Below, piece after piece: positions 1 to 64,000 of a stretch of 64,000 nt of DNA (position 1 is its first letter; every line of letters starts with the position of its first letter). The notes below the pieces were generated by a model. The model ran no database searches and was not told where the DNA came from. It saw only the letters and a program-made list of their open reading frames with translations. A program made the position numbers and the translations under genes. The stretch covers positions 1 to 64,000 of the forward strand of contig NZ_JACVXA010000010.1 in the NCBI RefSeq assembly GCF_014903745.1, read 5' to 3'. The stretch comes from Mangrovicoccus algicola (GTDB taxonomy: Bacteria > Pseudomonadota > Alphaproteobacteria > Rhodobacterales > Rhodobacteraceae).

Positions 1-1
1 C

Positions 2-754
2 GTGACGGAGGGGCTTGCCGAGCTGGCCGGGACGGCGGATCGGCTGCTCGGCGCGGAAGGCCCGCTTGCCGGGATCGCCGCGCATCTCGAAGGGCAGGAT
101 GCGCCGGCCGGGATGGTCGCGGCGGTCGATCTCGGTGAGGTGCCGGGCACTCTTTCCGGGGCGAAGGAATGGGAGACGGGCGGCGAGCGCGCAGAGGTCC
201 TCTCCGCGCTGGCCGCAGACGCGGCGGCGCCACTGTCGGCCCCTGCCGAACCCGACGCGCCGGAGGCGTCCGCCCCGGCCGAGGCGGATGACGGCTTTCT
301 CTCGGGGTTTCTGGCGGAAGGCGCCGCGGCCCCGGACAACGTTCTGGAGGGATTGCTGGGCGAGGCCGACCCGTTCGGACTGGACCCCGCGCCGCAGGAG
401 GGAACCGGGTCTGGCGCCGGGTCGCTCTTCGCGGATCTGCTGGATGGCGGCGGGCTGAGCGGCGCGCTGGTCGAGGCGGAGCTGGTTGACGGAACCGGCG
501 CGATGACCGCCGCGCCGGACCCCGAAACCGATGCGCTGCTCAACCAGATCCTGGATGGCGGAACGGGCGATGCGATCGGCACCGGGGACGCGTTCGATGC
601 GCTTCTGGCGGATCCGCTGCCGGACGAGGCCGGAGGCGGCATCTTCGCCGCGACAGGGGATGGACCGGACGCGGCCAACCTCCTCGACCGGAGCCTGCCG
701 GACGCGCCCGGCTTGCTGGATGACCTGGATGATCCGGCCGTCGACGAGACCTGA
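2..754 (+). CDS. Acidic repeat-containing protein, 3' part of a gene cut by the window edge
   Basis: The frame is open to the left edge, so this is probably the C-terminal part of a longer protein; the GTG at base 2 may be only an internal valine. About 250 residues are visible, very rich in Ala, Asp, Glu and Gly with almost no Lys. A loose motif of paired leucines followed by Asp/Gly recurs (for example LLGEADPFG, LLDGGGLSG, ILDGGTGDA, LLADPLPDE, LLDDLDDP). I recognise no domain. It ends about 70 bases before a promoter-like element that begins the type I secretion cluster. Acidic Gly/Asp-rich C-termini are typical of type I secretion substrates, so a secreted or surface protein is possible, but this is inference from position and composition. 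Confidence 0.55.
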   Translation: MTEGLAELAGTADRLLGAEGPLAGIAAHLEGQDAPAGMVAAVDLGEVPGTLSGAKEWETGGERAEVLSALAADAAAPLSAPAEPDAPEASAPAEADDGFLSGFLAEGAAAPDNVLEGLLGEADPFGLDPAPQEGTGSGAGSLFADLLDGGGLSGALVEAELVDGTGAMTAAPDPETDALLNQILDGGTGDAIGTGDAFDALLADPLPDEAGGGIFAATGDGPDAANLLDRSLPDAPGLLDDLDDPAVDET

Positions 755-824
755 TGCGGCCCTTGGCATGGCGGCTGCGGCCTCCCTTCCCCCGGACACA
801 TTTAAACATTCGGTAATTGAACCA

Positions 825-852
825 TTGACTTCAATTGCTTGTTATCTATCAT
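825..852 (+). promoter_or_regulatory. Predicted sigma70-type promoter of the type I secretion operon
   Basis: TTGACT at 825-830 and TATCAT at 847-852 are separated by 16 bases inside an AT-rich island (about 800-855) in otherwise very GC-rich DNA. It lies about 110 bases upstream of the first gene of the secretion cluster. The intervening leader is GC-rich and ends in a purine-rich Shine-Dalgarno run. Confidence 0.5.
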
Positions 853-962
853 TTTGAGACGGAGGAGTTCCCGAAAGCAGCTTGCAGTCGCGGAGGACGA
901 CGGCCCATCGGGCCGGGCGTGCGGGCGGGGTCTGCCTCCATCGGAGGAGGAGGACTGTCGCG

Positions 963-1673
963 ATGCCCGTCGCGGTGCTTGCCCGTGCAGGAGACGATCA
1001 GCCGCTGATGCGTCATGTGACGCCGCGACTGGTGATGGAACGGCCCGGTGATGTCATGCTGCCGCCGGACGGCCCGGCGATCCGCTCCGCAGACAAGCAG
1101 GGGGCCGACCTGGAGCTGACCTTCGACACCGGCGAGACGATGCAGATCGTGGATTTCTTCGTCATCGGCCCCGAGGGGGATTTCAGCACGCTGCAGGATG
1201 CGGAGGGAACGGCCCGCGTGACGGGGCTGATGGTGCCGGAACCCGAGATCCCGGGCGCGATCCGCCTGCCGGAGGCGCGCTCCGGAGGCGATGCCGATGA
1301 TGCCATGCCGCCGCAAGAGGATATCTGGAGCGACCCCCGGATGCTGACGGGCGCGGGACTGGCGACCGGCATCGGCACGGGGCTCTTCGAGTTCGGCCCG
1401 CCCGAAACCGGCGAGGGGGAAGGCGGCCGGGAGGACGGCCGCGACGGCGCGCAGGAGGCGCTGGCGCGGGATGTCGAGGCGCTGACCCGCGCGCAGTCTG
1501 CGCCGCTCGTTCCGGCAGAGGACAGCGCCGAGGATCCCGCCATGGCACCGGCCGGACCGCGCGCCCCGGCGCAGGCGCCGCAGGGCGGGGCCCCCGCGCC
1601 CCCGCCCGAGCTTGCCCTGATGATGACCGAGACGCCCGACCTCGTCTCCCCCGAGGCGGAAGACCAGCCATGA
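963..1673 (+). CDS. BapA-prefix-like domain protein of the type I secretion cluster
   Basis: A 236-residue protein. The ATG at 963 is chosen because a strong GGAGGAGGA Shine-Dalgarno run lies just upstream; a TTG further 5' would add an unconvincing Arg-rich leader. Residues about 20-75 resemble the short beta-rich prefix domain at the N-terminus of BapA-type biofilm adhesins: an acidic strand, a QGADLELTF-like segment, then TGETMQIVDFFV. A Gly-rich possible membrane segment follows near residues 125-140. The C-terminal third is a low-complexity Ala/Pro/Glu linker without conserved residues. Its stop overlaps the ATG of the TolC-family gene by four bases, so it is coupled to the exporter. It could be a small exported substrate or an accessory factor holding substrate at the exporter. 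Confidence 0.55.
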   Translation: MPVAVLARAGDDQPLMRHVTPRLVMERPGDVMLPPDGPAIRSADKQGADLELTFDTGETMQIVDFFVIGPEGDFSTLQDAEGTARVTGLMVPEPEIPGAIRLPEARSGGDADDAMPPQEDIWSDPRMLTGAGLATGIGTGLFEFGPPETGEGEGGREDGRDGAQEALARDVEALTRAQSAPLVPAEDSAEDPAMAPAGPRAPAQAPQGGAPAPPPELALMMTETPDLVSPEAEDQP

Positions 1674-2944
1674 CCCGTTCCCTCTCTGCCCCGCGCCGCC
1701 GCCTCCCCGCAGTTCTGGGACTGCTGGCGCTCTGTGCCGCGATGGCGGCCGGGCCGGCCGCGGCGCAGATGAGCCTGCGCGAGGCGGTGGGACGCGCGGT
1801 GGAACGCGATCCCGGCGTCACCGCCGATCGCCAGCGCGTCGCGCAGCGCAGCGTCGAGATCGAGGCCGCGCGCGACGGCTATTACCCCAGCCTCAGCCTG
1901 GCGGGCGATACCAACACGACCGATGTCAACGGCCCCAACGTGACGCTGACCCTGTCGCAGATCCTCTTCGACTGGGGCGCGATCCGCAGCCGGATCGACG
2001 CCGCCTCGCAGGAACGGGTCCGCGCCGTGTCGGATCTGAAGATGACGGTGGAGGATCTGACGCTGCTGGTGGCCGGGTTCTACCTGGATTTCGAGACCGC
2101 GGAGGCCAAGATCGCGCGCACCCGCGACTATACCGCCTTCGCCGAGCGGATCGCCGGGCATGCCGAGAACCGCGCCCGGGCCGGGGCGGGCGATGCGGGC
2201 GAAGTGGCCCGCGCAAGGCTGGAAATCGCGCGGGCCGGGAACCGGCTGGCCGAACTCGAGGCAGAGCGCCGGATGGCCCTTGCGCAGATCGACTATCTCG
2301 CGGGCGGCGCCCCGTCCTCGGTCGCGCCGCCGCCCGCGCTGGGATTCGCGGCCCGCTATGGCAACCCGGCAAAGCTGGCCTCGGCGGTGAAGCTGGCCCC
2401 GGATTACATCGCGGCCCGCGCGGAGGCCGACGGGGCCCGCGCCGGAGTGGAGACCGCCCGTGCCGCGCGCCTGCCCGCGATCCGGCTGCAGGCCCAGGGG
2501 CGGCAGGACCTGGACGGGGGGCGCAGCCGCGTCGCCATCGGGCTCAATGCGGGGGTCGACCTGGATGGCGGCAGCCTGGCGGGGCGCCGGATCCAGGCAG
2601 CGACGCTGGAATTGCAGGCGGCGCAGTCGGGGCTTGCGGCGGCCGAGCGCGACCTGACCAATGCCGCGCGCAACGCGCTGGACCGTCTGGCCGTGCTGCG
2701 CGGCAGCGAGACCTCCGGCGCGCGGCAGCTGGAGCAGGCCGAACAGGTTCTGGAGACCTATGAACAGCAATTCGTGGCCGGCCAGCGCGAGCTGATCGAC
2801 CTGCTGACTACCGGCCGCGATCTCTATGATACCCGGATCGAGCTGATCGACACCCGGGCCGAAAGCAGACGCACCGAATACGAGGCGGCACGCGACCTCG
2901 GTGTGCTGGGCACCCTGATCGTGGCATCGGGACAGGCCCTGTAA
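1670..2944 (+). CDS. TolC-family outer membrane efflux/secretion channel
   Basis: A 424-residue protein with a signal peptide (Arg-rich start, hydrophobic core, Ala-rich cleavage region near residue 32). The body is the duplicated helical layout of the OEP/TolC family: long amphipathic Ala/Arg/Glu-rich helices separated by strand-forming segments such as PSLSLAGDTN near residue 67. It would form the outer-membrane exit duct of a tripartite type I system with the ABC exporter and HlyD adaptor encoded next. The length fits the AggA/LapE-like subgroup. It starts within the stop of the upstream gene (ATGA) and ends about 30 bases before the exporter gene. Confidence 0.88.
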   Translation: MTRSLSAPRRRLPAVLGLLALCAAMAAGPAAAQMSLREAVGRAVERDPGVTADRQRVAQRSVEIEAARDGYYPSLSLAGDTNTTDVNGPNVTLTLSQILFDWGAIRSRIDAASQERVRAVSDLKMTVEDLTLLVAGFYLDFETAEAKIARTRDYTAFAERIAGHAENRARAGAGDAGEVARARLEIARAGNRLAELEAERRMALAQIDYLAGGAPSSVAPPPALGFAARYGNPAKLASAVKLAPDYIAARAEADGARAGVETARAARLPAIRLQAQGRQDLDGGRSRVAIGLNAGVDLDGGSLAGRRIQAATLELQAAQSGLAAAERDLTNAARNALDRLAVLRGSETSGARQLEQAEQVLETYEQQFVAGQRELIDLLTTGRDLYDTRIELIDTRAESRRTEYEAARDLGVLGTLIVASGQAL

Positions 2945-2975
2945 GACGTGCCTGCGCGCAACGCGGGAGAGGCCG

Positions 2976-5114
2976 ATGGAGACGGATGCAAGCGAGAGCG
3001 ACCCGCTGGTTCTGGGGCTGATCGAGCTGTGCCGGGCCCATGGCGTCCCGGCCTCGGCCAGCCGCCTGACCGACGGGCTGCCGCGCGAGGCCGGCGCGCC
3101 CCTGCCGGCGGAGATGGCCTCCCCCGCGCTGAGGCGGGTCAACATGAGCTGCCGCATCACCCGCGCGCCGCTGGCGGATCTGCCGCGCGAGAGCCTGCCG
3201 GTGCTGCTGTTCCTGCGCGACGGCCGCACCGCGATCCTGGAGGAACTGTCCGGAACGCAGGCGCGGCTGATCCTGCCCGAGGCGGCGGGCGGACGGATCC
3301 GGCGCCCCCTGGCCGAGCTGGCCGAGGACCATGATGGCCGCGTGCTGGTCTCGAAACCGGTCGATATCGTCTCGGACCGGCTGGACGGGCCCGCGCCCGC
3401 GCGGCGCCACTGGATCCTCGGACCGGTGCTGGCGAACTGGCCGATCTATCGCGACGTGGTCGCGGCGTCGTTCATGGCCAATCTTCTGGCGGTGGCGACG
3501 GCGCTGTTCTCGATGCAGGTCTATGACCGCGTGGTGCCCAACAAGGCGTATGACACGCTGTGGATCCTGGCCAGCGGGGTGGGCATCGCCATCGTGCTGG
3601 AACTGGCGCTGCGGATCATGCGGGCGTCCCTGGTCGATGTTTCGGGGCGCGACCTGGACCTGCGCCTGTCGGCCCAGCTGTTCGAGCGCGTGGCCAACAT
3701 GCGCCTGGCCCACCAGCCCGGCTCGACCGGCGCCTTTGCCAGCCAGGTCCGCGATTTCGGCACGGTGCGCGAATTCTTCACCTCGGGCACCGTCACGGCG
3801 ATCTGCGACCTGCCCTTCGTGCTGATCTTCGTGGGCGTCATCTGGTTCATCGGCGGCCCCATCGCCCTGGTGGTCCTGGCGGGCGTGGTGCTGACGCTGC
3901 TGCCGGGGGTCGTGATGCAGGCGCGGCTGGCGCGCGCCTCGCGCGAGAATACCCGCGAGGCGGCGGCGCTGAACGGGCTGCTGCTGGAGACGATCTCCAA
4001 CCTGGAGACGGTCAAGGCCGCCCGCGCCGAGGGGCGGCTCCAGCGCGCCCATGCCCAGCTCAGCGCCGCGATGGCGACAACCGCGGTCCGCACCCGCAAC
4101 ATCACCACGCTGATGACCCAGTCGGTCGCTTCGGTTCAGAAATTCGCCTATGCCGGGGTCGTGGTGACCGGGGTCTACCTGATCGGCGCGGGAGAGCTGA
4201 CCGTCGGCAGCCTGATCGCCTGCACGCTGCTGTCCAGCCGGACGATGTCGCCGATGGGACAGGTCGCCGGCCTGCTGGCACGCTGGCAGCATGTGCGTGC
4301 CGCGATGGAGGGTCTGGACGGGATCATGGCGCTGCCGGTGGAACGGCCGCAGGACCGCCAGTATGTCCGTGCCGCCGAAATGCGGGGCGGCTACCGGCTG
4401 GAACATGTCACCTATCGGCACGACCCGCAGGCGCCGCCGGTGCTGTCCGTCACTGCGCTGTCCATCGCGCCCGCAGAGAGGGTCGCGCTGCTGGGCGGCA
4501 ACGGGGCGGGCAAGTCGACGCTGCTGCGGCTGCTGGCGGGGCTGACCGATCCGGGATCGGGCAGCCTGCTGGTGGACGACCTGGCCCTGGGACAGATCGA
4601 CCCGATCGACCGGCGCCGCCAGATCGGCTATCTGCCGCAGAGCGTCGCCCTGTTCCAGGGCACGCTGCGCGACAACCTTCTGCTGGATCACGGGCTGCAT
4701 GACGATGCCGAGATCCTCGCCGCGCTGGATGCGGTGGGCCTGGGCCGCTATGTGCGCCGCCATGTGCGCGGGCTGGACCTGGCGATCCACGGCAACGGCA
4801 ATGTCTCGGGCGGGCAGCGCCAGGCGATCGGTCTGGCGCGGCTGCTGCTGCAGGATCCGCGCATCGTGCTGCTGGACGAGCCGACCGCCGCCTTCGACCA
4901 TATCACCGAGGCGCAGGTCATCGCCCATCTCAAGACCTGGCTGGAGGGGCGCACGGCGGTGATTTCCACGCATAAGCGCGAGTTGCTGGCGCTGACCGGG
5001 CGGGCGGTGGTGCTGAAGGACGGACAGGTCGTGCGGGATGGCGACTTGGCCCGGATCCTCAGCGATGCCCGGGCACGGACCGCCGAACAGCGCCCCGTCC
5101 ATGTGGTGACCTGA
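2976..5114 (+). CDS. Type I secretion ABC exporter, permease fused to ATPase
   Basis: A 712-residue LapB/HlyB-type exporter. Residues 1-120 are a C39-peptidase-like domain; I see no convincing catalytic Cys, so it probably only binds substrate, as in repeat-protein and adhesin exporters. A six-helix membrane domain follows (about 145-420). The nucleotide-binding domain carries Walker A GGNGAGKST at 507-515, signature SGGQRQ from 611 and Walker B LLDE ending at D634-E635. It would power one-step export of a glycine/aspartate-rich protein through the neighbouring HlyD and TolC-family partners. One base separates its stop from the HlyD start. Confidence 0.92.
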   Translation: METDASESDPLVLGLIELCRAHGVPASASRLTDGLPREAGAPLPAEMASPALRRVNMSCRITRAPLADLPRESLPVLLFLRDGRTAILEELSGTQARLILPEAAGGRIRRPLAELAEDHDGRVLVSKPVDIVSDRLDGPAPARRHWILGPVLANWPIYRDVVAASFMANLLAVATALFSMQVYDRVVPNKAYDTLWILASGVGIAIVLELALRIMRASLVDVSGRDLDLRLSAQLFERVANMRLAHQPGSTGAFASQVRDFGTVREFFTSGTVTAICDLPFVLIFVGVIWFIGGPIALVVLAGVVLTLLPGVVMQARLARASRENTREAAALNGLLLETISNLETVKAARAEGRLQRAHAQLSAAMATTAVRTRNITTLMTQSVASVQKFAYAGVVVTGVYLIGAGELTVGSLIACTLLSSRTMSPMGQVAGLLARWQHVRAAMEGLDGIMALPVERPQDRQYVRAAEMRGGYRLEHVTYRHDPQAPPVLSVTALSIAPAERVALLGGNGAGKSTLLRLLAGLTDPGSGSLLVDDLALGQIDPIDRRRQIGYLPQSVALFQGTLRDNLLLDHGLHDDAEILAALDAVGLGRYVRRHVRGLDLAIHGNGNVSGGQRQAIGLARLLLQDPRIVLLDEPTAAFDHITEAQVIAHLKTWLEGRTAVISTHKRELLALTGRAVVLKDGQVVRDGDLARILSDARARTAEQRPVHVVT

Positions 5115-5115
5115 C

Positions 5116-6288
5116 ATGTCGCTCGGCGAGGTCCTCGATACCGGCCATGTCGACGGCAGCTATCGCCGCCGGGCCCTGGGGCGCGCGCGCTGGACGATCC
5201 GGCTGATCTTCGCCACCGTCGCCATCGCGATCGGCTGGGCGGCGGTCGCGCAGATCGACGAGGTGACGCGCGGCGACGGGCGCGTCATCCCGGTCCGGCG
5301 CATGCAGACGATCCAGAGCCTGGAGGGCGGCATCCTGTCGGAGCTGATGGTGCAGGAGGGCGAGGTCGTCGCCGCAGGGCAGAGCCTGGCCCGGCTGGAT
5401 CCGACGCGGTCGCGATCGGCCTTCCTGGCGGCGCAGGGCGAGATCGCGACCCTGACCGCCGAGGTGGCGCGGCTGGAGGCGGAGGTGCTGGAGCAGCCGG
5501 TGCTGGATTTCGGGGCGGATCCCAGCGCGACGGAGGCTACCGAGCTGCGCCTGTTCACCGCGCGGCGCACCAAGCTGGAGGCCTCCCTGGCGGCGCTGGA
5601 ATCCGAGAAGGACGCCATCGCCCAGCAGATCGCCATCACCGCCCCCCTGGCCGAAGGCGGCTCGGTCAGCCGCATCGACGTGCTGGAACTGCGCCAGAAA
5701 CTGGCCGCCCTGGACGGCAAGATCGGCGAGACGCGCAATGCCTATGTGCAGGACGCCTATCGCGACCTGGCCGAGCGCCGCGCCAGGCTGGCGACCCTGG
5801 AGCAGGAGCTGGTGCAGAAGCAGGACGAGTTCGAGCGAACCGAGATCCGCTCGCCCGTGGCGGGACGGGTCAACGATATCGACATCACCACGCTGGGCGG
5901 CGTCGTGCAGCCCGGCGAGCAGATCATGGAGATCACCCCCATCGACGACCAGCTGATGATCGAGACGCGGATCCTGCCGCGCGACGTGGCCTTCATCGCC
6001 CCCGAGATGCCCGCCAGCGTGAAGATCACCGCCTATGACTTCTCCACCTATGGCGACCTGCGCGGCACGGTGGTGCAGATTTCCGAGGACACAGTGGAGG
6101 AGGAAACCCCCCAGGGCCCGCAGGATTTCTACCAGGTCATGGTGCGCACCGAGGCAAGCTATCTGGAACGCTTCGGCCAGCAATACGCGATCCGTCCCGG
6201 CATGATCGCCCAGGTCGACATCGAAAGCGGCAAGCGCTCGGTGCTGAGCTACCTGACCCGGCCGCTGCTGCGCGCGCGGCTGCGCTGA
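5116..6288 (+). CDS. HlyD-family periplasmic adaptor of type I secretion
   Basis: A 390-residue membrane-fusion protein. One N-terminal transmembrane helix (about residues 30-50) is followed by a biotinyl-lipoyl-like half motif (IQSLEGGILSELMVQEGEVV), a long coiled-coil hairpin (about 110-240) and the returning lipoyl half with the RSPVAGRVNDIDI segment. The C-terminal part is the usual beta-barrel region ending in a basic tail. It bridges the inner-membrane ABC exporter and the outer-membrane channel. It starts one base after the exporter stop, so all the secretion genes read as one transcription unit. Confidence 0.92.
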   Translation: MSLGEVLDTGHVDGSYRRRALGRARWTIRLIFATVAIAIGWAAVAQIDEVTRGDGRVIPVRRMQTIQSLEGGILSELMVQEGEVVAAGQSLARLDPTRSRSAFLAAQGEIATLTAEVARLEAEVLEQPVLDFGADPSATEATELRLFTARRTKLEASLAALESEKDAIAQQIAITAPLAEGGSVSRIDVLELRQKLAALDGKIGETRNAYVQDAYRDLAERRARLATLEQELVQKQDEFERTEIRSPVAGRVNDIDITTLGGVVQPGEQIMEITPIDDQLMIETRILPRDVAFIAPEMPASVKITAYDFSTYGDLRGTVVQISEDTVEEETPQGPQDFYQVMVRTEASYLERFGQQYAIRPGMIAQVDIESGKRSVLSYLTRPLLRARLR

Positions 6289-6311
6289 ACAAGACAGATG
6301 GTGTCCCCTCC

Positions 6312-7625
6312 TTGAAACTTCCCTTCCCGAACGCCCCGTCCGCGACCGCCGCCATGGCGCTGCTGCTGTCCGGCCTGCTATCCGCCCCGGCCGCGGCGCG
6401 GGTCTATGACCGCGTCGAGGTGCGCGGCGCCCAGTTCGTGCCCGAGCGCGATATCCGCCTGACCTGCGGGGCCGCGGCCGGGATCGACTATTTCGATGCG
6501 GAGCTGCGCGCCATCGAGGAATGCCTGATGTCCACCGGGGTTTTCGACGCCGTGCGGCTGTTCTCCGAGGCGGACACGCTGGTGATCGAGGTGGAGGAAA
6601 CCGACCTGCGCCCGGGCCGGGTGGAGGGGTCCGTCATGTATGACAGCCAGGACGAGGTGACGCTGGGGTTCTCCTTCGAACGCTACAACCTGTTTCCCGG
6701 CACGTTCGGCGCCTTCCATGTCGATATCGCCCGGCAGGCGCGGCGGCTGGATGCCGGGCTGTATCGCAGCGACGCCTTCGGCGAGACCCTGGATGCCGGG
6801 CTGGACCTGGCGGGCTACCGCACGGAATACGACGATCTGGCCTATCACGGCGAGAGCCTGCGCGGCGCGCCCTTACTGGCCTGGACCCCCTCGGAGGATC
6901 TGCGCATCGAGGCCGGGGCGGGGTGGCGGCGCCACCGCATGAGCGGGGTGGAGACGGATGCCAGCGCGCTGCTGCGGCAGGAGGCGGGGACGGTCTCGGC
7001 GCCCTATCTGCGGCTGGGGCTGGATTACGCGCCGCGCGGCGATGCCGACGAGGCGGGGGACGACGGGCGCCCCGCGCCGGCCGTGGTGCTGGGCCTCGAC
7101 CAGTACCTGTGGAACCTGGGCCATGACGCGGCCCTGTCGGAGACGCGGCTGCGGGCGGATGCGCAGATGGCCCTGGGCGGGGCGATGCGGCTCCTGGCGG
7201 GGCTGGGGGCCGGACGGGTCCAGGGTCTGACCGGCCGGGCCACCCGCGCCGTCGACCGGTTCCATCCCGGCGCCGACACGTTCCGCGGCTTCGCCCCGCG
7301 CGGGATCGGTCCGCGCGACCGGGGCGATGCGCTGGGGGCCAACAGCTATGTCATCGCCTCGCTGGAGCTGCAGCGCGAGATCGCCGAGATCCGCCGCCAC
7401 GATCTGCGCGCGGGGGTGTTCACCGATATCGGCTCGGCCTGGGATCTCGACGACACGCTGGGCGGGCGGATCGACGATGCCGCGCATCTGCGCGCGACGC
7501 TGGGCCTGTCGCTGGCCATGGACCTGGACGGCACGCCCGCCTCGCTGTATCTCGCGCGGCCGGTGCTGGACGAGCCGGGCGATCGCGGCCAGGTCTTCGG
7601 GCTGAGCGTCAGCCTGGCCTTCTGA
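6312..7625 (+). CDS. Omp85-like (BamA/TamA-type) outer membrane barrel protein
   Basis: A 437-residue protein. With the TTG at 6312 it has a plausible signal peptide ending at APAAA near residue 29; the ATG at 6354 would leave a very short one. No good Shine-Dalgarno sequence marks either start. Residues about 30-90 look like one POTRA-type domain (VYDRVEVRGAQFVPERDI, then VIEVEE). The rest alternates polar and hydrophobic strands and ends LSVSLAF with a terminal Phe, typical of barrels folded by the Bam machine. RGFAPRGIGPRD near residue 320 resembles the conserved RGF/Y element of Omp85 barrels. It follows the HlyD gene by 23 bases. Its role with a type I exporter is unclear. Confidence 0.72.
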   Translation: MKLPFPNAPSATAAMALLLSGLLSAPAAARVYDRVEVRGAQFVPERDIRLTCGAAAGIDYFDAELRAIEECLMSTGVFDAVRLFSEADTLVIEVEETDLRPGRVEGSVMYDSQDEVTLGFSFERYNLFPGTFGAFHVDIARQARRLDAGLYRSDAFGETLDAGLDLAGYRTEYDDLAYHGESLRGAPLLAWTPSEDLRIEAGAGWRRHRMSGVETDASALLRQEAGTVSAPYLRLGLDYAPRGDADEAGDDGRPAPAVVLGLDQYLWNLGHDAALSETRLRADAQMALGGAMRLLAGLGAGRVQGLTGRATRAVDRFHPGADTFRGFAPRGIGPRDRGDALGANSYVIASLELQREIAEIRRHDLRAGVFTDIGSAWDLDDTLGGRIDDAAHLRATLGLSLAMDLDGTPASLYLARPVLDEPGDRGQVFGLSVSLAF

Positions 7626-7634
7626 GCGCCGGGA

Positions 7635-8369
7635 TCAGCGCAGCAGCCGCCGCGCCAGCCGCAGCGACAGCGCGTAGGGCATCGCCCGCAGCAGTTTCAG
7701 CGGCAGCGTCAGCCGGCGCGGGAAATGGATCTCGAAACCGCGCCGGTCCAGCCCCGCCGCGATGCGCGCCGCCGCCGCCTCGGGCGTCATCAGCCCCGGC
7801 ATCTCGAAATCGTTCTTCTGCGTCAGGCGGGTATCGACGAAGCCCGGGCAGATCAGCCGGACATCCGCGCGCCCGTGCAGCTCCGTGCGCAGGGTCTCGG
7901 CCAGGTTGATCACCCCGGCCTTGGTCGCCGAATAGACCTGGCCCTGCGGCAGGCCCAGATAGCCCGCCACCGAGCCGGTCAGCGCCAGCTGCCCGCCCGG
8001 GCGCAGCAGGGGAACCGCGGTCTGCGCGAAGACCAGGCTGCCCGCCAGGTTGGTCGCCACGATCCGCGCCGCGCGCGCCGCGTCCAACTCCATCGCCCGG
8101 CCGGGATCGTAGAGCGCCGCCAGCGTCACCGCCCGGTCCAGCGGGCCTCCCGCGGCGATGCGTCCTGCGGCGTCGGCCATCGCGGCGGGATCCGCGGTAT
8201 CGGCCGCGACCAGCTCGGCGCCGCCGATCTCCGCGGCCAGGCTCTCCAGCCGGTCGGACGAGCGCGCCGACAGCACCAGGCGCGCGCCGCGTCCCGCCCA
8301 GACCCGTGCCAGGGCCGCCCCGATCCCGTCGGAGGCGCCCATGATCCAGATGCGTTCGGCCTCAGGCAT
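7635..8369 (-). CDS. Short-chain dehydrogenase/reductase
   Basis: A classical SDR of 244 residues from the ATG at 8369; an upstream in-frame ATG at 8393 would add eight residues and a longer overlap with the preceding gene. The N-terminal GASDGIGAALA motif binds NAD(P), and YSATKAG supplies the catalytic Tyr and Lys. The ATG overlaps the stop of the cyclopropane synthase-like gene, so it is the last member of the minus-strand lipid cluster. SDRs of this kind accompany CFA synthase, DUF1365 and COG2907 oxidoreductase genes in many proteobacteria. The substrate is unknown; a role in fatty-acid modification is inferred from context. Confidence 0.85.
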   Translation of the reverse strand: MPEAERIWIMGASDGIGAALARVWAGRGARLVLSARSSDRLESLAAEIGGAELVAADTADPAAMADAAGRIAAGGPLDRAVTLAALYDPGRAMELDAARAARIVATNLAGSLVFAQTAVPLLRPGGQLALTGSVAGYLGLPQGQVYSATKAGVINLAETLRTELHGRADVRLICPGFVDTRLTQKNDFEMPGLMTPEAAAARIAAGLDRRGFEIHFPRRLTLPLKLLRAMPYALSLRLARRLLR

Positions 8370-9519
8370 GGGCCAGCCGGTACTGGTAGACATCGCAGCG
8401 CCCGGTCTCGAAGGCGGCGAGGCAGGCGGCCAGGTAGAACCGCCAGACCCGGATGAACCCCTCGTCGAAGCCCTGCGCGCGGATGTCGGAGAGGCGCGTC
8501 TCGAAGGCGGTCAGCCAGTCCTTCAGCGTGCGCGCGTAATCGGGTCCGAAGGCAAAGCTGTCCTCGATCCGCATCCCGCCCTTCGCGGCCTCCTCGGCAA
8601 AGCGCGCGGGGCTGGGCAGCATGCCGCCGGGAAAGATGAAGCTGCGGATCATGTCGCCGCCCCTGCGGTAGCGCGCGAAATAGCGGTCGCCGACGGTGAT
8701 CGTCTGGACCATCGCGCGGCCCTTGCGGGCCAGGACCTCGGAGAGCTTGCCGAAATAGACCGGCCAGAACCTCTCGCCCACCGCCTCGAACATCTCGATC
8801 GACACGACATGGTCATAGCGGCCCCTTTCGTCGCGATAGTCCTGAAGCGCGATCTCGGCGCCGCCGCCCAGCCGCGTGCGGGCGAAGGCGGCCTGTTCGC
8901 GCGACAGGGTCAGGCCCCTGGGGGCGAAATCGCCGCGTTCCAGCGCACGTTCGGCGAAGCCGCCCCAGCCGCAGCCGATCTCCAGCAACCGCCCCGAGCG
9001 CGCCTCCAGCCCGTCGAGGATGCGGTCGTACTTGCGGTGCTGGGCGGCCCTCAGGTCGTCGCCGGGACCGTAGAGCGCGGCGGAATAGGTCATCGTCTCG
9101 TCCAGCCACAGCCGGTAGAAGGCGTTGCCCAGGTCGTAATGCGCCGCGATGTTGCGCCGCGACCCGGCGCGGGTGTTGCGGTTCAGCAGGTAGAGCGCGC
9201 GCAGCGCCAGCGCCTGCAGCGGATGGCCGTAGATCAAACCCTCCAGCGCCTCCTCGTTGGCCAGCCCGAAACGCAGCAGTTCCGTCAGGTCGGGCGTGTC
9301 GACCCAGCCGTCGCGATAGGCCTCGGTCAGCCCGATATCCCCCCGGGCCGCCATCGCCGGGACGGCGCGCCAGTCGCGGATGGCGATCGCCGCCGCCGGG
9401 CCGGGCAGGGGGCCTGCGAAATCGCGGACCCGCCCGTCGGGCGCCGTCACCTGCAGGCTTCCGCAGCGGACCTTGTCGAGCAGCCTGAACAGCCGCGTCT
9501 CGATCTGTCTTTCCAGCAT
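8362..9519 (-). CDS. cfa: Cyclopropane-fatty-acyl-phospholipid synthase-like methyltransferase
   Basis: 385 residues from the ATG at 9519, which has an AGAAGGGA ribosome-binding sequence. The C-terminal two thirds are the SAM-dependent mycolic acid/CFA synthase fold with LLEIGCGWGGFAERAL as SAM-binding motif I and the family segments HYDLGNAFYRLWLDETMTYS and VSIEMFEAVGERFW. Known members transfer a methylene or methyl group from SAM to a cis double bond of membrane phospholipid acyl chains. The run DUF1365-CFA-SDR together with a divergent sigma factor is a recognised stress-linked lipid cluster, so the product may be a cyclopropane or another methylated acyl chain. Confidence 0.88.
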   Translation of the reverse strand: MLERQIETRLFRLLDKVRCGSLQVTAPDGRVRDFAGPLPGPAAAIAIRDWRAVPAMAARGDIGLTEAYRDGWVDTPDLTELLRFGLANEEALEGLIYGHPLQALALRALYLLNRNTRAGSRRNIAAHYDLGNAFYRLWLDETMTYSAALYGPGDDLRAAQHRKYDRILDGLEARSGRLLEIGCGWGGFAERALERGDFAPRGLTLSREQAAFARTRLGGGAEIALQDYRDERGRYDHVVSIEMFEAVGERFWPVYFGKLSEVLARKGRAMVQTITVGDRYFARYRRGGDMIRSFIFPGGMLPSPARFAEEAAKGGMRIEDSFAFGPDYARTLKDWLTAFETRLSDIRAQGFDEGFIRVWRFYLAACLAAFETGRCDVYQYRLAHA

Positions 9520-9530
9520 CACGATCCCTT

Positions 9531-10307
9531 CTATGATCGGTCTTCCGCGCCCGACAGCCTGCAGGGCAGCTGGGCGGGTTTGGAATGGAAGGGCAGGCCG
9601 CGCAGGTAGATCCGCGCCGCCTGCCAGTGGATCAGCGCCATGATCCGCTGCGCCTGCAGCGGATGGGCCATCGCGGCGCGGCGCAGCCGGGCGGCGCTCA
9701 GCGGGGCCGCCTGCCCGGTCAGGGAAGTGCCCAGCCGGATCTCGCCCGAGGGTCCGGTCCAGTCGATCCAGGCCCCGAACCGCCCCGGCCCGGCATCGAA
9801 GCGGAACACGTAATGGCCCGTGCGCGGCAGGAAGGGCGAGACATGGAACAGCTTTTCGCCGCGGATCCGGCAGGATGGGGTGACGGGGGCCAGGTCGGGA
9901 TGGCGGATCAGGTAGAAATGATGTTCGCCGAAGGTATTGGACACCTCGGCCAGCACCGCGCGCAGATGGCCGCCCTGCCGCGCCAGCCAGAAACTGACCG
10001 GGTTGAACCCGTAGCCCGATGTGCGCGGCGTGGTGACAAGGGCGACCTCGGCCGCCTCCAGCCCCAAGGGCGCCAGCCGGGCGCGGATGAACCCCTGCAG
10101 ATCCGTGCCGTCGCGCGCCCCGTGATCGCGCCTGCGGATCCGCCACAGGCCGGGACGGTCGGGGCGCAGCGGCAGCATGCCCGCCTCGAACGCCGCAAGG
10201 GGCAGCGCGAGATAGGCCGCGCGGTAGCGGAAGCTGCGGGCCGCATCGCCGGACCGCGCATGCCAGACCCGCCCGCCGATCAGCGCGCCCTGCCACAGGT
10301 CGCTCAT
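9531..10307 (-). CDS. DUF1365 family protein
   Basis: 258 residues from the ATG at 10307. The protein carries DUF1365 hallmarks: an N-terminal HARSGDAARSFRYRAAYL segment, SGYGFNPVSFWL near the middle and FGEHHFYLIRH. The biochemical function of the family is not established; it almost always sits beside a COG2907 FAD oxidoreductase and a CFA-like methyltransferase, as here, which points to a role in lipid modification. Its ATG overlaps the stop of the oxidoreductase gene by four bases, and 11 bases separate it from the methyltransferase. Confidence 0.88.
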   Translation of the reverse strand: MSDLWQGALIGGRVWHARSGDAARSFRYRAAYLALPLAAFEAGMLPLRPDRPGLWRIRRRDHGARDGTDLQGFIRARLAPLGLEAAEVALVTTPRTSGYGFNPVSFWLARQGGHLRAVLAEVSNTFGEHHFYLIRHPDLAPVTPSCRIRGEKLFHVSPFLPRTGHYVFRFDAGPGRFGAWIDWTGPSGEIRLGTSLTGQAAPLSAARLRRAAMAHPLQAQRIMALIHWQAARIYLRGLPFHSKPAQLPCRLSGAEDRS

Positions 10308-11614
10308 GCCGGGATGCTTTCGCGCAGCGCCTCGCGGGGCAGGCGCGGCTCGTCGGGCCAGGGATCGGCGCTCAGCGGCCAGTCGACCCCCAGCGCCTGC
10401 GCCACCCGCAGCGCGGACAGCAGCCCGTCCTCGTGGAAGCCATAGCGCGTCCAGGCCCCGGCATGATAGACGCCGCCGCGCCCCTGGATGGCGCGCAGCC
10501 GCCATTGCGCGGCGATGGCGGCGGCGTCGAATTGCGGATGGGCCAGCATCGCCTCGTCATGGATTTGGCGCGGCTCGCGCTCGGGGTTGAGCGTGACGAT
10601 CATGCTGCGCGGCGTCGCGAGCGGCTGCAGCCGGTTCATCCAGTAGCTCAGGCTCAGCGGGCGGTCATCGGCGGCGGCGGGCCGGTCGGTGACGTAGTTC
10701 CAGCTGGACCGGATGCGCCGCCGCCGCGGCAGGAAGCTTTCGTCGGAATGCAGCACCATGCGGTTGGGGGCCGTGCGCATCGTTCGCAATATGGCCGTCT
10801 CCTCCGCATCGGGCGCGTCCAGCAGTGCCAGGGTCTGCGGCGCATGGGTGGCGAAGATGACCCGGTCGAATCGCTCGCGCCCGCGCGGCGACAGGATCTC
10901 GATGCCCCGGGGCGTGCGCCCCACCCGGCGCACCGGGCAGTCCAGCCGCAGATCCGCGGGGGTGGCCGCCAGAAGCGCCCGCACATAGGCCGCCGCGCCG
11001 CCCCGCACCGTCAGCCATTGCGGCTGGCCATTGACCGAGAGAAGCCCGTGATTGTCGAAGAAGCGCAGGAAGGCGGCGGCGGGAAATTCCGCCATTCCCG
11101 CGGTCGGCGTCGACCAGATCGCCCCCGAGATCGGCAGCAGGAACCGGTCGCGGAATTCCGGACCCAGCCCCAGCTCGGCGATCAGCTCGCCGATGCTGCC
11201 GGAGGCCCCGGCATGACGCGGCGCCAGCCGGAAGAAGCGCAGGATGTCGCGGATCATCCGCCAGTGGGAAAGATCGGCCAGCCGCGCGGGCTGGGCCAGC
11301 ATGTCCATGGGCCGAGTCGTGCCGTATTCCAGCGCTCCGCCGCCGAAACTGGCGGCGAAGCTCATGTCGCTGGGCGCCAGGTCCACGCCCAGATGCTCCA
11401 GCAGCGGCACGAACAGGGGATAGGTGCGGCGGTTGCAGACGATGAACCCGGTATCGACCGCGACACCCTCGACCGTGGCGGTGCGGGCATGGCCGCCGGG
11501 GCGGGGCTCGGCCTCGAAGATCGTCACCTCGTGATGCGGGGCCAGGAGCCAGGCGGCCCCCAGCCCGGAAATGCCGCTGCCGATGATGGCGATCTTCGCT
11601 CTTCCGGTTGTCAC
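10304..11614 (-). CDS. FAD-dependent amine-oxidase-like oxidoreductase (COG2907 type)
   Basis: 436 residues from the GTG at 11614; a TTG at 11632 would add six. The dinucleotide-binding GSGISGLGAAWLL lies directly at the N-terminus, followed by the FAD motif EAEPRPGGHARTATVEG and VDTGFIVCN, the layout of desaturase/amine-oxidase-like flavoproteins grouped with DUF1365 and CFA synthases. It is probably a desaturase or oxidase acting on a membrane lipid. It is the first gene of the four-gene minus-strand operon, and a predicted ECF promoter lies about 35 bases upstream of its start, opposite to the sigma factor gene. Confidence 0.85.
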   Translation of the reverse strand: MTTGRAKIAIIGSGISGLGAAWLLAPHHEVTIFEAEPRPGGHARTATVEGVAVDTGFIVCNRRTYPLFVPLLEHLGVDLAPSDMSFAASFGGGALEYGTTRPMDMLAQPARLADLSHWRMIRDILRFFRLAPRHAGASGSIGELIAELGLGPEFRDRFLLPISGAIWSTPTAGMAEFPAAAFLRFFDNHGLLSVNGQPQWLTVRGGAAAYVRALLAATPADLRLDCPVRRVGRTPRGIEILSPRGRERFDRVIFATHAPQTLALLDAPDAEETAILRTMRTAPNRMVLHSDESFLPRRRRIRSSWNYVTDRPAAADDRPLSLSYWMNRLQPLATPRSMIVTLNPEREPRQIHDEAMLAHPQFDAAAIAAQWRLRAIQGRGGVYHAGAWTRYGFHEDGLLSALRVAQALGVDWPLSADPWPDEPRLPREALRESIPA

Positions 11615-11648
11615 GTCGGCCCCGCTCTGCAATGGTCATTCCCGAAGC

Positions 11649-11675
11649 AGACGCCCCGGCCCTGCGGAAAGTTGC
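11649..11675 (-). promoter_or_regulatory. Predicted ECF-sigma promoter for the lipid operon
   Basis: Read on the minus strand, GCAACT (11675-11670) is followed after 16 bases by CGTCT (11653-11649). The AAC core at -35 and CGTC at -10 are the classic signature of ECF-sigma promoters. It faces the FAD oxidoreductase gene and is divergent to the ECF sigma gene at 11710, its likely reader. Confidence 0.55.
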
Positions 11676-11709
11676 AGGCGGGGGCAAAAAAACGGCGGCG
11701 CACGGGCGG

Positions 11710-12261
11710 ATGGCAGGTCAGGACAGCGAGCTTTCGGAACTGATCGCGCGGGTCGTGCTGCGCGACAGGCAGGCCTTTCTCGATCTGTACTCCGCCAGCG
11801 CGCCGAAACTTTTCGCGATCACGCTGCGTCTTCTGAAGGACCGCGCCGAGGCGGAGGATGTCCTGCAGGAGGTATTCGTGAAGATCTGGAACAATGCCGA
11901 CCGCTACCTGCCCGACGTGGCAAGCCCCGCCGCCTGGCTGAACGCGGTGGCGCGCAATGCCGCGATCGACCGGCTGCGGGCGCGCAGGCCCGCGGCGCGC
12001 TCCGAGGGGCTGGATGCCGCGGAACGCCTTGCCGATCCCGGTCCGGGGCCCGAGGCGGAGGCGATCCTGCGTTCCGAGGGACGGCGGATCGAGACTTGCA
12101 TGGAGGAGCTGCCGAGCGACCGGGCCGAGGCCGTGCGCCGCGCCTATGTCGAAGGCGAGAGCTATCTGGAACTGGCCGAACGCTATGCGGTGCCGCTGAA
12201 CACCATGCGCAGCTGGCTGCGCCGCAGCCTGATCCAGCTGCGCGCCTGTCTGTCCGCATGA
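11710..12261 (+). CDS. ECF-family RNA polymerase sigma factor
   Basis: 183 residues from the ATG at 11710; an ATG at 11632 would add 26 poorly conserved residues. Region 2 is seen in EAEDVLQEVFVKIWNNADRY and the following PAAWLNAVARNAAIDRLRAR; region 4 is the helix-turn-helix ending LNTMRSWLRRSLIQLRACL. It has the length of a minimal sigma2-sigma4 factor. It overlaps the anti-sigma gene by four bases, the usual arrangement for co-translation with a cognate inhibitor. The adjacent divergent lipid operon carries a matching ECF promoter, so it probably controls that operon under envelope or oxidative stress. Confidence 0.92.
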   Translation: MAGQDSELSELIARVVLRDRQAFLDLYSASAPKLFAITLRLLKDRAEAEDVLQEVFVKIWNNADRYLPDVASPAAWLNAVARNAAIDRLRARRPAARSEGLDAAERLADPGPGPEAEAILRSEGRRIETCMEELPSDRAEAVRRAYVEGESYLELAERYAVPLNTMRSWLRRSLIQLRACLSA

Positions 12262-12950
12262 CCGGCCCCGGCGATCCCCCCACCGACGAGGATGTCGCGC
12301 TGGCCGGCGAATACGTGCTGGGCGCGCTGGCGCTGGAAGACCGCCAGGCGGCGGCGCTGCGCATCGCCCGCGACCCGGGCTTCGCGCTGGAAGTGGCCCG
12401 CTGGGAGGCGCGGCTGGATCCGCTGGCCGAAGAGGTCCGCCCGGTGACCCCGCCCGCAAGGCTGCGGCGCCGGATCGAGGCAAGGGTCTTCGGCGCGCCG
12501 CGGCAGGCGCGGCCCTGGTCCTGGCTGGTCGGGGCAGGCGGGCTGGCCGCGGCGAGCCTGGCCGCGACCCTGTGGCTGGGCCAGCCGCAGCCGCCTGCGC
12601 CGGGGCAGGGCGGCGAAGGCCTGTGGATTTCCGACATGGTCTCGCCGGACGGCACGGTGCGCCTTGCCGCGCTCTATGACGCCGATAGCGGCGAGATGCG
12701 CGTCTCGGTCGGCGGGGCGGCCCCGGCGACGGGACGCGATTTCGAACTGTGGCTGATCCAGGGCGAGGCGGCGCCGATCTCGCTGGGGGTGATGCCGCAT
12801 CAGGGGCAGGCGGCGATGCCGATCCCCGAGGATCTGCGCCCGCTGGTGGCGGAGGCGACGCTGGCGATCACCGACGAACCCGAGGGCGGATCGCCCGGCG
12901 GGGTGGCCACGGGACCGGTCGTCGCCGCCGCGCCGCTGCGCCGCATCTGA
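12258..12950 (+). CDS. RskA-type anti-sigma factor
   Basis: 230 residues starting in an ATGA overlap with the sigma gene. The N-terminal 90 residues (EYVLGALALEDRQAAALRIA...) form the short helical sigma-binding module found in RskA-like proteins without the zinc motif. One transmembrane helix lies at about 95-115 (SWLVGAGGLAAASLAATLWL). The C-terminal periplasmic domain carries family marks FELWLIQGEAAPISLGVMP and EPEGGSPGG. It should hold the sigma factor at the inner membrane until a signal triggers proteolysis. It differs from the zinc-binding ChrR anti-sigma factor of Rhodobacter singlet-oxygen regulons. Confidence 0.88.
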   Translation: MTGPGDPPTDEDVALAGEYVLGALALEDRQAAALRIARDPGFALEVARWEARLDPLAEEVRPVTPPARLRRRIEARVFGAPRQARPWSWLVGAGGLAAASLAATLWLGQPQPPAPGQGGEGLWISDMVSPDGTVRLAALYDADSGEMRVSVGGAAPATGRDFELWLIQGEAAPISLGVMPHQGQAAMPIPEDLRPLVAEATLAITDEPEGGSPGGVATGPVVAAAPLRRI

Positions 12951-13041
12951 GCGCGGTGGCGCGCGGCGCTGCCGCAGGCCATGGCATTGCCCGCCGCGAT
13001 CGCCTACATCCCGCACAGAACAGCGAAAGGGCCCCTGCGGC

Positions 13042-14268
13042 ATGGAGAGGATCGATCTGGCGGAACGCCCCGGATGGCGCGACCTGGCGCGCGAGCAGGG
13101 GTTTTCCTTTTCCGAGATGCATGGCGAACCCTATTGGGACGAAAGCTCGGCCTACCGCTTCACGCTGGAGGAGATCGAGACCGGCATCGAGGACCCCGCG
13201 ACCGAGCTGCACGGCATGTGCCGCGAGGCGGTGGCGAAGGTGCTGGACAGCGAGGAGCTGATGACGCGGCTGGGCATCGCGCCCGCGCGGATGGACCTTC
13301 TGCGCGACAGCTGGCAGCTGGGCCAGCCGGAGCTTTACGGCCGGATGGATTTCGCCCATGACGGGCAGGGTCCGGCGAAGCTGCTGGAATACAATGCCGA
13401 CACCCCCACCTCGCTTTACGAAAGCGCGGCCTTCCAGTGGCAGTGGCTGGAGGACCAGGTTGCCGCGGGCGTGCTGCCCGAGGGGGCCGACCAGTTCAAC
13501 GGCCTGCACGAGGCGCTGGTGGCGCGGTTCGGCGCGCTTTTCCCGCCGGGAACGAACCTGCATTTCACCGCCGCCACCGACAATGCCGAGGATTATGCCA
13601 CCGTCGAGGCAATGGGCTATGCCGCGCGCGAGGCGGGGCTGGGGGCGCATTACGTCGATCTGGGCCAGGTCGGGGTCAGCGCGGAGGGCGGTTTCGTCGA
13701 TGACGAGGACCGGCTGATGCGGGTGCTGTTCAAGCTCTACCCCTGGGAGGACCTGCTGCAGGACGAGTTCGCCGGGCATATCGCCGCCTCGGGCTGCCTG
13801 TTCCTGGAACCGCCCTGGAAGGCGATCCTGTCGAACAAGGGCATCCTGCCGGTCCTGTGGGAGATGTTCGAGGGCCATCCCAACCTGCTCCCGGCCTTCT
13901 TCGAGGCGGATGTCGCCGAGGCGCTGGCGGGACGCGGAGGCCCCGCGGCCGGGGCGGCGGCGCGGTTCGAGCGCGCCGAGACGGCGCTGCGCCGCGGCCA
14001 TGTGAGCAAGCCCATCTTCTCGCGCGAAGGCGCGGGGGTCATCATCCGCGAGGCCGGCGAGATCGTCGAGGCGGCGGAAAACGGCGAATACGACGCGCAT
14101 CCGCGCATCGTGCAGGCCTATCATCCGCTGCCGCAATTCGGCGGCGTCCGCCCGGTCCTGGGCGCCTGGATCGTCGGAGAGGCCTGTGTCGGGCTCGGCC
14201 TGCGCGAGGACCGGTCGCGCATCACCCAGGACCTCTCGCGGTTCAAGCCGCATTACATCGAGGATTGA
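13042..14268 (+). CDS. Glutathionylspermidine synthase family protein (YgiC/YjfC-like)
   Basis: 408 residues with ATP-grasp-type synthetase features shared with the C-terminal half of glutathionylspermidine synthase: the GQPELYGRMDFAHDG and LLEYNADTPTSLYESA motifs bind nucleotide and metal, and NLHFTAATDNAEDYATVE follows. There is no N-terminal amidase domain, so it belongs to the stand-alone YgiC/YjfC group, whose substrate is uncertain. It lies 11 bases before a DUF1190 lipoprotein gene, mirroring the E. coli ygiB-ygiC pair in inverted order. It may ligate a peptide or polyamine in the cytoplasm. Confidence 0.88.
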   Translation: MERIDLAERPGWRDLAREQGFSFSEMHGEPYWDESSAYRFTLEEIETGIEDPATELHGMCREAVAKVLDSEELMTRLGIAPARMDLLRDSWQLGQPELYGRMDFAHDGQGPAKLLEYNADTPTSLYESAAFQWQWLEDQVAAGVLPEGADQFNGLHEALVARFGALFPPGTNLHFTAATDNAEDYATVEAMGYAAREAGLGAHYVDLGQVGVSAEGGFVDDEDRLMRVLFKLYPWEDLLQDEFAGHIAASGCLFLEPPWKAILSNKGILPVLWEMFEGHPNLLPAFFEADVAEALAGRGGPAAGAAARFERAETALRRGHVSKPIFSREGAGVIIREAGEIVEAAENGEYDAHPRIVQAYHPLPQFGGVRPVLGAWIVGEACVGLGLREDRSRITQDLSRFKPHYIED

Positions 14269-14279
14269 GGAGCAGATCG

Positions 14280-14891
14280 ATGAGCGCACAGACCAGCATG
14301 CCGCCGCGGCGGCGCAAGCGTTCGGCACGGGTGGCGGTGATGGTCCTCGGGGCCGGGGCCTTCGCGCTGGCGGGCTGCCGCGAGGAGCAGGTGGAGGCGC
14401 AGGCCTTTCCCGATCTGGCCGCCTGCGAGGCGGCGGCGGGCAGCGACCCGGCGCTGACCATCGAGGCCTGCCGGACAAGCTTCGAGGAAGCGCAGGCGCT
14501 GAATGTCGAGAGCGCCCCGCGCTATGACAGCCTGGAGGTCTGCGAGGAGCTGCACGGAGACGGCGCCTGCGGCAGCGAGGCCCAGGCCACGCAGGGCGGA
14601 TCGGGCAGCATCTGGATGCCGCTGCTGGCGGGCTACCTGATCGGCAACATGATGGGCGGCCGGTCCGGATATGCCGGGGCGCAGCCGCTCTACCGCACCA
14701 ATGACGGCAAGTTCACCAATGCCGCGGGCAGCAGCACCTTCTCCAGCAACCGCGGGGCGGCGCGGATGGATGCGTCGCAATTCGTCCGGCCCTCGCCGAC
14801 GGTAAACAAGCCGCCGATGAGCCGCGCCTCGGCGCTGTCGCGCGGCGGGTTCGGGGCCACCGGGTCCAGCCGCGCCGCCTTCGGGGGGTGA
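14280..14891 (+). CDS. DUF1190 (YgiB-like) lipoprotein
   Basis: 203 residues from the ATG at 14280, with GAGGAG eight bases upstream. A basic N-terminus (PRRRKRSARV) precedes a hydrophobic segment ending LAGC, a lipobox near residue 35. FPDLAACEAA and a second Cys pair (CEELHGDGAC) match DUF1190; the Gly/Ser/Arg-rich C-terminus with conserved SSRGAA-like segments is also typical. The family has no proven function but is linked genetically to the adjacent ATP-grasp family. The pair probably acts at the cell envelope. Confidence 0.85.
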   Translation: MSAQTSMPPRRRKRSARVAVMVLGAGAFALAGCREEQVEAQAFPDLAACEAAAGSDPALTIEACRTSFEEAQALNVESAPRYDSLEVCEELHGDGACGSEAQATQGGSGSIWMPLLAGYLIGNMMGGRSGYAGAQPLYRTNDGKFTNAAGSSTFSSNRGAARMDASQFVRPSPTVNKPPMSRASALSRGGFGATGSSRAAFGG

Positions 14892-14899
14892 TCCCCCGG

Positions 14900-14923
14900 G
14901 GCCGGGACGCTCAGCCCCCGGCC
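14900..14923. terminator. Hairpin between convergent genes
   Basis: GGCCGGG at 14900-14906 pairs with CCCGGCC at 14917-14923 around a 10-base loop. It overlaps the stop end of the AraC gene and follows the DUF1190 stop by eight bases. There is no U-run; a smaller GGGGG-TGAT-CCCCC stem-loop lies just before. Probably a shared terminator. Confidence 0.4.
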
Positions 14924-15915
14924 AGGGCCCGCCGCAGCGTGACCGAGGGCGTCTCGCCGTAGACGCCGCGGTAGAATCCCGAGAACCGCCCGAGATGGTA
15001 GAAGCCGTGATCCATCGCGATGCGGGTCACGCTGGTCTCGGGGGCGGGGCTGACCAGCGCCTCGCGGGCGAAGGCCAGGCGGCGCCGCGCCAGATAGGCA
15101 TGGGCGGACATGCCGGTGCGGCGCTTGACGATGGTCTCGATCGTGCGCAGTGCCAGCCCGGTCCCCTCGCACAGCTCCTGCAGCCCGATCGGGTCGTTGC
15201 GCGCCTCGTCGATCTGCCGCTCGATCCGGGCCATGGACAGCGTCTGCAGCCGCGTGGCCAGGTGATCGCTTTTCACGTCGCTGCCGGCAACCGTGTCGAC
15301 GATGGCGGCGATCAGGCTGCGCCGCAGCACGGCCAGGTCGCGCATTTCCAGCGCGGGTTGCCGGATCACCCGGCCCAGCCTTCCGATCTCCAGGCGCAGC
15401 CGCTGCAGCCGCGGGGCCTCCACCGCCCGCAACCGGCCCGGCATCTGCAGAAGCCGGTCATGTTCCTCCCCTGTCAGCGCCGCGCTGGCGCGCCGCAGCA
15501 GGTCAGAGACCAGCACGATCGCCGCCAGTTCCGTCTCGCCATAGGTTCGCAGATGCGGCGTGTCGCCCGGCAGGCGCGTGACGACGGTGCATCCGCTCAT
15601 CTCGCGGCCGTCAAGCACGGCGCGCGGCGCGGGATCCATCGGCAGCAGCAGGATGATGGAGCGCGCCGAGCCGGTGAATTCCGCCCGCATGCTGACCGGC
15701 GGCCCGGTGCGGATTCGCCGCGACACCAGCCCCGCGGAAAGCGCGCCCAGCTCCATGCTGGCGCGAAAGGGGGCATTGTCCATCGGCAGGATCCCGAATC
15801 GCCCGCCGGGAATCGCCGAGGAAAAGGCGCCCGGATCGGAGAATTCGAGGAAGGACGACCGCATGGCGGCTGGTGCGGCCGTCCCGGCAGGCGGCAGATC
15901 GTGTTGCGAAATCAT
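14911..15915 (-). CDS. AraC-family transcriptional regulator
   Basis: 334 residues. The C-terminal about 100 residues hold the paired helix-turn-helix of AraC/XylS proteins (LCEGTGLALRTIETIVKRRTG, then VTRIAMDHGFYHLGRFSGFYRGVYGETPS). The N-terminal two thirds resemble the AraC-binding-like domain of regulators responding to small metabolites, but no ligand can be predicted. It faces an AT-richer spacer of over 500 bases before the first Hint gene, so its targets may include that promoter region or distant genes. Confidence 0.88.
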   Translation of the reverse strand: MISQHDLPPAGTAAPAAMRSSFLEFSDPGAFSSAIPGGRFGILPMDNAPFRASMELGALSAGLVSRRIRTGPPVSMRAEFTGSARSIILLLPMDPAPRAVLDGREMSGCTVVTRLPGDTPHLRTYGETELAAIVLVSDLLRRASAALTGEEHDRLLQMPGRLRAVEAPRLQRLRLEIGRLGRVIRQPALEMRDLAVLRRSLIAAIVDTVAGSDVKSDHLATRLQTLSMARIERQIDEARNDPIGLQELCEGTGLALRTIETIVKRRTGMSAHAYLARRRLAFAREALVSPAPETSVTRIAMDHGFYHLGRFSGFYRGVYGETPSVTLRRALAGG

Positions 15916-16479
15916 GACTGGCGGAGCCCCCCTCTACCGGCACTTGTCCCTCTGACATTCAGCTTTTTCGGGAAAAATTAACACGCTCCCGTGATTCATA
16001 ATAACGATATGTGAACCGCCTGCCGGGGGGCGGTGCGGATCAGGACCGGGCGATGCGGCCCGTCCGGCCAGCCGCGCACGAGGACAGGCCTTTCCGGCGG
16101 ATTTCCGGAAGTGAATAAAATCGTCACGTCAATAATCATTTCGCGACATTAAGTTTTTTGTCGATTTTTTGCGTTTTCAGAAAATCATGCGCATTCTGGA
16201 TAGTCTGGTTTCCGAACTCGTGGATTATTGGTTTCATCAAGGAGCGAACGAGGAAATGAACCTGAACTGAAATGCAAATGATACCGGTGGCGAAGATCAT
16301 CGAATTGCTTTCAGCTGCAGCATTCATTTCCTGGAAAACGGAAGGACTGTTTTCGGAAAGAAAACCAAAATTATCCCGGATAAAACCGAAACGAAAGCTG
16401 TCATCTTTTCCAGGAGAAAGGAGCAGTCGGCCGGGATGTTCTTCCGCTCATCATGGTATCAACCTCGGGAATCAGTAAA
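15916..16479. other. AT-richer intergenic region upstream of the first Hint gene
   Basis: About 560 bases without a convincing gene, much lower in GC than the rest of the window. It carries a direct repeat TTTCCGG at 16091-16097 and 16102-16108 (11-base period), poly-T/A runs near 16150 and a purine-rich AGGAGAAAGGAG stretch near 16411-16422. Two short frames (16136-16327 minus, 16272-16478 plus) have atypical composition and no recognisable domain. It probably holds the promoter and a long leader of the Hint gene. Confidence 0.5.
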
Positions 16480-17385
16480 ATGGCAACGCTTACCTACACC
16501 TACCTCTACACTTGGGACATCGACTCCGACCAGCTGGTCGCGGTTGCTTCGGCTTCGGGCGGCTACACCATCGAGCAGACGGTCGATGGAAACGGCGACG
16601 GCACGGACATGATCAGCACCGGCGAATTCCTGACGGTGAATGGCGATGCCGGTGACAATGAATATGTCGGCCGCGCCCTTTATCAGGATGGCGGCGGCAC
16701 AATCTCCGCCGATGGGGTTGTCTTTACTTCCGCCGGCGTTCAGTATTACGCGTCGAACGAGGAAATCGCAATCAATGGCGGGGCCAATACCGCACCGGTC
16801 ATTGCGACCGTCGACCTGGTCGTTTGTTTCGCTGCGGGCACGCTGATCGCCACTCCGGATGGGGAAACGAAAGTCGAATCCCTTGAAATCGGCGACCTCG
16901 TGATGACGCCCGAAGGCAAGTCCGTTCCCGTGAAATGGGTCGGCCGCAAGACGGTGATGAAGTTCTTCCAGGGCGAGCGTGCCCGGCCGGTCCGCGTCTC
17001 CGCCGGGGCCCTCGGCGACGGTGTGCCGCACCGCGACCTGGTTCTCACGGCCGATCACGCGCTGATCATCGACGGGCTGGCGATCAATGCCGGGGCCCTG
17101 GTCAACGGCACCACGATCAGTTTCGACCCGCTGCAGAGCCTGCCCGAGCGCGTGACCTATTTCCACGTGGAAACCGACGCGCACGACATCATCCTGGCCA
17201 ATGGCGCCGCCGCCGAGACCTATGTCGACTATATCGGCCGCCAGGCCTTCGACAATGCGGGCGAATATCTCTCGCTTTACGGCGAGGAGCGCGACATTCC
17301 GGAAATGGCCCTGCCGCGCGTCTCCACCGCGCGCCTGGTGCCGCCCGCCATCCGGGCGCGGATCCAAGGCAAGCTTTCGGCCTGA
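16480..17385 (+). CDS. Hint-domain (Hedgehog/intein-type) secreted protein
   Basis: 301 residues from the ATG at 16480; an ATG at 16453 has no ribosome-binding sequence. Residues 1-112 are an acidic, Thr/Gly/Asp-rich region without Lys or a signal peptide, like type I secretion substrates. The Hint domain starts at C116 (CFAAGTLIATPDG) and continues with GDLVMTPEG, LTADHALIIDG, AINAGALVNG and HVETDAHDIILANG. Hint domains can cleave or splice at the initial Cys. The ordinary C-terminal Asn plus nucleophile is not evident, so cleavage rather than splicing would be expected. A related protein of opposite strand lies at 20692-21642. Confidence 0.88.
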   Translation: MATLTYTYLYTWDIDSDQLVAVASASGGYTIEQTVDGNGDGTDMISTGEFLTVNGDAGDNEYVGRALYQDGGGTISADGVVFTSAGVQYYASNEEIAINGGANTAPVIATVDLVVCFAAGTLIATPDGETKVESLEIGDLVMTPEGKSVPVKWVGRKTVMKFFQGERARPVRVSAGALGDGVPHRDLVLTADHALIIDGLAINAGALVNGTTISFDPLQSLPERVTYFHVETDAHDIILANGAAAETYVDYIGRQAFDNAGEYLSLYGEERDIPEMALPRVSTARLVPPAIRARIQGKLSA

Positions 17386-17398
17386 TCCGCCACGGCAC

Positions 17399-17444
17399 GC
17401 GCCGCCGCGGGGAGGTCTCCCGAGGGATCCTGCCGCGGCGGCGC
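17399..17444 (+). terminator. Strong terminator-like hairpin after the Hint gene
   Basis: GCGCCGCCGCGG at 17399-17410 is perfectly complementary to CCGCGGCGGCGC at 17433-17444. The loop contains a smaller stem (GGGAG/CTCCC). CCCTTTC follows. It begins 13 bases after the stop codon and fits a factor-independent terminator with a weak U-tract. Confidence 0.6.
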
Positions 17445-17454
17445 CCTTTCGCAA

Positions 17455-17501
17455 CATGACACGATCCTCCCGCCCGCAAGGGCCGGGGGGATCGCGTCAT
17501 G
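17455..17501. repeat. 47-base near-perfect inverted repeat with GCAA loop
   Basis: CATGACACGATCCTCCCG at 17455-17472 mirrors CGGGGGGATCGCGTCATG at 17484-17501 with two changes, one of which is a G-U pair in RNA. Inside, CCC-GCAA-GGG closes the hairpin with a GNRA-type tetraloop and a single bulged C at 17483. It directly follows the first hairpin and lies about 100 bases before the TPR gene. It could be a second terminator, an RNA-processing element or a protein-binding site. Confidence 0.6.
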
Positions 17502-17601
17502 TGCATCGCCGCAAATGACGCGGCGGCGTGGTACATTTTGCCCAGTGACCCGTCCCCGGGGTGGCTTTAGGATCGTGCCGTAAGCACGAGTGGAGAGTGA
17601 C

Positions 17602-18870
17602 ATGTCGCAAGGGTCGGGCGCAGACGCGCCGACGGCGGGCGCAGGGACCCGGACCAGGCTGCGCGCGCATCTGGCGAAGCTTCGGGCGCTGCTGCTGATG
17701 CCGGAGGAACAGCACGTCCCCGGCCGCAACGGGCTGCGTTTCGCCGTGGCGGAGGGGCTGCGCGAGATCGGGGCCCCGCGGCAGGCGGAGGCGCTGTATG
17801 CGGCCATCCTGCACGAAGAGCCCGACAATGCCCGCGCCCAGGCCTTCCGTGCCGCCTGCGCCGTCGATGCGGGCCGGGTCGGGATCCTGAAGGCCGACAG
17901 CCTGGAACAGTCGCTGGACCGGCTGGCGGATCTCTTCGGCGTCACCCGCCAGGACCAGGCCTATATCCGCCAGAAGGCGGCGACGCTGACGCGGATGGGG
18001 TTCCCCGCCGAGGCACAGGCGCTGCTGCGCGGCCTGGCCCGGACCTTCAGCGGCCCCCGCCCCGAGATGCGCGGCCTGTCCCAGCAGATGGTGGCGATGG
18101 GCGAGACCGGCGCGGCCGCGATCCTGCTGGACCGGATGCTGGAACCCGATCCCGACGATACGACCGTCCTGGCCTGGCGGGCGGAACTGGCGCTGCAGGA
18201 GGCCGATCCGGCGCTGGCGCTGAGCCTGTGCGCGCGCGGGCTGGCCCGCAATGACGGCCATGAGGACCTGCGCCGGGTCCGCGCCGAGGCACTGGCGCGA
18301 CAGGGTCATGCGGACCGCGCGGCAGAGGAGCTGGCGGCGCTGGTCGCCCAGTCTCCCGCCAACCCGCGCGCCCGGCTGTCGCTGGCCGACACGCTGGTTG
18401 CGGCGGGACGGCTGGCCGAGGCAGAGGCCGCCTGCCACGCGGTCCTGGCCGCCATGCCCGCGCAGCCGCGCGCCCTCATGATCCTGATCGGCGTGGCCCA
18501 GGCGGAAGGCGATATCGACGAGGCGCTGCTGCGCTGCCGCGCGGCGCTGGAGCAATGCCCCGGAGATCCGCGCTTCCTGTCGCGCCTGGCCCAGATCTGC
18601 GCCCAGGCGGGCCGCGAGGGAGAGGGGCTGGCCATTCTCGAACCGCTGCGGCGCGAGGCGCCGCCGGGATCGCCGCTGCACCGCATGACGGCCGAGGCGC
18701 TGAGCGCCGCCGGACGGGTGGAGGAGGCCGAGGCGATCTATCGCCAGATGCTGGCGCAGGACCCGGCCGACCTGGCCGCCCTGACCGGGCTGGCGACCCT
18801 GGCCGAGCAGCGCGGCGCCTTCGATGCCGCCCTTGCCCATCTCGAAGAGGCGCTATGGACTCCGGCCTGA
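17602..18870 (+). CDS. Tetratricopeptide repeat protein
   Basis: 422 residues from the ATG at 17602, with GGAGAG upstream. From about residue 40 the protein is a chain of helix pairs with the TPR pattern (for example AEALYAAILHEEPDNARAQ, AELALQEADPALALSLCARG, AEAIYRQMLAQDPADLAAL). There is no signal peptide or membrane segment. It overlaps the glycosyltransferase gene by 16 bases, so the two are coupled. TPR proteins next to glycosyltransferases often scaffold or provide substrate recognition. The partner is unknown. Confidence 0.85.
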   Translation: MSQGSGADAPTAGAGTRTRLRAHLAKLRALLLMPEEQHVPGRNGLRFAVAEGLREIGAPRQAEALYAAILHEEPDNARAQAFRAACAVDAGRVGILKADSLEQSLDRLADLFGVTRQDQAYIRQKAATLTRMGFPAEAQALLRGLARTFSGPRPEMRGLSQQMVAMGETGAAAILLDRMLEPDPDDTTVLAWRAELALQEADPALALSLCARGLARNDGHEDLRRVRAEALARQGHADRAAEELAALVAQSPANPRARLSLADTLVAAGRLAEAEAACHAVLAAMPAQPRALMILIGVAQAEGDIDEALLRCRAALEQCPGDPRFLSRLAQICAQAGREGEGLAILEPLRREAPPGSPLHRMTAEALSAAGRVEEAEAIYRQMLAQDPADLAALTGLATLAEQRGAFDAALAHLEEALWTPA

Positions 18871-20642
18871 TGACGATCTCCGATCCCGCTGCCGCGACCG
18901 CTGCGCCGTCCCGGGCGGGGCGGCGGTTCCGTGGCGCCGAGAACCCGCTGCTGCTGCTGAAATACTGCGACCTCTGCCTGCAGATGGGCCGCCTCGCCGA
19001 AGCCCGCCACGCCCTGGACAGCCTGGGCGGGGCGCCGCCGGCGGGCTGGCCGCCCCAGTTCCTGGTCGGGTTGATGCGCACCGCCGAGAAGGCGGGCATG
19101 TTCCGCCTGGCCGCCGCGGTGCTGCGCGCCGCGCTGGCCCAGGACCGGGTGCCGCCGCTGCTGGCCTCCCATGCGCTGGGGATCGCCCAGTCCAGCGGCC
19201 AGTCCGCCCTGGCCGAACGGCTTGTGCCGGCGCTGGCCCCGCGGCTGCCCGATCATGTCCGCTCGGTCTTCCGCGACCAGGGCAACCTGCTGCTGGCGGG
19301 TCCCTTCGCGGCGCTGGAGCGGCTGCGGGCCGCACCGATGGCCGGGCGCACGCCGGCCCAGGCGGCCGTGGTGGCGCAGGTGCTGATCGAGGCGGGCGAA
19401 CGTCGGCTGGCGCTGCGCTATCTGCGGGCCTGCCGCCATCGCTGGCCTGCCGCCTTCGCGATCCTGCGCATGGAGGTCGTGGCGCTGATCCGCTTCGGCC
19501 GTGCGGGCGAGGCGCTGTCGCGGCTGGAGGGGCTGCCCGCGGGCCGGCTGAGCGAGGCGATGCGCTTTTCCATCTTGCTGGCGCTGGCCCGGCATGAGCA
19601 GGCCCAGGCGCTGCTGAAACGCGCGGCGGCGGGCCAGCTGGCCGCCCCCTCGGTCCATGAGGAGATGCGGCTGGCGGTTGCGCGCGGCGACCTGGAGCGG
19701 GCCGAGGAACTGGCACCGCTGGTGGCGGCGCGGACCGGGCGCGGGGCGACGGCGATGAACAAGTTCCGCGTCTCCCATGCAGGGGCGTGGATGAACGAGA
19801 TGCAGCTGCTGCGGCAGGTTGCGGGGGGGCTGCCGCTGGTGCCGGGCGAGGGACCGACGCCCTATGGCGACCTGCATCACGTCTTTTACCTGCCCGCGCG
19901 GCTGATGACGGAACGCTGGCAGGCGGCGGGCCGGGGGATGCCGGCGGGTGCGGCCGCGGCGCAGGCGATCCCGCGGCGCGTCGTGCAGTACTGGGACAGC
20001 GACCGCCCGCCCGCGATGCTGCAGCAGGTCATGCAGAGCTGGCAGCGGCCGGGATACGACTACCGGCTGTTCAGCCGCCGTTCGGCACGCGAATGGCTGC
20101 GGTCCGAGATGGGCGAGGACCACCTGCGCGCCTTCGGCCTGGCCGGAAGCCCGACGGAAGAGGCCGATTTCCTGCGGCTCTGCCTGCTGCTGAAGGATGG
20201 CGGGATCTATGCCGATGCCGACGACCTGCTGGTGGCCGCACCCGAGACGCTGCGGCGTCTGGGCGGGGGGGCGATCCTGTTCCGCGAGGCGGACGGGGCG
20301 GTGGCCAACAACCTGATCATCGCGCGGCCGGGCCATCCACTGCTGCGCCATGCCGTCACGATGGCCTGCGAGGCGATGCTGCGGCGCGACAACGACTCGC
20401 CCTGGTCCAAGACCGGGCCGGGCCTGCTGACCCGGGCAGCGGCCGTCTATCTGGGCGAGACGCCGGAGGCGGAGGCGCGGGCCGATCTGGTGATCCTGCC
20501 CGATCAGGCACTGATGCGGCGCGTGCAGACGCATATGCGGCTGCCCTACAAATCCACGCCCGAATACTGGAATGCCGCGGACGGACGCGCTCCGCAGGAG
20601 CTGATGAGCGTGCTGCGGGAACTGGCGGATCGCGGCGCCTGA
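18855..20642 (+). CDS. TPR-like / GT32-type glycosyltransferase (DXD motif)
   Basis: 595 residues from the ATG at 18855, preceded by GAAGAGG inside the upstream gene; an ATG at 18870 is possible. Residues about 25-330 are helical repeats like those of the neighbouring TPR protein. The C-terminal part (about 370-590) is the glycosyltransferase sugar-binding region of the OCH1/GT32 type: IPRRVVQYWDSDRPP, then EEADFLRLCLLLKDGGIYAD with the metal-binding D454-A-D456. GT32 enzymes add hexoses to glycans or toxin-target proteins. Location between two Hint-domain proteins suggests that it may glycosylate a secreted or surface product. Confidence 0.82.
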   Translation: MDSGLMTISDPAAATAAPSRAGRRFRGAENPLLLLKYCDLCLQMGRLAEARHALDSLGGAPPAGWPPQFLVGLMRTAEKAGMFRLAAAVLRAALAQDRVPPLLASHALGIAQSSGQSALAERLVPALAPRLPDHVRSVFRDQGNLLLAGPFAALERLRAAPMAGRTPAQAAVVAQVLIEAGERRLALRYLRACRHRWPAAFAILRMEVVALIRFGRAGEALSRLEGLPAGRLSEAMRFSILLALARHEQAQALLKRAAAGQLAAPSVHEEMRLAVARGDLERAEELAPLVAARTGRGATAMNKFRVSHAGAWMNEMQLLRQVAGGLPLVPGEGPTPYGDLHHVFYLPARLMTERWQAAGRGMPAGAAAAQAIPRRVVQYWDSDRPPAMLQQVMQSWQRPGYDYRLFSRRSAREWLRSEMGEDHLRAFGLAGSPTEEADFLRLCLLLKDGGIYADADDLLVAAPETLRRLGGGAILFREADGAVANNLIIARPGHPLLRHAVTMACEAMLRRDNDSPWSKTGPGLLTRAAAVYLGETPEAEARADLVILPDQALMRRVQTHMRLPYKSTPEYWNAADGRAPQELMSVLRELADRGA

Positions 20643-20659
20643 GCCGCGACCCGCGACGT

Positions 20660-20684
20660 GGCAGGGGAGCGGCGCCCCCCTGCC
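20660..20684. terminator. Bidirectional terminator-like hairpin
   Basis: GGCAGGGG at 20660-20667 pairs with CCCCTGCC at 20677-20684 around nine bases. It lies between the convergent glycosyltransferase and Hint genes. No U-run is present. Confidence 0.5.
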
Positions 20685-20691
20685 GCCGGGA

Positions 20692-21642
20692 TCAGGCCGC
20701 GACGGCCGGCAGGCCGAGGCGGGCGCGGATTTCGGCCGGAACCTGGCGCTGGGACGAGATGCGGATGCGGGTCATCTCGGGGATGTCGCGATCCGTGCCG
20801 TGCCGCGCCACGTACTCGTCGTAATTGTCGAAGGGACGGCGGCCCAGATAATCGACGAAGGTCTCCGCCGCGGAGCCATTGGCCAGGATCATGTCATGCG
20901 CTTCGGTCTCGACATGATAGTAGGTGACGCTTTGCGGCAGCTCGGAGGCAGGCACGCGCGCGATGGTCGTGCCATTGACCAGCGCCCCGGCATTGATGGC
21001 CATGCCGTCGATCAGCAGCGCATGGTCCCCGGTCAGCACGAGGTCGCGGGTCGGCAGGCCCTCGCCGAGCGCGCCTTCGCTGACCCGCACCGGCGAGAAC
21101 CGGTCGGCCGGGGTGAAGATCTTGTGCAGGGTCTGGCGTCCGACCCAGAGGACCGGCACGGCGCGGCCTTCGGCGGTCACCACCAGATCGCCCGGCGCCA
21201 GGGTTTCCACCGCGCGCTCGCCCTCCGGCGTCGCGATCATCGTGCCCGCGGCAAAGCATTCCTGCAGCGGGTCGGTGGTGACGTCCGCATCCGAGAAATC
21301 CTGCGGATAGGAGGCTTCCTCGGCGGTGGCCGTGGAGACCATGTAGAAGGTGTTGTTCCCCGAGGTGTTCTGCAGGATCAGGTAATCCGTGCCGTCGACG
21401 GTGATATAGCCCTTGTACTGGCCGGAAATACCGCTCGCGCTGCTGACATTCTCGTTGGCTTCGAAGAACTCGTTGTCGGTGGCGCCGCCGCCCTGGGTTT
21501 CCAGCGAACCGGAGGTGGTCACGGGGCTGTCGTCGATGGCGGACCCCTGCTCGCCGGAGACATCGCCCTCGATCAGCGAATAGGTCCCGTCTCCGTTCTG
21601 CGTGTAGAGCGCGGCGGAATTGAAGTCATAAGATGCGGGCAT
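20692..21642 (-). CDS. Second Hint-domain secreted protein
   Basis: 316 residues. The N-terminal 125 residues are acidic and Gly/Thr/Ser-rich with no signal peptide (TQNGDGTYSLIEGDVSGEQG). The Hint domain begins at C129 (CFAAGTMIATPEG) and shares most motifs with the plus-strand copy: GDLVVTAEG, LTGDHALLIDG, AINAGALVNGTTIA and YHVETEAHDMILANG. The N-terminal halves of the two proteins are clearly different, so the Hint cassette is attached to different passengers. Its upstream region is AT-richer and contains a tandem repeat. It is probably exported without a Sec signal, perhaps by a type I system like the one at 1.7-6.3 kb. Confidence 0.88.
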   Translation of the reverse strand: MPASYDFNSAALYTQNGDGTYSLIEGDVSGEQGSAIDDSPVTTSGSLETQGGGATDNEFFEANENVSSASGISGQYKGYITVDGTDYLILQNTSGNNTFYMVSTATAEEASYPQDFSDADVTTDPLQECFAAGTMIATPEGERAVETLAPGDLVVTAEGRAVPVLWVGRQTLHKIFTPADRFSPVRVSEGALGEGLPTRDLVLTGDHALLIDGMAINAGALVNGTTIARVPASELPQSVTYYHVETEAHDMILANGSAAETFVDYLGRRPFDNYDEYVARHGTDRDIPEMTRIRISSQRQVPAEIRARLGLPAVAA

Positions 21643-22196
21643 CGTCGGTATCCTTGACGGTTCCCTCCCGGCACGACGGGCACGGGTCGGGGGTGACTGA
21701 TTATCTGACCGGGTCCGTCCCCCGGGCGCCGCAGCCGACGCAACCGGTGTTCTCCCGCCCTCCGGGAATATTTCTCCAGAATGACTGTATTTACGAATCT
21801 TTTATTTTGATTGCCGAAGGTTTCCGAAGGTCAAGGATGTGCCAAGGGCCTGTCATGCTGGCGCGGATGACGAGCTCTGCGGCAATATGACACCCCACCC
21901 CGGCACTCCGGAATGCCGTCCGAGCGCCCGGCGACACGGCATTCATCGAGCCGGGAAATCGGGATGACGCACCGCTGGGCAACGCCGCAAAGGCTGCGCC
22001 CGGGCCCGGGCGCAAGCGGGCTTTGCGGGGCAGGCGATCAGGAAAGGCGCGGCAGGGCCCGCGGTCCGGCTGGAGAGATGCGGGCACCGATCCGGCCGGA
22101 TGCGGCCGCGCCGCGGTGCATTGATACACACCATATTTCAGTGCTTTACATGTCAACTTTCATGTAGATCGGATCGGGTTCTGCCCGGCATGCGCC
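21643..22196. other. Intergenic region with tandem repeat and palindrome
   Basis: About 550 bases with no supported gene. An AT-rich island (about 21770-21840) contains CCGAAGGT twice with a 10-base period (21814-21831), a likely regulatory site for the Hint gene reading away from it. At 22147-22166 TACATG and CATGTA form a perfect 6-base dyad around eight bases, located 30 bases beyond the 3' end of the toxin gene. A minus-strand frame at 21791-22156 has no conserved features. Confidence 0.5.
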
Positions 22197-22847
22197 TCAG
22201 ATCAGGGCGTAGCCGATGCGCGCCGCCGCGGTGGAGAGCGACGGGAAAAGCGCATCATCCTCCAGCGCGCGGTTGAAGGCGGGATCCGGGCCCAACGCGT
22301 CCGCGGCACGTTCGTACAGCGCCACGACCGGGGCATTGCCCGCCATGGAGGAACCGTAGATCAGCCCATCGATCCGCGGGAAGGCGCGGTAGATCGCCCG
22401 GCTCCAGCCGCGGGCGCGGGCCTTCGGGCCGGTGGCGATCGCCATGGAGGCCCCGGCCCGGGTCGGCCACAGCCCGGTCAGGTCCAGAAGCTGCAGCTCG
22501 CGCGCAGGCGCGAAGACCGCGAACCACGGCGCGCGGTCGCGGCGCCGGATCAGCCGCGTCGCCTGGAACACCTCGGCCGCACAGACGGCCAGCGCCCCCG
22601 GCGCGGCGGCCCCGGCGGCATAGAGGATGCCGCGCGGCTGCACGCATCCCTCTCCGTCCGGCCCGCCCAGATGGTGATCGAAGCGCGACCCGCCCGGGCC
22701 CCAGTGACGGAAGGCGTTCCAGTCGGCCGGGTGATCGCCGCCGCGGAAATAGATGCGCCCCATCGCGGCCCCGGCAGGCCAGCGATGCAGATCGGCGCCG
22801 AGCGCGGCCAGCGTCTGCGCTGCGGGCGGATCAGGCAGCTTGGCCAT
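22197..22847 (-). CDS. RES-domain toxin (NAD+ phosphorylase family)
   Basis: 216 residues with the RES fold: R35 (IYFRGG), Y76 (GILYAAG), E92 (CAAEVFQ) and S166 (YGSSMAG) fall in the order of the conserved active-site residues of RES toxins. Characterised members (MbcT, ParT and relatives) degrade or transfer ADP-ribose from NAD+. Nine bases separate it from the upstream antitoxin-like gene. It lies just downstream of a large catabolic operon but has its own promoter. Confidence 0.88.
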   Translation of the reverse strand: MAKLPDPPAAQTLAALGADLHRWPAGAAMGRIYFRGGDHPADWNAFRHWGPGGSRFDHHLGGPDGEGCVQPRGILYAAGAAAPGALAVCAAEVFQATRLIRRRDRAPWFAVFAPARELQLLDLTGLWPTRAGASMAIATGPKARARGWSRAIYRAFPRIDGLIYGSSMAGNAPVVALYERAADALGPDPAFNRALEDDALFPSLSTAAARIGYALI

Positions 22848-22856
22848 CGCCGGGGG

Positions 22857-23441
22857 TCAGATCTGCGCGAACAGCGCCGCGACAGCGGCGGGATCGCCGC
22901 CCAGGATCAACCAGTCGCGCGGCGTCATCGCACCGCCGCTGCCGGTTTCCAGGTCGGGCTGCGGGGTGATGAGGAATCGCGCGGCAGCCAGCGGATCGGC
23001 GGCGCCGGGGCGGGCCTTCAGAACCCGGGCCAGCCCGGGCAGTTCGCGCCCCGCCTCGAATTGCAGCGCGGGAAGACGCCAGGCATCGCGGCCCGAAACC
23101 GCGCGCAGACCCAGCAGCGATCCCTCGATCAGGCGCTGGCGGATGCGGCTGTCGCGCACGCCGCAAAGCCGCGCCGCCTCCGCCACGCCCAGCGACTCCT
23201 CCAGCAGCGCCATGCGCAACGCGGCCGCCTGCAGGCCCGGACCCTCGTCGGCCGCCGCCGGGAAAGCCCCCACCGAGGCAAGCGCGGCCTGTTCGGCCCC
23301 GCTGAGGCGGGCGGGGCGGGGCGGGCGCACGGCATCCAGCGCCTCGTCGAGCGCCGAAAGAAAGGCCCCGGACCCGGCGCGGAACCCGTGCTGGCGCAAG
23401 GTGGCGTCCAGATGGTCTTGCGGGGCGGGGATCGGGGGCAT
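22857..23441 (-). CDS. Xre/MbcA-type antitoxin
   Basis: 194 residues with AAGGAG six bases before the ATG. A central helix-turn-helix-like region (ESLGVAEAARLCGVRDSRIRQRL) and the C-terminal toxin-binding segment TPRDWLILGGDPAAVAALF match the Xre-MbcA-ParS antitoxin family (DUF2384). The N-terminal 60 residues are less conserved. It should neutralise the RES toxin and bind its own promoter, which carries a 7-base inverted repeat around the -10 element. Confidence 0.85.
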   Translation of the reverse strand: MPPIPAPQDHLDATLRQHGFRAGSGAFLSALDEALDAVRPPRPARLSGAEQAALASVGAFPAAADEGPGLQAAALRMALLEESLGVAEAARLCGVRDSRIRQRLIEGSLLGLRAVSGRDAWRLPALQFEAGRELPGLARVLKARPGAADPLAAARFLITPQPDLETGSGGAMTPRDWLILGGDPAAVAALFAQI

Positions 23442-23456
23442 GGCGGGCTCCTTCGG

Positions 23457-23493
23457 CTAACGCATATATATTGCGCACATCGGCGTTAGTCAA
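23457..23493 (-). promoter_or_regulatory. Promoter and operator of the RES toxin-antitoxin pair
   Basis: On the minus strand TTGACT (23493-23488) and TATATA (23470-23465) are 17 bases apart. CTAACGC and GCGTTAG (23457-23463 and 23483-23489) form a perfect inverted repeat that brackets the -10 and touches the -35, as expected for an autorepressed toxin-antitoxin operator. The element abuts the amidase stop codon. Confidence 0.7.
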
Positions 23494-24834
23494 TCACCCT
23501 GCCAGCAGACCGGGCGCGCGGAAGGGGGCCGCGACCTGCTCGGCCAGCGCCATCAGCCGCGCCTCCGCCCCCGCGGGGCCGACCAGCTGCAGGCCGACCG
23601 GCAGGCCCGTCTGCCCCGGCGCGGGGAAGGCCACGCCCGGCAGGCCCGCGGCATTGACCCAGCCGGTATAGACCGCATGGCCGCGCGGTCCGACCTCCTG
23701 GCCGTCGATCACCGGCGGGAAGGCCTCGGCGGCGGGCCAGGGCTGGGCGGCCGAGGCCGGGGTCAGGATCGCGTCATAGCCCCACAGCCCGCGCGCCGCC
23801 TCGCGCAGCGCGAAGACATGGCCGAGGATCTCGCAGAGCTGGATGGCCGGGGCGGCGGCACCGCGCGCGGCCATCTCCCGGTATTTCGGCGCGGCGGCCT
23901 TCCCGACGGCCGGGTCCTGCGCGAAGTAATGGGCCAGCCCGATCTCGCCGATCCGGCCCCACAGCGCGTTGAGCGGGGCAAGATCATGGGGCATCCCGCC
24001 CTCCACGACCTCGTGCCCGGCCCGGCGCAGCGCCTCGGTTGCGGCCTCGAACCCGGCGATGATCTGCGGATCGCAGGGCGCCTCCGGCATGCGGGCAACG
24101 GCGAGGATCCGCGCCCGGCCCGGCGCGGCGGCCGCGGCGCGGCGCCCCGACAGGACCGCATCCAGCAGCCGCAGGTCGCGCAGCGACCGCGCGATGGGTC
24201 CCGCCACCTCGAAATCCAGCAGCACCTGGGCCAGCCCGCCGCCGCGCGGCACATGCCCGATCCCGGGCTTCAGGCCGCACAGCCCCGTATAGCCCGCGGG
24301 CCGCCGGATCGAGCCGCCGCCATCGGTGCCCAGCCCGGCAAAGGCCATGCCCGCCGCCACCGCCGCGACGACCCCGCCCGAGGAGCCGCCCGGCGTGAGG
24401 GCAGGGTCATGGGGGTTGCGCGTCACGCCGAAGGTCAGGTTGTCGGTATAGCCCTCGACCGCGAATTCCGGCGTGTTGCCCTTGCCGGTGAAGATCGCCC
24501 CCGCCCGGCGCAGCGCCGCCACCGGCACCTCGTCCTGATCCGGGAGGCGCCGCGCCAGTTCGGCATTGCCCCAGGAGGCGGGCAGCCCGGCACTGACCAG
24601 GTTGTCCTTGACGATCACCGGCAGCCCGTCGAGCGGGCCCATGGGCGTGCCGGCCTTCCAGCGCGCGGCCGAGGCCTCCGCCTCCGCCATCGCCGTGGCG
24701 GAGCGGGCAGAATGGGCGTTCAGGAGCGGATCCAGCGCCTCGATCCGCGCCAGGGTCTCCTCCATCGCCCCGACGGGGTCGCGCCGCCCGGCGGCGAAAT
24801 CGGCAAGAAGGTCGGTTGCATCGGGACAGCTCAT
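23494..24834 (-). CDS. Amidase signature family hydrolase
   Basis: 446 residues from the ATG at 24834, which overlaps the TRAP large-subunit stop by one base. The Ser-cisSer-Lys triad is visible: K76 in LPVIVKDN, S151 in TPGGSSGG and S175 in TDGGGSIRRPA. The family hydrolyses linear amides, such as those released by ring opening, to acid and ammonia. It is the last gene of the 12-gene minus-strand operon containing a cyclic amidase and maleate isomerase homologues, so a ring-opened amide is the likely substrate. The exact compound cannot be read from sequence. Confidence 0.9.
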   Translation of the reverse strand: MSCPDATDLLADFAAGRRDPVGAMEETLARIEALDPLLNAHSARSATAMAEAEASAARWKAGTPMGPLDGLPVIVKDNLVSAGLPASWGNAELARRLPDQDEVPVAALRRAGAIFTGKGNTPEFAVEGYTDNLTFGVTRNPHDPALTPGGSSGGVVAAVAAGMAFAGLGTDGGGSIRRPAGYTGLCGLKPGIGHVPRGGGLAQVLLDFEVAGPIARSLRDLRLLDAVLSGRRAAAAAPGRARILAVARMPEAPCDPQIIAGFEAATEALRRAGHEVVEGGMPHDLAPLNALWGRIGEIGLAHYFAQDPAVGKAAAPKYREMAARGAAAPAIQLCEILGHVFALREAARGLWGYDAILTPASAAQPWPAAEAFPPVIDGQEVGPRGHAVYTGWVNAAGLPGVAFPAPGQTGLPVGLQLVGPAGAEARLMALAEQVAAPFRAPGLLAG

Positions 24835-26147
24835 CAATACAGGCTCCGCGGCAGCCAGAGCGCGAGGCCCGGCCAGAAGATCAGGAGGGCGGTGAAGGCA
24901 AGCATCAGCACCGCATAGGGAATGGCCCCTTTGACCACGTCCGAGAAGGGACCGCCATCGCTGCGCACCCCCTGCACGACATAGAGGTTCATCCCCACCG
25001 GCGGGGTGATCATGCCCAGCTCGCTCATCAGCACGACGAAGATGCCGAACCAGACCGGGTCGATCCCCGCGGCGGTGACGATCGGCACGACGACCGGGAT
25101 GGTCAGCACCTGCATGGACAGCACGTCCATGAACATGCCGAGGATCAGGTAGAACACCATCAGGGCGAATAGCAGCGCGACCGGGGTCAGCCCCAGCCCC
25201 GCCACCCAGGCCGAGACCGTGCCGGTGATGCCGCCCAGGGCCAGCGTCACGTTCAGCGTGAAGGCCGCGCAGATGATCAGCAGGATCATGCCCGTGGTCT
25301 TCGCCGTCTGGCGGAAGCAGGTATCGAGGAAGGCGAAGCTCAGCCGCCCCTCGCGCCAGACGAAGAGCAGCGCGACGATCACCGCCAGCGCCGCGCTTTC
25401 GGTGGGCGTGGCGATGCCCAGGTAGATGGAGCCCATGACGATGGCGAAGACGGTGGCGGCGGGGATCAGGTGCAAAAGCCCGCGCAGCTTGGCCTCAAGC
25501 GGCACCTCCGCCTCGGGGCGGGCGGCATCGGACAGGCCGCGGCGGCGCAGCCACAGGCTTTCGCCGGTCACGAAGACCATGAACAGGGCCGTCAGCAGAA
25601 GCCCGGGGATCACCCCTGCCACGAAGAGCTGCCCGACCGAGACCGAGGCCAGCGAGCCATAGACCAGCAGGTTGACCGAGGGCGGGATCAGGATGCCCAG
25701 CGTGCCGCCCGCCGCCAGAGATCCCAGCGACCGGTCGGGCCGGTAGCCGCGTTCCCCCAGCGCCGGCAGCGCCACGGTGCCGACGGTCGCGGCGGTGGCC
25801 ACGGAGGATCCGGAGGTGGCGGCGAACAGCGCGCAGGAGCCGATATTGGTGTGCAGAAGCCCGCCGGGCAGCCGTCCCAGCCACAGCGACAGCGCGCCGT
25901 ACATCCGGTCGGCCATGCCCGAGCGCAGCAGCAGTTCGCCCAGCAGGATGAACAGCGGGATCGCGGTCAGCACGCTCTCGTTGGAGACGCCCCACAGCAC
26001 CGGCCCCATGCTGCCCAGCAGGACCGGCCCGTAGAGGATCATGCCCCCCGCGACGCCGAGCGCCACCATCACCACCGCCACGGGCAGCCCGATCAGCAGC
26101 AGCCCCATCATCACGGTGAAGCCCAGAAGGATGTCGATGATCGTCAT
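24834..26147 (-). CDS. dctM: TRAP transporter large permease DctM
   Basis: 437 residues with about 12-13 hydrophobic segments and the DctM family signatures FILLGELLLRSGMADRMY, GSLAAGGTLGILIPPSVNLL and GMFMDVLSMQVLTIPVVVPI. With the small permease and the periplasmic receptor upstream it forms a sodium-driven importer for an organic acid or related anion. It starts 10 bases after the DctQ stop and overlaps the amidase start. Confidence 0.95.
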   Translation of the reverse strand: MTIIDILLGFTVMMGLLLIGLPVAVVMVALGVAGGMILYGPVLLGSMGPVLWGVSNESVLTAIPLFILLGELLLRSGMADRMYGALSLWLGRLPGGLLHTNIGSCALFAATSGSSVATAATVGTVALPALGERGYRPDRSLGSLAAGGTLGILIPPSVNLLVYGSLASVSVGQLFVAGVIPGLLLTALFMVFVTGESLWLRRRGLSDAARPEAEVPLEAKLRGLLHLIPAATVFAIVMGSIYLGIATPTESAALAVIVALLFVWREGRLSFAFLDTCFRQTAKTTGMILLIICAAFTLNVTLALGGITGTVSAWVAGLGLTPVALLFALMVFYLILGMFMDVLSMQVLTIPVVVPIVTAAGIDPVWFGIFVVLMSELGMITPPVGMNLYVVQGVRSDGGPFSDVVKGAIPYAVLMLAFTALLIFWPGLALWLPRSLY

Positions 26148-26157
26148 GAAAGGGTCC

Positions 26158-26712
26158 TCAGCGGGCGTGGAGCTGGTCGAGTTCCTCGCTCAGCTCCTCC
26201 TCGGCGGATTTGGGATTGAACTCGGCGGCGACCTGCCGGATGCGGCCCCGCGCCACCAGCATCAGCGCGCGCAGCGACAGCCACAGCGCGGCGACGGCAA
26301 ACAGCGCCAGCGCCCCGTACCAGGCCGCCTGCGGCCAGATCAGCGGCGTCCGCCAGGGCGTGGCGGCGGTGGATTTGTAGGCGATCGTGTCGGCGATGAC
26401 GCCCCAGCCGACATAGAGGAAGAACAGGCCCAGAAGCCCGAGGCTGAGCACCGAGGCAAGGTCGATCCAGGCCTGCACGGACAGCGCAAAGCGGCGGTGC
26501 AGCACGTCGATGCGCACATGCGCCCGGTCGATCAGCGCGACGGTGAAGGCGGCGGCGGCGCCGAAGGCCAGGATGTAGCCGCCCAGCTCGTCCGCCCCCT
26601 GAAGCGAGGTGTTGAAGGCCTTGCGCAGCACCGTTTCCAGCGCGACGAAGCCCGACAGGAACAGAAGCGCGGCCCCGAAAAGCCGGCTGATCCAGGTGGC
26701 GAGGCGGTCCAT
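26158..26712 (-). CDS. dctQ: TRAP transporter small permease DctQ
   Basis: 184 residues with four transmembrane helices (about 12-35, 50-70, 90-112 and 135-155) and the short charged C-terminal tail usual for DctQ. It supports the large permease of the same transporter. The gene lies about 50 bases downstream of the receptor gene and 10 bases upstream of dctM. Confidence 0.9.
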   Translation of the reverse strand: MDRLATWISRLFGAALLFLSGFVALETVLRKAFNTSLQGADELGGYILAFGAAAAFTVALIDRAHVRIDVLHRRFALSVQAWIDLASVLSLGLLGLFFLYVGWGVIADTIAYKSTAATPWRTPLIWPQAAWYGALALFAVAALWLSLRALMLVARGRIRQVAAEFNPKSAEEELSEELDQLHAR

Positions 26713-26763
26713 GGCGTCATCCTTGCATGGGGACCCGCGCCCGCAGGGGGCGCGGGCCGGGGA

Positions 26764-27786
26764 TCAGAACTGGTAATGCATGCCCACGGTCTCCATCCAG
26801 GAGGCCGAGCAGTCCGGGCTGACCGCGTCGCAGGTCTCTTGCCAGGCGGGGAAGGACACGTCGGTCACGGCCGTGCCGATCAGGTCGATATCCGCCTGCG
26901 ACGGCTCCACCAGGGTCAGGTCGTATTTCGTGCCGGTCTCGCAGGTCTCGCCGCCGGTATTGCAGCTGACCGCATCGACGAAGAGTTCCTCGGAATAGGT
27001 CCAGATCCGGTCGGTCAGGCGGTCGAAGGCGGCCTGCAGCTTCTCCTGCTCCTCCGGCGAAAGCTTGTTCCAGGTGTCCAGGTTAATGCCGTAGCCGTTC
27101 ATCGCCAGCTGGAAGGCGATGGGCATCATGTAGGAGGTCACTTCCGGCCAGCCCGCCGAGTTGGCCGAGGACGGGCCGGTCACGGCGCAGTCGACGACGC
27201 CGCGGGCCAGGGACTGCTGCACCTCGGCGAAGCCGAGCGGCACCGGCGTGCCGCCGACCAGCGAGATGAAATTGGCCAGGTTCTGGTCATAGACGCGCAC
27301 CTTCAGCCCCTTGAGATCCGCCAGCGAGGCGATCTCGGGTTCGCAGAACAGCACCTGCGGGCCGAAGGGCCAGACGCCCAGCAGCTTGGTGTTGAACTTC
27401 TCCTGCAGCCGGGCATCGACCTGGGGGGCGAATTCCTCCACCGTGCGCTTGCCGGTCGCGTAATCGGGGTTCAGCCCCACGAGGTCCAGGCCGAGGATCG
27501 CGGGTTCGTCGCGGCTGACCTGGCTGAGACGCAGCGAGACGATGTCGAACAGCCCGCCCTTGAGGATGCGCAGCTGCTCGGTATCCTTGATCCCGGTGAC
27601 ATCGACCGGCTGGTAATCGGCGGTCAGGTCTAGCCCGGTCTCCTCGGCGAAATTCTCGAAGAAGGGCTGCTCCACGGTCTTCTGGATCAGCCCCGTCGCG
27701 ACGGGCTGGCCCATCACGCGCAGGCTTTCGGCGCAGGCGGGGAAGGCGGCGGCGGCCAGCGCCGCGGCGGTGAGGATGTGCTTCAT
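26764..27786 (-). CDS. dctP: TRAP transporter substrate-binding protein DctP
   Basis: 340 residues with a Sec signal peptide (MKHILTAAALAAAAFPACA). Family features include the segment DLKGLKVRVYDQ and the signature GGTPVPLGFAEVQQSLARGVVDC with the conserved Arg/Asp ligand region. C-terminal cysteines (SCNTGGETCETG, and another pair near ETCDAVSPDC) suggest periplasmic disulfides, more than in a typical DctP. Ligand unknown; the operon suggests a small carboxylate or carbamoyl/amide intermediate. Confidence 0.9.
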   Translation of the reverse strand: MKHILTAAALAAAAFPACAESLRVMGQPVATGLIQKTVEQPFFENFAEETGLDLTADYQPVDVTGIKDTEQLRILKGGLFDIVSLRLSQVSRDEPAILGLDLVGLNPDYATGKRTVEEFAPQVDARLQEKFNTKLLGVWPFGPQVLFCEPEIASLADLKGLKVRVYDQNLANFISLVGGTPVPLGFAEVQQSLARGVVDCAVTGPSSANSAGWPEVTSYMMPIAFQLAMNGYGINLDTWNKLSPEEQEKLQAAFDRLTDRIWTYSEELFVDAVSCNTGGETCETGTKYDLTLVEPSQADIDLIGTAVTDVSFPAWQETCDAVSPDCSASWMETVGMHYQF

Positions 27787-27836
27787 GGGGTCTCTTTCCT
27801 GTTGGTGCGTGTTTGCCGGGCCGTGCCGCCCGTTGG

Positions 27837-28589
27837 TCAGTCGATTTCGGAGAACAGCCGGAACACCGATCCCCAGCCCTCGACGCGGGCGGGGTCGCAG
27901 CCCATTTCGCGCAGGCAATGTGCCGCGGTGACCGAGATGGAATCCAGCACCGGGATGCCCGTTTCCTGCTCGATCCCCTCGGCCACCGGGGCGCCGCGGA
28001 AATTGGTGCAGACGACGGCGATGGCGTCCGGCTTCGCCCCGGCCACCTCTCGGATCATGCCCGCGACCTGCGCGGGCGGGTAGGTGGCGAAGGAATAGTT
28101 GCCCTTGTCCTCCAGCCGCGCCTCGGCCACCACCTCGATCTCCTGCGCGGCGTAATTCGCCTGGATCAAGCTCTGGATCTCGCCCAGATAGGGCGTGACG
28201 AGGCCCAGCCGCCGGACGCCCAGCCCGCGGAAGGCGCGGTCGAAGGCCAGCATGGTGGAGGTGGCCGGGATGCCGGTGCGCGCCTCGATCGCGGCACACA
28301 GCGCGCGGTCCTTCTCCAGCCCCAGCCAGGAGGCCGAGGTGCCGTTCCAGCAGATCAGCCGCGGCCGGCATTCGGCCAGCCTTTCGGCCGCCTCGAGGAT
28401 CGGGCCTTCGGTGAACTGGGTCTGCGAGGCCTCGGACATGGAGATCTCGACCACGCGGAACCGGCCGAAATGCGCGGTCGCCGCCTCGCCGAAGGGCGAG
28501 AACATGGCCGAGGTATAGGGCTCCAGCACGGTATTGGACGAGGGCGTCAGCATGCCGACGCGCGCGCCGTCGATCAGGGAATGGGTCAC
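27837..28589 (-). CDS. Maleate isomerase-like / Asp-Glu racemase superfamily protein
   Basis: 250 residues from a GTG whose GTGA overlaps the hydantoinase-like stop. C80 (ICWNGTSASW) and C194 (VVCTNFRG) are the two active-site cysteines of the maleate cis-trans isomerase/arylmalonate decarboxylase group; PSSNTVLEP near residue 17 is also typical. The spacing closely matches maleate isomerases, which convert maleate to fumarate using a catalytic Cys. In a catabolic operon with a cyclic amidase and an amidase, maleate is a sensible end intermediate. Arylmalonate or hydantoin relatives remain possible. Confidence 0.8.
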   Translation of the reverse strand: MTHSLIDGARVGMLTPSSNTVLEPYTSAMFSPFGEAATAHFGRFRVVEISMSEASQTQFTEGPILEAAERLAECRPRLICWNGTSASWLGLEKDRALCAAIEARTGIPATSTMLAFDRAFRGLGVRRLGLVTPYLGEIQSLIQANYAAQEIEVVAEARLEDKGNYSFATYPPAQVAGMIREVAGAKPDAIAVVCTNFRGAPVAEGIEQETGIPVLDSISVTAAHCLREMGCDPARVEGWGSVFRLFSEID

Positions 28590-29980
28590 AGCAGCGTCTC
28601 CGGGGCAGTTCGTTCAACATGTTGGCCGGTGGGGGATCCGCAGGGGGTTCCGTCCAGCATCACGGTCGCGCCGCGCAGGATGGTGCGCACCGGCCAGCCG
28701 GTGATCTCGAACCCTTCCCACGGCGTGTAGTCGGATCCGTGATGCAGGTCCTGCTGCCGGATCGGGCGGGTCAGGGCCGGGTCCCACAGGGTGATGTCGG
28801 CATCCTTGCCGACCATGATCGCGCCCTTGTCGGCCAGCCCGTAAAGCCGGGCATGGTTCGTCGAGGTGATCGCGGCAAAGCGTTCCAGCGAGATGCGGCC
28901 CTTGGAGACCCCTTCGGAGAAGAGGATCGGCAGCCGCGTCTCCACCCCCGGGATGCCGTTGGGGATATTGCGGAAACTGTCGCGGGCGCCGGGGGCGTCC
29001 TTGCCCGCGCGATCGGCAAAGCGGAACGGGCAATGGTCCGAGGAAAACAGCTCGAAGCCGCCCTGTTCGATCCCCGCCCAGATCCCGTCCCAGTCCTCGC
29101 GGCCCCGCGGCGGCGGCGAGCAGACGTATTTCGCCCCCTCGAACCCGGCGCGGTCCAGGTCATCGGCCGTCAGGGTCACGTATTGCGGGCAGGTCTCGGC
29201 GAAGACCTTCGCGCCGCGCGCCCGCCCGCGCCGGATCTCGTCGAGGCTCTCGGCATTGGAGACATGCACGATGGTCAGGGGCACATCGGCGATCTCGGCC
29301 AGGGTGATGGCGCGGTGGGTGGCCTCGCGCTCCACCGGGACGGGACGGGTGCGGGCATGCCAGACCGGGTCGCCATGGCCCTCGCGATCGGCCTTGTCGC
29401 GCAGGAACTCGATGGCATCCTCGTTCTCGGCATGGACCATGACCAGCGCGCCCTGCGCCTTCGCCACGCTCATCACCTCGAGGATCTCGCGATCCGACAG
29501 CGCCAGCCCCTGATAGGTCATGAAGACCTTGAAGCTGGTATGCCCGGCGGCGATCAGCGCGGGCAGGTCCTGGCCCAGCGTGACCGGGTCGGTATCCTTG
29601 ACGATCAGGTGGAAGGAGACGTCGCACAGGCAGGCTCCGGCCGCCTTCTCGTGATAGGCGGCGACCGCGGCGCGCAGCGTCTGGCCCTCCTCGGGCAGGC
29701 AGAAGGGCAGGACCGTGGTATTGCCCCCCGCCACGGCGGCGCGGGTGGCGGAGGCGAAATCATCGGCCATCTCGATCCCCGGCCCCGAGGGCTGGGAGAT
29801 ATGGACATGGCTGTCGATCCCGCCGGGCATGGCGATCAGCCCGGCCGCCTGGATCACCTCGGCCGCCTCCGGGCGATCCTCGCCCAGCCAGGTGATGCGC
29901 CCGTCGCGGATGCCGATATTGCAGGTCGTGGTTCCCGCCGGGGTGACGACGCGCGCCCCCGCGATCAGCGTGTCCAGCAT
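28586..29980 (-). CDS. Dihydropyrimidinase/hydantoinase-like cyclic amidohydrolase
   Basis: 464 residues, start overlapping the upstream racemase stop (TGATG). Metal-site residues of the D-hydantoinase/dihydropyrimidinase/allantoinase group are all present: H58 and H60 (IDSHVH), probable carbamylated K151 (SFKVFMTYQ), H183 (MVHAEN), H239 (IVHVSN) and D315 (SSDHCPF). The enzyme should open a cyclic diamide or imide to an N-carbamoyl or amide acid in the cytoplasm. The neighbouring hydantoin racemase-like gene supports a hydantoin-like or dihydropyrimidine-like substrate. Confidence 0.9.
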   Translation of the reverse strand: MLDTLIAGARVVTPAGTTTCNIGIRDGRITWLGEDRPEAAEVIQAAGLIAMPGGIDSHVHISQPSGPGIEMADDFASATRAAVAGGNTTVLPFCLPEEGQTLRAAVAAYHEKAAGACLCDVSFHLIVKDTDPVTLGQDLPALIAAGHTSFKVFMTYQGLALSDREILEVMSVAKAQGALVMVHAENEDAIEFLRDKADREGHGDPVWHARTRPVPVEREATHRAITLAEIADVPLTIVHVSNAESLDEIRRGRARGAKVFAETCPQYVTLTADDLDRAGFEGAKYVCSPPPRGREDWDGIWAGIEQGGFELFSSDHCPFRFADRAGKDAPGARDSFRNIPNGIPGVETRLPILFSEGVSKGRISLERFAAITSTNHARLYGLADKGAIMVGKDADITLWDPALTRPIRQQDLHHGSDYTPWEGFEITGWPVRTILRGATVMLDGTPCGSPTGQHVERTAPETLL

Positions 29981-30723
29981 CAGCGCACCTCCATCGCGAT
30001 GGCCCGCGCCAGGGCCGGGGCGAGGCCGATGGCGGATTTTCCCGCGGGCTTGCAGGCGCGCCCGGCGAACCGGCCGCCCAGCCCGGCCAGGGTCATGGCC
30101 TGCGCCGTCGCGGCGGCGATCGGGTCGATCACCGGGGCCTGGACCTCGGCGGCGATCTCGGGGGCCAGCCCGGCCAGCGGCGCGCCGCCCAGGATCACCA
30201 CGTCGGCGCCCTGCTCCGTGACCGCGCGATTGGCCAGCGCCACGAGGTCGTCGCGCAGGTCGCTGCGCACGCGGGCCACGTCGACCTCGCGCGCGGCAGG
30301 GGTGCAGACCCCGGTGAACCGCCCGCCCAGCCCGGTGGCCGCGACGCAATCGGCATACCAGCGCGTCATCAGCGGCGAGAAGGTGACGATGGAGAACCGT
30401 TCGCCCATCATCGCCGCGGACATCACCGCCGCCTCGGCCATGCCGACCACCGGCAGGTCGAACAGCTCGCGCGCCCCCATCAGGCCGGGATCGCCGAAGG
30501 CGGCGATCACCACCGCGTCGATCCCGTCGAGATTCTCGGCGATCATCTCCAGCGCGATGCCGCCGGCGATCTGCGCCTCGGCCCGCGAGGCGATATAGGG
30601 GAAGCCGCGCGTCGCGGTCAGCGGAACGATCTCGGCACGGTCCCCGACCGTGGCGCGGGCGATGGCGGCCATCCGCTCGGTCATGGCGACGGTCATGTTG
30701 GGGTTCACGAGCAGCAGGCGCAT
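29980..30723 (-). CDS. Aspartate/glutamate-hydantoin racemase family protein
   Basis: 247 residues from the ATG at 30723; a GTG at 30762 overlapping the upstream stop is an alternative. The N-terminal LLLVNPNMT motif and two catalytic Cys regions (the CVAATGLGG neighbourhood and a weaker second position: ILGGAPLAGL replaces the more usual ILGCAGMAG) place it with hydantoin racemases. The absence of the second Cys at the GGAPLAG site is notable and may indicate a different reaction. It is coupled to the hydantoinase-like gene. Confidence 0.8.
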   Translation of the reverse strand: MRLLLVNPNMTVAMTERMAAIARATVGDRAEIVPLTATRGFPYIASRAEAQIAGGIALEMIAENLDGIDAVVIAAFGDPGLMGARELFDLPVVGMAEAAVMSAAMMGERFSIVTFSPLMTRWYADCVAATGLGGRFTGVCTPAAREVDVARVRSDLRDDLVALANRAVTEQGADVVILGGAPLAGLAPEIAAEVQAPVIDPIAAATAQAMTLAGLGGRFAGRACKPAGKSAIGLAPALARAIAMEVR

Positions 30724-30758
30724 CGGTCTGTCTTTCGGGTCAGGGACTTGGAAATGGG

Positions 30759-31655
30759 TCACGGGGCGGCCCCGTGGTGACGGGCCCAGTGGCGGGCGAT
30801 CTCGCGGCGGGGCGCGGTCCAGACATCGCCGCAGGCGGCGAGACGGGCCAGGACCGCCTCCAGCCCGGCGATGCGGCCGGGACGGCCGATCAGGCGCAGA
30901 TGCAGCCCCACGGACATCATCCGCGCGGCACTCGCGCCCTCGGCGCGCAGCCGCTCCAGCGCGCCGGTGACGTAATCCGAGAAATCCCGCGCCTGCACGA
31001 AGCCGCCGCCGGGGGAAAACCGCATGTCGTTGGTGTCGAAGGCATAGGGCAGGATCACGTGGCCGCCCTCCATCCGCGGGATGTCGTCGTCATAGGCATC
31101 GCTGTCATAGAGGAAGTCGCAGCGCGCCTTCAGGATCGCGCGGGTCTGCACCGAGGCCGAGGACCGGGTGTGCCAGCCCACCGGGGCCGTGCCCGTGGCG
31201 GCGGCGATGGCGGCATGGGTGCGCTCGATCACCTGCGCCTCGGCTTCGGGGTCCATGCCCGCATGGCGTTCCCACAGCCAGCCATGGCAGCTGACCTCGT
31301 GGCCGCGCGCCACCGCGTCCTGCAGCAGCCAGGGCGCGCGTTCGGCCACGCGGCCGCAGGCGGAGAAGGTCGCGCGGATGCCGTATCGCTCGAAGAGCCC
31401 GGCGATGCGGGCATAGCCCTGCCGCGTGCCATAGGCGAAATGGCTCTCCATGCACAGGTCGGGGGCGCCGCGGACCTCTTCGCGGATCTCGTAGGTGTCC
31501 TCGTTGCGCGGATCGCCGTCGCCGACGGAGAGCTCCGCCCCTTCCTCGACATTGACCACGAAGGACAGGGCCAGTTTCGCGCCATCGGGCCAGCAGGGGG
31601 CGGGTTCCTGCCCGAAATAACCCCGGAAATCGCGTCGGTCATCCATGCGGCTCAT
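30759..31655 (-). CDS. Polysaccharide deacetylase family hydrolase (PuuE-like)
   Basis: 298 residues, start in an ATGA overlap with the permease gene. The NodB-homology fold is seen in LALSFVVNVEEGAEL, ATFSACGRVAERAPWLLQDAVARGHEVSCHGWLWERHAGM and GWHTRSSASVQTRAIL. Close relatives are not sugar deacetylases but act on allantoin, cyclic imides or ureido acids (PuuE allantoinase type), with EGAEL replacing the canonical TFDDG metal motif. In an operon with a hydantoinase-like enzyme it probably hydrolyses a cyclic amide or ureide. Confidence 0.82.
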   Translation of the reverse strand: MSRMDDRRDFRGYFGQEPAPCWPDGAKLALSFVVNVEEGAELSVGDGDPRNEDTYEIREEVRGAPDLCMESHFAYGTRQGYARIAGLFERYGIRATFSACGRVAERAPWLLQDAVARGHEVSCHGWLWERHAGMDPEAEAQVIERTHAAIAAATGTAPVGWHTRSSASVQTRAILKARCDFLYDSDAYDDDIPRMEGGHVILPYAFDTNDMRFSPGGGFVQARDFSDYVTGALERLRAEGASAARMMSVGLHLRLIGRPGRIAGLEAVLARLAACGDVWTAPRREIARHWARHHGAAP

Positions 31656-32452
31656 CCCTGGATCATGCGGTTGAGACCGACGGTGCGCGCCCCGAAGGCC
31701 AGGACCAGGATGGCCAGCAGGATCAGCCCCGAGGACATGGCCGCCAGCGACGGGTCGGGCTGTTCCTCCAGGTATTGCAGCATCTTGATCGGCAGGGTCT
31801 TGTTGCGCGCGTCGGTCAGGAAGATGGAGATCGGGTAATTGTCCATCGAGGCGAGGAAGGCGAAGAGCCCGCCGGTCAGGTAGGCCGGGGCCAGGTTGGG
31901 GATCAGCACCTTCGCGATGGCCTTCGGATAGCTCAGCCCCAGCGTCCGCGCCGCGTCGATCAGCGAGAAGTCGAAGGCATTCATCGCCGCCAGCAGCGTG
32001 CGCATCACGAAGGGCAGGGTGATGACGACATGGCCCAGCAGCAGCGAGGCATAGGCGTCGCGCAGCCCCATCTCGCGGAAGAACTGCAGAAGCGCGACAC
32101 CGACCACGAGGCCCGGCATCATCAGGGGCGAGACCGCGAAGGTGGCGATGGCCTCGCGCCCGGGGAAATTTCCCCGCGCCACGGCGATCGCGGCCAGCGT
32201 GCCCAGCACCAGCGACACGGCGGTGGAGACGGTGGCCAGGTTCAGCGACATCAGCACCGCGTCCCACAGCCCCTGCCGGGTCGCCGCCTCGGCATACCAG
32301 CGGAAGGACCAGGCCGGCGGCGGCAGCGTGTAGACCGGCGAGTCGGTGAAGCTGACCACGACGGTGATGACGATGGGCAGCATCAGGAAGACCATGCAGG
32401 CCAGCCCCATGATCCAGGAAAATCCCAGGGCGAAACGGTCGGCGCGGGTCAT
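31652..32452 (-). CDS. ABC transporter permease, polyamine/opine PotC type
   Basis: 266 residues from the ATG at 32452, which overlaps the first permease by four bases. Six transmembrane helices are evident. The EAA loop (LIDAARTLGLSYPKAIAKVLIPNLAPAY) that docks on the ATPase lies near residue 180. The paired permeases, ATPase and Tat-exported receptor form a PotABCD-like importer. Confidence 0.92.
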   Translation of the reverse strand: MTRADRFALGFSWIMGLACMVFLMLPIVITVVVSFTDSPVYTLPPPAWSFRWYAEAATRQGLWDAVLMSLNLATVSTAVSLVLGTLAAIAVARGNFPGREAIATFAVSPLMMPGLVVGVALLQFFREMGLRDAYASLLLGHVVITLPFVMRTLLAAMNAFDFSLIDAARTLGLSYPKAIAKVLIPNLAPAYLTGGLFAFLASMDNYPISIFLTDARNKTLPIKMLQYLEEQPDPSLAAMSSGLILLAILVLAFGARTVGLNRMIQG

Positions 32453-33279
32453 CGGCGGGCTCCCAGGCGCGCGGCCAGCCAGCCCGAGCCCAGCACCACC
32501 ACGATGGCGATGGCCAGGAGGATGGCGGCAAGGGTGGATCCCAGCGCCTCGTTGCGCAGGAACAGGAAGGAGCGGGCGATCAGCATCGACAGGTTCTGCT
32601 GCCTTTCGCCGACGATCAGCGAGGGGATGACATACATCGACACCGCCATCGAGAAGACGAAGGCCGATCCGGCCACCACGCCCGGCAGGCTCAGCGGCAG
32701 CGTCACCCGGGTGAAGCGGAACCACGGGCTGGCGCCCAGGCTGGCGGCGGCCTCGGGCAGGCGGCTGTCGAGCTGGCGGATCACCGAATAGATCGGCAGC
32801 ACCATGAAGGGCAGGAAGACATTGGCCGCCCCGACGATCAGCGCCGTCTCGGTGAACAGCATCCGCACCGGGCGCTCGGTCAGCCCGATCCCCATCAGCA
32901 CGGAATTCAGCACGCCGTTGGCGCGGAACAGGATCGACCAGGCGAAGGCCTTGACCACCACGCCCAGCGACATCGGCAGCACCAGCGCGACGAGAAAGAC
33001 GGTCAGCCAGATCCCCTTGGCCCGCGACATGGCGAAGGCGGTGGGATAGGCGATGACGAAGGCCAGGACCGTGGTCAGCGCGGCGACGCGCAGCGTGCGC
33101 ATCAGCACGCGGATATTGTATTCATCGGCGAAGAAGGCGCGGTACTCGGCCAGGCTGAACCCCTCGGGCCCCTGCACCGATTTCGCCAGCAGCATCGCCA
33201 GCGGCAGCGCGTAGATCACCGCCAGGAAGCCGAGCGCGGGAACGGCCAGCAACCCGATCCGGTCGAGACGTCCGCTCAT
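32449..33279 (-). CDS. ABC transporter permease, polyamine/opine PotB type
   Basis: 276 residues from the ATG at 33279, overlapping the ATPase stop by four bases. It has six membrane helices and a cytoplasmic EAA-like loop (LPEAAASLGASPWFRFTRVTLPLSLPG) near residue 190. It pairs with the PotC-type subunit just downstream and belongs to the large minus-strand operon. Confidence 0.92.
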   Translation of the reverse strand: MSGRLDRIGLLAVPALGFLAVIYALPLAMLLAKSVQGPEGFSLAEYRAFFADEYNIRVLMRTLRVAALTTVLAFVIAYPTAFAMSRAKGIWLTVFLVALVLPMSLGVVVKAFAWSILFRANGVLNSVLMGIGLTERPVRMLFTETALIVGAANVFLPFMVLPIYSVIRQLDSRLPEAAASLGASPWFRFTRVTLPLSLPGVVAGSAFVFSMAVSMYVIPSLIVGERQQNLSMLIARSFLFLRNEALGSTLAAILLAIAIVVVLGSGWLAARLGARR

Positions 33280-34358
33280 GCCGCCGCCTCGTGGATCAGC
33301 GTGTCGGCCACCGACCAGCCCAGGCGCAGCTCGTCGCCGCGGGTCATGCCGCCGCGGATCCCGGGCAATTCGCACATCACCCGGTCGCTGCCTGCGGCCT
33401 CGCCATGCAGGACCGTCTTGGCGCCCAGCACCATGACATCGCGCAGCCGCGCGGAAATCGTGTTCTCGCCCTCGCCGGGAGAGATCAGTTCCGGGCGCAC
33501 GCCGATCTGGACGGGCGTGCCGGGGGCGAAGCCGCCGGGGGCGGTCAGCAGGCCGCAGCCGGTCTCGACGATGCTGCGCGCGCCGTCATCCTGGACCACG
33601 CGCCCGGACAGCCGGGTGGAAAGACCGACGAAATCCATCACGAAGGGCGTGGCGGGGCGGGCATAGAGCGTCGAGGGATCGGCGAATTGCTCGATCTTCC
33701 CGGCATTCATCACCGCGATCCGGTCGGAGACGCCCATCGCCTCCTCCTGGTCATGGGTGACGAAGATCGCGGTGATGCCGCGGTCGCGCAGCAGCGCCTT
33801 CAGCTCCACCTGCATGGTCTCGCGCAGCTTGCGGTCCAGCGCCGAGAAGGGTTCGTCCAGCAAAAGCAGGTCGGGCTGCACCACCAGCGCGCGGGCCACG
33901 GCGACGCGCTGCTGCTGGCCGCCCGACAGCGCCGAGACCGGCCGCCCGGCAAAGGCATCCATGCGCACCAGGCTCAGCGCCTCCTCCACCGGCTGCGCGC
34001 AGGCGGCTTTCGCCGTGCCGCGGGCGCGCAGCCCGAAGGCCACGTTCTCGGCCACGCTCAGATGCGGAAACAGCGCGTAGTTCTGGAACACGACCGAGAT
34101 GTTGCGCCGATGCGCGGGCAGGCGCGTGATGTTGCGCCCGCCCAGGACCACGTCGCCCTCGTCGGCCTCCATCAGCCCGGCGATGATGCGCAGAAGCGTG
34201 GTCTTGCCGCAGCCCGAGGGCCCCAGAAGCGAGACCAGCTCGCCCCGGTCCATGCGGAAGTTCATTCCCGACATGACCCGCGTGCCGCGGAAGGACTTCG
34301 CCACGCCCCAGACATCGAGATAGTGGCGCCCTGGCGCCTGCGGGGTCATGCCGGTCAT
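33276..34358 (-). CDS. ABC transporter ATP-binding protein, PotA type
   Basis: 360 residues from the ATG at 34358, two bases after the receptor stop. Walker A GPSGCGKTT at 46-54, signature LSGGQQQRVAVARAL, Walker B LLLLDEPFSALD and switch His THDQEEAM are all intact. The C-terminal 110 residues are a TOBE domain (GVRPELI) as in spermidine/putrescine and iron importers. It energises the adjacent permeases. Confidence 0.95.
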   Translation of the reverse strand: MTGMTPQAPGRHYLDVWGVAKSFRGTRVMSGMNFRMDRGELVSLLGPSGCGKTTLLRIIAGLMEADEGDVVLGGRNITRLPAHRRNISVVFQNYALFPHLSVAENVAFGLRARGTAKAACAQPVEEALSLVRMDAFAGRPVSALSGGQQQRVAVARALVVQPDLLLLDEPFSALDRKLRETMQVELKALLRDRGITAIFVTHDQEEAMGVSDRIAVMNAGKIEQFADPSTLYARPATPFVMDFVGLSTRLSGRVVQDDGARSIVETGCGLLTAPGGFAPGTPVQIGVRPELISPGEGENTISARLRDVMVLGAKTVLHGEAAGSDRVMCELPGIRGGMTRGDELRLGWSVADTLIHEAAA

Positions 34359-34360
34359 CG

Positions 34361-35416
34361 TCACAGCGCCATCAGCTTGTCGAACCGCTCGATCCATTCG
34401 CGCCGGTTCGCGGCGACGAAGGCCCAGTCCGGCGAATGGATCGCCACGCCCTCGGGCACGACCGCGCCGGCCTTGACGGTGGTGTTGGCCGGAACCGAGG
34501 AGGCGAAATCGGCGATGGCGGCCTGCATGTCGGGGCCCAGCATCTCGTTGACATAGGCCTGGGCCAGTTCCGGGTTCGGCCCGCCCTTGACCAGGCAGAT
34601 GCCCGAGGGCATGGCGAAGATGCCTTCCTCGGGGGCGGACAGGTCGACCGGCACGCCCTCGGCCTTGCGCGGCAGCGTGTAGGAGGAGAAGTTGCCCGCC
34701 AGCATGGTGATCTCGCCCTGCTCCAGCAGGTTGAAGGCCTGGCTCATCGTCGAATAGACCGACAGCAGGTTGGGCTTGAGTTCCTCGAGCTTGGCGAAGG
34801 CGGCCTCCACCTCGTACTGCGCCTCGGCGAAGGGCTTGCCGGTGGCCAGCATCGCGGCGGCATAGAGCGTCCAGACGCCTTCGGTATTCTGCAGCGACGG
34901 GATGATGACCTGACCGGCATTCTCCGGCGCCCAGAGCGAGGCCCAGCTGGACACGCCGCCGGGGGCGAAATCGGTGTTGTAGGCGACCCCGGCCCAGGGC
35001 TGGACATAGTTGCACCACATCCCGTCCATGTGGACGGCATCCGGGCGCAGATCGGCCATGTTCGGCACCGCATCCGCCGTGATCGGGCTCAGCAGATCCG
35101 CCTCGACCGCCTGGATCATCACCGGGTCGTCCATCTGCACGACCGACAGGTAGGGGCGGTCCTTGTTGGAGGCCATCTTCTCCAGGTTGACGGAGGATTT
35201 CGTGCCCTCGAACAGGATGTCCGCGCCGATCGCCGATTTCATGTGCGGCGCGACGATCTCTTCCATCCAGGCGGTGTGGCTGCCGGCGCATCCGATCACG
35301 ATCTCGCTGGTCTGGGCGCGCAGGATCGCCGGGGCGGCCAGGGTGCCGAGGGTTGCGAAGGCCGAACTCCTGAGCAGCGTGCGGCGCGTCAGGCCGCGTG
35401 TTCCGTGGCGGGTCAT
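34361..35416 (-). CDS. ABC transporter substrate-binding protein with Tat signal
   Basis: 351 residues from the ATG at 35416, with AAGGAG eight bases upstream. The N-terminus is a twin-arginine signal (LTRRTLLRSSAFATLGTLAAPAIL). The mature part is a type 2 periplasmic binding fold of the polyamine/opine group. It is the first gene of the 12-gene operon and faces the amidohydrolase gene across a promoter region with three palindromic operators. Ligand unknown. Confidence 0.9.
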   Translation of the reverse strand: MTRHGTRGLTRRTLLRSSAFATLGTLAAPAILRAQTSEIVIGCAGSHTAWMEEIVAPHMKSAIGADILFEGTKSSVNLEKMASNKDRPYLSVVQMDDPVMIQAVEADLLSPITADAVPNMADLRPDAVHMDGMWCNYVQPWAGVAYNTDFAPGGVSSWASLWAPENAGQVIIPSLQNTEGVWTLYAAAMLATGKPFAEAQYEVEAAFAKLEELKPNLLSVYSTMSQAFNLLEQGEITMLAGNFSSYTLPRKAEGVPVDLSAPEEGIFAMPSGICLVKGGPNPELAQAYVNEMLGPDMQAAIADFASSVPANTTVKAGAVVPEGVAIHSPDWAFVAANRREWIERFDKLMAL

Positions 35417-35465
35417 TGATGGTGCTCCTTGCTGTCCCCCGGGGATCGGGGCCGGTTTGATCCAG

Positions 35466-35479
35466 AATGGAATGCCATT
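35466..35479. promoter_or_regulatory. Predicted GntR operator, copy 1
   Basis: AATGGAATGCCATT: ATGG and CCAT arms around a four-base centre. It lies about 50 bases upstream of the receptor-gene start, in the leader or promoter of the minus-strand operon. Same pattern as copies at 35572, 35609 and 37634. Confidence 0.6.
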
Positions 35480-35571
35480 TGACAAAGACCGTCTTCGCGG
35501 GGCTTATTCCATGAAAACCGGCCAATTCCGACTGAATTTCTCAAAATGATGCAAAAAAAGGCAGGCCTGAA

Positions 35572-35585
35572 GATGGCATGCCATC
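35572..35585. promoter_or_regulatory. Predicted GntR operator, copy 2 (perfect palindrome)
   Basis: GATGGCATGCCATC is an exact 14-base palindrome midway in the divergent gap between the importer operon and the amidohydrolase gene. It is the best match to the shared pattern NATGGNATGCCATN. Confidence 0.7.
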
Positions 35586-35608
35586 ATGGTAAGCGAGAGG
35601 AAACCCAC

Positions 35609-35622
35609 AATGGGATGCCATT
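35609..35622. promoter_or_regulatory. Predicted GntR operator, copy 3, over the amidohydrolase start codon
   Basis: AATGGGATGCCATT contains the ATG at 35610 as its second to fourth bases. Bound regulator would block transcription through, or initiation at, the start of the amidohydrolase gene. Confidence 0.6.
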
Positions 35623-36923
35623 TGACGAACCTGTCCCTGCTCTGCCCCGAGACGGGGCTGGCGCGCGACTCGGATCTGCTGATCGGCGATGACGGCCGCA
35701 TTGCCGCGCAGGGGCGCGGCCTGGCGACGCCTGCCGGTTTCACGCGGCTGGACGCGCGCGGGGCCCTGTGCCTGCCGGGGCTGGTGAACACGCATAACCA
35801 TTCGCCCCTGATGGCGGTGCGCGGCATGGTGGAGGATCGCGGCTTCGCCCCCGCCTATATCCCCGGCGTGCCGCAGGGCCACTGGCTGTCGCAGGAAGAG
35901 ACCCTTGCGCTGGCGCGGCTGGGCGTGATGGAGATGCTGACCGCGGGGGCCACGACGATCGTCGATTACTATCGCTGCCCCGAGGCGCTGGCACTTGCGG
36001 CGGAGGAATTCGGGCTGCGCGCCATGGTCGGCGGCCGCGTGATGGACATGGACAGCGCCGCGCTGGCGCGCGGGGAATTCGTCGAGGACCGGGCCCTGGG
36101 CGAGGCGACGCTGGGCGCGGCGCTGGAGGTCATGGAGCGCTGGGACGGGAAGGGGCGGATCTCGGCGATCCTCGCGCCGCATGCGCCCGACAGCTGTTCG
36201 CGCCGCATCTTCGCCGAGATGCGCGACCTGGCGCAGGCCGGGGGACGGCAGATCCACACCCATCTGAGCCAGTCGCCGATGGAGGTGGCGCAGATCCGGG
36301 CACGCGAGGGCATGACGCCGACCGAGTTCCTGGACGATCTGGGGTTGCTGTGCCCGGACCTGATCGCCGCGCATTGCATCTTCATGTCCGAGGACGACAT
36401 CGCCCGTTTCGGCGCGGCGGGGTCGGTCGTGGCCCATGCGCCGATCGGCAATGCCTCCTTCGGGGCGGCCGCGCCGATCCGCGCGCTGCAGGAGGCCGGT
36501 GCCGCGATCACGCTGTGCACCGATACCAAGTCGGCCGACATGTTCGAGGCGATGCGCATGGCCCTGGCGGCGGCGCGCTGGCGGGCGGGGCCGCTGCAAT
36601 TCGAATTCGACGCGCGCGAGGTCTTCGGCTGGGCCACGACCGCCGGGGCAGCGGCGCTGAAGGGCCACGCGGCAACCGGGCGGCTGCGTCCGGGCGACCC
36701 GGCCGACCTGATCCTGCTGGACCCGGAGGCGGCCAACCTGCGCCCGGTGATCGACGGGTTCGGGATCGTCGCCCATTCCGGCAGCGCGGCCAATGTCACC
36801 GACGTGATGGTGGCGGGCGAATGGCTGGTGCGCGACCGCCGCCCGACCCGCGTCGATCCCGCCGAGGTCGTCGCCACCGCCCAGGCGGTCTGCGAGGGAT
36901 TGTGGCGGCGGGCTCAGCCGTGA
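35610..36923 (+). CDS. Amidohydrolase of the chlorohydrolase/deaminase group
   Basis: 437 residues from the ATG at 35610, with AGAGG nine bases upstream; an ATG at 35586 lies in the operator region. Metal ligands: H62 and H64 (VNTHNHSPL), H218 (IHTHLSQS), H255 (AAHCIF) and D305 (CTDTKS), the layout of cytosine/guanine deaminase, S-adenosylhomocysteine deaminase and atrazine chlorohydrolase relatives. It would deaminate or hydrolyse a nitrogen heterocycle in the cytoplasm. Divergent from the large importer/ring-opening operon and under the same predicted operators, so a first step on the heterocycle is plausible. Confidence 0.88.
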   Translation: MGCHLTNLSLLCPETGLARDSDLLIGDDGRIAAQGRGLATPAGFTRLDARGALCLPGLVNTHNHSPLMAVRGMVEDRGFAPAYIPGVPQGHWLSQEETLALARLGVMEMLTAGATTIVDYYRCPEALALAAEEFGLRAMVGGRVMDMDSAALARGEFVEDRALGEATLGAALEVMERWDGKGRISAILAPHAPDSCSRRIFAEMRDLAQAGGRQIHTHLSQSPMEVAQIRAREGMTPTEFLDDLGLLCPDLIAAHCIFMSEDDIARFGAAGSVVAHAPIGNASFGAAAPIRALQEAGAAITLCTDTKSADMFEAMRMALAAARWRAGPLQFEFDAREVFGWATTAGAAALKGHAATGRLRPGDPADLILLDPEAANLRPVIDGFGIVAHSGSAANVTDVMVAGEWLVRDRRPTRVDPAEVVATAQAVCEGLWRRAQP

Positions 36924-37609
36924 AGGGCCGGATCCAGAAGCGCCGCGACGCTTTCCCCGGTATGCGCCAGGTGACGGCGCCAGACGGCCTCGGCCGCCCC
37001 GGCGTCGCGCGCGCGCAGCGCCTCCATGAGGATGCAGTGCTCCTCCACCGCCTGGCGCAGCCGCGCCGGGTCCATGATCGCCAGATAGCGCCCGCGCCGC
37101 GCCCGCGCGATCAGCCGCCGGTGGGTCGCCTGGATCACCGGATTGCCCGCGCGTTCCACGATCAGGTCGTGGATCGCCGAATTCGTGTCGAAATAATCGG
37201 TATGGTTGCCGATCTTGTGAAAGACCAGCATCCGGTCATGCAGCTCTTCCAGCTCCTCCATCTCCGCCGCCCCGGCCGCCCGGGCCAGCCGCCCCGCAGA
37301 CAGGCTCTCCAGCGCGGCGATCACCTCGAAGAGGTCCAGCGCTTCCTGGGCGCCATAGGCCGTGACCACCGCGCCCTTGTTGCGCGAAATCTCGATCAGC
37401 CCGTCATTGCGCAGCAGCTTCAGCGCCTCGCGCACGGGCGTGCGCGACAGGTTCAGCTCGGCCGAGATCTTGCGTTCCACCAGCCGTCCGCCCGGGGCGA
37501 TCTCGCCCTTGACGATGCGGTCGCGCAGCACGTCGGCCACCCATTCGGCAATGGCCGTCGGCGTGGCGGCGGCGGGAAGGTCGGGATCGGTGGGATCGGG
37601 AAGGGTCAC
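36914..37609 (-). CDS. GntR-family regulator with FCD ligand domain
   Basis: 231 residues from a GTG at 37609. The N-terminal winged helix is clear (LRDRIVKGEIAPGGRLVERKI, LNLSRTPVREALKLLRNDGLIEI). The C-terminal all-helical FCD domain carries the metal/ligand histidines (DTNSAIHDLIV, and a later EEHCILMEAL with RRHLAH). It converges on the amidohydrolase with a 10-base overlap. One copy of the NATGGNATGCCATN palindrome lies upstream of its own start. It is the likely regulator of the whole catabolic region; ligand unknown. Confidence 0.92.
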   Translation of the reverse strand: MTLPDPTDPDLPAAATPTAIAEWVADVLRDRIVKGEIAPGGRLVERKISAELNLSRTPVREALKLLRNDGLIEISRNKGAVVTAYGAQEALDLFEVIAALESLSAGRLARAAGAAEMEELEELHDRMLVFHKIGNHTDYFDTNSAIHDLIVERAGNPVIQATHRRLIARARRGRYLAIMDPARLRQAVEEHCILMEALRARDAGAAEAVWRRHLAHTGESVAALLDPALHG

Positions 37610-37633
37610 GGGGCGTTGCCATCATCGCTGCGA

Positions 37634-37647
37634 TATGGGATGCCATT
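37634..37647. promoter_or_regulatory. Predicted GntR operator, copy 4
   Basis: TATGGGATGCCATT lies in the divergent gap between the GntR gene (start 37609) and the second racemase-like gene (37711), where it could give autoregulation and control of both directions. Confidence 0.65.
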
Positions 37648-37710
37648 CTGCCCGGCCCCGCCGCCCTTGGCAATCGCGGAAACGGCCGCCCCATTCCCCG
37701 GAGCCCGCCC

Positions 37711-38445
37711 ATGAGCCTGCGTCTTCTCGCCATCAATCCGAACACCTCCGCGACCGTCACCGAAACCGTCCTGGCGGCCGCGCGCGCCGCCGCGCCGCCG
37801 GGCGTGACCATCGAGGGCGTGACCGGGCGGTTCGGGGCGCGCATCGTCACGACCGAGGCCGAGCATGTCATCGCCGCGCATTCGGCGCTGGATCTCGCGG
37901 CGCATCACGCGGCGGGCTATGACGGGGTCCTTCTGGCGATTTCCTTCGACAGCGGCCTGGCGGCGCTGCGCGCCTCGCTGCCCGTGCCGGTGGCGGGGCT
38001 GACCGGCTCGGCCTGCGCGGCGGCGCTGGCGGGCGGCGCGAAACGGCCCGGCGCGGTGATCCTGGGGGAGACCACGCGCGCCATGTATCACGCGCTTTTC
38101 GCCGGATACGGCGCCGCGCTGGCGGCGGTCGAGGTGGTGGAGCTGGACAGCGTCGACGCCTATATGGATCCCGCCGCGCGCAGCGATGCGGTGGCGGCGG
38201 CGGTGACGCGGCTGGCAGAGGCGGGGGCCGATGCGGCGGTGCTGTGCGGGGCGGCGGTGATGGGCATGGCCGCGCGGCTGGCCCCGGCGGCGGCGATCCC
38301 GCTTCATGACGGCACGGCGGCGGTGACCGCCTGCCTGCAGGACATCGCCGCCGGGACGCCGCCTGCGCCGCGACAGGCCGGGCTGGGCGAGATCACCGGC
38401 CTGCCCGCCCCTCTGGCGGCGCTGATCCGCGGCCGCCCGGACTGA
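37711..38445 (+). CDS. Second Asp/Glu-hydantoin racemase family protein
   Basis: 244 residues. The N-terminal LLAINPNTSATVT motif and VLCGAAVMGMAARL near residue 180 place it in the hydantoin racemase group; the Cys there is the expected second catalytic Cys. The first position (AISFDSGLAALR) carries Asp-Ser instead of a Cys, a substitution opposite to that in the operon-encoded paralogue at 29980-30723. It is transcribed divergently from the GntR regulator. Confidence 0.82.
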   Translation: MSLRLLAINPNTSATVTETVLAAARAAAPPGVTIEGVTGRFGARIVTTEAEHVIAAHSALDLAAHHAAGYDGVLLAISFDSGLAALRASLPVPVAGLTGSACAAALAGGAKRPGAVILGETTRAMYHALFAGYGAALAAVEVVELDSVDAYMDPAARSDAVAAAVTRLAEAGADAAVLCGAAVMGMAARLAPAAAIPLHDGTAAVTACLQDIAAGTPPAPRQAGLGEITGLPAPLAALIRGRPD

Positions 38446-38534
38446 TCCGCCGCGGGGCCGGGGGCGCTGACTTGTCCCCTTGCCCCGGCCGCCGCGAGGC
38501 GCAGAGTGGCCGGGAACCAGCGGGAGGACAGGCG

Positions 38535-39599
38535 ATGGGGCAGGACAGGCAGGACGGGGCACCGCGCGCGGTGCTGATCGGGGCGGGCATGGTGGCGGCC
38601 ACGCATCTGCGCGCCTGCCGCGCGGCGGCCGGGACGGTCGCGCTTCACGGGATCATGGCGCGCCGCCCCGAGGCCGCACGGGCCCTTGCGGCGGAGGAGG
38701 GGATCGCGCGGGATGAGCTGCACTTCTATGCCACGGCCGAAGAGGTCGCCGCCGATCCGCAGGTGGATTTCGCCATCATCGTCACGCCCCCCGATGCGCG
38801 CGCCGCGCTGATCGCGCCCCTGGCGGCGGCGGGCAAGCACGTGCTTCTGGAAAAGCCCGTGGCGCGCGACCTGGCCGAGGCCGCGGAAGTGGTCGCGATC
38901 TGCGAGGCGGCCGGGGTGACGCTGGGCCTGGTGTTCCAGCACCGGATGCGCGCGGCCTCGCGCCGGGCCGCCGCGCTGGTCGCCTCGGGCGGGCTGGGCG
39001 CGCTGGGACTGGCCGAGATCCGCGTGCCCTGGTGGCGGGGACAGGACTATTACGACGAACCCGGCCGCGGCACCCATGCCCGCGACGGCGGCGGCGTGCT
39101 GATCACCCAGGCGATCCATGCGATGGACCTGGCGCTGAGCCTCACCGGCCCCGTCACGCGCGTGCAGGCCATGACCGCGACGACGCGGCTGCACCGGATG
39201 GAGGCGGAGGATTTCGCCGCCGCCGGGCTGGGCTTCGCCTCGGGGGCGGTGGGGTCGCTCTATGCCGCCACCGCCGCCTTTCCCGGCGGCGAGGACTCGA
39301 TCGCGCTGCATTTCGAGAAGGCCAGCCTGACCCTGTCGGCCGGGCATCTGGCGGTGCGCTGGCGCGACGGGCGCATCGAGGAGGCAGGCAGCGGGACAGG
39401 CTCGGGCGGGACCGCCGATCCGATGGGCTTCGGCCATGAATTGCACCAGGCGGTGATCGAGGATTTCGCCGCCGCGATCCGCGATGGCCGCCCCCCCGCC
39501 GCCACCGGGCAGGCCGCGCTGGAGGTGCATCGGCTGATCGAGGCGACCACCGTCTCGGCCCGCGACGGGCGGATCTGGCTGGCGGAGGATGCGGCATGA
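38535..39599 (+). CDS. Gfo/Idh/MocA-family NAD(P)-dependent oxidoreductase
   Basis: 354 residues from the ATG at 38535, with GGGAGG upstream. An N-terminal Rossmann fold (AVLIGAGMVAATHLRA) is followed by EKPVARDLAEA, the conserved EKP motif whose Lys is catalytic in the family. The C-terminal half is the alpha/beta substrate domain with GGGVLITQAIHAMDL supplying the active-site His. Coupled to the next oxidoreductase by an ATGA overlap. Substrate not predictable; many members act on sugars or cyclitols. Confidence 0.92.
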   Translation: MGQDRQDGAPRAVLIGAGMVAATHLRACRAAAGTVALHGIMARRPEAARALAAEEGIARDELHFYATAEEVAADPQVDFAIIVTPPDARAALIAPLAAAGKHVLLEKPVARDLAEAAEVVAICEAAGVTLGLVFQHRMRAASRRAAALVASGGLGALGLAEIRVPWWRGQDYYDEPGRGTHARDGGGVLITQAIHAMDLALSLTGPVTRVQAMTATTRLHRMEAEDFAAAGLGFASGAVGSLYAATAAFPGGEDSIALHFEKASLTLSAGHLAVRWRDGRIEEAGSGTGSGGTADPMGFGHELHQAVIEDFAAAIRDGRPPAATGQAALEVHRLIEATTVSARDGRIWLAEDAA

Positions 39600-40627
39600 G
39601 CGGGACATTGAAATTCGCGGCGCTGGGGCTGGATCACGGCCATATCCTGGGCATGGCCGAGGGCATGGCGGCGGCCGGGGCGGAATTCGCGGGCTATTGG
39701 GGCACGGGCAGCCCGCCGCCGCTGGAGAAGCTGCGCGCGCGCTTCCCCGATGTGCCGCAATGCGAGGACATGGCGCAGATCCTCGGGGATCCGTCCATCG
39801 GTCTGGTGCTGATCGCCGCCATCCCCGACGAGCGCGCCGCGCTTGCCATCGCCGCGATGGAGGCGGGCAAGGACGTGATGGTCGACAAGCCCGGCTGCAC
39901 CAGCGCGGCGCAGCTGGCCGCGCTGCGCGACTGCGTCGCGCGCACCGGACGGATCTGGTCGGTGAATTTCTCAGAACGCTTCCGCGTGCCCTCGGCCACG
40001 CGCGCGGGCGAGCTGATCCGCGCGGGCGCCATCGGCGAGGTGGTCAATACCGTCGGTCTGGGGCCGCACCGGCTGGAGGCGCCGCGCCGCGCGCCCTGGT
40101 TCTTCGAGCGCGCCCGCTATGGCGGCATCCTGACCGACATCGCCTCGCACCAGATCGACCAGTTCCTGCATTTCACCGGGGCCGAGACGGCCGAGATATC
40201 GATGGCCACGGTCGCCAACCGCGCGCATCCCGAATATCCCGGCTTGCAGGATTTCGGCGAACTGGCGCTGCGCAGCCCGCGCGCCACCGGCTATGTGCGG
40301 GTCGACTGGTTCACGCCCGGGGCGCTGCCGGTCTGGGGCGACGGGCGGGTGACGATCCTGGGGACCGAAGGCTATATCGAGCTGCGCAAGTACCTGGATC
40401 CCGGCCACGGGCCGCAGACCGACACGCTGATCCTGGTCAATGGCACCCGGATGGAGCGGATCGACTGCCGCGATGCCGGGCTGCCCTATTTCGCCGCGCT
40501 GGCCGCCGATATCCGCGACCGGACCCAGACCGCGATGGCCCAGTCCCATGCCTTCGAGGTGATGCGCCTGGCACTGGAGGCGCAGGCGCTGGCCGAAGGC
40601 GGCACGGTCTGGGCACAACCGGACTGA
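39596..40627 (+). CDS. Gfo/Idh/MocA-family oxidoreductase, second copy
   Basis: 343 residues starting inside the stop of the previous gene. The N-terminus (LKFAALGLDHGHILGMAEGM) has a His-rich variant of the Rossmann glycine loop; DKPGCTSAAQL replaces the canonical EKP segment and GGILTDIASHQIDQFL gives the substrate-domain His. With its partner it may form a two-step or heteromeric dehydrogenase. It closes the plus-strand part of the GntR region. Confidence 0.9.
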   Translation: MSGTLKFAALGLDHGHILGMAEGMAAAGAEFAGYWGTGSPPPLEKLRARFPDVPQCEDMAQILGDPSIGLVLIAAIPDERAALAIAAMEAGKDVMVDKPGCTSAAQLAALRDCVARTGRIWSVNFSERFRVPSATRAGELIRAGAIGEVVNTVGLGPHRLEAPRRAPWFFERARYGGILTDIASHQIDQFLHFTGAETAEISMATVANRAHPEYPGLQDFGELALRSPRATGYVRVDWFTPGALPVWGDGRVTILGTEGYIELRKYLDPGHGPQTDTLILVNGTRMERIDCRDAGLPYFAALAADIRDRTQTAMAQSHAFEVMRLALEAQALAEGGTVWAQPD

Positions 40628-40693
40628 CCGCCGGGGCGCTTGCATCCGCGGCGCGTCGGTGAAAAATCAGGCGGTCTGCGAAAGGAGCCCGCC

Positions 40694-41851
40694 ATGCCCC
40701 CGTTTCTGCGCGCCCTCGGCCCCGCCGTGCCGCAGGCCCGTCCCGCCGAGGCGCTGCGCGCCGGAACCGGGGCGCTGGCCGGGCTGGCCGTGGCGGGTCT
40801 TGCGGGACAGGCGCTGGCGCCGGTGGCCGGACCGGGGATCGGCCTGTCGCTGATCGCGCCTTTCGGGGCCAGTTCGGTCCTGCTTTTCGCCGCGCCCAGC
40901 AGTCCCCTGGCCCAGCCCTGGCCCGCCGTCATGGGCAATACCCTGGCGGCGCTGGTGGGGGTCGCGGTCTGCCTGCTGGCGGGCGATCCGGTCCTGCGCG
41001 TGGCGCTGGCCGTGGGGCTGGCCATCGCCGTCATGCTGCTGTGCCGCGCGGTGCATCCCCCGGCCGGCGCCGTGGCGATGACCGCCGCGCTCGATCCCGG
41101 GATGGTCGAGCGTCTGGGCTTCGGCTTCGCGCTGGCGCCGGTGGCAACCGGCACCGTGCTGCTGGTGGGGCTGGCGATGATCCATGCGCGGCTGACCGGG
41201 CGGCACTATCCGATGCGCGGCCTCGCCCCCGCGGCCGGGGCGCCGGGACCCGCACCGGCGGGCAGCGCCGGGCTGAGCGGGGCCGAGCTGGAGTCGATCC
41301 TCACCCGCTACCGCCAGTCGCTGAATCTGGGCACCGGGGATCTGGCACGGCTGATCGGGGCGGCCGAATTGCAGACGGCGGCGCATCGCGGCGGGGTGGC
41401 TTCGGTCGCGGACATCATGTCGCGCGACCTGGTCACGGTGTCGCCGGACACGCCGCTGGCCGAGGTGGTCGCCCTGTTCCGCCGCCACCGCTTCGCCTCG
41501 CTGCCGGTGACCGGGCCGGGCGGGCGGTTCTTCGGGGTGATCTTCCAGATCCACCTGATCGAGCGGGCGCAGGAGGATGCGTTCCGCGGCGGGCGCGGCT
41601 TTGCCGCTGCCATGCGCCGCCTGACCGACCGCCGCCGGTCCCTCGCGGCGGCCGATGTCATGAGCGTCGCGGGCCCGCGCGCGGTGGCCGCCACGCCGGT
41701 CGCGGCGCTGCTGCCGATGATGGCCGATGCCGCGGTGGATGCCGTGCCGGTGCTGGAGCGCGGCCGCCTGATCGGCATCGCCACGCGCAGCGACATCATC
41801 CGGGCGCTGGCCCGGCAGAGCCTCGCCGCAGGCGCCGCGCCCCGGGACTGA
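40694..41851 (+). CDS. HPP-family membrane protein with C-terminal CBS pair
   Basis: 385 residues with AAAGGAG before the ATG. The N-terminal half holds the HPP integral membrane domain (about four helices at 25-165) with GASSVLLFAAPSSPLAQP and the name-giving HPPAGAVAM. The C-terminal half is a tandem CBS module (VADIMSRDLVTVSPDTPLAEV, and AADVMSVAGPRAV...), which binds adenosine nucleotides. HPP proteins include chloroplast and cyanobacterial nitrite transporters, so a small-anion transport role gated by nucleotides is possible. Confidence 0.88.
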   Translation: MPPFLRALGPAVPQARPAEALRAGTGALAGLAVAGLAGQALAPVAGPGIGLSLIAPFGASSVLLFAAPSSPLAQPWPAVMGNTLAALVGVAVCLLAGDPVLRVALAVGLAIAVMLLCRAVHPPAGAVAMTAALDPGMVERLGFGFALAPVATGTVLLVGLAMIHARLTGRHYPMRGLAPAAGAPGPAPAGSAGLSGAELESILTRYRQSLNLGTGDLARLIGAAELQTAAHRGGVASVADIMSRDLVTVSPDTPLAEVVALFRRHRFASLPVTGPGGRFFGVIFQIHLIERAQEDAFRGGRGFAAAMRRLTDRRRSLAAADVMSVAGPRAVAATPVAALLPMMADAAVDAVPVLERGRLIGIATRSDIIRALARQSLAAGAAPRD

Positions 41852-41869
41852 GCGCGCCGCCCGCGCGGA

Positions 41870-43222
41870 TCAGGCCGGGTGCCGGCGGCGCGCGCCAAGC
41901 GCCAGCGCGATCTCCACCGCGGCAATGACCAGCATGGAGAGCCCCACCAGCGGCAGGAGGACCCCCGCCACCAGCGCGATGACCAGCAGGCCCCGCGGCA
42001 GGCGCAGGTCGGCGGGCAGGGCGGGCGCCCCGATCCCGCCCGCGGGGCGGCGCAGCCACCACATCCGGGCCGCGGCGATGGCCATCGCGATCATGCCGAG
42101 GCAGGCCAGCAGCAGCACGACCTGGTTCGCCCGCCCCCATTCCTGGCCCATATGGATGCTGATGCCGCGTTCGGCCATGCGCCCGAACCAGCCCAGATCG
42201 GCCAGCCCGGCATCATAAAGCACCTCGCCCGAATACTGGTCGAGATGGATCACCCGCTCGCCGTCGATATCCTCGGGATAGGCAGAGGCGGTGAAGACCC
42301 CCGCAGGCCCCGAGGGCATGGCCAGCGCATAGCCCGGATGGATGCCGCGGGCCTCGACGATCTCGACGATCCGGTCGATCCCGGCAGGCACGCCCTCATG
42401 GCTGCGCGATTGCGGGACCGGCTGGCGCTCGGCGATCCAGGGGGCCTTGTCGGCCACATCCGCCAGGGTCTGGTCCGAGACCGGATAGGCCGACCAGTAG
42501 CCGTCGGGCATCCCCAGTCCCAGCCGGTAGCTGAGATCGTAGAACTGCTTGCCGAAGACGCCCGACCAGGGCAGGCCGGTCACCGCCAGGAAGACGATGA
42601 AGCCGCCCAGATAGAGCCCGCCCACCGCATGCAGGTCGCGCCAGAAGCCCCGGCCCTTGCGGCGGCGCAGCGTCAGCACGCCGACATTGCGCCCGCGCGG
42701 CCACCAAAGGTAGATCCCGGTCCCCACCAGCAGGATCATCCAGCCCGCGGCCAGTTCGACCAGCCGGTTGCCGAACCAGCCGACATATTCCAGGCTGTGC
42801 AGCTTGCGCACGACATGCATCGCCGGAGACCCGGCAAAGCCGGCATCCCACAGGCTGCCCAGCACCGTGGCATCGTAGGGGTCGACATAGACGGTATCGG
42901 TCACGCCCTCGGCATCGCGGATGCGGATCCGGGCCGAGCGGTCGGGGGCGGCGGCGGGCAGATAGGCGCGCAGCGTGCCGGGATGCGCCTCCAGCGCCGC
43001 GGCGGACAGCGCCGAGGCGGGCAGCGGCGCCGCCGCCTGCGGCGCGACGAAATGCAGGTGCCGGTAGGCGGCGTCGTTGATCTCGTCCTTGAACAGGTAG
43101 ATCGCGCCGGTCACCGCCAGCAGGATCAGGAAGGGCAGGACCAGGAGCCCCGCGACGAAATGCCAGCGCCAGACGGCGCGGTAGAGCCCGGTGCGCAGCG
43201 CGCCCGGAGGGGAAACGGACAT
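41870..43222 (-). CDS. PepSY-associated membrane protein
   Basis: 450 residues, with four membrane helices: near residue 25, near 160, near 200 and near 370, plus a C-terminal pair. A PepSY domain region lies between helices. The N-terminus (AVWRWHFVAGLLVLPFLILLAVTGAIYLF) is typical of iron- or copper-regulated PepSY-TM proteins implicated in periplasmic electron transfer or siderophore-iron reduction. It is upstream-adjacent to SCO and copper chaperone genes on the same strand, supporting a metal-handling role. Confidence 0.85.
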   Translation of the reverse strand: MSVSPPGALRTGLYRAVWRWHFVAGLLVLPFLILLAVTGAIYLFKDEINDAAYRHLHFVAPQAAAPLPASALSAAALEAHPGTLRAYLPAAAPDRSARIRIRDAEGVTDTVYVDPYDATVLGSLWDAGFAGSPAMHVVRKLHSLEYVGWFGNRLVELAAGWMILLVGTGIYLWWPRGRNVGVLTLRRRKGRGFWRDLHAVGGLYLGGFIVFLAVTGLPWSGVFGKQFYDLSYRLGLGMPDGYWSAYPVSDQTLADVADKAPWIAERQPVPQSRSHEGVPAGIDRIVEIVEARGIHPGYALAMPSGPAGVFTASAYPEDIDGERVIHLDQYSGEVLYDAGLADLGWFGRMAERGISIHMGQEWGRANQVVLLLACLGMIAMAIAAARMWWLRRPAGGIGAPALPADLRLPRGLLVIALVAGVLLPLVGLSMLVIAAVEIALALGARRRHPA

Positions 43223-43299
43223 GGGAAGCCTCGTGATGTCTGGAACGGGCGGACCGCCCCGCCGGGGGAGGTCCGCCGGATCTGGCCGGGCGCGCGCGC

Positions 43300-43887
43300 C
43301 TAGCTGCTATACAGCTCGCGGATCGCCGAAAGCGCGCGCTCGTCCTCGGCCTGATAGGGGATCACCCCCGACAGGCGGCCCTTCGCGTCGAAGAGCAGCA
43401 CCGAGGCGGAATGGTCCATCGTGTAGCCGCCATCCTCCAGCGGCACCTTGGCCGCGTAGATACGGAAGGCCCGGATCGCCTCCGCCACCTCATCGGGGCT
43501 GCCCGAGACGCCGGTGACGCCCGGCACCCAGGAGACATAGTCGCCCAGCACCTCCAGCGTGTCCCGTTCCGGATCGACGGTGACGAAGAAGACCCGCAGG
43601 TCGCGGCCTTCCTCCGACAGCACCGATTTCCAGCCATCGACCTCGCCCAGCGTGGTCGGGCAGACCTCGGGGCAATGGGTGAAGCCGAAGAAGACGGCCG
43701 AGGGCGCGCCGCGCAGCGTGTCCTCGGTGAAGCTCTCGCCCGATGTCGTGGCAAGCTCGTAGTCGCCGCGGCCCAGTTCGGCGATCGGGTCGCCTTCGAG
43801 CTGCGGGAGGATGACGGCGGCGGCGATCGCCGCCGCCACCGCCGCGATCGCGCCGGTGATCGCCCATGTCCTGATGCGTGGTGTCAT
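43300..43887 (-). CDS. SCO1/SenC-family copper chaperone/thiol protein
   Basis: 195 residues from the ATG at 43887. A single N-terminal membrane anchor (about 8-28) precedes a thioredoxin-like fold. The metal-binding CPEVC (C72 and C76, in FGFTHCPEVCPTTL) and H159 (YTMDHS) are all present. SCO proteins deliver copper to cytochrome c oxidase CuA. Located eight bases downstream of the copper-binding fusion gene in what looks like a copper operon. Confidence 0.93.
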   Translation of the reverse strand: MTPRIRTWAITGAIAAVAAAIAAAVILPQLEGDPIAELGRGDYELATTSGESFTEDTLRGAPSAVFFGFTHCPEVCPTTLGEVDGWKSVLSEEGRDLRVFFVTVDPERDTLEVLGDYVSWVPGVTGVSGSPDEVAEAIRAFRIYAAKVPLEDGGYTMDHSASVLLFDAKGRLSGVIPYQAEDERALSAIRELYSS

Positions 43888-43895
43888 GGCGGGCC

Positions 43896-44855
43896 TCAAT
43901 GCGCGTGCATGTGCGAATGGTCATGGGCCTCCGCCGCGCCATCGGCGTCGCGCGCCAGCACCGGCAGATCGAAAGTGACCTCGCCCGCCTGCTCGAAGGT
44001 CAGGGTCAGGGACACGGTGTCGCCTTCGGCCAGCGGCCCGGTCAGCTCCATGAACATGATGTGATTGCCGCCCGGTGCCAGCGTGGCGGTGCCGCCCGCC
44101 GGGATCTCCAGCCCGTTCTGCAATTCGCGCATCACCATCACGTCGTCCTTCATGGACATCTCGTGCAGCTCGGTGCGCCCCGCCACCGGGGCGGCGGCCG
44201 CGACCAGCCGGTCCGGCGCGCTTCCGTGATTGGCGATGCTCAGGAATCCGCCCGCCACCGGCTGGTTGGGCAGGGTGGCGCGGGCAAAGCCGCCCTCGAT
44301 GGCCAGGTCGCCCAGCTCGGCCGCGCCTGCAGGCAGGCCATGCCCGCCGTCCTCGCCGGCCACCAGCATCAGCGCCGGGGCGGGGTTGGGCACGTCATGC
44401 GATCCGCTGGTATCGGTCCAGTCGGCCGTGGCATCGCCGCAGCCCTGCACCGCCGGGAAATGGATCGCCCCGGGCTGCGCATCGGGCCCGACCGTGCCGC
44501 GGATGGTGAATTCGTCATAGAAGGCATCCGGCAGGTCGCCGCCCGACCAGATCACCGCGCGCACGCCTTCGGTCATCTCCTGGCCGTGGCTGACGAAGGG
44601 GGTCGCATAGGCGCCGGTCTCGGTCCGCAGGTCCCAGCCGGGCTTAGGCATCGGCTTGACGTTGTAGACCCCTTCGGGGATCTCCAGCCGGACGGTATCG
44701 GTCGCCGCGCCGTCGCAGCCATGGGGGACGCGCAGGGTGATCTTGGTGGTCGCGCCGATGACGGCCTGCTTCTGCTCCAGCGTGGCATGGGCCTGGGCAA
44801 GGGCCGGGATCGACAGAAGGGCCGCGATGGCGACGGAAAGGGTGCGTTTGGACAT
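43896..44855 (-). CDS. DUF1775 (YcnI-like) - PCu(A)C copper chaperone fusion
   Basis: 319 residues. After a signal peptide (cleavage expected before H23 in QAHATLEQ) the mature protein begins with the copper-ligating His typical of YcnI/DUF1775, running to about 165. A second domain (about 175-300) is PCu(A)C: H231-x-M233, M242, and H265-x-M267 match the H-x-M / M / H-x-M copper(I) site. A His-rich tail, HDHSHMHAH, ends the protein. Both domains bind periplasmic copper; their fusion suggests hand-over to the SCO protein encoded next. Confidence 0.9.
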   Translation of the reverse strand: MSKRTLSVAIAALLSIPALAQAHATLEQKQAVIGATTKITLRVPHGCDGAATDTVRLEIPEGVYNVKPMPKPGWDLRTETGAYATPFVSHGQEMTEGVRAVIWSGGDLPDAFYDEFTIRGTVGPDAQPGAIHFPAVQGCGDATADWTDTSGSHDVPNPAPALMLVAGEDGGHGLPAGAAELGDLAIEGGFARATLPNQPVAGGFLSIANHGSAPDRLVAAAAPVAGRTELHEMSMKDDVMVMRELQNGLEIPAGGTATLAPGGNHIMFMELTGPLAEGDTVSLTLTFEQAGEVTFDLPVLARDADGAAEAHDHSHMHAH

Positions 44856-44928
44856 GGGGGTCTCCGTGACTGTCCCTTGGCGCGCGGGCGCGCCGGTTGC
44901 GGCCGAAGGCCGCCGGTGAAACCTGGGA

Positions 44929-45300
44929 TCAGGCGGAGCGCGGCGGGCCGCGCACGGGGATATGCGGCAGGGCCTGCTGCGGCCCGGCCACCAGGTCGCG
45001 GGCATCGTCGGGCCGGTAGGGCAGGGACAGGATCCGCACCCGGTCGGGCGCGCTCAGCCGTCCCGGTTCGGGCAGCTTGTGACAGAAGGGACAGCCACCG
45101 CCATGATGCGCCTCATGGGCGCCATGCGCCCCGTCCGGTCCGCACAGGTCGCCCGGCTGGGCGCCGATCAGGGCCAGGGCGAAGGCCTCGGCCGCCCTCT
45201 GCCTTTCGGGCAGCAGATGCGTGGCCGAGATCGCGCCGGCGACAATCAGCACCAGCGCGAGCAGGAGGCCGAAGCCGGGAAGGGACCGCAGTCGCGTCAT
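44929..45300 (-). CDS. Small membrane protein with Cys/His motif (DUF2946-like)
   Basis: 123 residues from the ATG at 45300. One hydrophobic helix (GFGLLLALVLIVAGAIS) is followed by a His-rich stretch (HGAHEAHHGGG) and CPFCHKLP. Such small CxxC proteins often accompany PCu(A)C/SCO genes and are annotated DUF2946 or similar. It lies about 70 bases upstream of the fusion gene and is probably the first gene of the copper group. Confidence 0.7.
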   Translation of the reverse strand: MTRLRSLPGFGLLLALVLIVAGAISATHLLPERQRAAEAFALALIGAQPGDLCGPDGAHGAHEAHHGGGCPFCHKLPEPGRLSAPDRVRILSLPYRPDDARDLVAGPQQALPHIPVRGPPRSA

Positions 45301-45373
45301 GGCGCGCACAATGCCGTGAGACGGCGGCAAAGGGAAGCCCTGCCGGCGCGTCCAGACCGCGCGATCCTCCGAT

Positions 45374-45970
45374 TCAGGCCGGGACCAGCGCGCCCAGCTC
45401 TGCGGCGAGATCGTCGCACAGGCGCTGCATCGCCTCCGGCGCCAGACCCCGCTGCGCCTGGATCTTCAGCCCGAAGACATAGGTCTGCATCCGCCGGGCC
45501 AGCCGCGCCGGATCGCTGCCCCGGGGCAGCTCGCCCATCTCGCCCGCCCGCGCGAAAGCCTCGGCGAGGATCTGCTCCACCCCGTCCAGATGCGTCAGCA
45601 CCAGGTCGCGCAGCGCTCCCTCCTGCGGATGGTCCAGCAGCGCCTTGACCAGCATGCAGGCGCTGGAGGGCCGCTGCGTGCCGCAGGACTGCCCCGCGAT
45701 GGCGCGCAGATGCGCCTGCAGCGCGGCCAGAGGCGCGGGCGCGGCAAGCGCCAGATCGCGCAGCTCCGCCTGCATCCGTCCCGCATAGAGATCCAGCGCG
45801 GCACGATACAGCCCCTCCTTGCTGCGGAAGGCGGCATAGATGGAGCCCGGGCGCATGTTCAGCGCCGCCTCCAGATCCTTCAGGGAGGTCGCGTGATAGC
45901 CGCGGACCCAGAACAGGGCCATCGCGGCATCCAGCGCGGCAGCGCGGTCATGGGTCACGGGTCTCGGCAT
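45374..45970 (-). CDS. TetR/AcrR-family regulator
   Basis: 198 residues. The N-terminal helix-turn-helix is LDAAMALFWVRGYHATSLKDLEAALNMRPGSIYAAFRSKEGLY split over residues about 12-55, matching the group of TetR proteins with C-terminal ligand-binding helices (TetR_C). A CGTQRPSSACML segment near residue 97 has two cysteines that could sense electrophiles. It is divergent from a carboxymuconolactone decarboxylase-family gene, with twin operators between them. Confidence 0.9.
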   Translation of the reverse strand: MPRPVTHDRAAALDAAMALFWVRGYHATSLKDLEAALNMRPGSIYAAFRSKEGLYRAALDLYAGRMQAELRDLALAAPAPLAALQAHLRAIAGQSCGTQRPSSACMLVKALLDHPQEGALRDLVLTHLDGVEQILAEAFARAGEMGELPRGSDPARLARRMQTYVFGLKIQAQRGLAPEAMQRLCDDLAAELGALVPA

Positions 45971-46019
45971 CCCTTCATCATAGCGCCTGAGGGGGCCGGA
46001 CAGAAGGGGGCACGCGTTC

Positions 46020-46056
46020 TTGAGCGATCACTCATCCTTTACTTGAGCAATCACTC
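46020..46056. promoter_or_regulatory. Twin TetR operators
   Basis: TTGAGCGATCACTC (46020-46033) and TTGAGCAATCACTC (46043-46056) are direct copies 23 bases apart, each with an internal dyad GAG-N6-CTC. They sit between the divergent TetR gene and the decarboxylase-family gene, as expected for an autorepressor. Confidence 0.65.
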
Positions 46057-46108
46057 CATAACTGTCAGGCAGACGTCCATGACCCGCAACCTGCACAGGA
46101 GATGCAAG

Positions 46109-46672
46109 ATGACCAGGTTCGAACGATTCGACGAAACCACCGCGCCCGAAGCCGCGGCACCGCTGATCGAGAAATCGAAGGCCGCCTTCGGCCGGCTGCC
46201 GGGGCTGCATGCGGTCATGGCCGGGGCGCCCGCCCTGCTGGAAGGCTACCAGGAACTGCACCGCCTCTTCGCCGAGGAAACCGCCTTCGATGCGGAGGAG
46301 AAGACCGTCGTGTGGCAGACGATCAACGTCTATCACCAGTGCCATTACTGCGTCCCCGCCCATACCGGCATCGCCAAGGCGATGGGGGTCGATGACGGCA
46401 TCTCGGAGGCGCTGCGCGAGGAGACGCCGCTGCCCACTGACCGTCTTGAGGCGCTGCGCAGCTTCACCCTGGCGATGGCCGACAGCCGCGGACGGCCCGG
46501 CGACGCGGCGCTCGATGCCTTCTTCGCGGCAGGTTTCGACCAGCGGCACGTGCTGGAAATCGTGCTGGCCCTCGCGCAGAAGGTGATGAGCAACTACACC
46601 AACCACCTCGCCGAGACGCCGGTCGATCCGGGGATGCAGAAATTCGCCTGGACCCCGAAATCCGCACGCTGA
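46109..46672 (+). CDS. Carboxymuconolactone decarboxylase/AhpD-family protein
   Basis: 187 residues from the ATG at 46109, with AGGAGA six bases upstream. The redox motif C78-x2-C81 followed by H85 (CHYCVPAHTG) is that of AhpD-like alkylhydroperoxidases. Helical throughout with no signal peptide. Such TetR-linked proteins respond to electrophiles or peroxides. A decarboxylase function is unlikely because of the CxxC centre. Confidence 0.88.
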   Translation: MTRFERFDETTAPEAAAPLIEKSKAAFGRLPGLHAVMAGAPALLEGYQELHRLFAEETAFDAEEKTVVWQTINVYHQCHYCVPAHTGIAKAMGVDDGISEALREETPLPTDRLEALRSFTLAMADSRGRPGDAALDAFFAAGFDQRHVLEIVLALAQKVMSNYTNHLAETPVDPGMQKFAWTPKSAR

Positions 46673-46713
46673 TCCGACGGTTCGCGGGCGGGCACGGCCC
46701 CCGGATACGACAA

Positions 46714-46737
46714 GGGGCGCCCTGGCAGGGGCGCCCC
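46714..46737. terminator. Shared terminator hairpin
   Basis: GGGGCGCC at 46714-46721 and GGCGCCCC at 46730-46737 enclose eight bases. The hairpin lies between the AhpD-like gene and the convergent DUF1127 gene and can serve both directions. No long U-run. Confidence 0.55.
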
Positions 46738-46787
46738 GGTCACGACAGCGGGTGCATGGCGGCCGCAGGCTGCGGCGGCCGCGGAAT

Positions 46788-47000
46788 TCAGCCGCGGGCG
46801 GCCTTGGCGGCGACGGCGGCGATCTCGCGGCGGGCGATGCCCAGATCGGCCAGTTCGCGGTCGCTCAGCATCTCCAGCTCGGCGCAGGCGACGCGGAAGC
46901 TCTGGTAGCGGCGCAGGCCTTCGGCGACACCGGCGAAGAAGGTCTGGATGCGGCCGCCGAAAAGCGGGGCGGCGGGACGGGTGATGGCGAAATCGGTCAT
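46788..47000 (-). CDS. DUF1127 small protein
   Basis: 70 residues. The C-terminal half, YQSFRVACAELEMLSDRELADLGIARREI split over about 32-62, is the DUF1127 signature: an Arg-rich helix then LSDRELxDLGI. Members are small RNA-binding or phosphate/stress-related proteins in alphaproteobacteria. Single-gene unit with its own terminator. Confidence 0.9.
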   Translation of the reverse strand: MTDFAITRPAAPLFGGRIQTFFAGVAEGLRRYQSFRVACAELEMLSDRELADLGIARREIAAVAAKAARG

Positions 47001-47218
47001 GGATCTGCTCCGTGTCTCTGGGCGGGGGCCGGGGGAGGCGGCCGGTCCGCTGTTGTTCCTGTTAGCGGTAAACTACGCGTTTTCTGCGCTGCGACAACGC
47101 ATAGCTCGGCAATGCCGCCATGCAGAAACTGCATCCGCCCCCCACCGCGCGGCGGCCCGAAGGCCCCGTCCCGCCCCGGGCCCGACCCGGGGCCTCCCGC
47201 GCCCGGACGCCCCCGCGC

Positions 47219-47992
47219 TCAGCCGTCCAGCAGCGCGACGGGACGGCACCAGCCGGCCGAGCCGCGGGCGATCTTGACCGGCAGGCAGATCACCTCGAAC
47301 CCGGTGGCAGGCAGCCGGTCCAGGTTGGCCAGCTTCTCCATGTGGCAATAGACGGTCTCGGCCCCGGCCTTGTGGCCCTCCCAGAACAGCCCCCAGTCGC
47401 CGGTCGCCTTCGCCTTCTCGGCAACCGCCTTCAGCGGCGCATCCCAGCTCCAGGCATCGGTGCCGCAGACCCGCATGCCCCGCTCCGCCAGCCACAGCGT
47501 CGCCTCGCGCCCGATGCCGCAACCCGCCGCGACATAGCCCGGCTGGCCGTAGAGCGCGCCCGCCCGGGTGTTGACCAGCACGATCTCGCCGGGGCGCAGA
47601 TCATGGCCGATGCGCCCGAATTCCGCCGCCATCTCGGCGGCGGTGACCACATGGCCGTCGGGCAGATGGCGGAAATCCAGCCTCACCCCCGGCCCGATGC
47701 ACCATTCCAGCGGCACCTCGTCGATGGTGATCGCGCGCTTCCCGCCATCCATCGTCGGGTGGTAATGCCAGGGCGCGTCCAGATGCGTGCCGTTATGGGT
47801 GGTCAGCCGCAACAGTTCCACCGCCGCGCCCGCGCCGTCCAGCTGATGCGCCACGGGGATGCCGAACATCTCCTCGTATTGCGCGGCGCCCTCGGCATGG
47901 CCGAGATAAGTGATCTCGGGCCCCATGCCCGGCGGATCGGCGGGGATATCCGCGTCCAGCGTGACAGACAGGTCGATGATGCGACGGCTCAT
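47219..47992 (-). CDS. Cyclase-family metal hydrolase (kynurenine formamidase-like)
   Basis: 257 residues from the ATG at 47992 in an ATGA overlap with the FAH gene. The metal motif HNGTHLDAPWHY near residue 67 and the early IDLSVTLDADIP segment define the cyclase/KynB family, which hydrolyses formamides, isatin or cyclic esters with a manganese or zinc pair. In this ring-cleavage cluster it could act on an N-formyl or lactone intermediate. Confidence 0.88.
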   Translation of the reverse strand: MSRRIIDLSVTLDADIPADPPGMGPEITYLGHAEGAAQYEEMFGIPVAHQLDGAGAAVELLRLTTHNGTHLDAPWHYHPTMDGGKRAITIDEVPLEWCIGPGVRLDFRHLPDGHVVTAAEMAAEFGRIGHDLRPGEIVLVNTRAGALYGQPGYVAAGCGIGREATLWLAERGMRVCGTDAWSWDAPLKAVAEKAKATGDWGLFWEGHKAGAETVYCHMEKLANLDRLPATGFEVICLPVKIARGSAGWCRPVALLDG

Positions 47993-48960
47993 GCGCGGCC
48001 TCCCTTCACCACTTTCTGGTCGATGGCGCCGAACAGGGGGGCGCCGTCGCGGGCGGTCGCCTCCATCCGCACCCGGTCGCCGAAGCGCATCCAGGGCGTG
48101 ACCGGCGCGCCGGTTTCCAGCATCTCGATGGCGCGGCGTTCCGCCAGGCAGGAGGAGCCGACCTCGTCCCAATCCGCGTTCGACACCGTGCCCGAGCCCA
48201 GCACCGTCCCGGCGACGAGGTCCCGGCTCTGCGCGGCATGGGCAAGGAGCTCGGCAAAGCTGTATGCCATCTCGCGCCCCTCCGCATGGCCGAAGGGGCG
48301 GCCGTTCAGCGTGACGCGCAGGGGCAGGTCGACGCGATTGTCCCGCCACGCCGCCCCGAGTTCATCCGGGGTCAGCGCGACGGGAGCCACGGAACAGGCC
48401 GGTTTCGCCTGCACCCAGCCGAAGCCGGTCTTCATCTCGACGGGCGCCACGACGCGCAGCGACCAGTCATTGATCTGCACGACCAGCCGGATCCGCGCGG
48501 CGGCCTCGCCGGCGGGGCTGCCCATCGGCACGCTGTCGGCGATGACGCCGAATTCGCCCTCGAAATCGATCCCGTCCGCCTCGGAGGGCAGGGGCACATC
48601 GGCCGCCCCGCCCAGGAACCGGTCGGACAGGCCCTGGTACATCAGCGGCCGGCCCTTCGGGTTCGGGTCGAGGCCGAAGACCTTCTGCATCAGCGCGCCG
48701 TGGCTGTCATAGGCCGAGCCGTCCAGCCATTGCCAGGCGCGCGGCAGCGGCGCGCATGCGGCGGCGGCATCGAAGGGCATGCCGCCGCCCATGTTCAGCG
48801 CGGCCTGTTCCGCCTCCAGCGCGGGGGCGACGGCGTCCCAGTCCTCCATCAGCAGGCGCAGCGAGGCCACCGCCCGCGCCGGGCTGCAGCGGGTGTTGTC
48901 GCGGGAGACGAGGTGCAGCCGTCCGTCCGGGCTGCCATCGGGAAGGGTGGCGAAACGCAT
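47989..48960 (-). CDS. Fumarylacetoacetate hydrolase family protein
   Basis: 323 residues. The FAH fold is visible in YQGLSDRFLGG, DFEGEFGVIAD, and INDWSLRVV with the acidic metal ligands, and later TVLGSGTVSN. It cleaves C-C bonds of acylpyruvate-like compounds or decarboxylates ring-cleavage products. Two bases separate it from the alpha/beta hydrolase stop. It is longer than the short catechol-pathway isomerases and closer to the full-length FahA group. Confidence 0.92.
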   Translation of the reverse strand: MRFATLPDGSPDGRLHLVSRDNTRCSPARAVASLRLLMEDWDAVAPALEAEQAALNMGGGMPFDAAAACAPLPRAWQWLDGSAYDSHGALMQKVFGLDPNPKGRPLMYQGLSDRFLGGAADVPLPSEADGIDFEGEFGVIADSVPMGSPAGEAAARIRLVVQINDWSLRVVAPVEMKTGFGWVQAKPACSVAPVALTPDELGAAWRDNRVDLPLRVTLNGRPFGHAEGREMAYSFAELLAHAAQSRDLVAGTVLGSGTVSNADWDEVGSSCLAERRAIEMLETGAPVTPWMRFGDRVRMEATARDGAPLFGAIDQKVVKGGRA

Positions 48961-48962
48961 GG

Positions 48963-50159
48963 TCAGGCGGTCTCCGTGACCGTGGCGGCGACGCCCTCGG
49001 GCGCGGTGCGGCCGCCCAGCGTGTCGGCGAACCAGTCGGCGATGAAGTTGCGCCCGTAGGTCATGTTGTCGGCGCCGACATGTTCCACCCCGCCTTCGCG
49101 ATCGGTGAAGATCTTCAGCTCGCGCCGCGGCGCATTGACCAGCTGGTCATAGGCCGCATGGGCGTAATCCAGCCCGATCTGGCGGTCCTTCTCGCCATGG
49201 GTGACGAGGAAGGGCACGCGGATCTTCTCCATCTGCCCGTCGAGGCAGAATCCCGCGGATTTCTCCAGGAACTCGTCCATGTCCTTCGCGCCGAAGACCC
49301 ACATGACGTGGTTCCAGTAATGCGGCACCGGGTTCTCGCCCTCGCGGCGCAGGCGCTTCTGCTGCACCTCGGCCCAGTTGTGGTTCGCGCCCCAGACCGC
49401 GCCCGCGGCATAGCGGGGATCGTTGGCGCAGACGCGCGGCGCGTAATAGCCGCCCAGCGAGATGCCGGTGATGCCGATCCGCGCGGCATCGACATCCTCG
49501 CGCGCGGCCAGCCAGTCATAGACCGGGCTGCCCCAGGCCTCGCTGTCGAAATGCGCGTGCAGATCCTGGAGCCGCAGGCTCTCGCCGGTGCCGGGCTGGT
49601 CGACGCAGAGCGTGGCAATGCCGCGTTTCGCCAGCGCATGGGGCAGGTAGGACCAGTAAAGCAGCTCCTTGCAGCTATCGAGCCCGTTCAGGTAGACCAC
49701 CGCCGGGGCCGGTCCCTCGACCCCTTCGGCAGGGGTGTAGAGCACAGGGATCACCTTGTCGCCATAGGGGATCTCCAGGCGGCGGACGGTTTCGCCGGAG
49801 AATTGCGTCCCCTTGCCGAAACAGGCCAGCCCCTTGCGATAGGTCACCATCCGTTCGGGATCGCCCTGGCCCTGCATCCGCTCGGCCATGATGTAGTAAA
49901 GCGCCGCGCGCTTCAGCTTGTCCCCGGCGGAAAACAGGCGGCCCGCCGCCTCCTCTTCGGCGGCCAGCCCGGCCAGCCGGTCGGCCACGCGCACCCATTC
50001 GGTCATGAAATCGCGGGTGCCCGCATCCTCGCCGCCCTCGGCCTTCTTCAGCAGAGGCTGGCACATGTCCATGATCTCGCCGATCTCCGCGCCGGAGGCC
50101 AGCGCGATGGAGACCGTCAGGTTCCAGACATAGTTGGGGAAATAGTCGAACATCGCCAT
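48963..50159 (-). CDS. Alpha/beta hydrolase with helical N-terminal domain (DHPON hydrolase/FrsA-like)
   Basis: 398 residues from the ATG at 50159, with GAGGAG six bases upstream. Residues 1-125 form a helical cap-like domain, followed by the hydrolase core with the nucleophile S234 in GISLGG, an oxyanion segment YLNGLDSCKE near 157, and a plausible catalytic His in REGGVEHVGADN. Relatives include 2,6-dihydropseudooxynicotine hydrolase and other C-C bond hydrolases of ring-opened products. It is the first gene of a three-gene unit and has a LysR box about 90 bases upstream. Confidence 0.85.
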   Translation of the reverse strand: MAMFDYFPNYVWNLTVSIALASGAEIGEIMDMCQPLLKKAEGGEDAGTRDFMTEWVRVADRLAGLAAEEEAAGRLFSAGDKLKRAALYYIMAERMQGQGDPERMVTYRKGLACFGKGTQFSGETVRRLEIPYGDKVIPVLYTPAEGVEGPAPAVVYLNGLDSCKELLYWSYLPHALAKRGIATLCVDQPGTGESLRLQDLHAHFDSEAWGSPVYDWLAAREDVDAARIGITGISLGGYYAPRVCANDPRYAAGAVWGANHNWAEVQQKRLRREGENPVPHYWNHVMWVFGAKDMDEFLEKSAGFCLDGQMEKIRVPFLVTHGEKDRQIGLDYAHAAYDQLVNAPRRELKIFTDREGGVEHVGADNMTYGRNFIADWFADTLGGRTAPEGVAATVTETA

Positions 50160-50244
50160 GGCGGGCTCCTCGGGTCGTCTTGCGGTCGGGACGGGGGTAC
50201 TGCGCCCCGTTGCGTTCGGAAAATGGATAGGGGTGATCCCGGCC

Positions 50245-50259
50245 ATTCAGCGCATGAAT
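50245..50259. promoter_or_regulatory. Predicted LysR box upstream of the hydrolase unit
   Basis: ATTCAGCGCATGAAT is a T-N11-A dyad (ATTCA and TGAAT around five bases). On the minus strand TATCCA (50229-50224) lies downstream at a distance that suits a -10 element. The same box occurs at the LysR gene (55047-55061). Confidence 0.6.
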
Positions 50260-50273
50260 GCCCGGGGCGTCTG

Positions 50274-51221
50274 TCAGTAATCCTGCAGGTCTTCGGCGAT
50301 GGCGACCGGTCCGGGGAAATGCGCGCGGATCGCGGATTGCCATCCGGCGATGTTCTCGGGCGTGATCTGCGCGCCGGCCACCAGATGGGTCGCGACGACC
50401 GCCCCCGCATCGGCGGCGGCGGCCATGCGGCCGATCTCGTCGGGACTGACGTGATGCGCCGAAAGATGCGCCTCGATCTCGCCTGTCAGATGCTCCGGCG
50501 CGGTACGGCGGACCGTCTCCATGACCGAGGGCAGGTCGATCAGTTCGCTGACCAGGAGGTCGGTGCCGCGGGCCAGTTCGATCACCGCATCGGACCAGCC
50601 GGTATCGCCGGTATAGGTGATCGACCGGTCCGGCGTGTCGAAGCGGAAGGAGAGCGACTCGTATTTCCGGTCCATCTCGCTGCCATGGGCAAAGCTGTAA
50701 TGGCTGTTCTTCGCCGCGGTGACGCGGGTTGCGCCCAGATCGAAACTGTCGCCGCCGCGGATCTCGGTGACCGTGACAAGTTCCTCGGGCGTCATCACGG
50801 TGGCGCCCTCGAGACCGTAGGAGGCCTCCATCGCCGGCCCCATGCCGGTCAGCATGCCCTCGACCAGCGCCCTGGTGCCGGGCGGGCCGTAGATCGCCAC
50901 GGGCTTCTCGGGGTTGGTCTGGAAGCGCAGGCCGAGCACGCCGAGCAGCCCGGCGACATGGTCGAAATGCAGGTGGCTGATCAGCACCTCGTCGATATCG
51001 CCCATGCGGACGCGCTTGGCCGCCAGCCGCACCGACAGCCCGTCCCCGGCATCGACGACGATATGCCGTCCGTCGACGCTCAGCAGGTTGGCCGGCTGGG
51101 AGCGGTCGGGCCGCACCACCGGCCCGCCGCCCGATCCCAGCACGGTGAAGGTGGTCTCCGCCGCGGCGGGCAGGGCGGCGAGCAGCGCGGCCGCCAGCAG
51201 GGCGGTGCGGGTGATGGTCAT
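50274..51221 (-). CDS. Periplasmic metallo-beta-lactamase-fold hydrolase
   Basis: 315 residues with a Sec signal peptide (MTITRTALLAAALLAALPAAA). The zinc motif HLHFDH lies near residue 83, with the further ligands in HSHYSFAHGS-like, SYTGDTGWSD and THLVAG regions. It resembles ribonuclease Z/arylsulfatase-like exported MBL proteins. It could open or dephosphorylate/desulfate a periplasmic compound before uptake by the adjacent transporter. Confidence 0.88.
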   Translation of the reverse strand: MTITRTALLAAALLAALPAAAETTFTVLGSGGGPVVRPDRSQPANLLSVDGRHIVVDAGDGLSVRLAAKRVRMGDIDEVLISHLHFDHVAGLLGVLGLRFQTNPEKPVAIYGPPGTRALVEGMLTGMGPAMEASYGLEGATVMTPEELVTVTEIRGGDSFDLGATRVTAAKNSHYSFAHGSEMDRKYESLSFRFDTPDRSITYTGDTGWSDAVIELARGTDLLVSELIDLPSVMETVRRTAPEHLTGEIEAHLSAHHVSPDEIGRMAAAADAGAVVATHLVAGAQITPENIAGWQSAIRAHFPGPVAIAEDLQDY

Positions 51222-51282
51222 GGGGGTCCTCCTCGGGGTCGTGGCGCCGGGGCCTCCTGGCGGGCCCCGGCGGGATGTCGTG

Positions 51283-52443
51283 TCAGGCGGCGGGGCGGGT
51301 GCCCCGGGCGAAGGCGGCGATGGAACAGGCGGCGACCGCGCAGGCGGTCAGGCCGAGCGCATGGATCGAGGCGCCTTCCATCAGCAGGCCGCCCGCGACC
51401 GGCCCCAGCGCCGAGCCGGTCATCAGCATGGCGGGCGTGGCCGCGGCAGCGCGCCCGGTTGGATCAAGCCGCGACAAGAGGCCGAAGGCGAAGGTGTGAG
51501 TGAAGATCTGCACCGCGACGAAGACGGCGGCGACCGGCGCCCAGAGCGTGAAGACGGTGGCGAAGGTCAGCCCCAGCGCCAGCGCCGCCTGCACCGCGGG
51601 ACCCGCCAGGACGACGCGGCGGGCGGAGAGGCGGGTCTCCAGCAGCGCGGCCAGGGGGGCGGGCAGGAGGAAATTGACCAGCCCCAGCGCGATCAGCGTG
51701 CCCAGGATCGCCTGGGCGGCGAAGCCGCGGGCATGGCCGATCACCTCGACGAAGGAGAAGACCATCGCCTGGTTGAAGGTCATCAGGCTGACCCCCGCCA
51801 CCACCGCCAGCACGCCGGGGGCGAAGCGGCCATGGGCCGCGGCGGCGGTCTCCCGCGCGGGCGTCCCGGGAAAGGCGGCGATCATGGCCAGCGCGGCGAC
51901 GGCCATGATCGCGCCGAAGGCGAGGAACAGGACCGGCCCGCCATGCACCACCATGAGCTGCGGCACGACGCCCATGTAGATGACGCCGAACAGCCCCAGC
52001 CCGATCCCCGCAAAGGCGAACAGCCGATGCGGGTTCGCCGCGCGGCCCATCGTGCCATGCACGATGCTCAGCGCCAGCCCGGTGCTGAGCCCGCCCAGCA
52101 GATGCAGCGCCGCCAGCGCGGCAAAGCCGTCCTGCTGCGCGGCGGCAAGGAAGGCGGCGGCCGCCCCGGCATAGCCCGCGACCGCCAGGGGCCTGCGCGG
52201 CAGGCGGTTGAAATTCCGCGCCGTGACGACCGAGGCAGCGACCGCGCCCAGAAGGAACAGCGTGGCCAGCCCGCCCGCCTCCTTGGGCCCGAAACCGTAG
52301 CGGGCGATCAGCGCCCCCACCCAGACCGGCAGCGCCACGAGATCGACAAGCCCCGCGCAATGGCCGATCACCAGCGCCGCCGCTCCGGCGCGCCGCATCG
52401 TTCCGGCGGCAGGGGCCGCCGGGGAAATTCCGGTATCTGTCAT
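51283..52443 (-). CDS. MFS transporter
   Basis: 386 residues with twelve predicted membrane helices, and no large loops. The pattern of the first half (GLVDLVALPVWVGALIARYGFGPKEAG) is typical of sugar/aromatic acid MFS proteins. It lies between the flavin hydroxylase and metallo-hydrolase genes on the same strand and could import the ring compound of this pathway. Confidence 0.88.
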   Translation of the reverse strand: MTDTGISPAAPAAGTMRRAGAAALVIGHCAGLVDLVALPVWVGALIARYGFGPKEAGGLATLFLLGAVAASVVTARNFNRLPRRPLAVAGYAGAAAAFLAAAQQDGFAALAALHLLGGLSTGLALSIVHGTMGRAANPHRLFAFAGIGLGLFGVIYMGVVPQLMVVHGGPVLFLAFGAIMAVAALAMIAAFPGTPARETAAAAHGRFAPGVLAVVAGVSLMTFNQAMVFSFVEVIGHARGFAAQAILGTLIALGLVNFLLPAPLAALLETRLSARRVVLAGPAVQAALALGLTFATVFTLWAPVAAVFVAVQIFTHTFAFGLLSRLDPTGRAAAATPAMLMTGSALGPVAGGLLMEGASIHALGLTACAVAACSIAAFARGTRPAA

Positions 52444-52492
52444 GTCTCTCTCCCTCGGGCCGGCCCCTCCGCCAGCCTGCTTTTGCGGCCGG

Positions 52493-53623
52493 TCAGACCG
52501 GCTCGGTCAGGGCCGCCATCGAGCGGCCCATGATCGCGTTATGTTCCGCCTGGTCGCCGCCGGTGATCTCGATCTCCGACAGGCGGCCGGAATTCTCCAC
52601 CACCATCGCGCAGCGGTCCCAGCGGCGCGCCTGATGCGCGGCGAAGGCCTCGGCGACGGTGGGTTTGCCCAGCAGTTCCCCGGCCAGGACGATGCCGTCC
52701 TCCATGCCGATGCAGGCGCCTGCGCCCAGATGCGGGGTGGTGGCATGGACCGCGTCGCCGATCAGCATGACCCGCCCGGCATTCCAGGGCTGCGGCAGCA
52801 GGAGCCGCTCCAGCGGCCGGTAGATCAGCTTGCTCTGCACGCTCAGCCCCTGCTTCACCCGCGTCAGGATCGGCGAGGGGAACTGCTCCAGCAGCGCCGT
52901 CATCCGCGGCAGCAGCTCCGCCTCGTCAACCCAGTCATTGGCGGGCCGGTCCTCGGTGACGAACATGTAGGCGCGCCCGGCCGAGACCGGGTTGATCCCG
53001 ACCTTGATCCCCTTGCCCAGCCACATGTTCAGCGTCTCGATCCCCTCGGGCGTGGGCAGCTCCGCCCGCCAGACCGCCTGTCCGACATAGGCGGGCCGCG
53101 GCGCATCGGGCATCATCACCTGGCGGGTCTTCGAATAGAGCCCGTCGGCCCCGATCACCGCGTCATAGCGGGCGGCGCTGCCGTCGGTGAAGGTGACGTC
53201 CACCCCGTCGGCATCCTGCGCGATGGCCTCGAAGCTCAGCCCCAGCCGGACATTCACGCCGGCCCCGCGCGTCGCGCGGGCGAGGATCGCGGCCAGCGCC
53301 GGGCGCATGATCGCGGCATTGCCGGGCAGGCCCGTGCCGGGCATCGGCGGGGTGGGAATGGTGACGATCACCTGGTCATTATGCGGCAGCCGCACCACCA
53401 GCCCGTCCGTGGCCGAGCCCTCGGCGCGGAACTCGTCGAGGATGCCCAGCTGCGCGAAGGCGCGAAGGGTCGCGCCATGCAGGCTGATCCCCGCGCCGTA
53501 GCTGCGCCAACCGGCGTCGATTTCGACCAGATCGGTCTCCACCCCGCCCCGCGCCAGCATGATCGCCGCGGACATGCCCGAGAAGCCGCCCCCGATCACC
53601 AGAACCTTGCGTGCCGCTGCCAT
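52493..53623 (-). CDS. FAD-dependent aromatic hydroxylase (PHBH fold)
   Basis: 376 residues. The FAD GxGxxG (VLVIGGGFSGMSAAIML) is at the N-terminus, the DG motif lies at VIGADGLYSKTR near residue 155, and the second FAD motif GRVMLIGDAVHATTPHLGAG near 265-285. These define class A flavin monooxygenases such as salicylate or 3-hydroxybenzoate hydroxylases. It should hydroxylate the ring before dioxygenase cleavage. One base separates its start from the Rieske gene stop. Confidence 0.92.
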   Translation of the reverse strand: MAAARKVLVIGGGFSGMSAAIMLARGGVETDLVEIDAGWRSYGAGISLHGATLRAFAQLGILDEFRAEGSATDGLVVRLPHNDQVIVTIPTPPMPGTGLPGNAAIMRPALAAILARATRGAGVNVRLGLSFEAIAQDADGVDVTFTDGSAARYDAVIGADGLYSKTRQVMMPDAPRPAYVGQAVWRAELPTPEGIETLNMWLGKGIKVGINPVSAGRAYMFVTEDRPANDWVDEAELLPRMTALLEQFPSPILTRVKQGLSVQSKLIYRPLERLLLPQPWNAGRVMLIGDAVHATTPHLGAGACIGMEDGIVLAGELLGKPTVAEAFAAHQARRWDRCAMVVENSGRLSEIEITGGDQAEHNAIMGRSMAALTEPV

Positions 53624-53624
53624 G

Positions 53625-53999
53625 TCAGTCCTCCCTTCCGGCGCGCCCGGCCACCTGCGCGGGCACGCTCAATCCCCCGTCCTCCTCCTCCCGGAGCGGC
53701 ACGCGGGTCAGTTTCCGTCCCAGACAGGGGCCCGACAGGCAGGCCCCGGTCTCGATGTCGAAGAGCGCGCCATGGGCGTGGCAGGCGATGTGCTGCCCGG
53801 TCCCGTCCAGATAGGCATCCTCGCGCCATGCCATCGGCGTGCCGCCGGCGTAATGCGGGCAGGCATCCATATAGGCATGCAGCGTTCCGGCCCGGCGTAC
53901 CACGATGACCTTGCGGCGCGCGCCCGGCAGGGGCAGGAAGCCCCGCGCCTGGCCCTCCGCGATGTCGTCGCGATGGCAGAGCCTGAGCCGCCCGCTCAC
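53625..53999 (-). CDS. Rieske-type 2Fe-2S ferredoxin
   Basis: 124 residues from a GTG in a GTGA overlap with the dioxygenase gene. The Rieske ligands are C47-x-H49 (CPHY) and C73-x2-H76 (CHAH), with 23 residues between, longer than the usual 15-17. There is no oxygenase catalytic domain, so it is an electron carrier or a regulatory subunit for the flavin hydroxylase or a partner encoded elsewhere. Confidence 0.88.
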   Translation of the reverse strand: MSGRLRLCHRDDIAEGQARGFLPLPGARRKVIVVRRAGTLHAYMDACPHYAGGTPMAWREDAYLDGTGQHIACHAHGALFDIETGACLSGPCLGRKLTRVPLREEEDGGLSVPAQVAGRAGRED

Positions 54000-54934
54000 T
54001 TGCCTTCCGGCCCGCCCATGGGCGCCCATTTCTCGCGCCATTGCAGCAGGAACATCTGGCTGGCCTCGGGACCGTTGGGCGCCTCGCGGGCGACCCAGCT
54101 GTCATCATGCTTGTCCATGTCGGCATCGTATTCGAAATGCACGCCGAGCGGGCTGTTGAAATACCAGAACCAGTTCGATCCGAAACGGTGCCGTCCCGGC
54201 CCCCAGAAGGTCTGGTAGCCCTTGCGGGTGAAGCGGTCGCCCGCCACCATCAGTTCCGTCGGCCCGCCCATGTGGAAGGCCAGGTGTTCGCAGCCCTGCA
54301 TGTAGGCGGGGGTGCGGATGAAGAAATTCGTATGGTGGTCGTCATTGCCGCCCGGGCGCAGGAACGGCCCGGCGCCCTGCAGGATGTCGGTGATCACGAA
54401 CCCCAGCCGTCCCACGAAGAAATCGACCGCCTTGTCGATATCCGGCACGAACAGAACGACATGGCTCAGCGTGCGGGGCAGGGCGGGCATGTCGTCGGTC
54501 ACGCCCAGTTCGTTCGGACCGCGCTGCGCGGGCGCGCCGGGGGCGTTGATCTTCTCCGCGGGCATGTCCAGCGCCCGCCGGATCGTGACCTGGAAACGCA
54601 GGGAGAAGCCGAGGTCGTCCTCGAATTCCAGCCCGCCATCGGCCAGCCGGGTGACGCGACGGTCCCGCGACATCTCGGCCTCGATCTGGTCGAGGACGGT
54701 GGCATCGGCGACGCCATAGACCTGCTGGCGCAGCATGTTCCTGGTCGGCAGAGCAGGCGGCAGCTTGGGGTCGTCGCGGTGGCGGATGATCACGCCGGTC
54801 CCGTCAAGCGCCTCGAAACACCAGCCGGTGGCGTCGATCTGCACGGGCGTCAGCCCGAAATCCTCAAGATACTGTTTCGACCCCTCAAGGTCCTCCACCC
54901 CGAAAACCAGGTGGTCCGGTCCGACGATGTTCAC
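53996..54934 (-). CDS. Extradiol (VOC-fold) ring-cleavage dioxygenase
   Basis: 312 residues from a GTG at 54934 preceded by GGAGGAG; a longer frame lacks a good start. The two-domain VOC layout has the iron ligands H158 (TLSHVVLF), H217 (CEHLAFH) and E268 (GVHFEYD) in the second domain. Such type I extradiol enzymes open catechols next to the hydroxyls. It is the first gene of the minus-strand cluster and divergent from a LysR regulator. Confidence 0.92.
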   Translation of the reverse strand: MNIVGPDHLVFGVEDLEGSKQYLEDFGLTPVQIDATGWCFEALDGTGVIIRHRDDPKLPPALPTRNMLRQQVYGVADATVLDQIEAEMSRDRRVTRLADGGLEFEDDLGFSLRFQVTIRRALDMPAEKINAPGAPAQRGPNELGVTDDMPALPRTLSHVVLFVPDIDKAVDFFVGRLGFVITDILQGAGPFLRPGGNDDHHTNFFIRTPAYMQGCEHLAFHMGGPTELMVAGDRFTRKGYQTFWGPGRHRFGSNWFWYFNSPLGVHFEYDADMDKHDDSWVAREAPNGPEASQMFLLQWREKWAPMGGPEGK

Positions 54935-55015
54935 CGGCAATCTCCTCCGTCCCGCAGCGCACCCGTCGATCCGGGCGGCGACTCCGCTTGCCAATCGTTT
55001 AGCGATGAACGATGT

Positions 55016-55061
55016 ATTCAGGAAATTTCTTTGGTGAATGATGTGCATTCACCGTGTGAAT
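55016..55061. promoter_or_regulatory. Divergent LysR-controlled promoter region
   Basis: Four alternating half sites lie here: ATTCA 55016-55020, TGAAT 55035-55039, ATTCA 55047-55051 and TGAAT 55057-55061. The last two make the T-N11-A box ATTCACCGTGTGAAT; the middle pair are in GGTGAATG-ATGTG-CATTCACC, a perfect 8-base dyad at 55033-55053. It lies between the dioxygenase and LysR genes. Confidence 0.65.
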
Positions 55062-55073
55062 GAAAGGCCTGCG

Positions 55074-56000
55074 ATGCGCTTCAACCGCCTGGACATGAAC
55101 CTGCTTGCCGCGCTGGATATCCTGCTCAAGACCCGCAGCGTGACGCAGGCGGCAGAGGAGATGTTCATCACCCAATCCGCCATGTCGAATGCCCTGGGGC
55201 GGCTGCGGACCTATTTCGACGACCCGCTTCTGGTGCAGGTGGGGCGCGGGATGGAACTGTCGCCGCTGGCAGAGACGCTGCAGGCGCCGGTGCGCGAGAT
55301 CATGCTGCGGGTGGAAAGCGCGACGCGCATCCGGCCGCAATTCGACCCCGCCACGGACGAGCGCGAATTCAGCGTCGTGCTGTCGGATTACACCCTGGCG
55401 CTGATCGGCGCGGCCCTGTCGCGCCGCGTGGCCGAGGAGGCGCCGGGCATCACGCTGAACCTGCGCCCGCAGCACGCCCAGCCTGCGCAGCTGCTGGATC
55501 GCGGCGAGGCGGATCTGCTCATCGTGCCCGATTTCCTGGGCGCCCCGGACCAGGAAAGCTGCCCGGTCTTCGAGGACAGCCTGGTGGTTCTGGTGGCGCA
55601 GGACGGCCCGCATGCGGCGCAGGACATGACGCTGGCCCGCTTCGCCGCCGCGCCGCAGGTGCTGATGGAACCCACGACCGGGCAGGAGAGCTTCTCGGCC
55701 GTGGCGATGCGCGGGGCCGGGATCGTGCCGCGCAAGGTGCTGTCGCTGTTCCTGTTCTCGGCCATTCCCGACCTGATCCGCGGCACCGACCGCGTGGCGC
55801 TGATCCAAAGGCGGCTGGCCGAGAAGGCGGTGCCGCAGGGCGGATTGCTGATCCGGCCCGCCCCCTTCGAGGCGCCCCCCCTGCGCCAGAGCATCCGCTG
55901 GCAGGCCCATCGCGGCAATGACCCGGGGCTGAGATGGCTGCGGGACCTGATCCTGGACTGCGCGGCGCGGGACGCCGGGGCAGACGCCCCGCGCGCCTGA
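55074..56000 (+). CDS. LysR-family transcriptional regulator
   Basis: 308 residues from the ATG at 55074; an in-frame ATG at 55038 lies inside the operator. The winged helix (LNLLAALDILLKTRSVTQAAEEMF-type start, then TQSAMSNALGRLR) and the long effector domain are standard, closest in style to NodD/NahR-like activators of aromatic catabolism. Its promoter carries overlapping dyads shared with two other loci in the window. Confidence 0.93.
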   Translation: MRFNRLDMNLLAALDILLKTRSVTQAAEEMFITQSAMSNALGRLRTYFDDPLLVQVGRGMELSPLAETLQAPVREIMLRVESATRIRPQFDPATDEREFSVVLSDYTLALIGAALSRRVAEEAPGITLNLRPQHAQPAQLLDRGEADLLIVPDFLGAPDQESCPVFEDSLVVLVAQDGPHAAQDMTLARFAAAPQVLMEPTTGQESFSAVAMRGAGIVPRKVLSLFLFSAIPDLIRGTDRVALIQRRLAEKAVPQGGLLIRPAPFEAPPLRQSIRWQAHRGNDPGLRWLRDLILDCAARDAGADAPRA

Positions 56001-56355
56001 GGCATTGATCCGGTGAATGCCTGGCGACGATACAATCAATTTTTCTTCGCCCTCTGCGCCCGGCTAGGCTCCGGTCCGAGCAGGAGGAACGCGCAGCCCG
56101 GAGGAGGGCGCGGCGCATCGGAGGATACCCCACAACCCCACTGATCCGGCCCGCAGCCGGGCGCGGCAGGCGTCGAAACGCGCCCGCGCGCCGCGGCGGC
56201 GGATCCCGGTCCCACACCTGATCCGCGCCCCGGCCGACCGGCCGAAGGCGCCGATACCCTGCCGGTTCCCCCGCGGTCCCTCGAGACCCGGGCCGGGACC
56301 GGTCCGTCCGGCGCGGGAGGCGCCCGGACCCGATCTGCATCACGGGAGGAGCACC
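56001..56355. promoter_or_regulatory. Promoter and long leader of the outer-membrane barrel gene
   Basis: ATTGATCCGGTGAAT (56004-56018) is a near-copy of the LysR box, followed by TACAAT (56031-56036), a good -10. If used, transcription would begin near 56042 and give an unusually long, GC-rich leader of about 310 bases before the ATG, with many possible stem-loops but no recognised riboswitch. Confidence 0.5.
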
Positions 56356-57489
56356 ATGCCCAGTCACACACCCCTCGGCCCGACGGCCATTCTCGTCCTC
56401 GGCCTTGCCGCCACCGCCGCGACCGCGCAGGAGGGCGGGCCGCCGCCGGGCGCGGCCGGGCCGCCGCTGTCGGTGCAGGTCCTGTCCGGCATGGGCCGCG
56501 CAGGGCTGCTGGGACTGATGTCCTCGAACGAACGCTACGGCGCAGTGCAGTCGCGCGTGGCGGGCGGCCGGTCCATGGCCGCCGTGGCCGCGCAGCCCTT
56601 CGCGCCGCAGGACGGCTACGAGGATGCGGTCAGCGAGGTGCTGACACCGCTCAGCGCCATCGTGCGGCTGAACCGCGGCCCCAGCAGCACGGCCTCCTTC
56701 CTGCGCTTCTCCTCCGAGAACCGCTGGAGCGACATGGACCGCAGCGAAAACGACGGCTACGCGGTCGAGAGCGACAGCGAGGCGCATGGCGTCACGGCCA
56801 GCTATCTCTTCGCGCCGGATCCAACGCTGCTGATGGGGATCGGGATCATGGCCGATGCCAATGAGGTGGATCTGGAAACCAATGACGGCTCGATCGACAT
56901 CGAGTGGCGGGGCCTGCGCGCCGACCTGCTGAAGCTGGTCAGCCCGAACTGGGGCGTGGCCCTGCGCGCAGCCTGGTTCGAGGAAACGACCGAAACGAAG
57001 ATCCCGCTGCCCTTCACCACGCTGGAGACGAAACAGGATTCGACGCGCCTCTACCTGCAGGCGGATGCGCTGGGGAGCTTCTCGGCGGAGGATCTCGGCT
57101 GGCTCCCCCGCGGCTGGGCCTTGCGCCCCAATATCGGGGCCGCCTGGCAGAAGACCTGGTTCGAGGAGACCGAGAATTCGCTGGGCGCCGAAGTGACCGG
57201 GCCGCTGGGCAAGTCCTCGGACGAATACGGCTCGGTCTATGCCAAGGCCGCGCTGGAGACCCCGGCGATCGGCGTCGTGCATCCCTATTTCGGCCTCGGC
57301 ATCGATCATGAATTCGCCAACAGCTACTCGGAGCTGACGGAGGAGAGCGACTACCTCAACAGCTTCGCCGGCGCCGCGATCCAGCTGTCGCCCGCGGCCC
57401 TCATCAACGTGAATTACGCCCGCTATGACGGGTTCGAGGGCAATCGCCGGAAAGAGGCCTTCGTCATCGCCTTCGGCATGGCGTTCTGA
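56356..57489 (+). CDS. Outer membrane beta-barrel (autotransporter/porin-like) protein
   Basis: 377 residues with GGGAGGAGC before the ATG and a signal peptide (cleaved near AATAATAQ). From about residue 100 the protein alternates strands and turns: SYLFAPDPTLLMGIG, WGVALRAAWFEE, RLYLQADALG, and ends VIAFGMAF with the C-terminal Phe signature of a barrel. No passenger or plug domain is visible. Its LysR-type promoter suggests it lets a substrate of the neighbouring ring-cleavage pathway cross the outer membrane. Confidence 0.78.
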   Translation: MPSHTPLGPTAILVLGLAATAATAQEGGPPPGAAGPPLSVQVLSGMGRAGLLGLMSSNERYGAVQSRVAGGRSMAAVAAQPFAPQDGYEDAVSEVLTPLSAIVRLNRGPSSTASFLRFSSENRWSDMDRSENDGYAVESDSEAHGVTASYLFAPDPTLLMGIGIMADANEVDLETNDGSIDIEWRGLRADLLKLVSPNWGVALRAAWFEETTETKIPLPFTTLETKQDSTRLYLQADALGSFSAEDLGWLPRGWALRPNIGAAWQKTWFEETENSLGAEVTGPLGKSSDEYGSVYAKAALETPAIGVVHPYFGLGIDHEFANSYSELTEESDYLNSFAGAAIQLSPAALINVNYARYDGFEGNRRKEAFVIAFGMAF

Positions 57490-57496
57490 GCTGCTT

Positions 57497-57516
57497 GCAG
57501 GCCCGGCAGGGCCTGC
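57497..57516 (+). terminator. Terminator-like hairpin
   Basis: GCAGGCCC at 57497-57504 is perfectly paired with GGGCCTGC at 57509-57516 over a GGCA loop, eight bases after the barrel-protein stop. No U-tract follows. Confidence 0.6.
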
Positions 57517-57580
57517 TACACCTTGGTCCGTGCCGCGGCGGCATCGGCGCGCGCGGGGCGGGGGCATCACGGAGACGACC

Positions 57581-58528
57581 ATGCGGATCGCGGTTCTGGA
57601 CGACTATGCCGGGGTGGCAAGGGGGCTTGCCGACTGGGACCGGCTGGGCGGCGAGATCACCTTCCACCGCGCACCGCTGGCGGATCCGGCCCGCGACCTG
57701 GCCGGAGCGGAAATCGTCTGCCTGATGCGCGAACGCACGCCCTTCCCGGCGGAGCTGATCGCGGCCCTGCCCGCGCTGAGGCTGATCGTCACGACCGGGC
57801 CGCGCAACCTCTCCATCGACCTCGACGCCGCCAGGGCGCGGGGGATCGAGGTCTGCGGCACGCGCTCGCGCAAGACCACCACCTCCGAGCTGACCCTGGC
57901 GCTGCTGCTGGCACTGTCGCGGCGGATCCTGCCCGAGGCGGCGGCGCTGGCGGCGGGCGGCTGGCAGGGCCTGCCCGGGCGCGACCTGGCCGGGCTGCGG
58001 CTGGGTCTGGTGGGGCTGGGCAATATCGGGACGCAGATGGCCGGGCTGGGCCGCGCGCTCGGGATGCAGGTCGCCGCCTGGTCGCCGAACCTGACGGCGC
58101 AGCGGGCAGAGGCGCAGCAGGTCGCCCGCGCCGCCTCCCTGTCCGACCTGGCGGCGGGCTCGGACGTGCTGAGCACCCACATGGTCCTGTCGGAACGGAC
58201 CGCCGGGCTGATCGGCGCGGAGACCTTCGCGGCCCTGCCCGAGGGCGCGATCTTCCTCAACACCTCGCGCGCCGGGCTGGTGGATCGCGACGCGCTGCTG
58301 GCCGGGCTGCGCGCCGGCCGCCCTGCCATGGCCGGAATCGACGTGTTCGAGTCCGAGCCCCTCGCGGCAGGGGACCCCTGGCGGCAGGCCGTGGCGGAAT
58401 TCGGTCCGCGCCTGCTGCTGACCCCGCATCTGGGCTATGTCACCGAAGCGACCTGGCGGCTGTTCTACGAGGATACGGTCGCGGCCATCGCCGCCTGGCA
58501 GGCCGGCGCGCCGATCCGGCGGCTCTAG
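57581..58528 (+). CDS. D-2-hydroxyacid dehydrogenase
   Basis: 315 residues from the ATG at 57581, with GGAG six bases upstream. The NAD-binding GLGNIGTQMAGLG is near residue 146; the catalytic Arg lies in NTSRAGLVD, Glu in GIDVFESEP and His in LTPHLGYVT. Known members interconvert 2-oxo acids and D-2-hydroxy acids. It has its own ribosome-binding site and follows a terminator, so it may be a separate unit. It converges on the MarR gene. Confidence 0.92.
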   Translation: MRIAVLDDYAGVARGLADWDRLGGEITFHRAPLADPARDLAGAEIVCLMRERTPFPAELIAALPALRLIVTTGPRNLSIDLDAARARGIEVCGTRSRKTTTSELTLALLLALSRRILPEAAALAAGGWQGLPGRDLAGLRLGLVGLGNIGTQMAGLGRALGMQVAAWSPNLTAQRAEAQQVARAASLSDLAAGSDVLSTHMVLSERTAGLIGAETFAALPEGAIFLNTSRAGLVDRDALLAGLRAGRPAMAGIDVFESEPLAAGDPWRQAVAEFGPRLLLTPHLGYVTEATWRLFYEDTVAAIAAWQAGAPIRRL

Positions 58529-58531
58529 CCC

Positions 58532-59035
58532 TCAGTCCTGCGGGTCGAGATTGGCCAGCATCCTGCGCAGCACGGCCAGGAACACGCCGAACTCCTCCGG
58601 TCCGACGCCGTCGACCATCCGCGCCTCGTGCCCGAGCGCGGCTTCCAGCACCGCCGCGTGCGTTTCCGTGCCCTTGGCGGACAGGCGCCAGCGGCGCTTG
58701 CGCGGATCGCTCTCGTCCGCCTCGAACTCCAGATGGCCCTTGCCGTCGAGATCGGCCAGCGCGCGGCTGGCGGCGGCCTTGTCCATGCGGATCACCTGGC
58801 AGATGCGGGCGGCGGTGATGCCCGGCTCGATCGCCAGCATCGCCATCACCCGCCATTCCACCATGCCGATGCCGAACCGCTTGCGGTAATCGGCAGAGCT
58901 CAGCCGCTGCCACGCCCCGCCGAGGGCGTTGACGAGGAAGGGCGCATAGGTGTCGAGATCGAGGATCTCGGTGCCGTCCCGGCGTTTCGTCGGGGCGGGC
59001 AGGCGGCTGCGGTCGAAGGGCGGTGTCTCGGGCAA
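58532..59035 (-). CDS. MarR-family regulator
   Basis: 167 residues from a TTG at 59035, the only start in this frame after the reductase stop 15 bases upstream. The winged helix is seen in VEWRVMAMLAIEPGITAARIC and MDKAAASRALADLDGKGHLEFE with the wing ADESDPRKRRWRLS. MarR proteins often sense phenolic acids and control degradation operons. It is the last gene of the P450 cluster, an unusual place that could give negative feedback on the operon it belongs to. Confidence 0.9.
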   Translation of the reverse strand: MPETPPFDRSRLPAPTKRRDGTEILDLDTYAPFLVNALGGAWQRLSSADYRKRFGIGMVEWRVMAMLAIEPGITAARICQVIRMDKAAASRALADLDGKGHLEFEADESDPRKRRWRLSAKGTETHAAVLEAALGHEARMVDGVGPEEFGVFLAVLRRMLANLDPQD

Positions 59036-59050
59036 GGCAGGTCCGTGAGG

Positions 59051-60223
59051 TCAGAGCACCGCAAGGTCATACGCGGCTGCCGCCAGCCTTTCCAGATCAG
59101 CCTCGCCGCCTGCGGCAAGAAGCTTGCGCGCCTTCATGTGGCGTTTCGGGTCGCTGACGCTCTCCACCGCGGACAGCCGGTCCCCGTCGAAGCGCAGCAC
59201 CGTGCCGTCGGGCGTCTGGACGCTGCGATCCGCAGGCAGCGCGAGCCCGGCGATCTGCAGCCTGGCCTCCGCCTGGTCCGACCAGAACCAGGGCAGGGCG
59301 TCGTAAGGGGCCGCGGTGCCGTGGACGATCCGCCTGGCGATGGCGCGGGCATGATCGGTCGCGGCCTGCACGCTCTCCAGCCGGATGCGGATGCCCCGCC
59401 GCGGATCGGGAAAGGAGGCGCAATCGCCGAGCGCCGAGATCTGCGGGTCCGAGGTCCGGAGCGTCGCGTCCGCGGCAATGCCGTTCTCCAGCGCCAGCCC
59501 GGCCTCGCCGGCGAGGCCCGTATCCGGGCGCACCCCGGCAGCCAGCAGCACCAGATCGGCCGGGAGCCGCGTGCCGCAGGCCAGGTCGACGCCGCCGCCA
59601 TCGACCGCCGCCGCGGGGCTGCCGAAATAAAGCTCCGTGCCCAGCCCCTCATGCAGCCTGCGGAAGCGGTCCGAGATCTCGGGCGAGACGGCCCGCGCCA
59701 TCAGCCGGTCCGCGGCCTCGGCCACGGCAACCTGATGGCCCTGCGCGCGGGCCACGGCAGCGAATTCCAGCCCGATGAAGCCGCCGCCGATCACCGCGAT
59801 CCGCCTCGGCCGGTCCATCAGGCCGCGCAGGCGCTCCGCATCGGCGAGGCTGCGCAGCTCATGCGCGCGCTCCAGCCCCGGCACCGGCGGACGGAAGGTG
59901 ATCGCGCCGGTGGCCAGGATCAGATGGTCATAGGCGATGGCCTCCCCCCCGGCATGGACACGCGCCGCGGCGCGGTCGATCCCTTCGGCCCGGAGACCGG
60001 GCCTGAGCGTGATCGCCTTCTTTTCGAAGAAACCTTCAGGGCGGAAGGCCAGCGCCGCGGCATCGCCGGTCTTCAGATAGGCCTTGGACAGCGGCGGGCG
60101 CTGGTAGGGCAGGCCGGGCTCGGCTCCGATCAATAGGATCTCGCCCGCGAAGCCCTCGTCGCGCAGCGACATGGCAGACTGGAACCCGCCATGGCCCGCG
60201 CCGATGATGACGACGCGCGCCAT
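59051..60223 (-). CDS. FAD/NAD(P)H ferredoxin reductase of the P450 system
   Basis: 390 residues from the ATG at 60223, overlapping the ferredoxin stop by one base. Two Rossmann motifs (VVIIGAGHGGFQSAMSL at the N-terminus for FAD, and IAVIGGGFIGLEFAAVA near 140 for NADH) and SALGDCASFPD near residue 265 mark the oxygenase-coupled ferredoxin reductase family, like putidaredoxin reductase. It passes electrons from NAD(P)H to the adjacent 2Fe-2S ferredoxin for the P450. Confidence 0.93.
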   Translation of the reverse strand: MARVVIIGAGHGGFQSAMSLRDEGFAGEILLIGAEPGLPYQRPPLSKAYLKTGDAAALAFRPEGFFEKKAITLRPGLRAEGIDRAAARVHAGGEAIAYDHLILATGAITFRPPVPGLERAHELRSLADAERLRGLMDRPRRIAVIGGGFIGLEFAAVARAQGHQVAVAEAADRLMARAVSPEISDRFRRLHEGLGTELYFGSPAAAVDGGGVDLACGTRLPADLVLLAAGVRPDTGLAGEAGLALENGIAADATLRTSDPQISALGDCASFPDPRRGIRIRLESVQAATDHARAIARRIVHGTAAPYDALPWFWSDQAEARLQIAGLALPADRSVQTPDGTVLRFDGDRLSAVESVSDPKRHMKARKLLAAGGEADLERLAAAAYDLAVL

Positions 60224-60543
60224 CAGACCTGTGCCTCGGGCAGGCGGATCACGAGCCCGTCCATCGCCTCGGTCAATCTGATCTGGCAGGACAGCCGCGA
60301 GGTCTGCGTGACTTCCGATGCGGCGCAGTCGAGCATGTCGTCCTCGCCATCCATCCGCGCGCCGGTCGCCGCCGTCCAGTCCGGATCGACATGGCAATGG
60401 CAGGTCGCGCACATCATCGAGCCGCCGCATTCGCCGAGAATGCCCCCGACATCATGGGCCAGCGCCGTGGACATCACCGTGTCGCCGGGGCGGGCCTCGA
60501 CCACGGTTTCGGTGCCGTCATGGGCAATGAAGGTCAGTTTCAT
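60223..60543 (-). CDS. 2Fe-2S ferredoxin (adrenodoxin/putidaredoxin type)
   Basis: 106 residues. The cluster ligands are C39, C45, C48 (CGGSMMCATC) and C86 (LSCQI), in the spacing of vertebrate-type ferredoxins used by class I P450s. Rich in Asp and Glu, as usual. It sits between the P450 and its reductase and should be their dedicated electron carrier. Confidence 0.95.
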   Translation of the reverse strand: MKLTFIAHDGTETVVEARPGDTVMSTALAHDVGGILGECGGSMMCATCHCHVDPDWTAATGARMDGEDDMLDCAASEVTQTSRLSCQIRLTEAMDGLVIRLPEAQV

Positions 60544-60554
60544 CCGGGGTCTCC

Positions 60555-61773
60555 TCAGGAAGGGATCAGCCGCAGGGGCAGGCGGTCGAGCGCATGGATC
60601 GCGTTGTTCGGGCGCCAGATGGCGGGACCGGCGGGCTCGATGCGGGCGACGCGGGGGGCCAGCGCGCCCAGCACCGCCTCCAGCTCGCCGCGGGCGATGT
60701 TCTGGCCGACGCAGCCATGGATCCCCGCGCCGAAGGCCAGATGGCCCACGGGCCTGCGGTCGATGCGGAACGCCTCCGGATCGCCCCAGCGGTCCGGGTC
60801 CATGTTGGCGGCGCCGAGCGCGCAGAGGATCTTCGCGCCCTCCGGGACGGGGAAACCGGCGATTTCCGTGTCGCAACCGGCGGTGCGGGCGAAGGTATGG
60901 ACCGGCGAGGTGAAGCGCAGCACCTCCTCGAAGGCGGGACGGGCCAGCGACGGATCGGCGCGGAGCTTCTCCCATTCGGCGGGGAATTGCGAGAAGCACC
61001 AGAGCGCCGAGCCGATGCCGGTCACGGTCGTGTCGACCCCCGCCGACAGGAAGGACCGCACCAGCATGGCGGCCTCCTCATGGGTGATCTCGCCCGCATC
61101 CGCCGCCGCGTAGACCAGCGCGCCGAGCCCGTCGCCCGTCAGCCGGTCGCGCGCGCAGGCGGCGGTGATCCAGGCCGCGACCTCGGGGGCGCGCGCCATG
61201 GCCGCGCGGCGCAGGGCATTGTCGGGTCCGACCGCGTTGAAGACGATCGCGCCGTAATCGACCAGGTGGCGGGGGTTGGCGTCGGTCATGCCGACGGCGC
61301 GCGGAAAGACGGTGGTCGGGAAGGCCTCGGCCAGCTCGGTCACCGCCTCGATCCCGCCCTTCGCCGCCAGCGGCGCGACGATCTCCCCGGCGGCCGCGCG
61401 GAACATGTCCATCATGCCCTTGACCACCTTGGGCGAGAGCGCGCGGCTCATGACCTTGCGGGTCTTCGTGTGCTCCGGCGGATCGGCCTCGAGGATGATC
61501 GACGGCGCCCGCCAGGGCGTCTCCAGCTTGAAGTCGTTGAGGCCGACGCCGCGCGAGGAGACGAAGCGGTCATGGTCCGAGAACACCTCCTTCGTCACCT
61601 CGTGGCGGCCGACCATGAAGGCGCCGTAGCGGGGGATCCAGACCAGCTCGCCGCGGTCCCGCAGGGCCTTCCAGAACGGATAGGGATCGTGCAGGACCGC
61701 CTCGTCATAGGGATCGACATCCCAGACGGGGATCGCGGGATGGGGGTCGAGGACGCGGTGGCCCTCGATCAGC

Positions 61774-61790
<17 letters not shown>
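60555..61790 (-). CDS. Cytochrome P450, CYP199-like
   Basis: 411 residues. C360 in FGAGIHGCVGQ is the haem ligand, E289-x-x-R292 the ExxR pair, and AGVDT at 250-254 the oxygen-activating I-helix. Segments SSRGVGLNDFK, SIILEADPPEHT and RPNNAIHALDRLPLRL closely parallel CYP199A enzymes of Rhodopseudomonas, which bind para-substituted benzoates and demethylate 4-methoxybenzoate. The adjoining ferredoxin and reductase match the CYP199 class I system. Its start overlaps the LivF gene by 17 bases. Confidence 0.92.
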
Positions 61791-62515
<725 letters not shown>

Positions 62516-62523
<8 letters not shown>

Positions 62524-63265
62524 GCGCGCCTCCGAGGTAGAGTTCGCGGACCTGCGGGTCCGACGCGATCTGCGCCGGCGTGCCCTCGGTCAGGATGCGC
62601 CCCGCCACCAGCACGACGATCGAGCGGGCGACGCGGAACACCAGTTCCATGTCATGCTCGATGATCAGCACGGCCAGATCGGCAGGCAGCGCCTCGATCG
62701 CGTCGGTGATCAGGTGCGTCTCGCTGCCCGGCACCCCGGCGGCGGGCTCGTCCAGGATCAACACGCGGGGTTTCAGGGCCAGCGTCATCGCCAGCTCCAC
62801 CAGCCTCTGCTGGCCATAGGCAAGCCGCTCCACGACGCGGTCGGCCAGCGGCTCCAGCGCCAGCTGGTCCATCAGCGCCGCGATCTCGGCCTCCACCTCC
62901 GGGTCGCCATCAGCCCGGCAGAACAGCCGGAATCCGCGCCTTTCGCGTTCCAGGACCGCCAGCCGCAGGTTTTCGCGCACCGTCAGCCCGGTGAAAAGCG
63001 TGGTGATCTGGAAGGTCTTGGCGATGCCGAGCCGCACGCGCGCGGTCTCGTCCATGTCCGAGATATCCGCCCCGTCGAAGCGGATCGAGCCGGAGGAGGG
63101 CGCATGGATGCCCGTCACGAGATTGGCGAAGGTGGATTTCCCGGCGCCGTTGGGCCCGATCAGCGCCTTGCGCGCGCCGGGGGGCAGGTCGAAATCCAGC
63201 CCGTCGCTGACCACCAGCCCGCCGAAACGCTTGGACAGGCCTCGGACCACGAGTCCCTCAGTCAT
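62516..63265 (-). CDS. livG: ABC transporter ATPase, LivG type
   Basis: 249 residues with Walker A GPNGAGKST, an insertion between it and the signature typical of LivG, signature-like YGQQRLVELAMTLAL replacing LSGGQ, and Walker B VLILDEPAAG. The YGQQR variant is normal for LivG. It overlaps both neighbouring transporter genes by eight bases, so they are co-translated. Confidence 0.93.
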
Positions 63266-64000
63266 GGCGGCCTCCTTTCAGCGCGCCGGGCAAGGACAGC
63301 AGCCCCCCGGGCAGGACGAAGACGACGACCATCACCAACGCGCCGATGGCGAAGAGCCAGTTGAAGGGATCGGCCGCGGCCGCGTAGTGATGGGCGAACA
63401 TGAACAGCACCGTGCCCAGGAGCGCGCCCCAGAGCCGCCCGGTGCCGCCGAGGATCAGCATGACCAGCGCCTCCGCCGAGAGGGTGAAGGAGAAGGTCTC
63501 GAGGCTGACCAGTCCCGCGACCTGGGCCGAGAGCGCCCCGGCGATCCCGGCGATGGCCCCGCCCAGCGTGTAGGCGGCGACGCGGCGGGGATAGACCGGC
63601 GCGCCGATGGCGGCCATGCGCGCGGGGCTTGACTGCAGCCCCCTGAGCGACAGGCCGAAGGGCGAGCGCGCGACGAGGGCAAGCAGGCCCAGGACGCAGG
63701 CGCCGACCGCCGCGGCGTAGCAGAACCCGGTCTGGCCGATGAAGTCGAATTCCCACAGGCCGAGGACCGGGCCGAAGGCCACGCGCAGCCCGTCCGCCCC
63801 GCCGGTCAGGTCGCGGGCGCGGTTGGCGGTCTCGGCCAGAAGCGCCGCGACGGCGATGGTCAGCATGATCAGCGTGAGTCCGGAGGCGCGCATGAGGACC
63901 AGGCCGGAAAGCAGCGCCACCACCGCCCCGGCGGCGGCCCCGACGGCCAGCCCGGCGACCGGCTCGGCCCAGGCATGGGCGGCAAACAGCGCGGCGGCAT
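63258..64000 (-). CDS. livM: ABC transporter permease, LivM type (5' end outside window)
   Basis: The frame stays open to the right edge; about 247 residues are present. Several membrane helices and the LivM motifs RSPFGLSLRGLQSSPARMAAIG and ALSAQVAGLVSLETFSFTLSAE are visible. An apparent GTG at 63923 is internal. With LivG and LivF it forms part of a Liv-type importer; the LivH and receptor genes presumably lie beyond the window. Confidence 0.9.
   Translation of the reverse strand, partial: AAALFAAHAWAEPVAGLAVGAAAGAVVALLSGLVLMRASGLTLIMLTIAVAALLAETANRARDLTGGADGLRVAFGPVLGLWEFDFIGQTGFCYAAAVGACVLGLLALVARSPFGLSLRGLQSSPARMAAIGAPVYPRRVAAYTLGGAIAGIAGALSAQVAGLVSLETFSFTLSAEALVMLILGGTGRLWGALLGTVLFMFAHHYAAAADPFNWLFAIGALVMVVVFVLPGGLLSLPGALKGGRHD

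Follow-up and report, generated by a model that had tools for sequence, protein, structure and literature searches.

A SigK-RskA-type regulatory pair beside a putative furan-lipid operon of a distinct UfaD lineage in Mangrovicoccus algicola

On contig NZ_JACVXA010000010.1 of Mangrovicoccus algicola, a group of lipid-modifying genes on the minus strand stands divergent from a sigma/anti-sigma pair on the plus strand, and the anti-sigma factor is of the RskA type rather than the zinc-binding ChrR type. The question raised by this arrangement is whether an operon ordinarily governed by RpoE-ChrR has changed its regulator and its signal, as a preliminary description of the region proposed, or whether the lipid genes and the regulators arrived in some other way. 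The analysis covered the first 64,000 nucleotides of the contig, referred to here as the window.

Organization of the locus

Pfam matches confirmed the genes that had been described (SDR, CFA, DUF1365, and oxidoreductase genes, with a divergent ECF sigma factor and an RskA-type anti-sigma factor), and the proposed promoter was found as an exact match at 11675-11649 on the minus strand. The features are as follows.

7635 to 8393, minus strand: SDR-family oxidoreductase that ends the lipid operon (PF00106, 1.4e-31)
8362 to 9519, minus strand: CFA/CMAS-family methyltransferase, candidate UfaM or CFA synthase (PF02353, 3.1e-70)
9531 to 10307, minus strand: DUF1365 protein, UfaO-like (PF07103, 8.5e-59)
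10304 to 11614, minus strand: FAD/NAD(P) oxidoreductase, UfaD-like, first gene of the operon (PF01593, 1.9e-27)
11649 to 11675, minus strand: predicted SigK-type promoter upstream of UfaD, GCAACT-N16-CGTCT (exact sequence, footprint conserved elsewhere)
11710 to 12261, plus strand: ECF sigma factor, SigK type, with C130 and C180 (PF04542, PF08281)
12258 to 12950, plus strand: RskA-type anti-sigma factor (PF10099 RskA_C, 65.2 bits against a cut-off of 29.4)

The UfaD-like gene starts with a GTG at 11614, or alternatively with a TTG at 11632; its product is presumably a COG2907 protein, a label carried over from the preliminary description. Judged by domains and gene order, UfaD-, UfaO-, and methyltransferase-type genes are all present together, and an SDR gene follows these core genes in most loci of the same UfaD lineage. 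RSP_1090 (UfaO) is a DUF1365 protein needed for furan fatty acid, and RPA2571, RPA2570, and RPA2569 of Rhodopseudomonas palustris are UfaD, UfaO, and UfaM, respectively (PMC7380195). Furan or methylated fatty acids are the proposed products of the operon.

A SigK-type sigma factor with an RskA-type partner

The best solved relative of the window sigma factor in a PDB comparison was SigK (4nqw, 6.1e-25), with RpoE behind (3.6e-15), and its identity to Mycobacterium tuberculosis SigK is 31%. A sigma phylogeny, the check suggested with the preliminary description, grouped it with SigK and not with ECF11: it fell with 17 other SigK rows linked to ufa, cryB, or fasciclin genes (SH-aLRT 90, not starred), separated from the ECF11 rows with a support of 98, while the M. 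tuberculosis SigK branch was long and its exact position unsure. NCBIfam scores were all below cut-off, both for the sigma factor (PRK12514 as best model, 251 bits against 265; the SigK model PRK09646, 137 against 226) and for the anti-sigma factor (92.8 bits against 100). C130 and C180 are the only cysteines of the sigma factor and align with the redox cysteine pair of M. tuberculosis SigK. This pair was complete in 51 of 52 SigK-type homologues outside the M. algicola genome and in 0 of 12 ECF11 rows; its published frequency is 94% in ECF18 and 56% in ECF19 (PMC7509140).

The anti-sigma factor contains zero cysteines; the motif check did not find HxxxCxxC, which the ChrR reference has, and the domain search did not find the cupin PF12973. 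Hydropathy peaks at 1.58 over 19 residues from residue 90, pointing to a possible membrane span at about residues 89-108, and LAGEYVLGAL resembles, as judged by eye, the AS19-1 helix-1 motif HTLAGAYALDAL (PMC7406223). The RskA N-terminal model PF22618 gave no match at 1e-3, nor did it match the anti-sigma factors of Paracoccus, Rhodobacter capsulatus, Caballeronia, and Salinisphaera; the Tsukamurella protein scored above its cut-off and the Streptomyces one below. A comparison with solved structures returned nothing up to E=1, so the N-terminal part is without structural support. On this set of comparisons, the pair is a predicted SigK-RskA regulatory module of the ECF18/19 type.

Like the SigK-RskA systems of M. 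tuberculosis and other Actinomycetota (ECF18/ECF19), the window pair has the aligned cysteine pair and RskA_C, but no fasciclin gene adjoins it. In M. tuberculosis, sigK controls its own expression from the Rv0449c promoter, and UfaA is the product of Rv0447c (PMC7509140, PMC10956863). RpoE-ChrR of Rhodobacter sphaeroides differs from the window in having an ECF11 sigma factor, a zinc/cupin ChrR, a TGATCY-class promoter, and a different UfaD lineage; its UfaM (RSP_2144) lies outside the RSP_1091-1087 operon.

The window pair had been presented as a new ECF/RskA pair, a claim that does not survive comparison with R. capsulatus, whose sigma and anti-sigma factors are both 67% identical to those of the window. 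The R. capsulatus locus (L225) corresponds to rcc00699/698, and its sigma ORF of 546 bp with StuI at 377 agrees with the published rcc00699 (545 bp, StuI at 376 bp; PMC3999984). Earlier work did not succeed in confirming a disruption of rcc00699 in R. capsulatus (PMC3999984). This pair has already been described as SigK/RskA-like and singlet-oxygen-induced, with log2 changes of 3.7 and 3.4 under photooxidative stress (PMC7074977), and judging from these identities the window pair is a known one, rcc00699/698-like. Linkage to lipid genes is also widespread, since SigK-RskA adjoins them in Paracoccus, Salipiger, Caballeronia, Tsukamurella, and Streptomyces. Both Streptomyces and Tsukamurella plasmids have FAD oxidoreductase-DUF1365-CFA genes beside annotated sigK and anti-sigma genes, divergent in Streptomyces as in the window. 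In the literature covered, no paper connected a SigK-RskA pair with the ufa genes in Rhodobacteraceae or gave this promoter.

A separate UfaD lineage in genomes with SigK and without ChrR

We surveyed 149 genomes sampled from the family for homologues of UfaD (E<=1e-40) and ChrR (E<=1e-8), which were present in 123 and 116 genomes, respectively. A comparison of both lists placed them together in 114 of the 123 UfaD-bearing genomes, in agreement with the earlier statement that this lipid gene set commonly accompanies RpoE-ChrR in relatives. RskA_C was found in 59 of the 149 genomes, but only in M. algicola within 10 kb of UfaD, although contig breaks could hide other cases. Within the genus, 3 of 3 sister species examined carry an ordinary UfaD together with ChrR.

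The gene set of the window and its divergent position are similar to those of the RpoE-ChrR loci in these sister species, which is what would be expected if an ancestral Rhodobacteraceae ufa operon had been kept in place while its regulator and promoter were swapped from RpoE-ChrR to an RskA-controlled sigma factor. The UfaD tree led us to set aside such rewiring, which the preliminary description had raised and which we now regard as very improbable. The window UfaD belongs to a lineage of 28 rows (23 distinct, SH-aLRT 100). The family's ChrR-linked UfaD proteins form a separate one (13 rows, 100), which includes those of the genus mates of M. algicola; the window UfaD is 44-46% identical to these, versus 60-74% to its counterparts at Salipiger, Paracoccus, and Rhodobacter loci.

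The genomes examined that carry this lineage have a SigK-type switch and lack the zinc sensor. A SigK-like sigma factor was present in 18 of 18 besides M. algicola (in 10 of them away from the UfaD locus) and ChrR at 1e-8 in 0 of 19 with M. algicola included, the 19 genomes being related and not 19 independent events. At five other places in the M. algicola genome found with the window sigma factor, none of the sigma factors was a close RpoE (<=34% identity to RpoE of the family). Three Cupin_7 matches considered as candidate ChrR were rejected: none of the three shares a contig with a sigma place, and L160, the only stretch inspected, gave no RpoE match. Given the distinct UfaD lineage, the lack of ChrR, and the lack of a close RpoE among these sigma places, an exchange of whole modules between genomes fits better than an in-place change of regulator and is the most likely course of events. 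A different UfaD lineage would have come with, or under, a different sigma/anti-sigma pair and promoter class, the SigK-linked lineage taking the place of the ufa locus that is tied to RpoE-ChrR in relatives.

A conserved promoter motif of a different class

Taken alone, the site before the UfaD-like gene is not significant, because a relaxed form of the pattern has 8 matches in the 64-kb window and GMAACTY-N14-16-CGTV has 13 in the M. algicola genome versus 27 for the reversed control; for the same reason, a genome-wide regulon could not be derived from the pattern. It becomes significant through its conservation at orthologous places. We counted the final pattern, GMAACY-N15-17-CGT, in upstream regions alongside expected numbers, leaving out the window, identical upstreams, upstreams of <=120 bases, repeat loci (L176-L184, L202, L203, L213-L218), and duplicates of one genome (L011, L156, L029, L023). 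It preceded 14 of 23 UfaD genes of the window's lineage (0.3 expected), a count that is partly circular since the motif was picked after inspecting UfaD upstreams. For the fasciclin, sigK, and ChrR-linked upstreams, the first count used the pattern once it had been fixed; new loci were read with the same one, and it was slightly narrowed before the final counts. Of 43 fasciclin genes, most of them beside SigK-RskA pairs, 37 had the motif upstream (0.7 expected), as did 5 of 5 TspO genes that adjoin the pair in the Rhodobacter group (0.1 expected) and 5 of 34 ChrR-linked UfaD genes (0.4 expected). On plasmids of Ruegeria, Mesorhizobium, and Sinorhizobium, where the sigma and anti-sigma families are those of the window, the motif precedes the fasciclin gene and not a lipid operon.

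TGATCY, taken here as the mark of the RpoE class, showed the opposite distribution among UfaD genes, at 23 of 34 in the ChrR-linked group (4.8 expected) and 1 of 23 in the SigK-linked lineage (3.0 expected), but TspO genes of the Rhodobacter group have it upstream too, in 5 of 5 cases (0.6 expected). The promoter reported before the oxidoreductase gene is, in this respect, conserved and of a different class from those of ChrR-linked homologues. That GCAACT-N16-CGTCT is incidental, the operon being constitutive or read by another sigma factor, would agree with the absence of genome-wide enrichment and with the 9 motif-less upstreams among the 23 lineage members, every one from Paracoccus. The counts before UfaD and fasciclin genes argue against it, as does the presence of the motif in R. 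capsulatus and relatives, and we consider it improbable. Autoregulation of sigK through the motif was also considered and rejected (3 of 83 sigK upstreams versus 1.0 expected, at best a slight excess). Such a low count is not easily reconciled with the induction reported for rcc00699.

Photooxidative stress as the candidate signal

In R. capsulatus, GCAACC-N16-CGTC lies between the pair and the divergent genes, the same motif in the same intergenic position as in the window, but the genes opposite are TspO, glutathione peroxidase (GPX), and CryB-type photolyase instead of UfaD-DUF1365-CFA-SDR; reaction-centre and DXP-synthase genes are nearby. In R. aestuarii, the pair stands divergent from UfaD-GPX-CryB. 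CryB was discarded as a second target in M. algicola, where the photolyase PF04244 was not found in the genome. Taken together, the locus is probably a SigK-RskA module joined to a UfaD-UfaO-CFA-SDR membrane-lipid operon that is switched on under photooxidative stress. At rest, the N-terminal part of RskA would tether the sigma factor to the membrane until a stress signal freed or activated it by a proteolytic or redox step; the sigma factor would then act directly on GMAACY-N16-CGT promoters, turning on the divergent lipid operon.

The proposed passage from a cytoplasmic zinc sensor to an envelope signal stands in its first half, the zinc motif and the cupin being gone. Its second half is in doubt: a cytoplasmic redox input may persist, because both cysteines of the sigma factor align with the SigK redox pair, and the signal may be unchanged, because the R. 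capsulatus orthologue answers singlet oxygen. Rather unlikely, in our judgment, is an envelope signal that has nothing to do with photooxidative stress, such as membrane damage, that would act through RskA proteolysis with the lipid operon serving membrane repair. It would suit the RskA-type anti-sigma factor, whose M. tuberculosis counterpart is cut by Rip1 (PMC7509140), and the finding that a 2-aminoimidazole which makes the envelope more permeable induces SigK-regulated genes (PMC5547695). What stimulates SigK-RskA has been called obscure (PMC9861118). Against it stand the singlet-oxygen induction of the R. capsulatus pair and its GPX and CryB neighbours, the recurrence of GPX, CryB-type photolyase, and TspO genes in SigK-type ufa loci, and the rise in light of Mycobacterium kansasii fasciclin genes with predicted SigK sites (PMC9861118). 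Photooxidative stress, in the form of singlet oxygen or lipid oxidation products, is the most likely signal, as for RpoE-ChrR, but sensed differently. No RSP_1091/1090 homologue occurs in R. capsulatus (PMC7074977), so its singlet-oxygen response is no proof that ufa genes obey this pair.

A photooxidative input would be a candidate signal for SigK-RskA. More tentatively, two unrelated designs, the cytoplasmic zinc/cupin ChrR and a redox-cysteine sigma factor held by a membrane RskA, could be competing for one photooxidative lipid response. Each would bring a UfaD lineage and a promoter class of its own, and a genome would rely on one or the other for these genes; SigK-RskA systems across bacteria, those of mycobacteria among them, might then be light and singlet-oxygen responses at root, which would give SigK the physiological signal that it lacks. 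The locus offers a testable promoter and natural genomes in which either sensor accompanies genes of the same kind. It also bears on the question, posed in PMC7074977, of whether the odd RpoE/ChrR of R. capsulatus, as that paper calls rcc00699/698, arose by remodelling of an RpoE-ChrR locus or was acquired as a sigK-rskA-like one. Our sequence comparison favours an acquired origin; the SigK-RskA clade is common to R. capsulatus, Paracoccus, Salipiger, and other Rhodobacter, several of which link it to furan-lipid genes.

Lipid operon and divergent regulators

The locus stands up to checking, is well conserved and belongs to a known kind. Four lipid genes on the minus strand, with neighbours overlapping or almost abutting, diverge from a sigma gene and an anti-sigma gene that also overlap:

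7635-8393, minus strand: SDR gene
8362-9519, minus strand: CFA-family methyltransferase gene
9531-10307, minus strand: DUF1365 (UfaO-like) gene
10304-11614, minus strand: FAD oxidoreductase (UfaD-like) gene
11675-11649, minus strand: predicted promoter, GCAACT-N16-CGTCT
11710-12261, plus strand: ECF sigma gene
12258-12950, plus strand: anti-sigma gene with RskA C-terminal domain

All six families were confirmed with Pfam, which bears out both the SDR-CFA-DUF1365-oxidoreductase set and the RskA-type divergent regulator of the preliminary description, and its promoter sequence matched exactly. A glutathionylspermidine-synthase-family gene (PF03738) directly follows the anti-sigma gene, with an HTH_18 (AraC-type) domain gene on the opposite strand (window 13042-14268 and 14911-15915). 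Next to the SDR end, at 5116-7625, are two genes, one of the HlyD secretion type and one of the Omp85 superfamily.

Identity of the sigma pair

Among solved structures, the sigma factor best matched Mycobacterium tuberculosis SigK (6.1e-25), followed by Rhodobacter sphaeroides RpoE (3.6e-15). It has just two cysteines, C130 and C180, which line up with the SigK pair, described as redox-active (PMC7509140, excerpt); both were found in 51 of 52 aligned SigK-type rows from other genomes versus none of 12 ECF11 (RpoE-ChrR) rows. A quick 69-row tree placed it in an 18-row group associated with ufa, cryB or fasciclin genes (SH-aLRT 90, not starred), with the ECF11 rows apart (98). Since excerpts of PMC7509140 and PMC7406223 disagree on whether M. 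tuberculosis SigK-RskA is ECF18 or ECF19, we use the label "ECF18/19." The genome carries a second RskA_C pair (G000:C135:6176-7374, locus L157), whose sigma is 32-33% identical to that of the window.

A R. capsulatus counterpart

Matches to the window sigma were found in 11 of 18 genomes of the genus of R. aestuarii. At one locus, L225, genes for a photosynthetic reaction-centre protein and DXP synthase lie close by, and the RskA and sigma genes diverge from those for TspO, glutathione peroxidase and a CryB-type photolyase, a layout closely resembling that given for R. capsulatus rcc00699/698 (PMC7074977, excerpt). Its sigma ORF is 546 bp with a StuI site at 377, compared with 545 bp and 376 for rcc00699 (PMC3999984, excerpt). 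L225 is therefore R. capsulatus or a species very closely related to it. The window sigma and anti-sigma are 67% and 67% identical to their L225 counterparts, so the pair is not new, contrary to what had been proposed; PMC7074977 (excerpt) already noted SigK/RskA likeness and photooxidative induction for rcc00699/698, and asked whether that system was remodelled or acquired. In the literature searched, we found no placement of the R. capsulatus pair inside a ufa-linked SigK clade.

Distribution of the linkage

Linkage of SigK-RskA to the lipid genes is widespread. Within 149 genomes of the family, UfaD was detected in 123 (E<=1e-40), ChrR in 116 (E<=1e-8), RskA_C in 59 and SigK-like sigma in 57 (E<=1e-25); by coordinates, RskA_C lay beside UfaD only in the M. 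algicola genome. Scanning named genomes for UfaD relatives, with the best 80 of 525 candidates kept, yielded 20 loci whose UfaD is 60-74% identical to that of the window; sigma and RskA adjoined it in eight of these (Salipiger pentaromativorans, S. aestuarii, Paracoccus isoporae, P. marinaquae, Sinirhodobacter sp., Rhodobacter maris, R. aestuarii and Rhodobacter sp. TJ_12). The same linkage occurs on two Paracoccus plasmids and in one further Rhodobacter-group genome. In more distant bacteria, SigK-RskA was found close to UfaD in Caballeronia, Rhizobium lusitanum, 2/8 Salinisphaera loci and two genera of Actinomycetota, Tsukamurella and Streptomyces, the last with the divergent layout of the window. 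A third Paracoccus plasmid and a Rhodococcus plasmid had lipid genes and no SigK-RskA pair within the stretch viewed. Near their SDR end, SigK-type ufa loci repeatedly hold a subset of TspO, glutathione peroxidase, CryB-type photolyase (DPRP), DUF2177 and MFS genes (L031, L032, L035, L036, L038, L039, L042, L044, L045 and L046).

Alternation of SigK and ChrR

In a quick 97-row UfaD tree (LG+G4), the window type fell in a 28-row lineage (five rows being repeat fetches; SH-aLRT 100) that contained no ChrR-linked row, while 13 ChrR-linked Rhodobacterales rows, including genus mates and Salipiger mucosus, formed a separate group (100). A SigK-like sigma (46-72% identical) is encoded in every one of the 18 other lineage genomes examined, beside UfaD in 8 and elsewhere in 10. 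ChrR (1e-8) was absent from all 19 genomes with the lineage, M. algicola included (G088 and G153, apparently one genome, were counted once), and present in 3/3 sister species of the genus. Lineage loci L029 (near-duplicate of L030) and L041 (short contig) were left out of both searches. Comparing UfaD and ChrR lists, 7 of 121 family genomes with other UfaD also lacked ChrR, so its absence alone is not diagnostic. The preliminary description suggested possible rewiring; the separate lineage and the SigK/ChrR pattern favour exchange of whole modules rather than a regulator change in place, and regulator-module exchange is the better term. No such exclusive pattern was found in the literature searched.

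Promoter footprint

Promoter class largely tracks the regulator, as the two motifs ran in opposite directions (Table). A first pattern, G[ACG]AAC[CTG]-N15-17-CGT, preceded 18/25 lineage UfaD (1.0 expected), 35/39 fasciclin genes (1.5) and 6/71 other UfaD (2.9), with no excess before sigK (2/70 upstreams, 2.4). For the second count the pattern was narrowed to GMAACY-N15-17-CGT, removing the window and duplicates and adding later loci. TGATCY was taken as the start of the RpoE promoter.

Table. Upstream regions with each motif (expected number in brackets)
Lineage UfaD: GMAACY-N15-17-CGT 14/23 (0.3); TGATCY 1/23 (3.0)
ChrR-linked UfaD: GMAACY-N15-17-CGT 5/34 (0.4); TGATCY 23/34 (4.8)
Other UfaD: GMAACY-N15-17-CGT 2/40 (0.6); TGATCY 10/40 (4.7)
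Fasciclin genes: GMAACY-N15-17-CGT 37/43 (0.7)
TspO beside the pair, Rhodobacter group (L220, L222-L225): GMAACY-N15-17-CGT 5/5 (0.1); TGATCY 5/5 (0.6)
sigK: GMAACY-N15-17-CGT 3/83 (1.0), no clear motif

All nine lineage UfaD upstreams without the narrowed pattern were from Paracoccus. Its presence before 5/34 ChrR-linked UfaD hints at dual control or a common -10 element, and TGATCY before TspO at common descent or a second promoter. sigK lacks a clear SigK-type box, yet the R. capsulatus pair is reportedly induced under photooxidative stress. The pattern was not enriched across the M. algicola genome, and no promoter footprint for SigK-ufa loci was found in the literature searched.

Proposed working and outputs

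Overall, these comparisons make it reasonably probable that a SigK-RskA module was joined to the ufa operon by whole-module exchange, with a photooxidative signal likely; the TGATCY before Rhodobacter-group TspO slightly lowers our confidence. RskA would hold the sigma until photooxidative stress released or activated it, through RskA cleavage, the cysteine pair or both, and the sigma would then read the GMAACY-N16-CGT promoter so that the lipid enzymes are made. Against this working count the absence of a CryB-type photolyase from the M. algicola genome, the lack of genome-wide enrichment and the lack of a clear sigK motif. Fasciclin proteins MPT70/83 are known SigK targets (PMC9861118, excerpt) and the fasciclin protein RSP_1409 is in the R. 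sphaeroides RpoE regulon list (PMC7074977, excerpt); thus, the outputs of the two systems overlap in kind. The operon is expected to yield furan or methylated acids, since R. sphaeroides requires RSP_1091 (UfaD) and RSP_1090 (UfaO) to make furan fatty acid (PMC7380195, excerpt).
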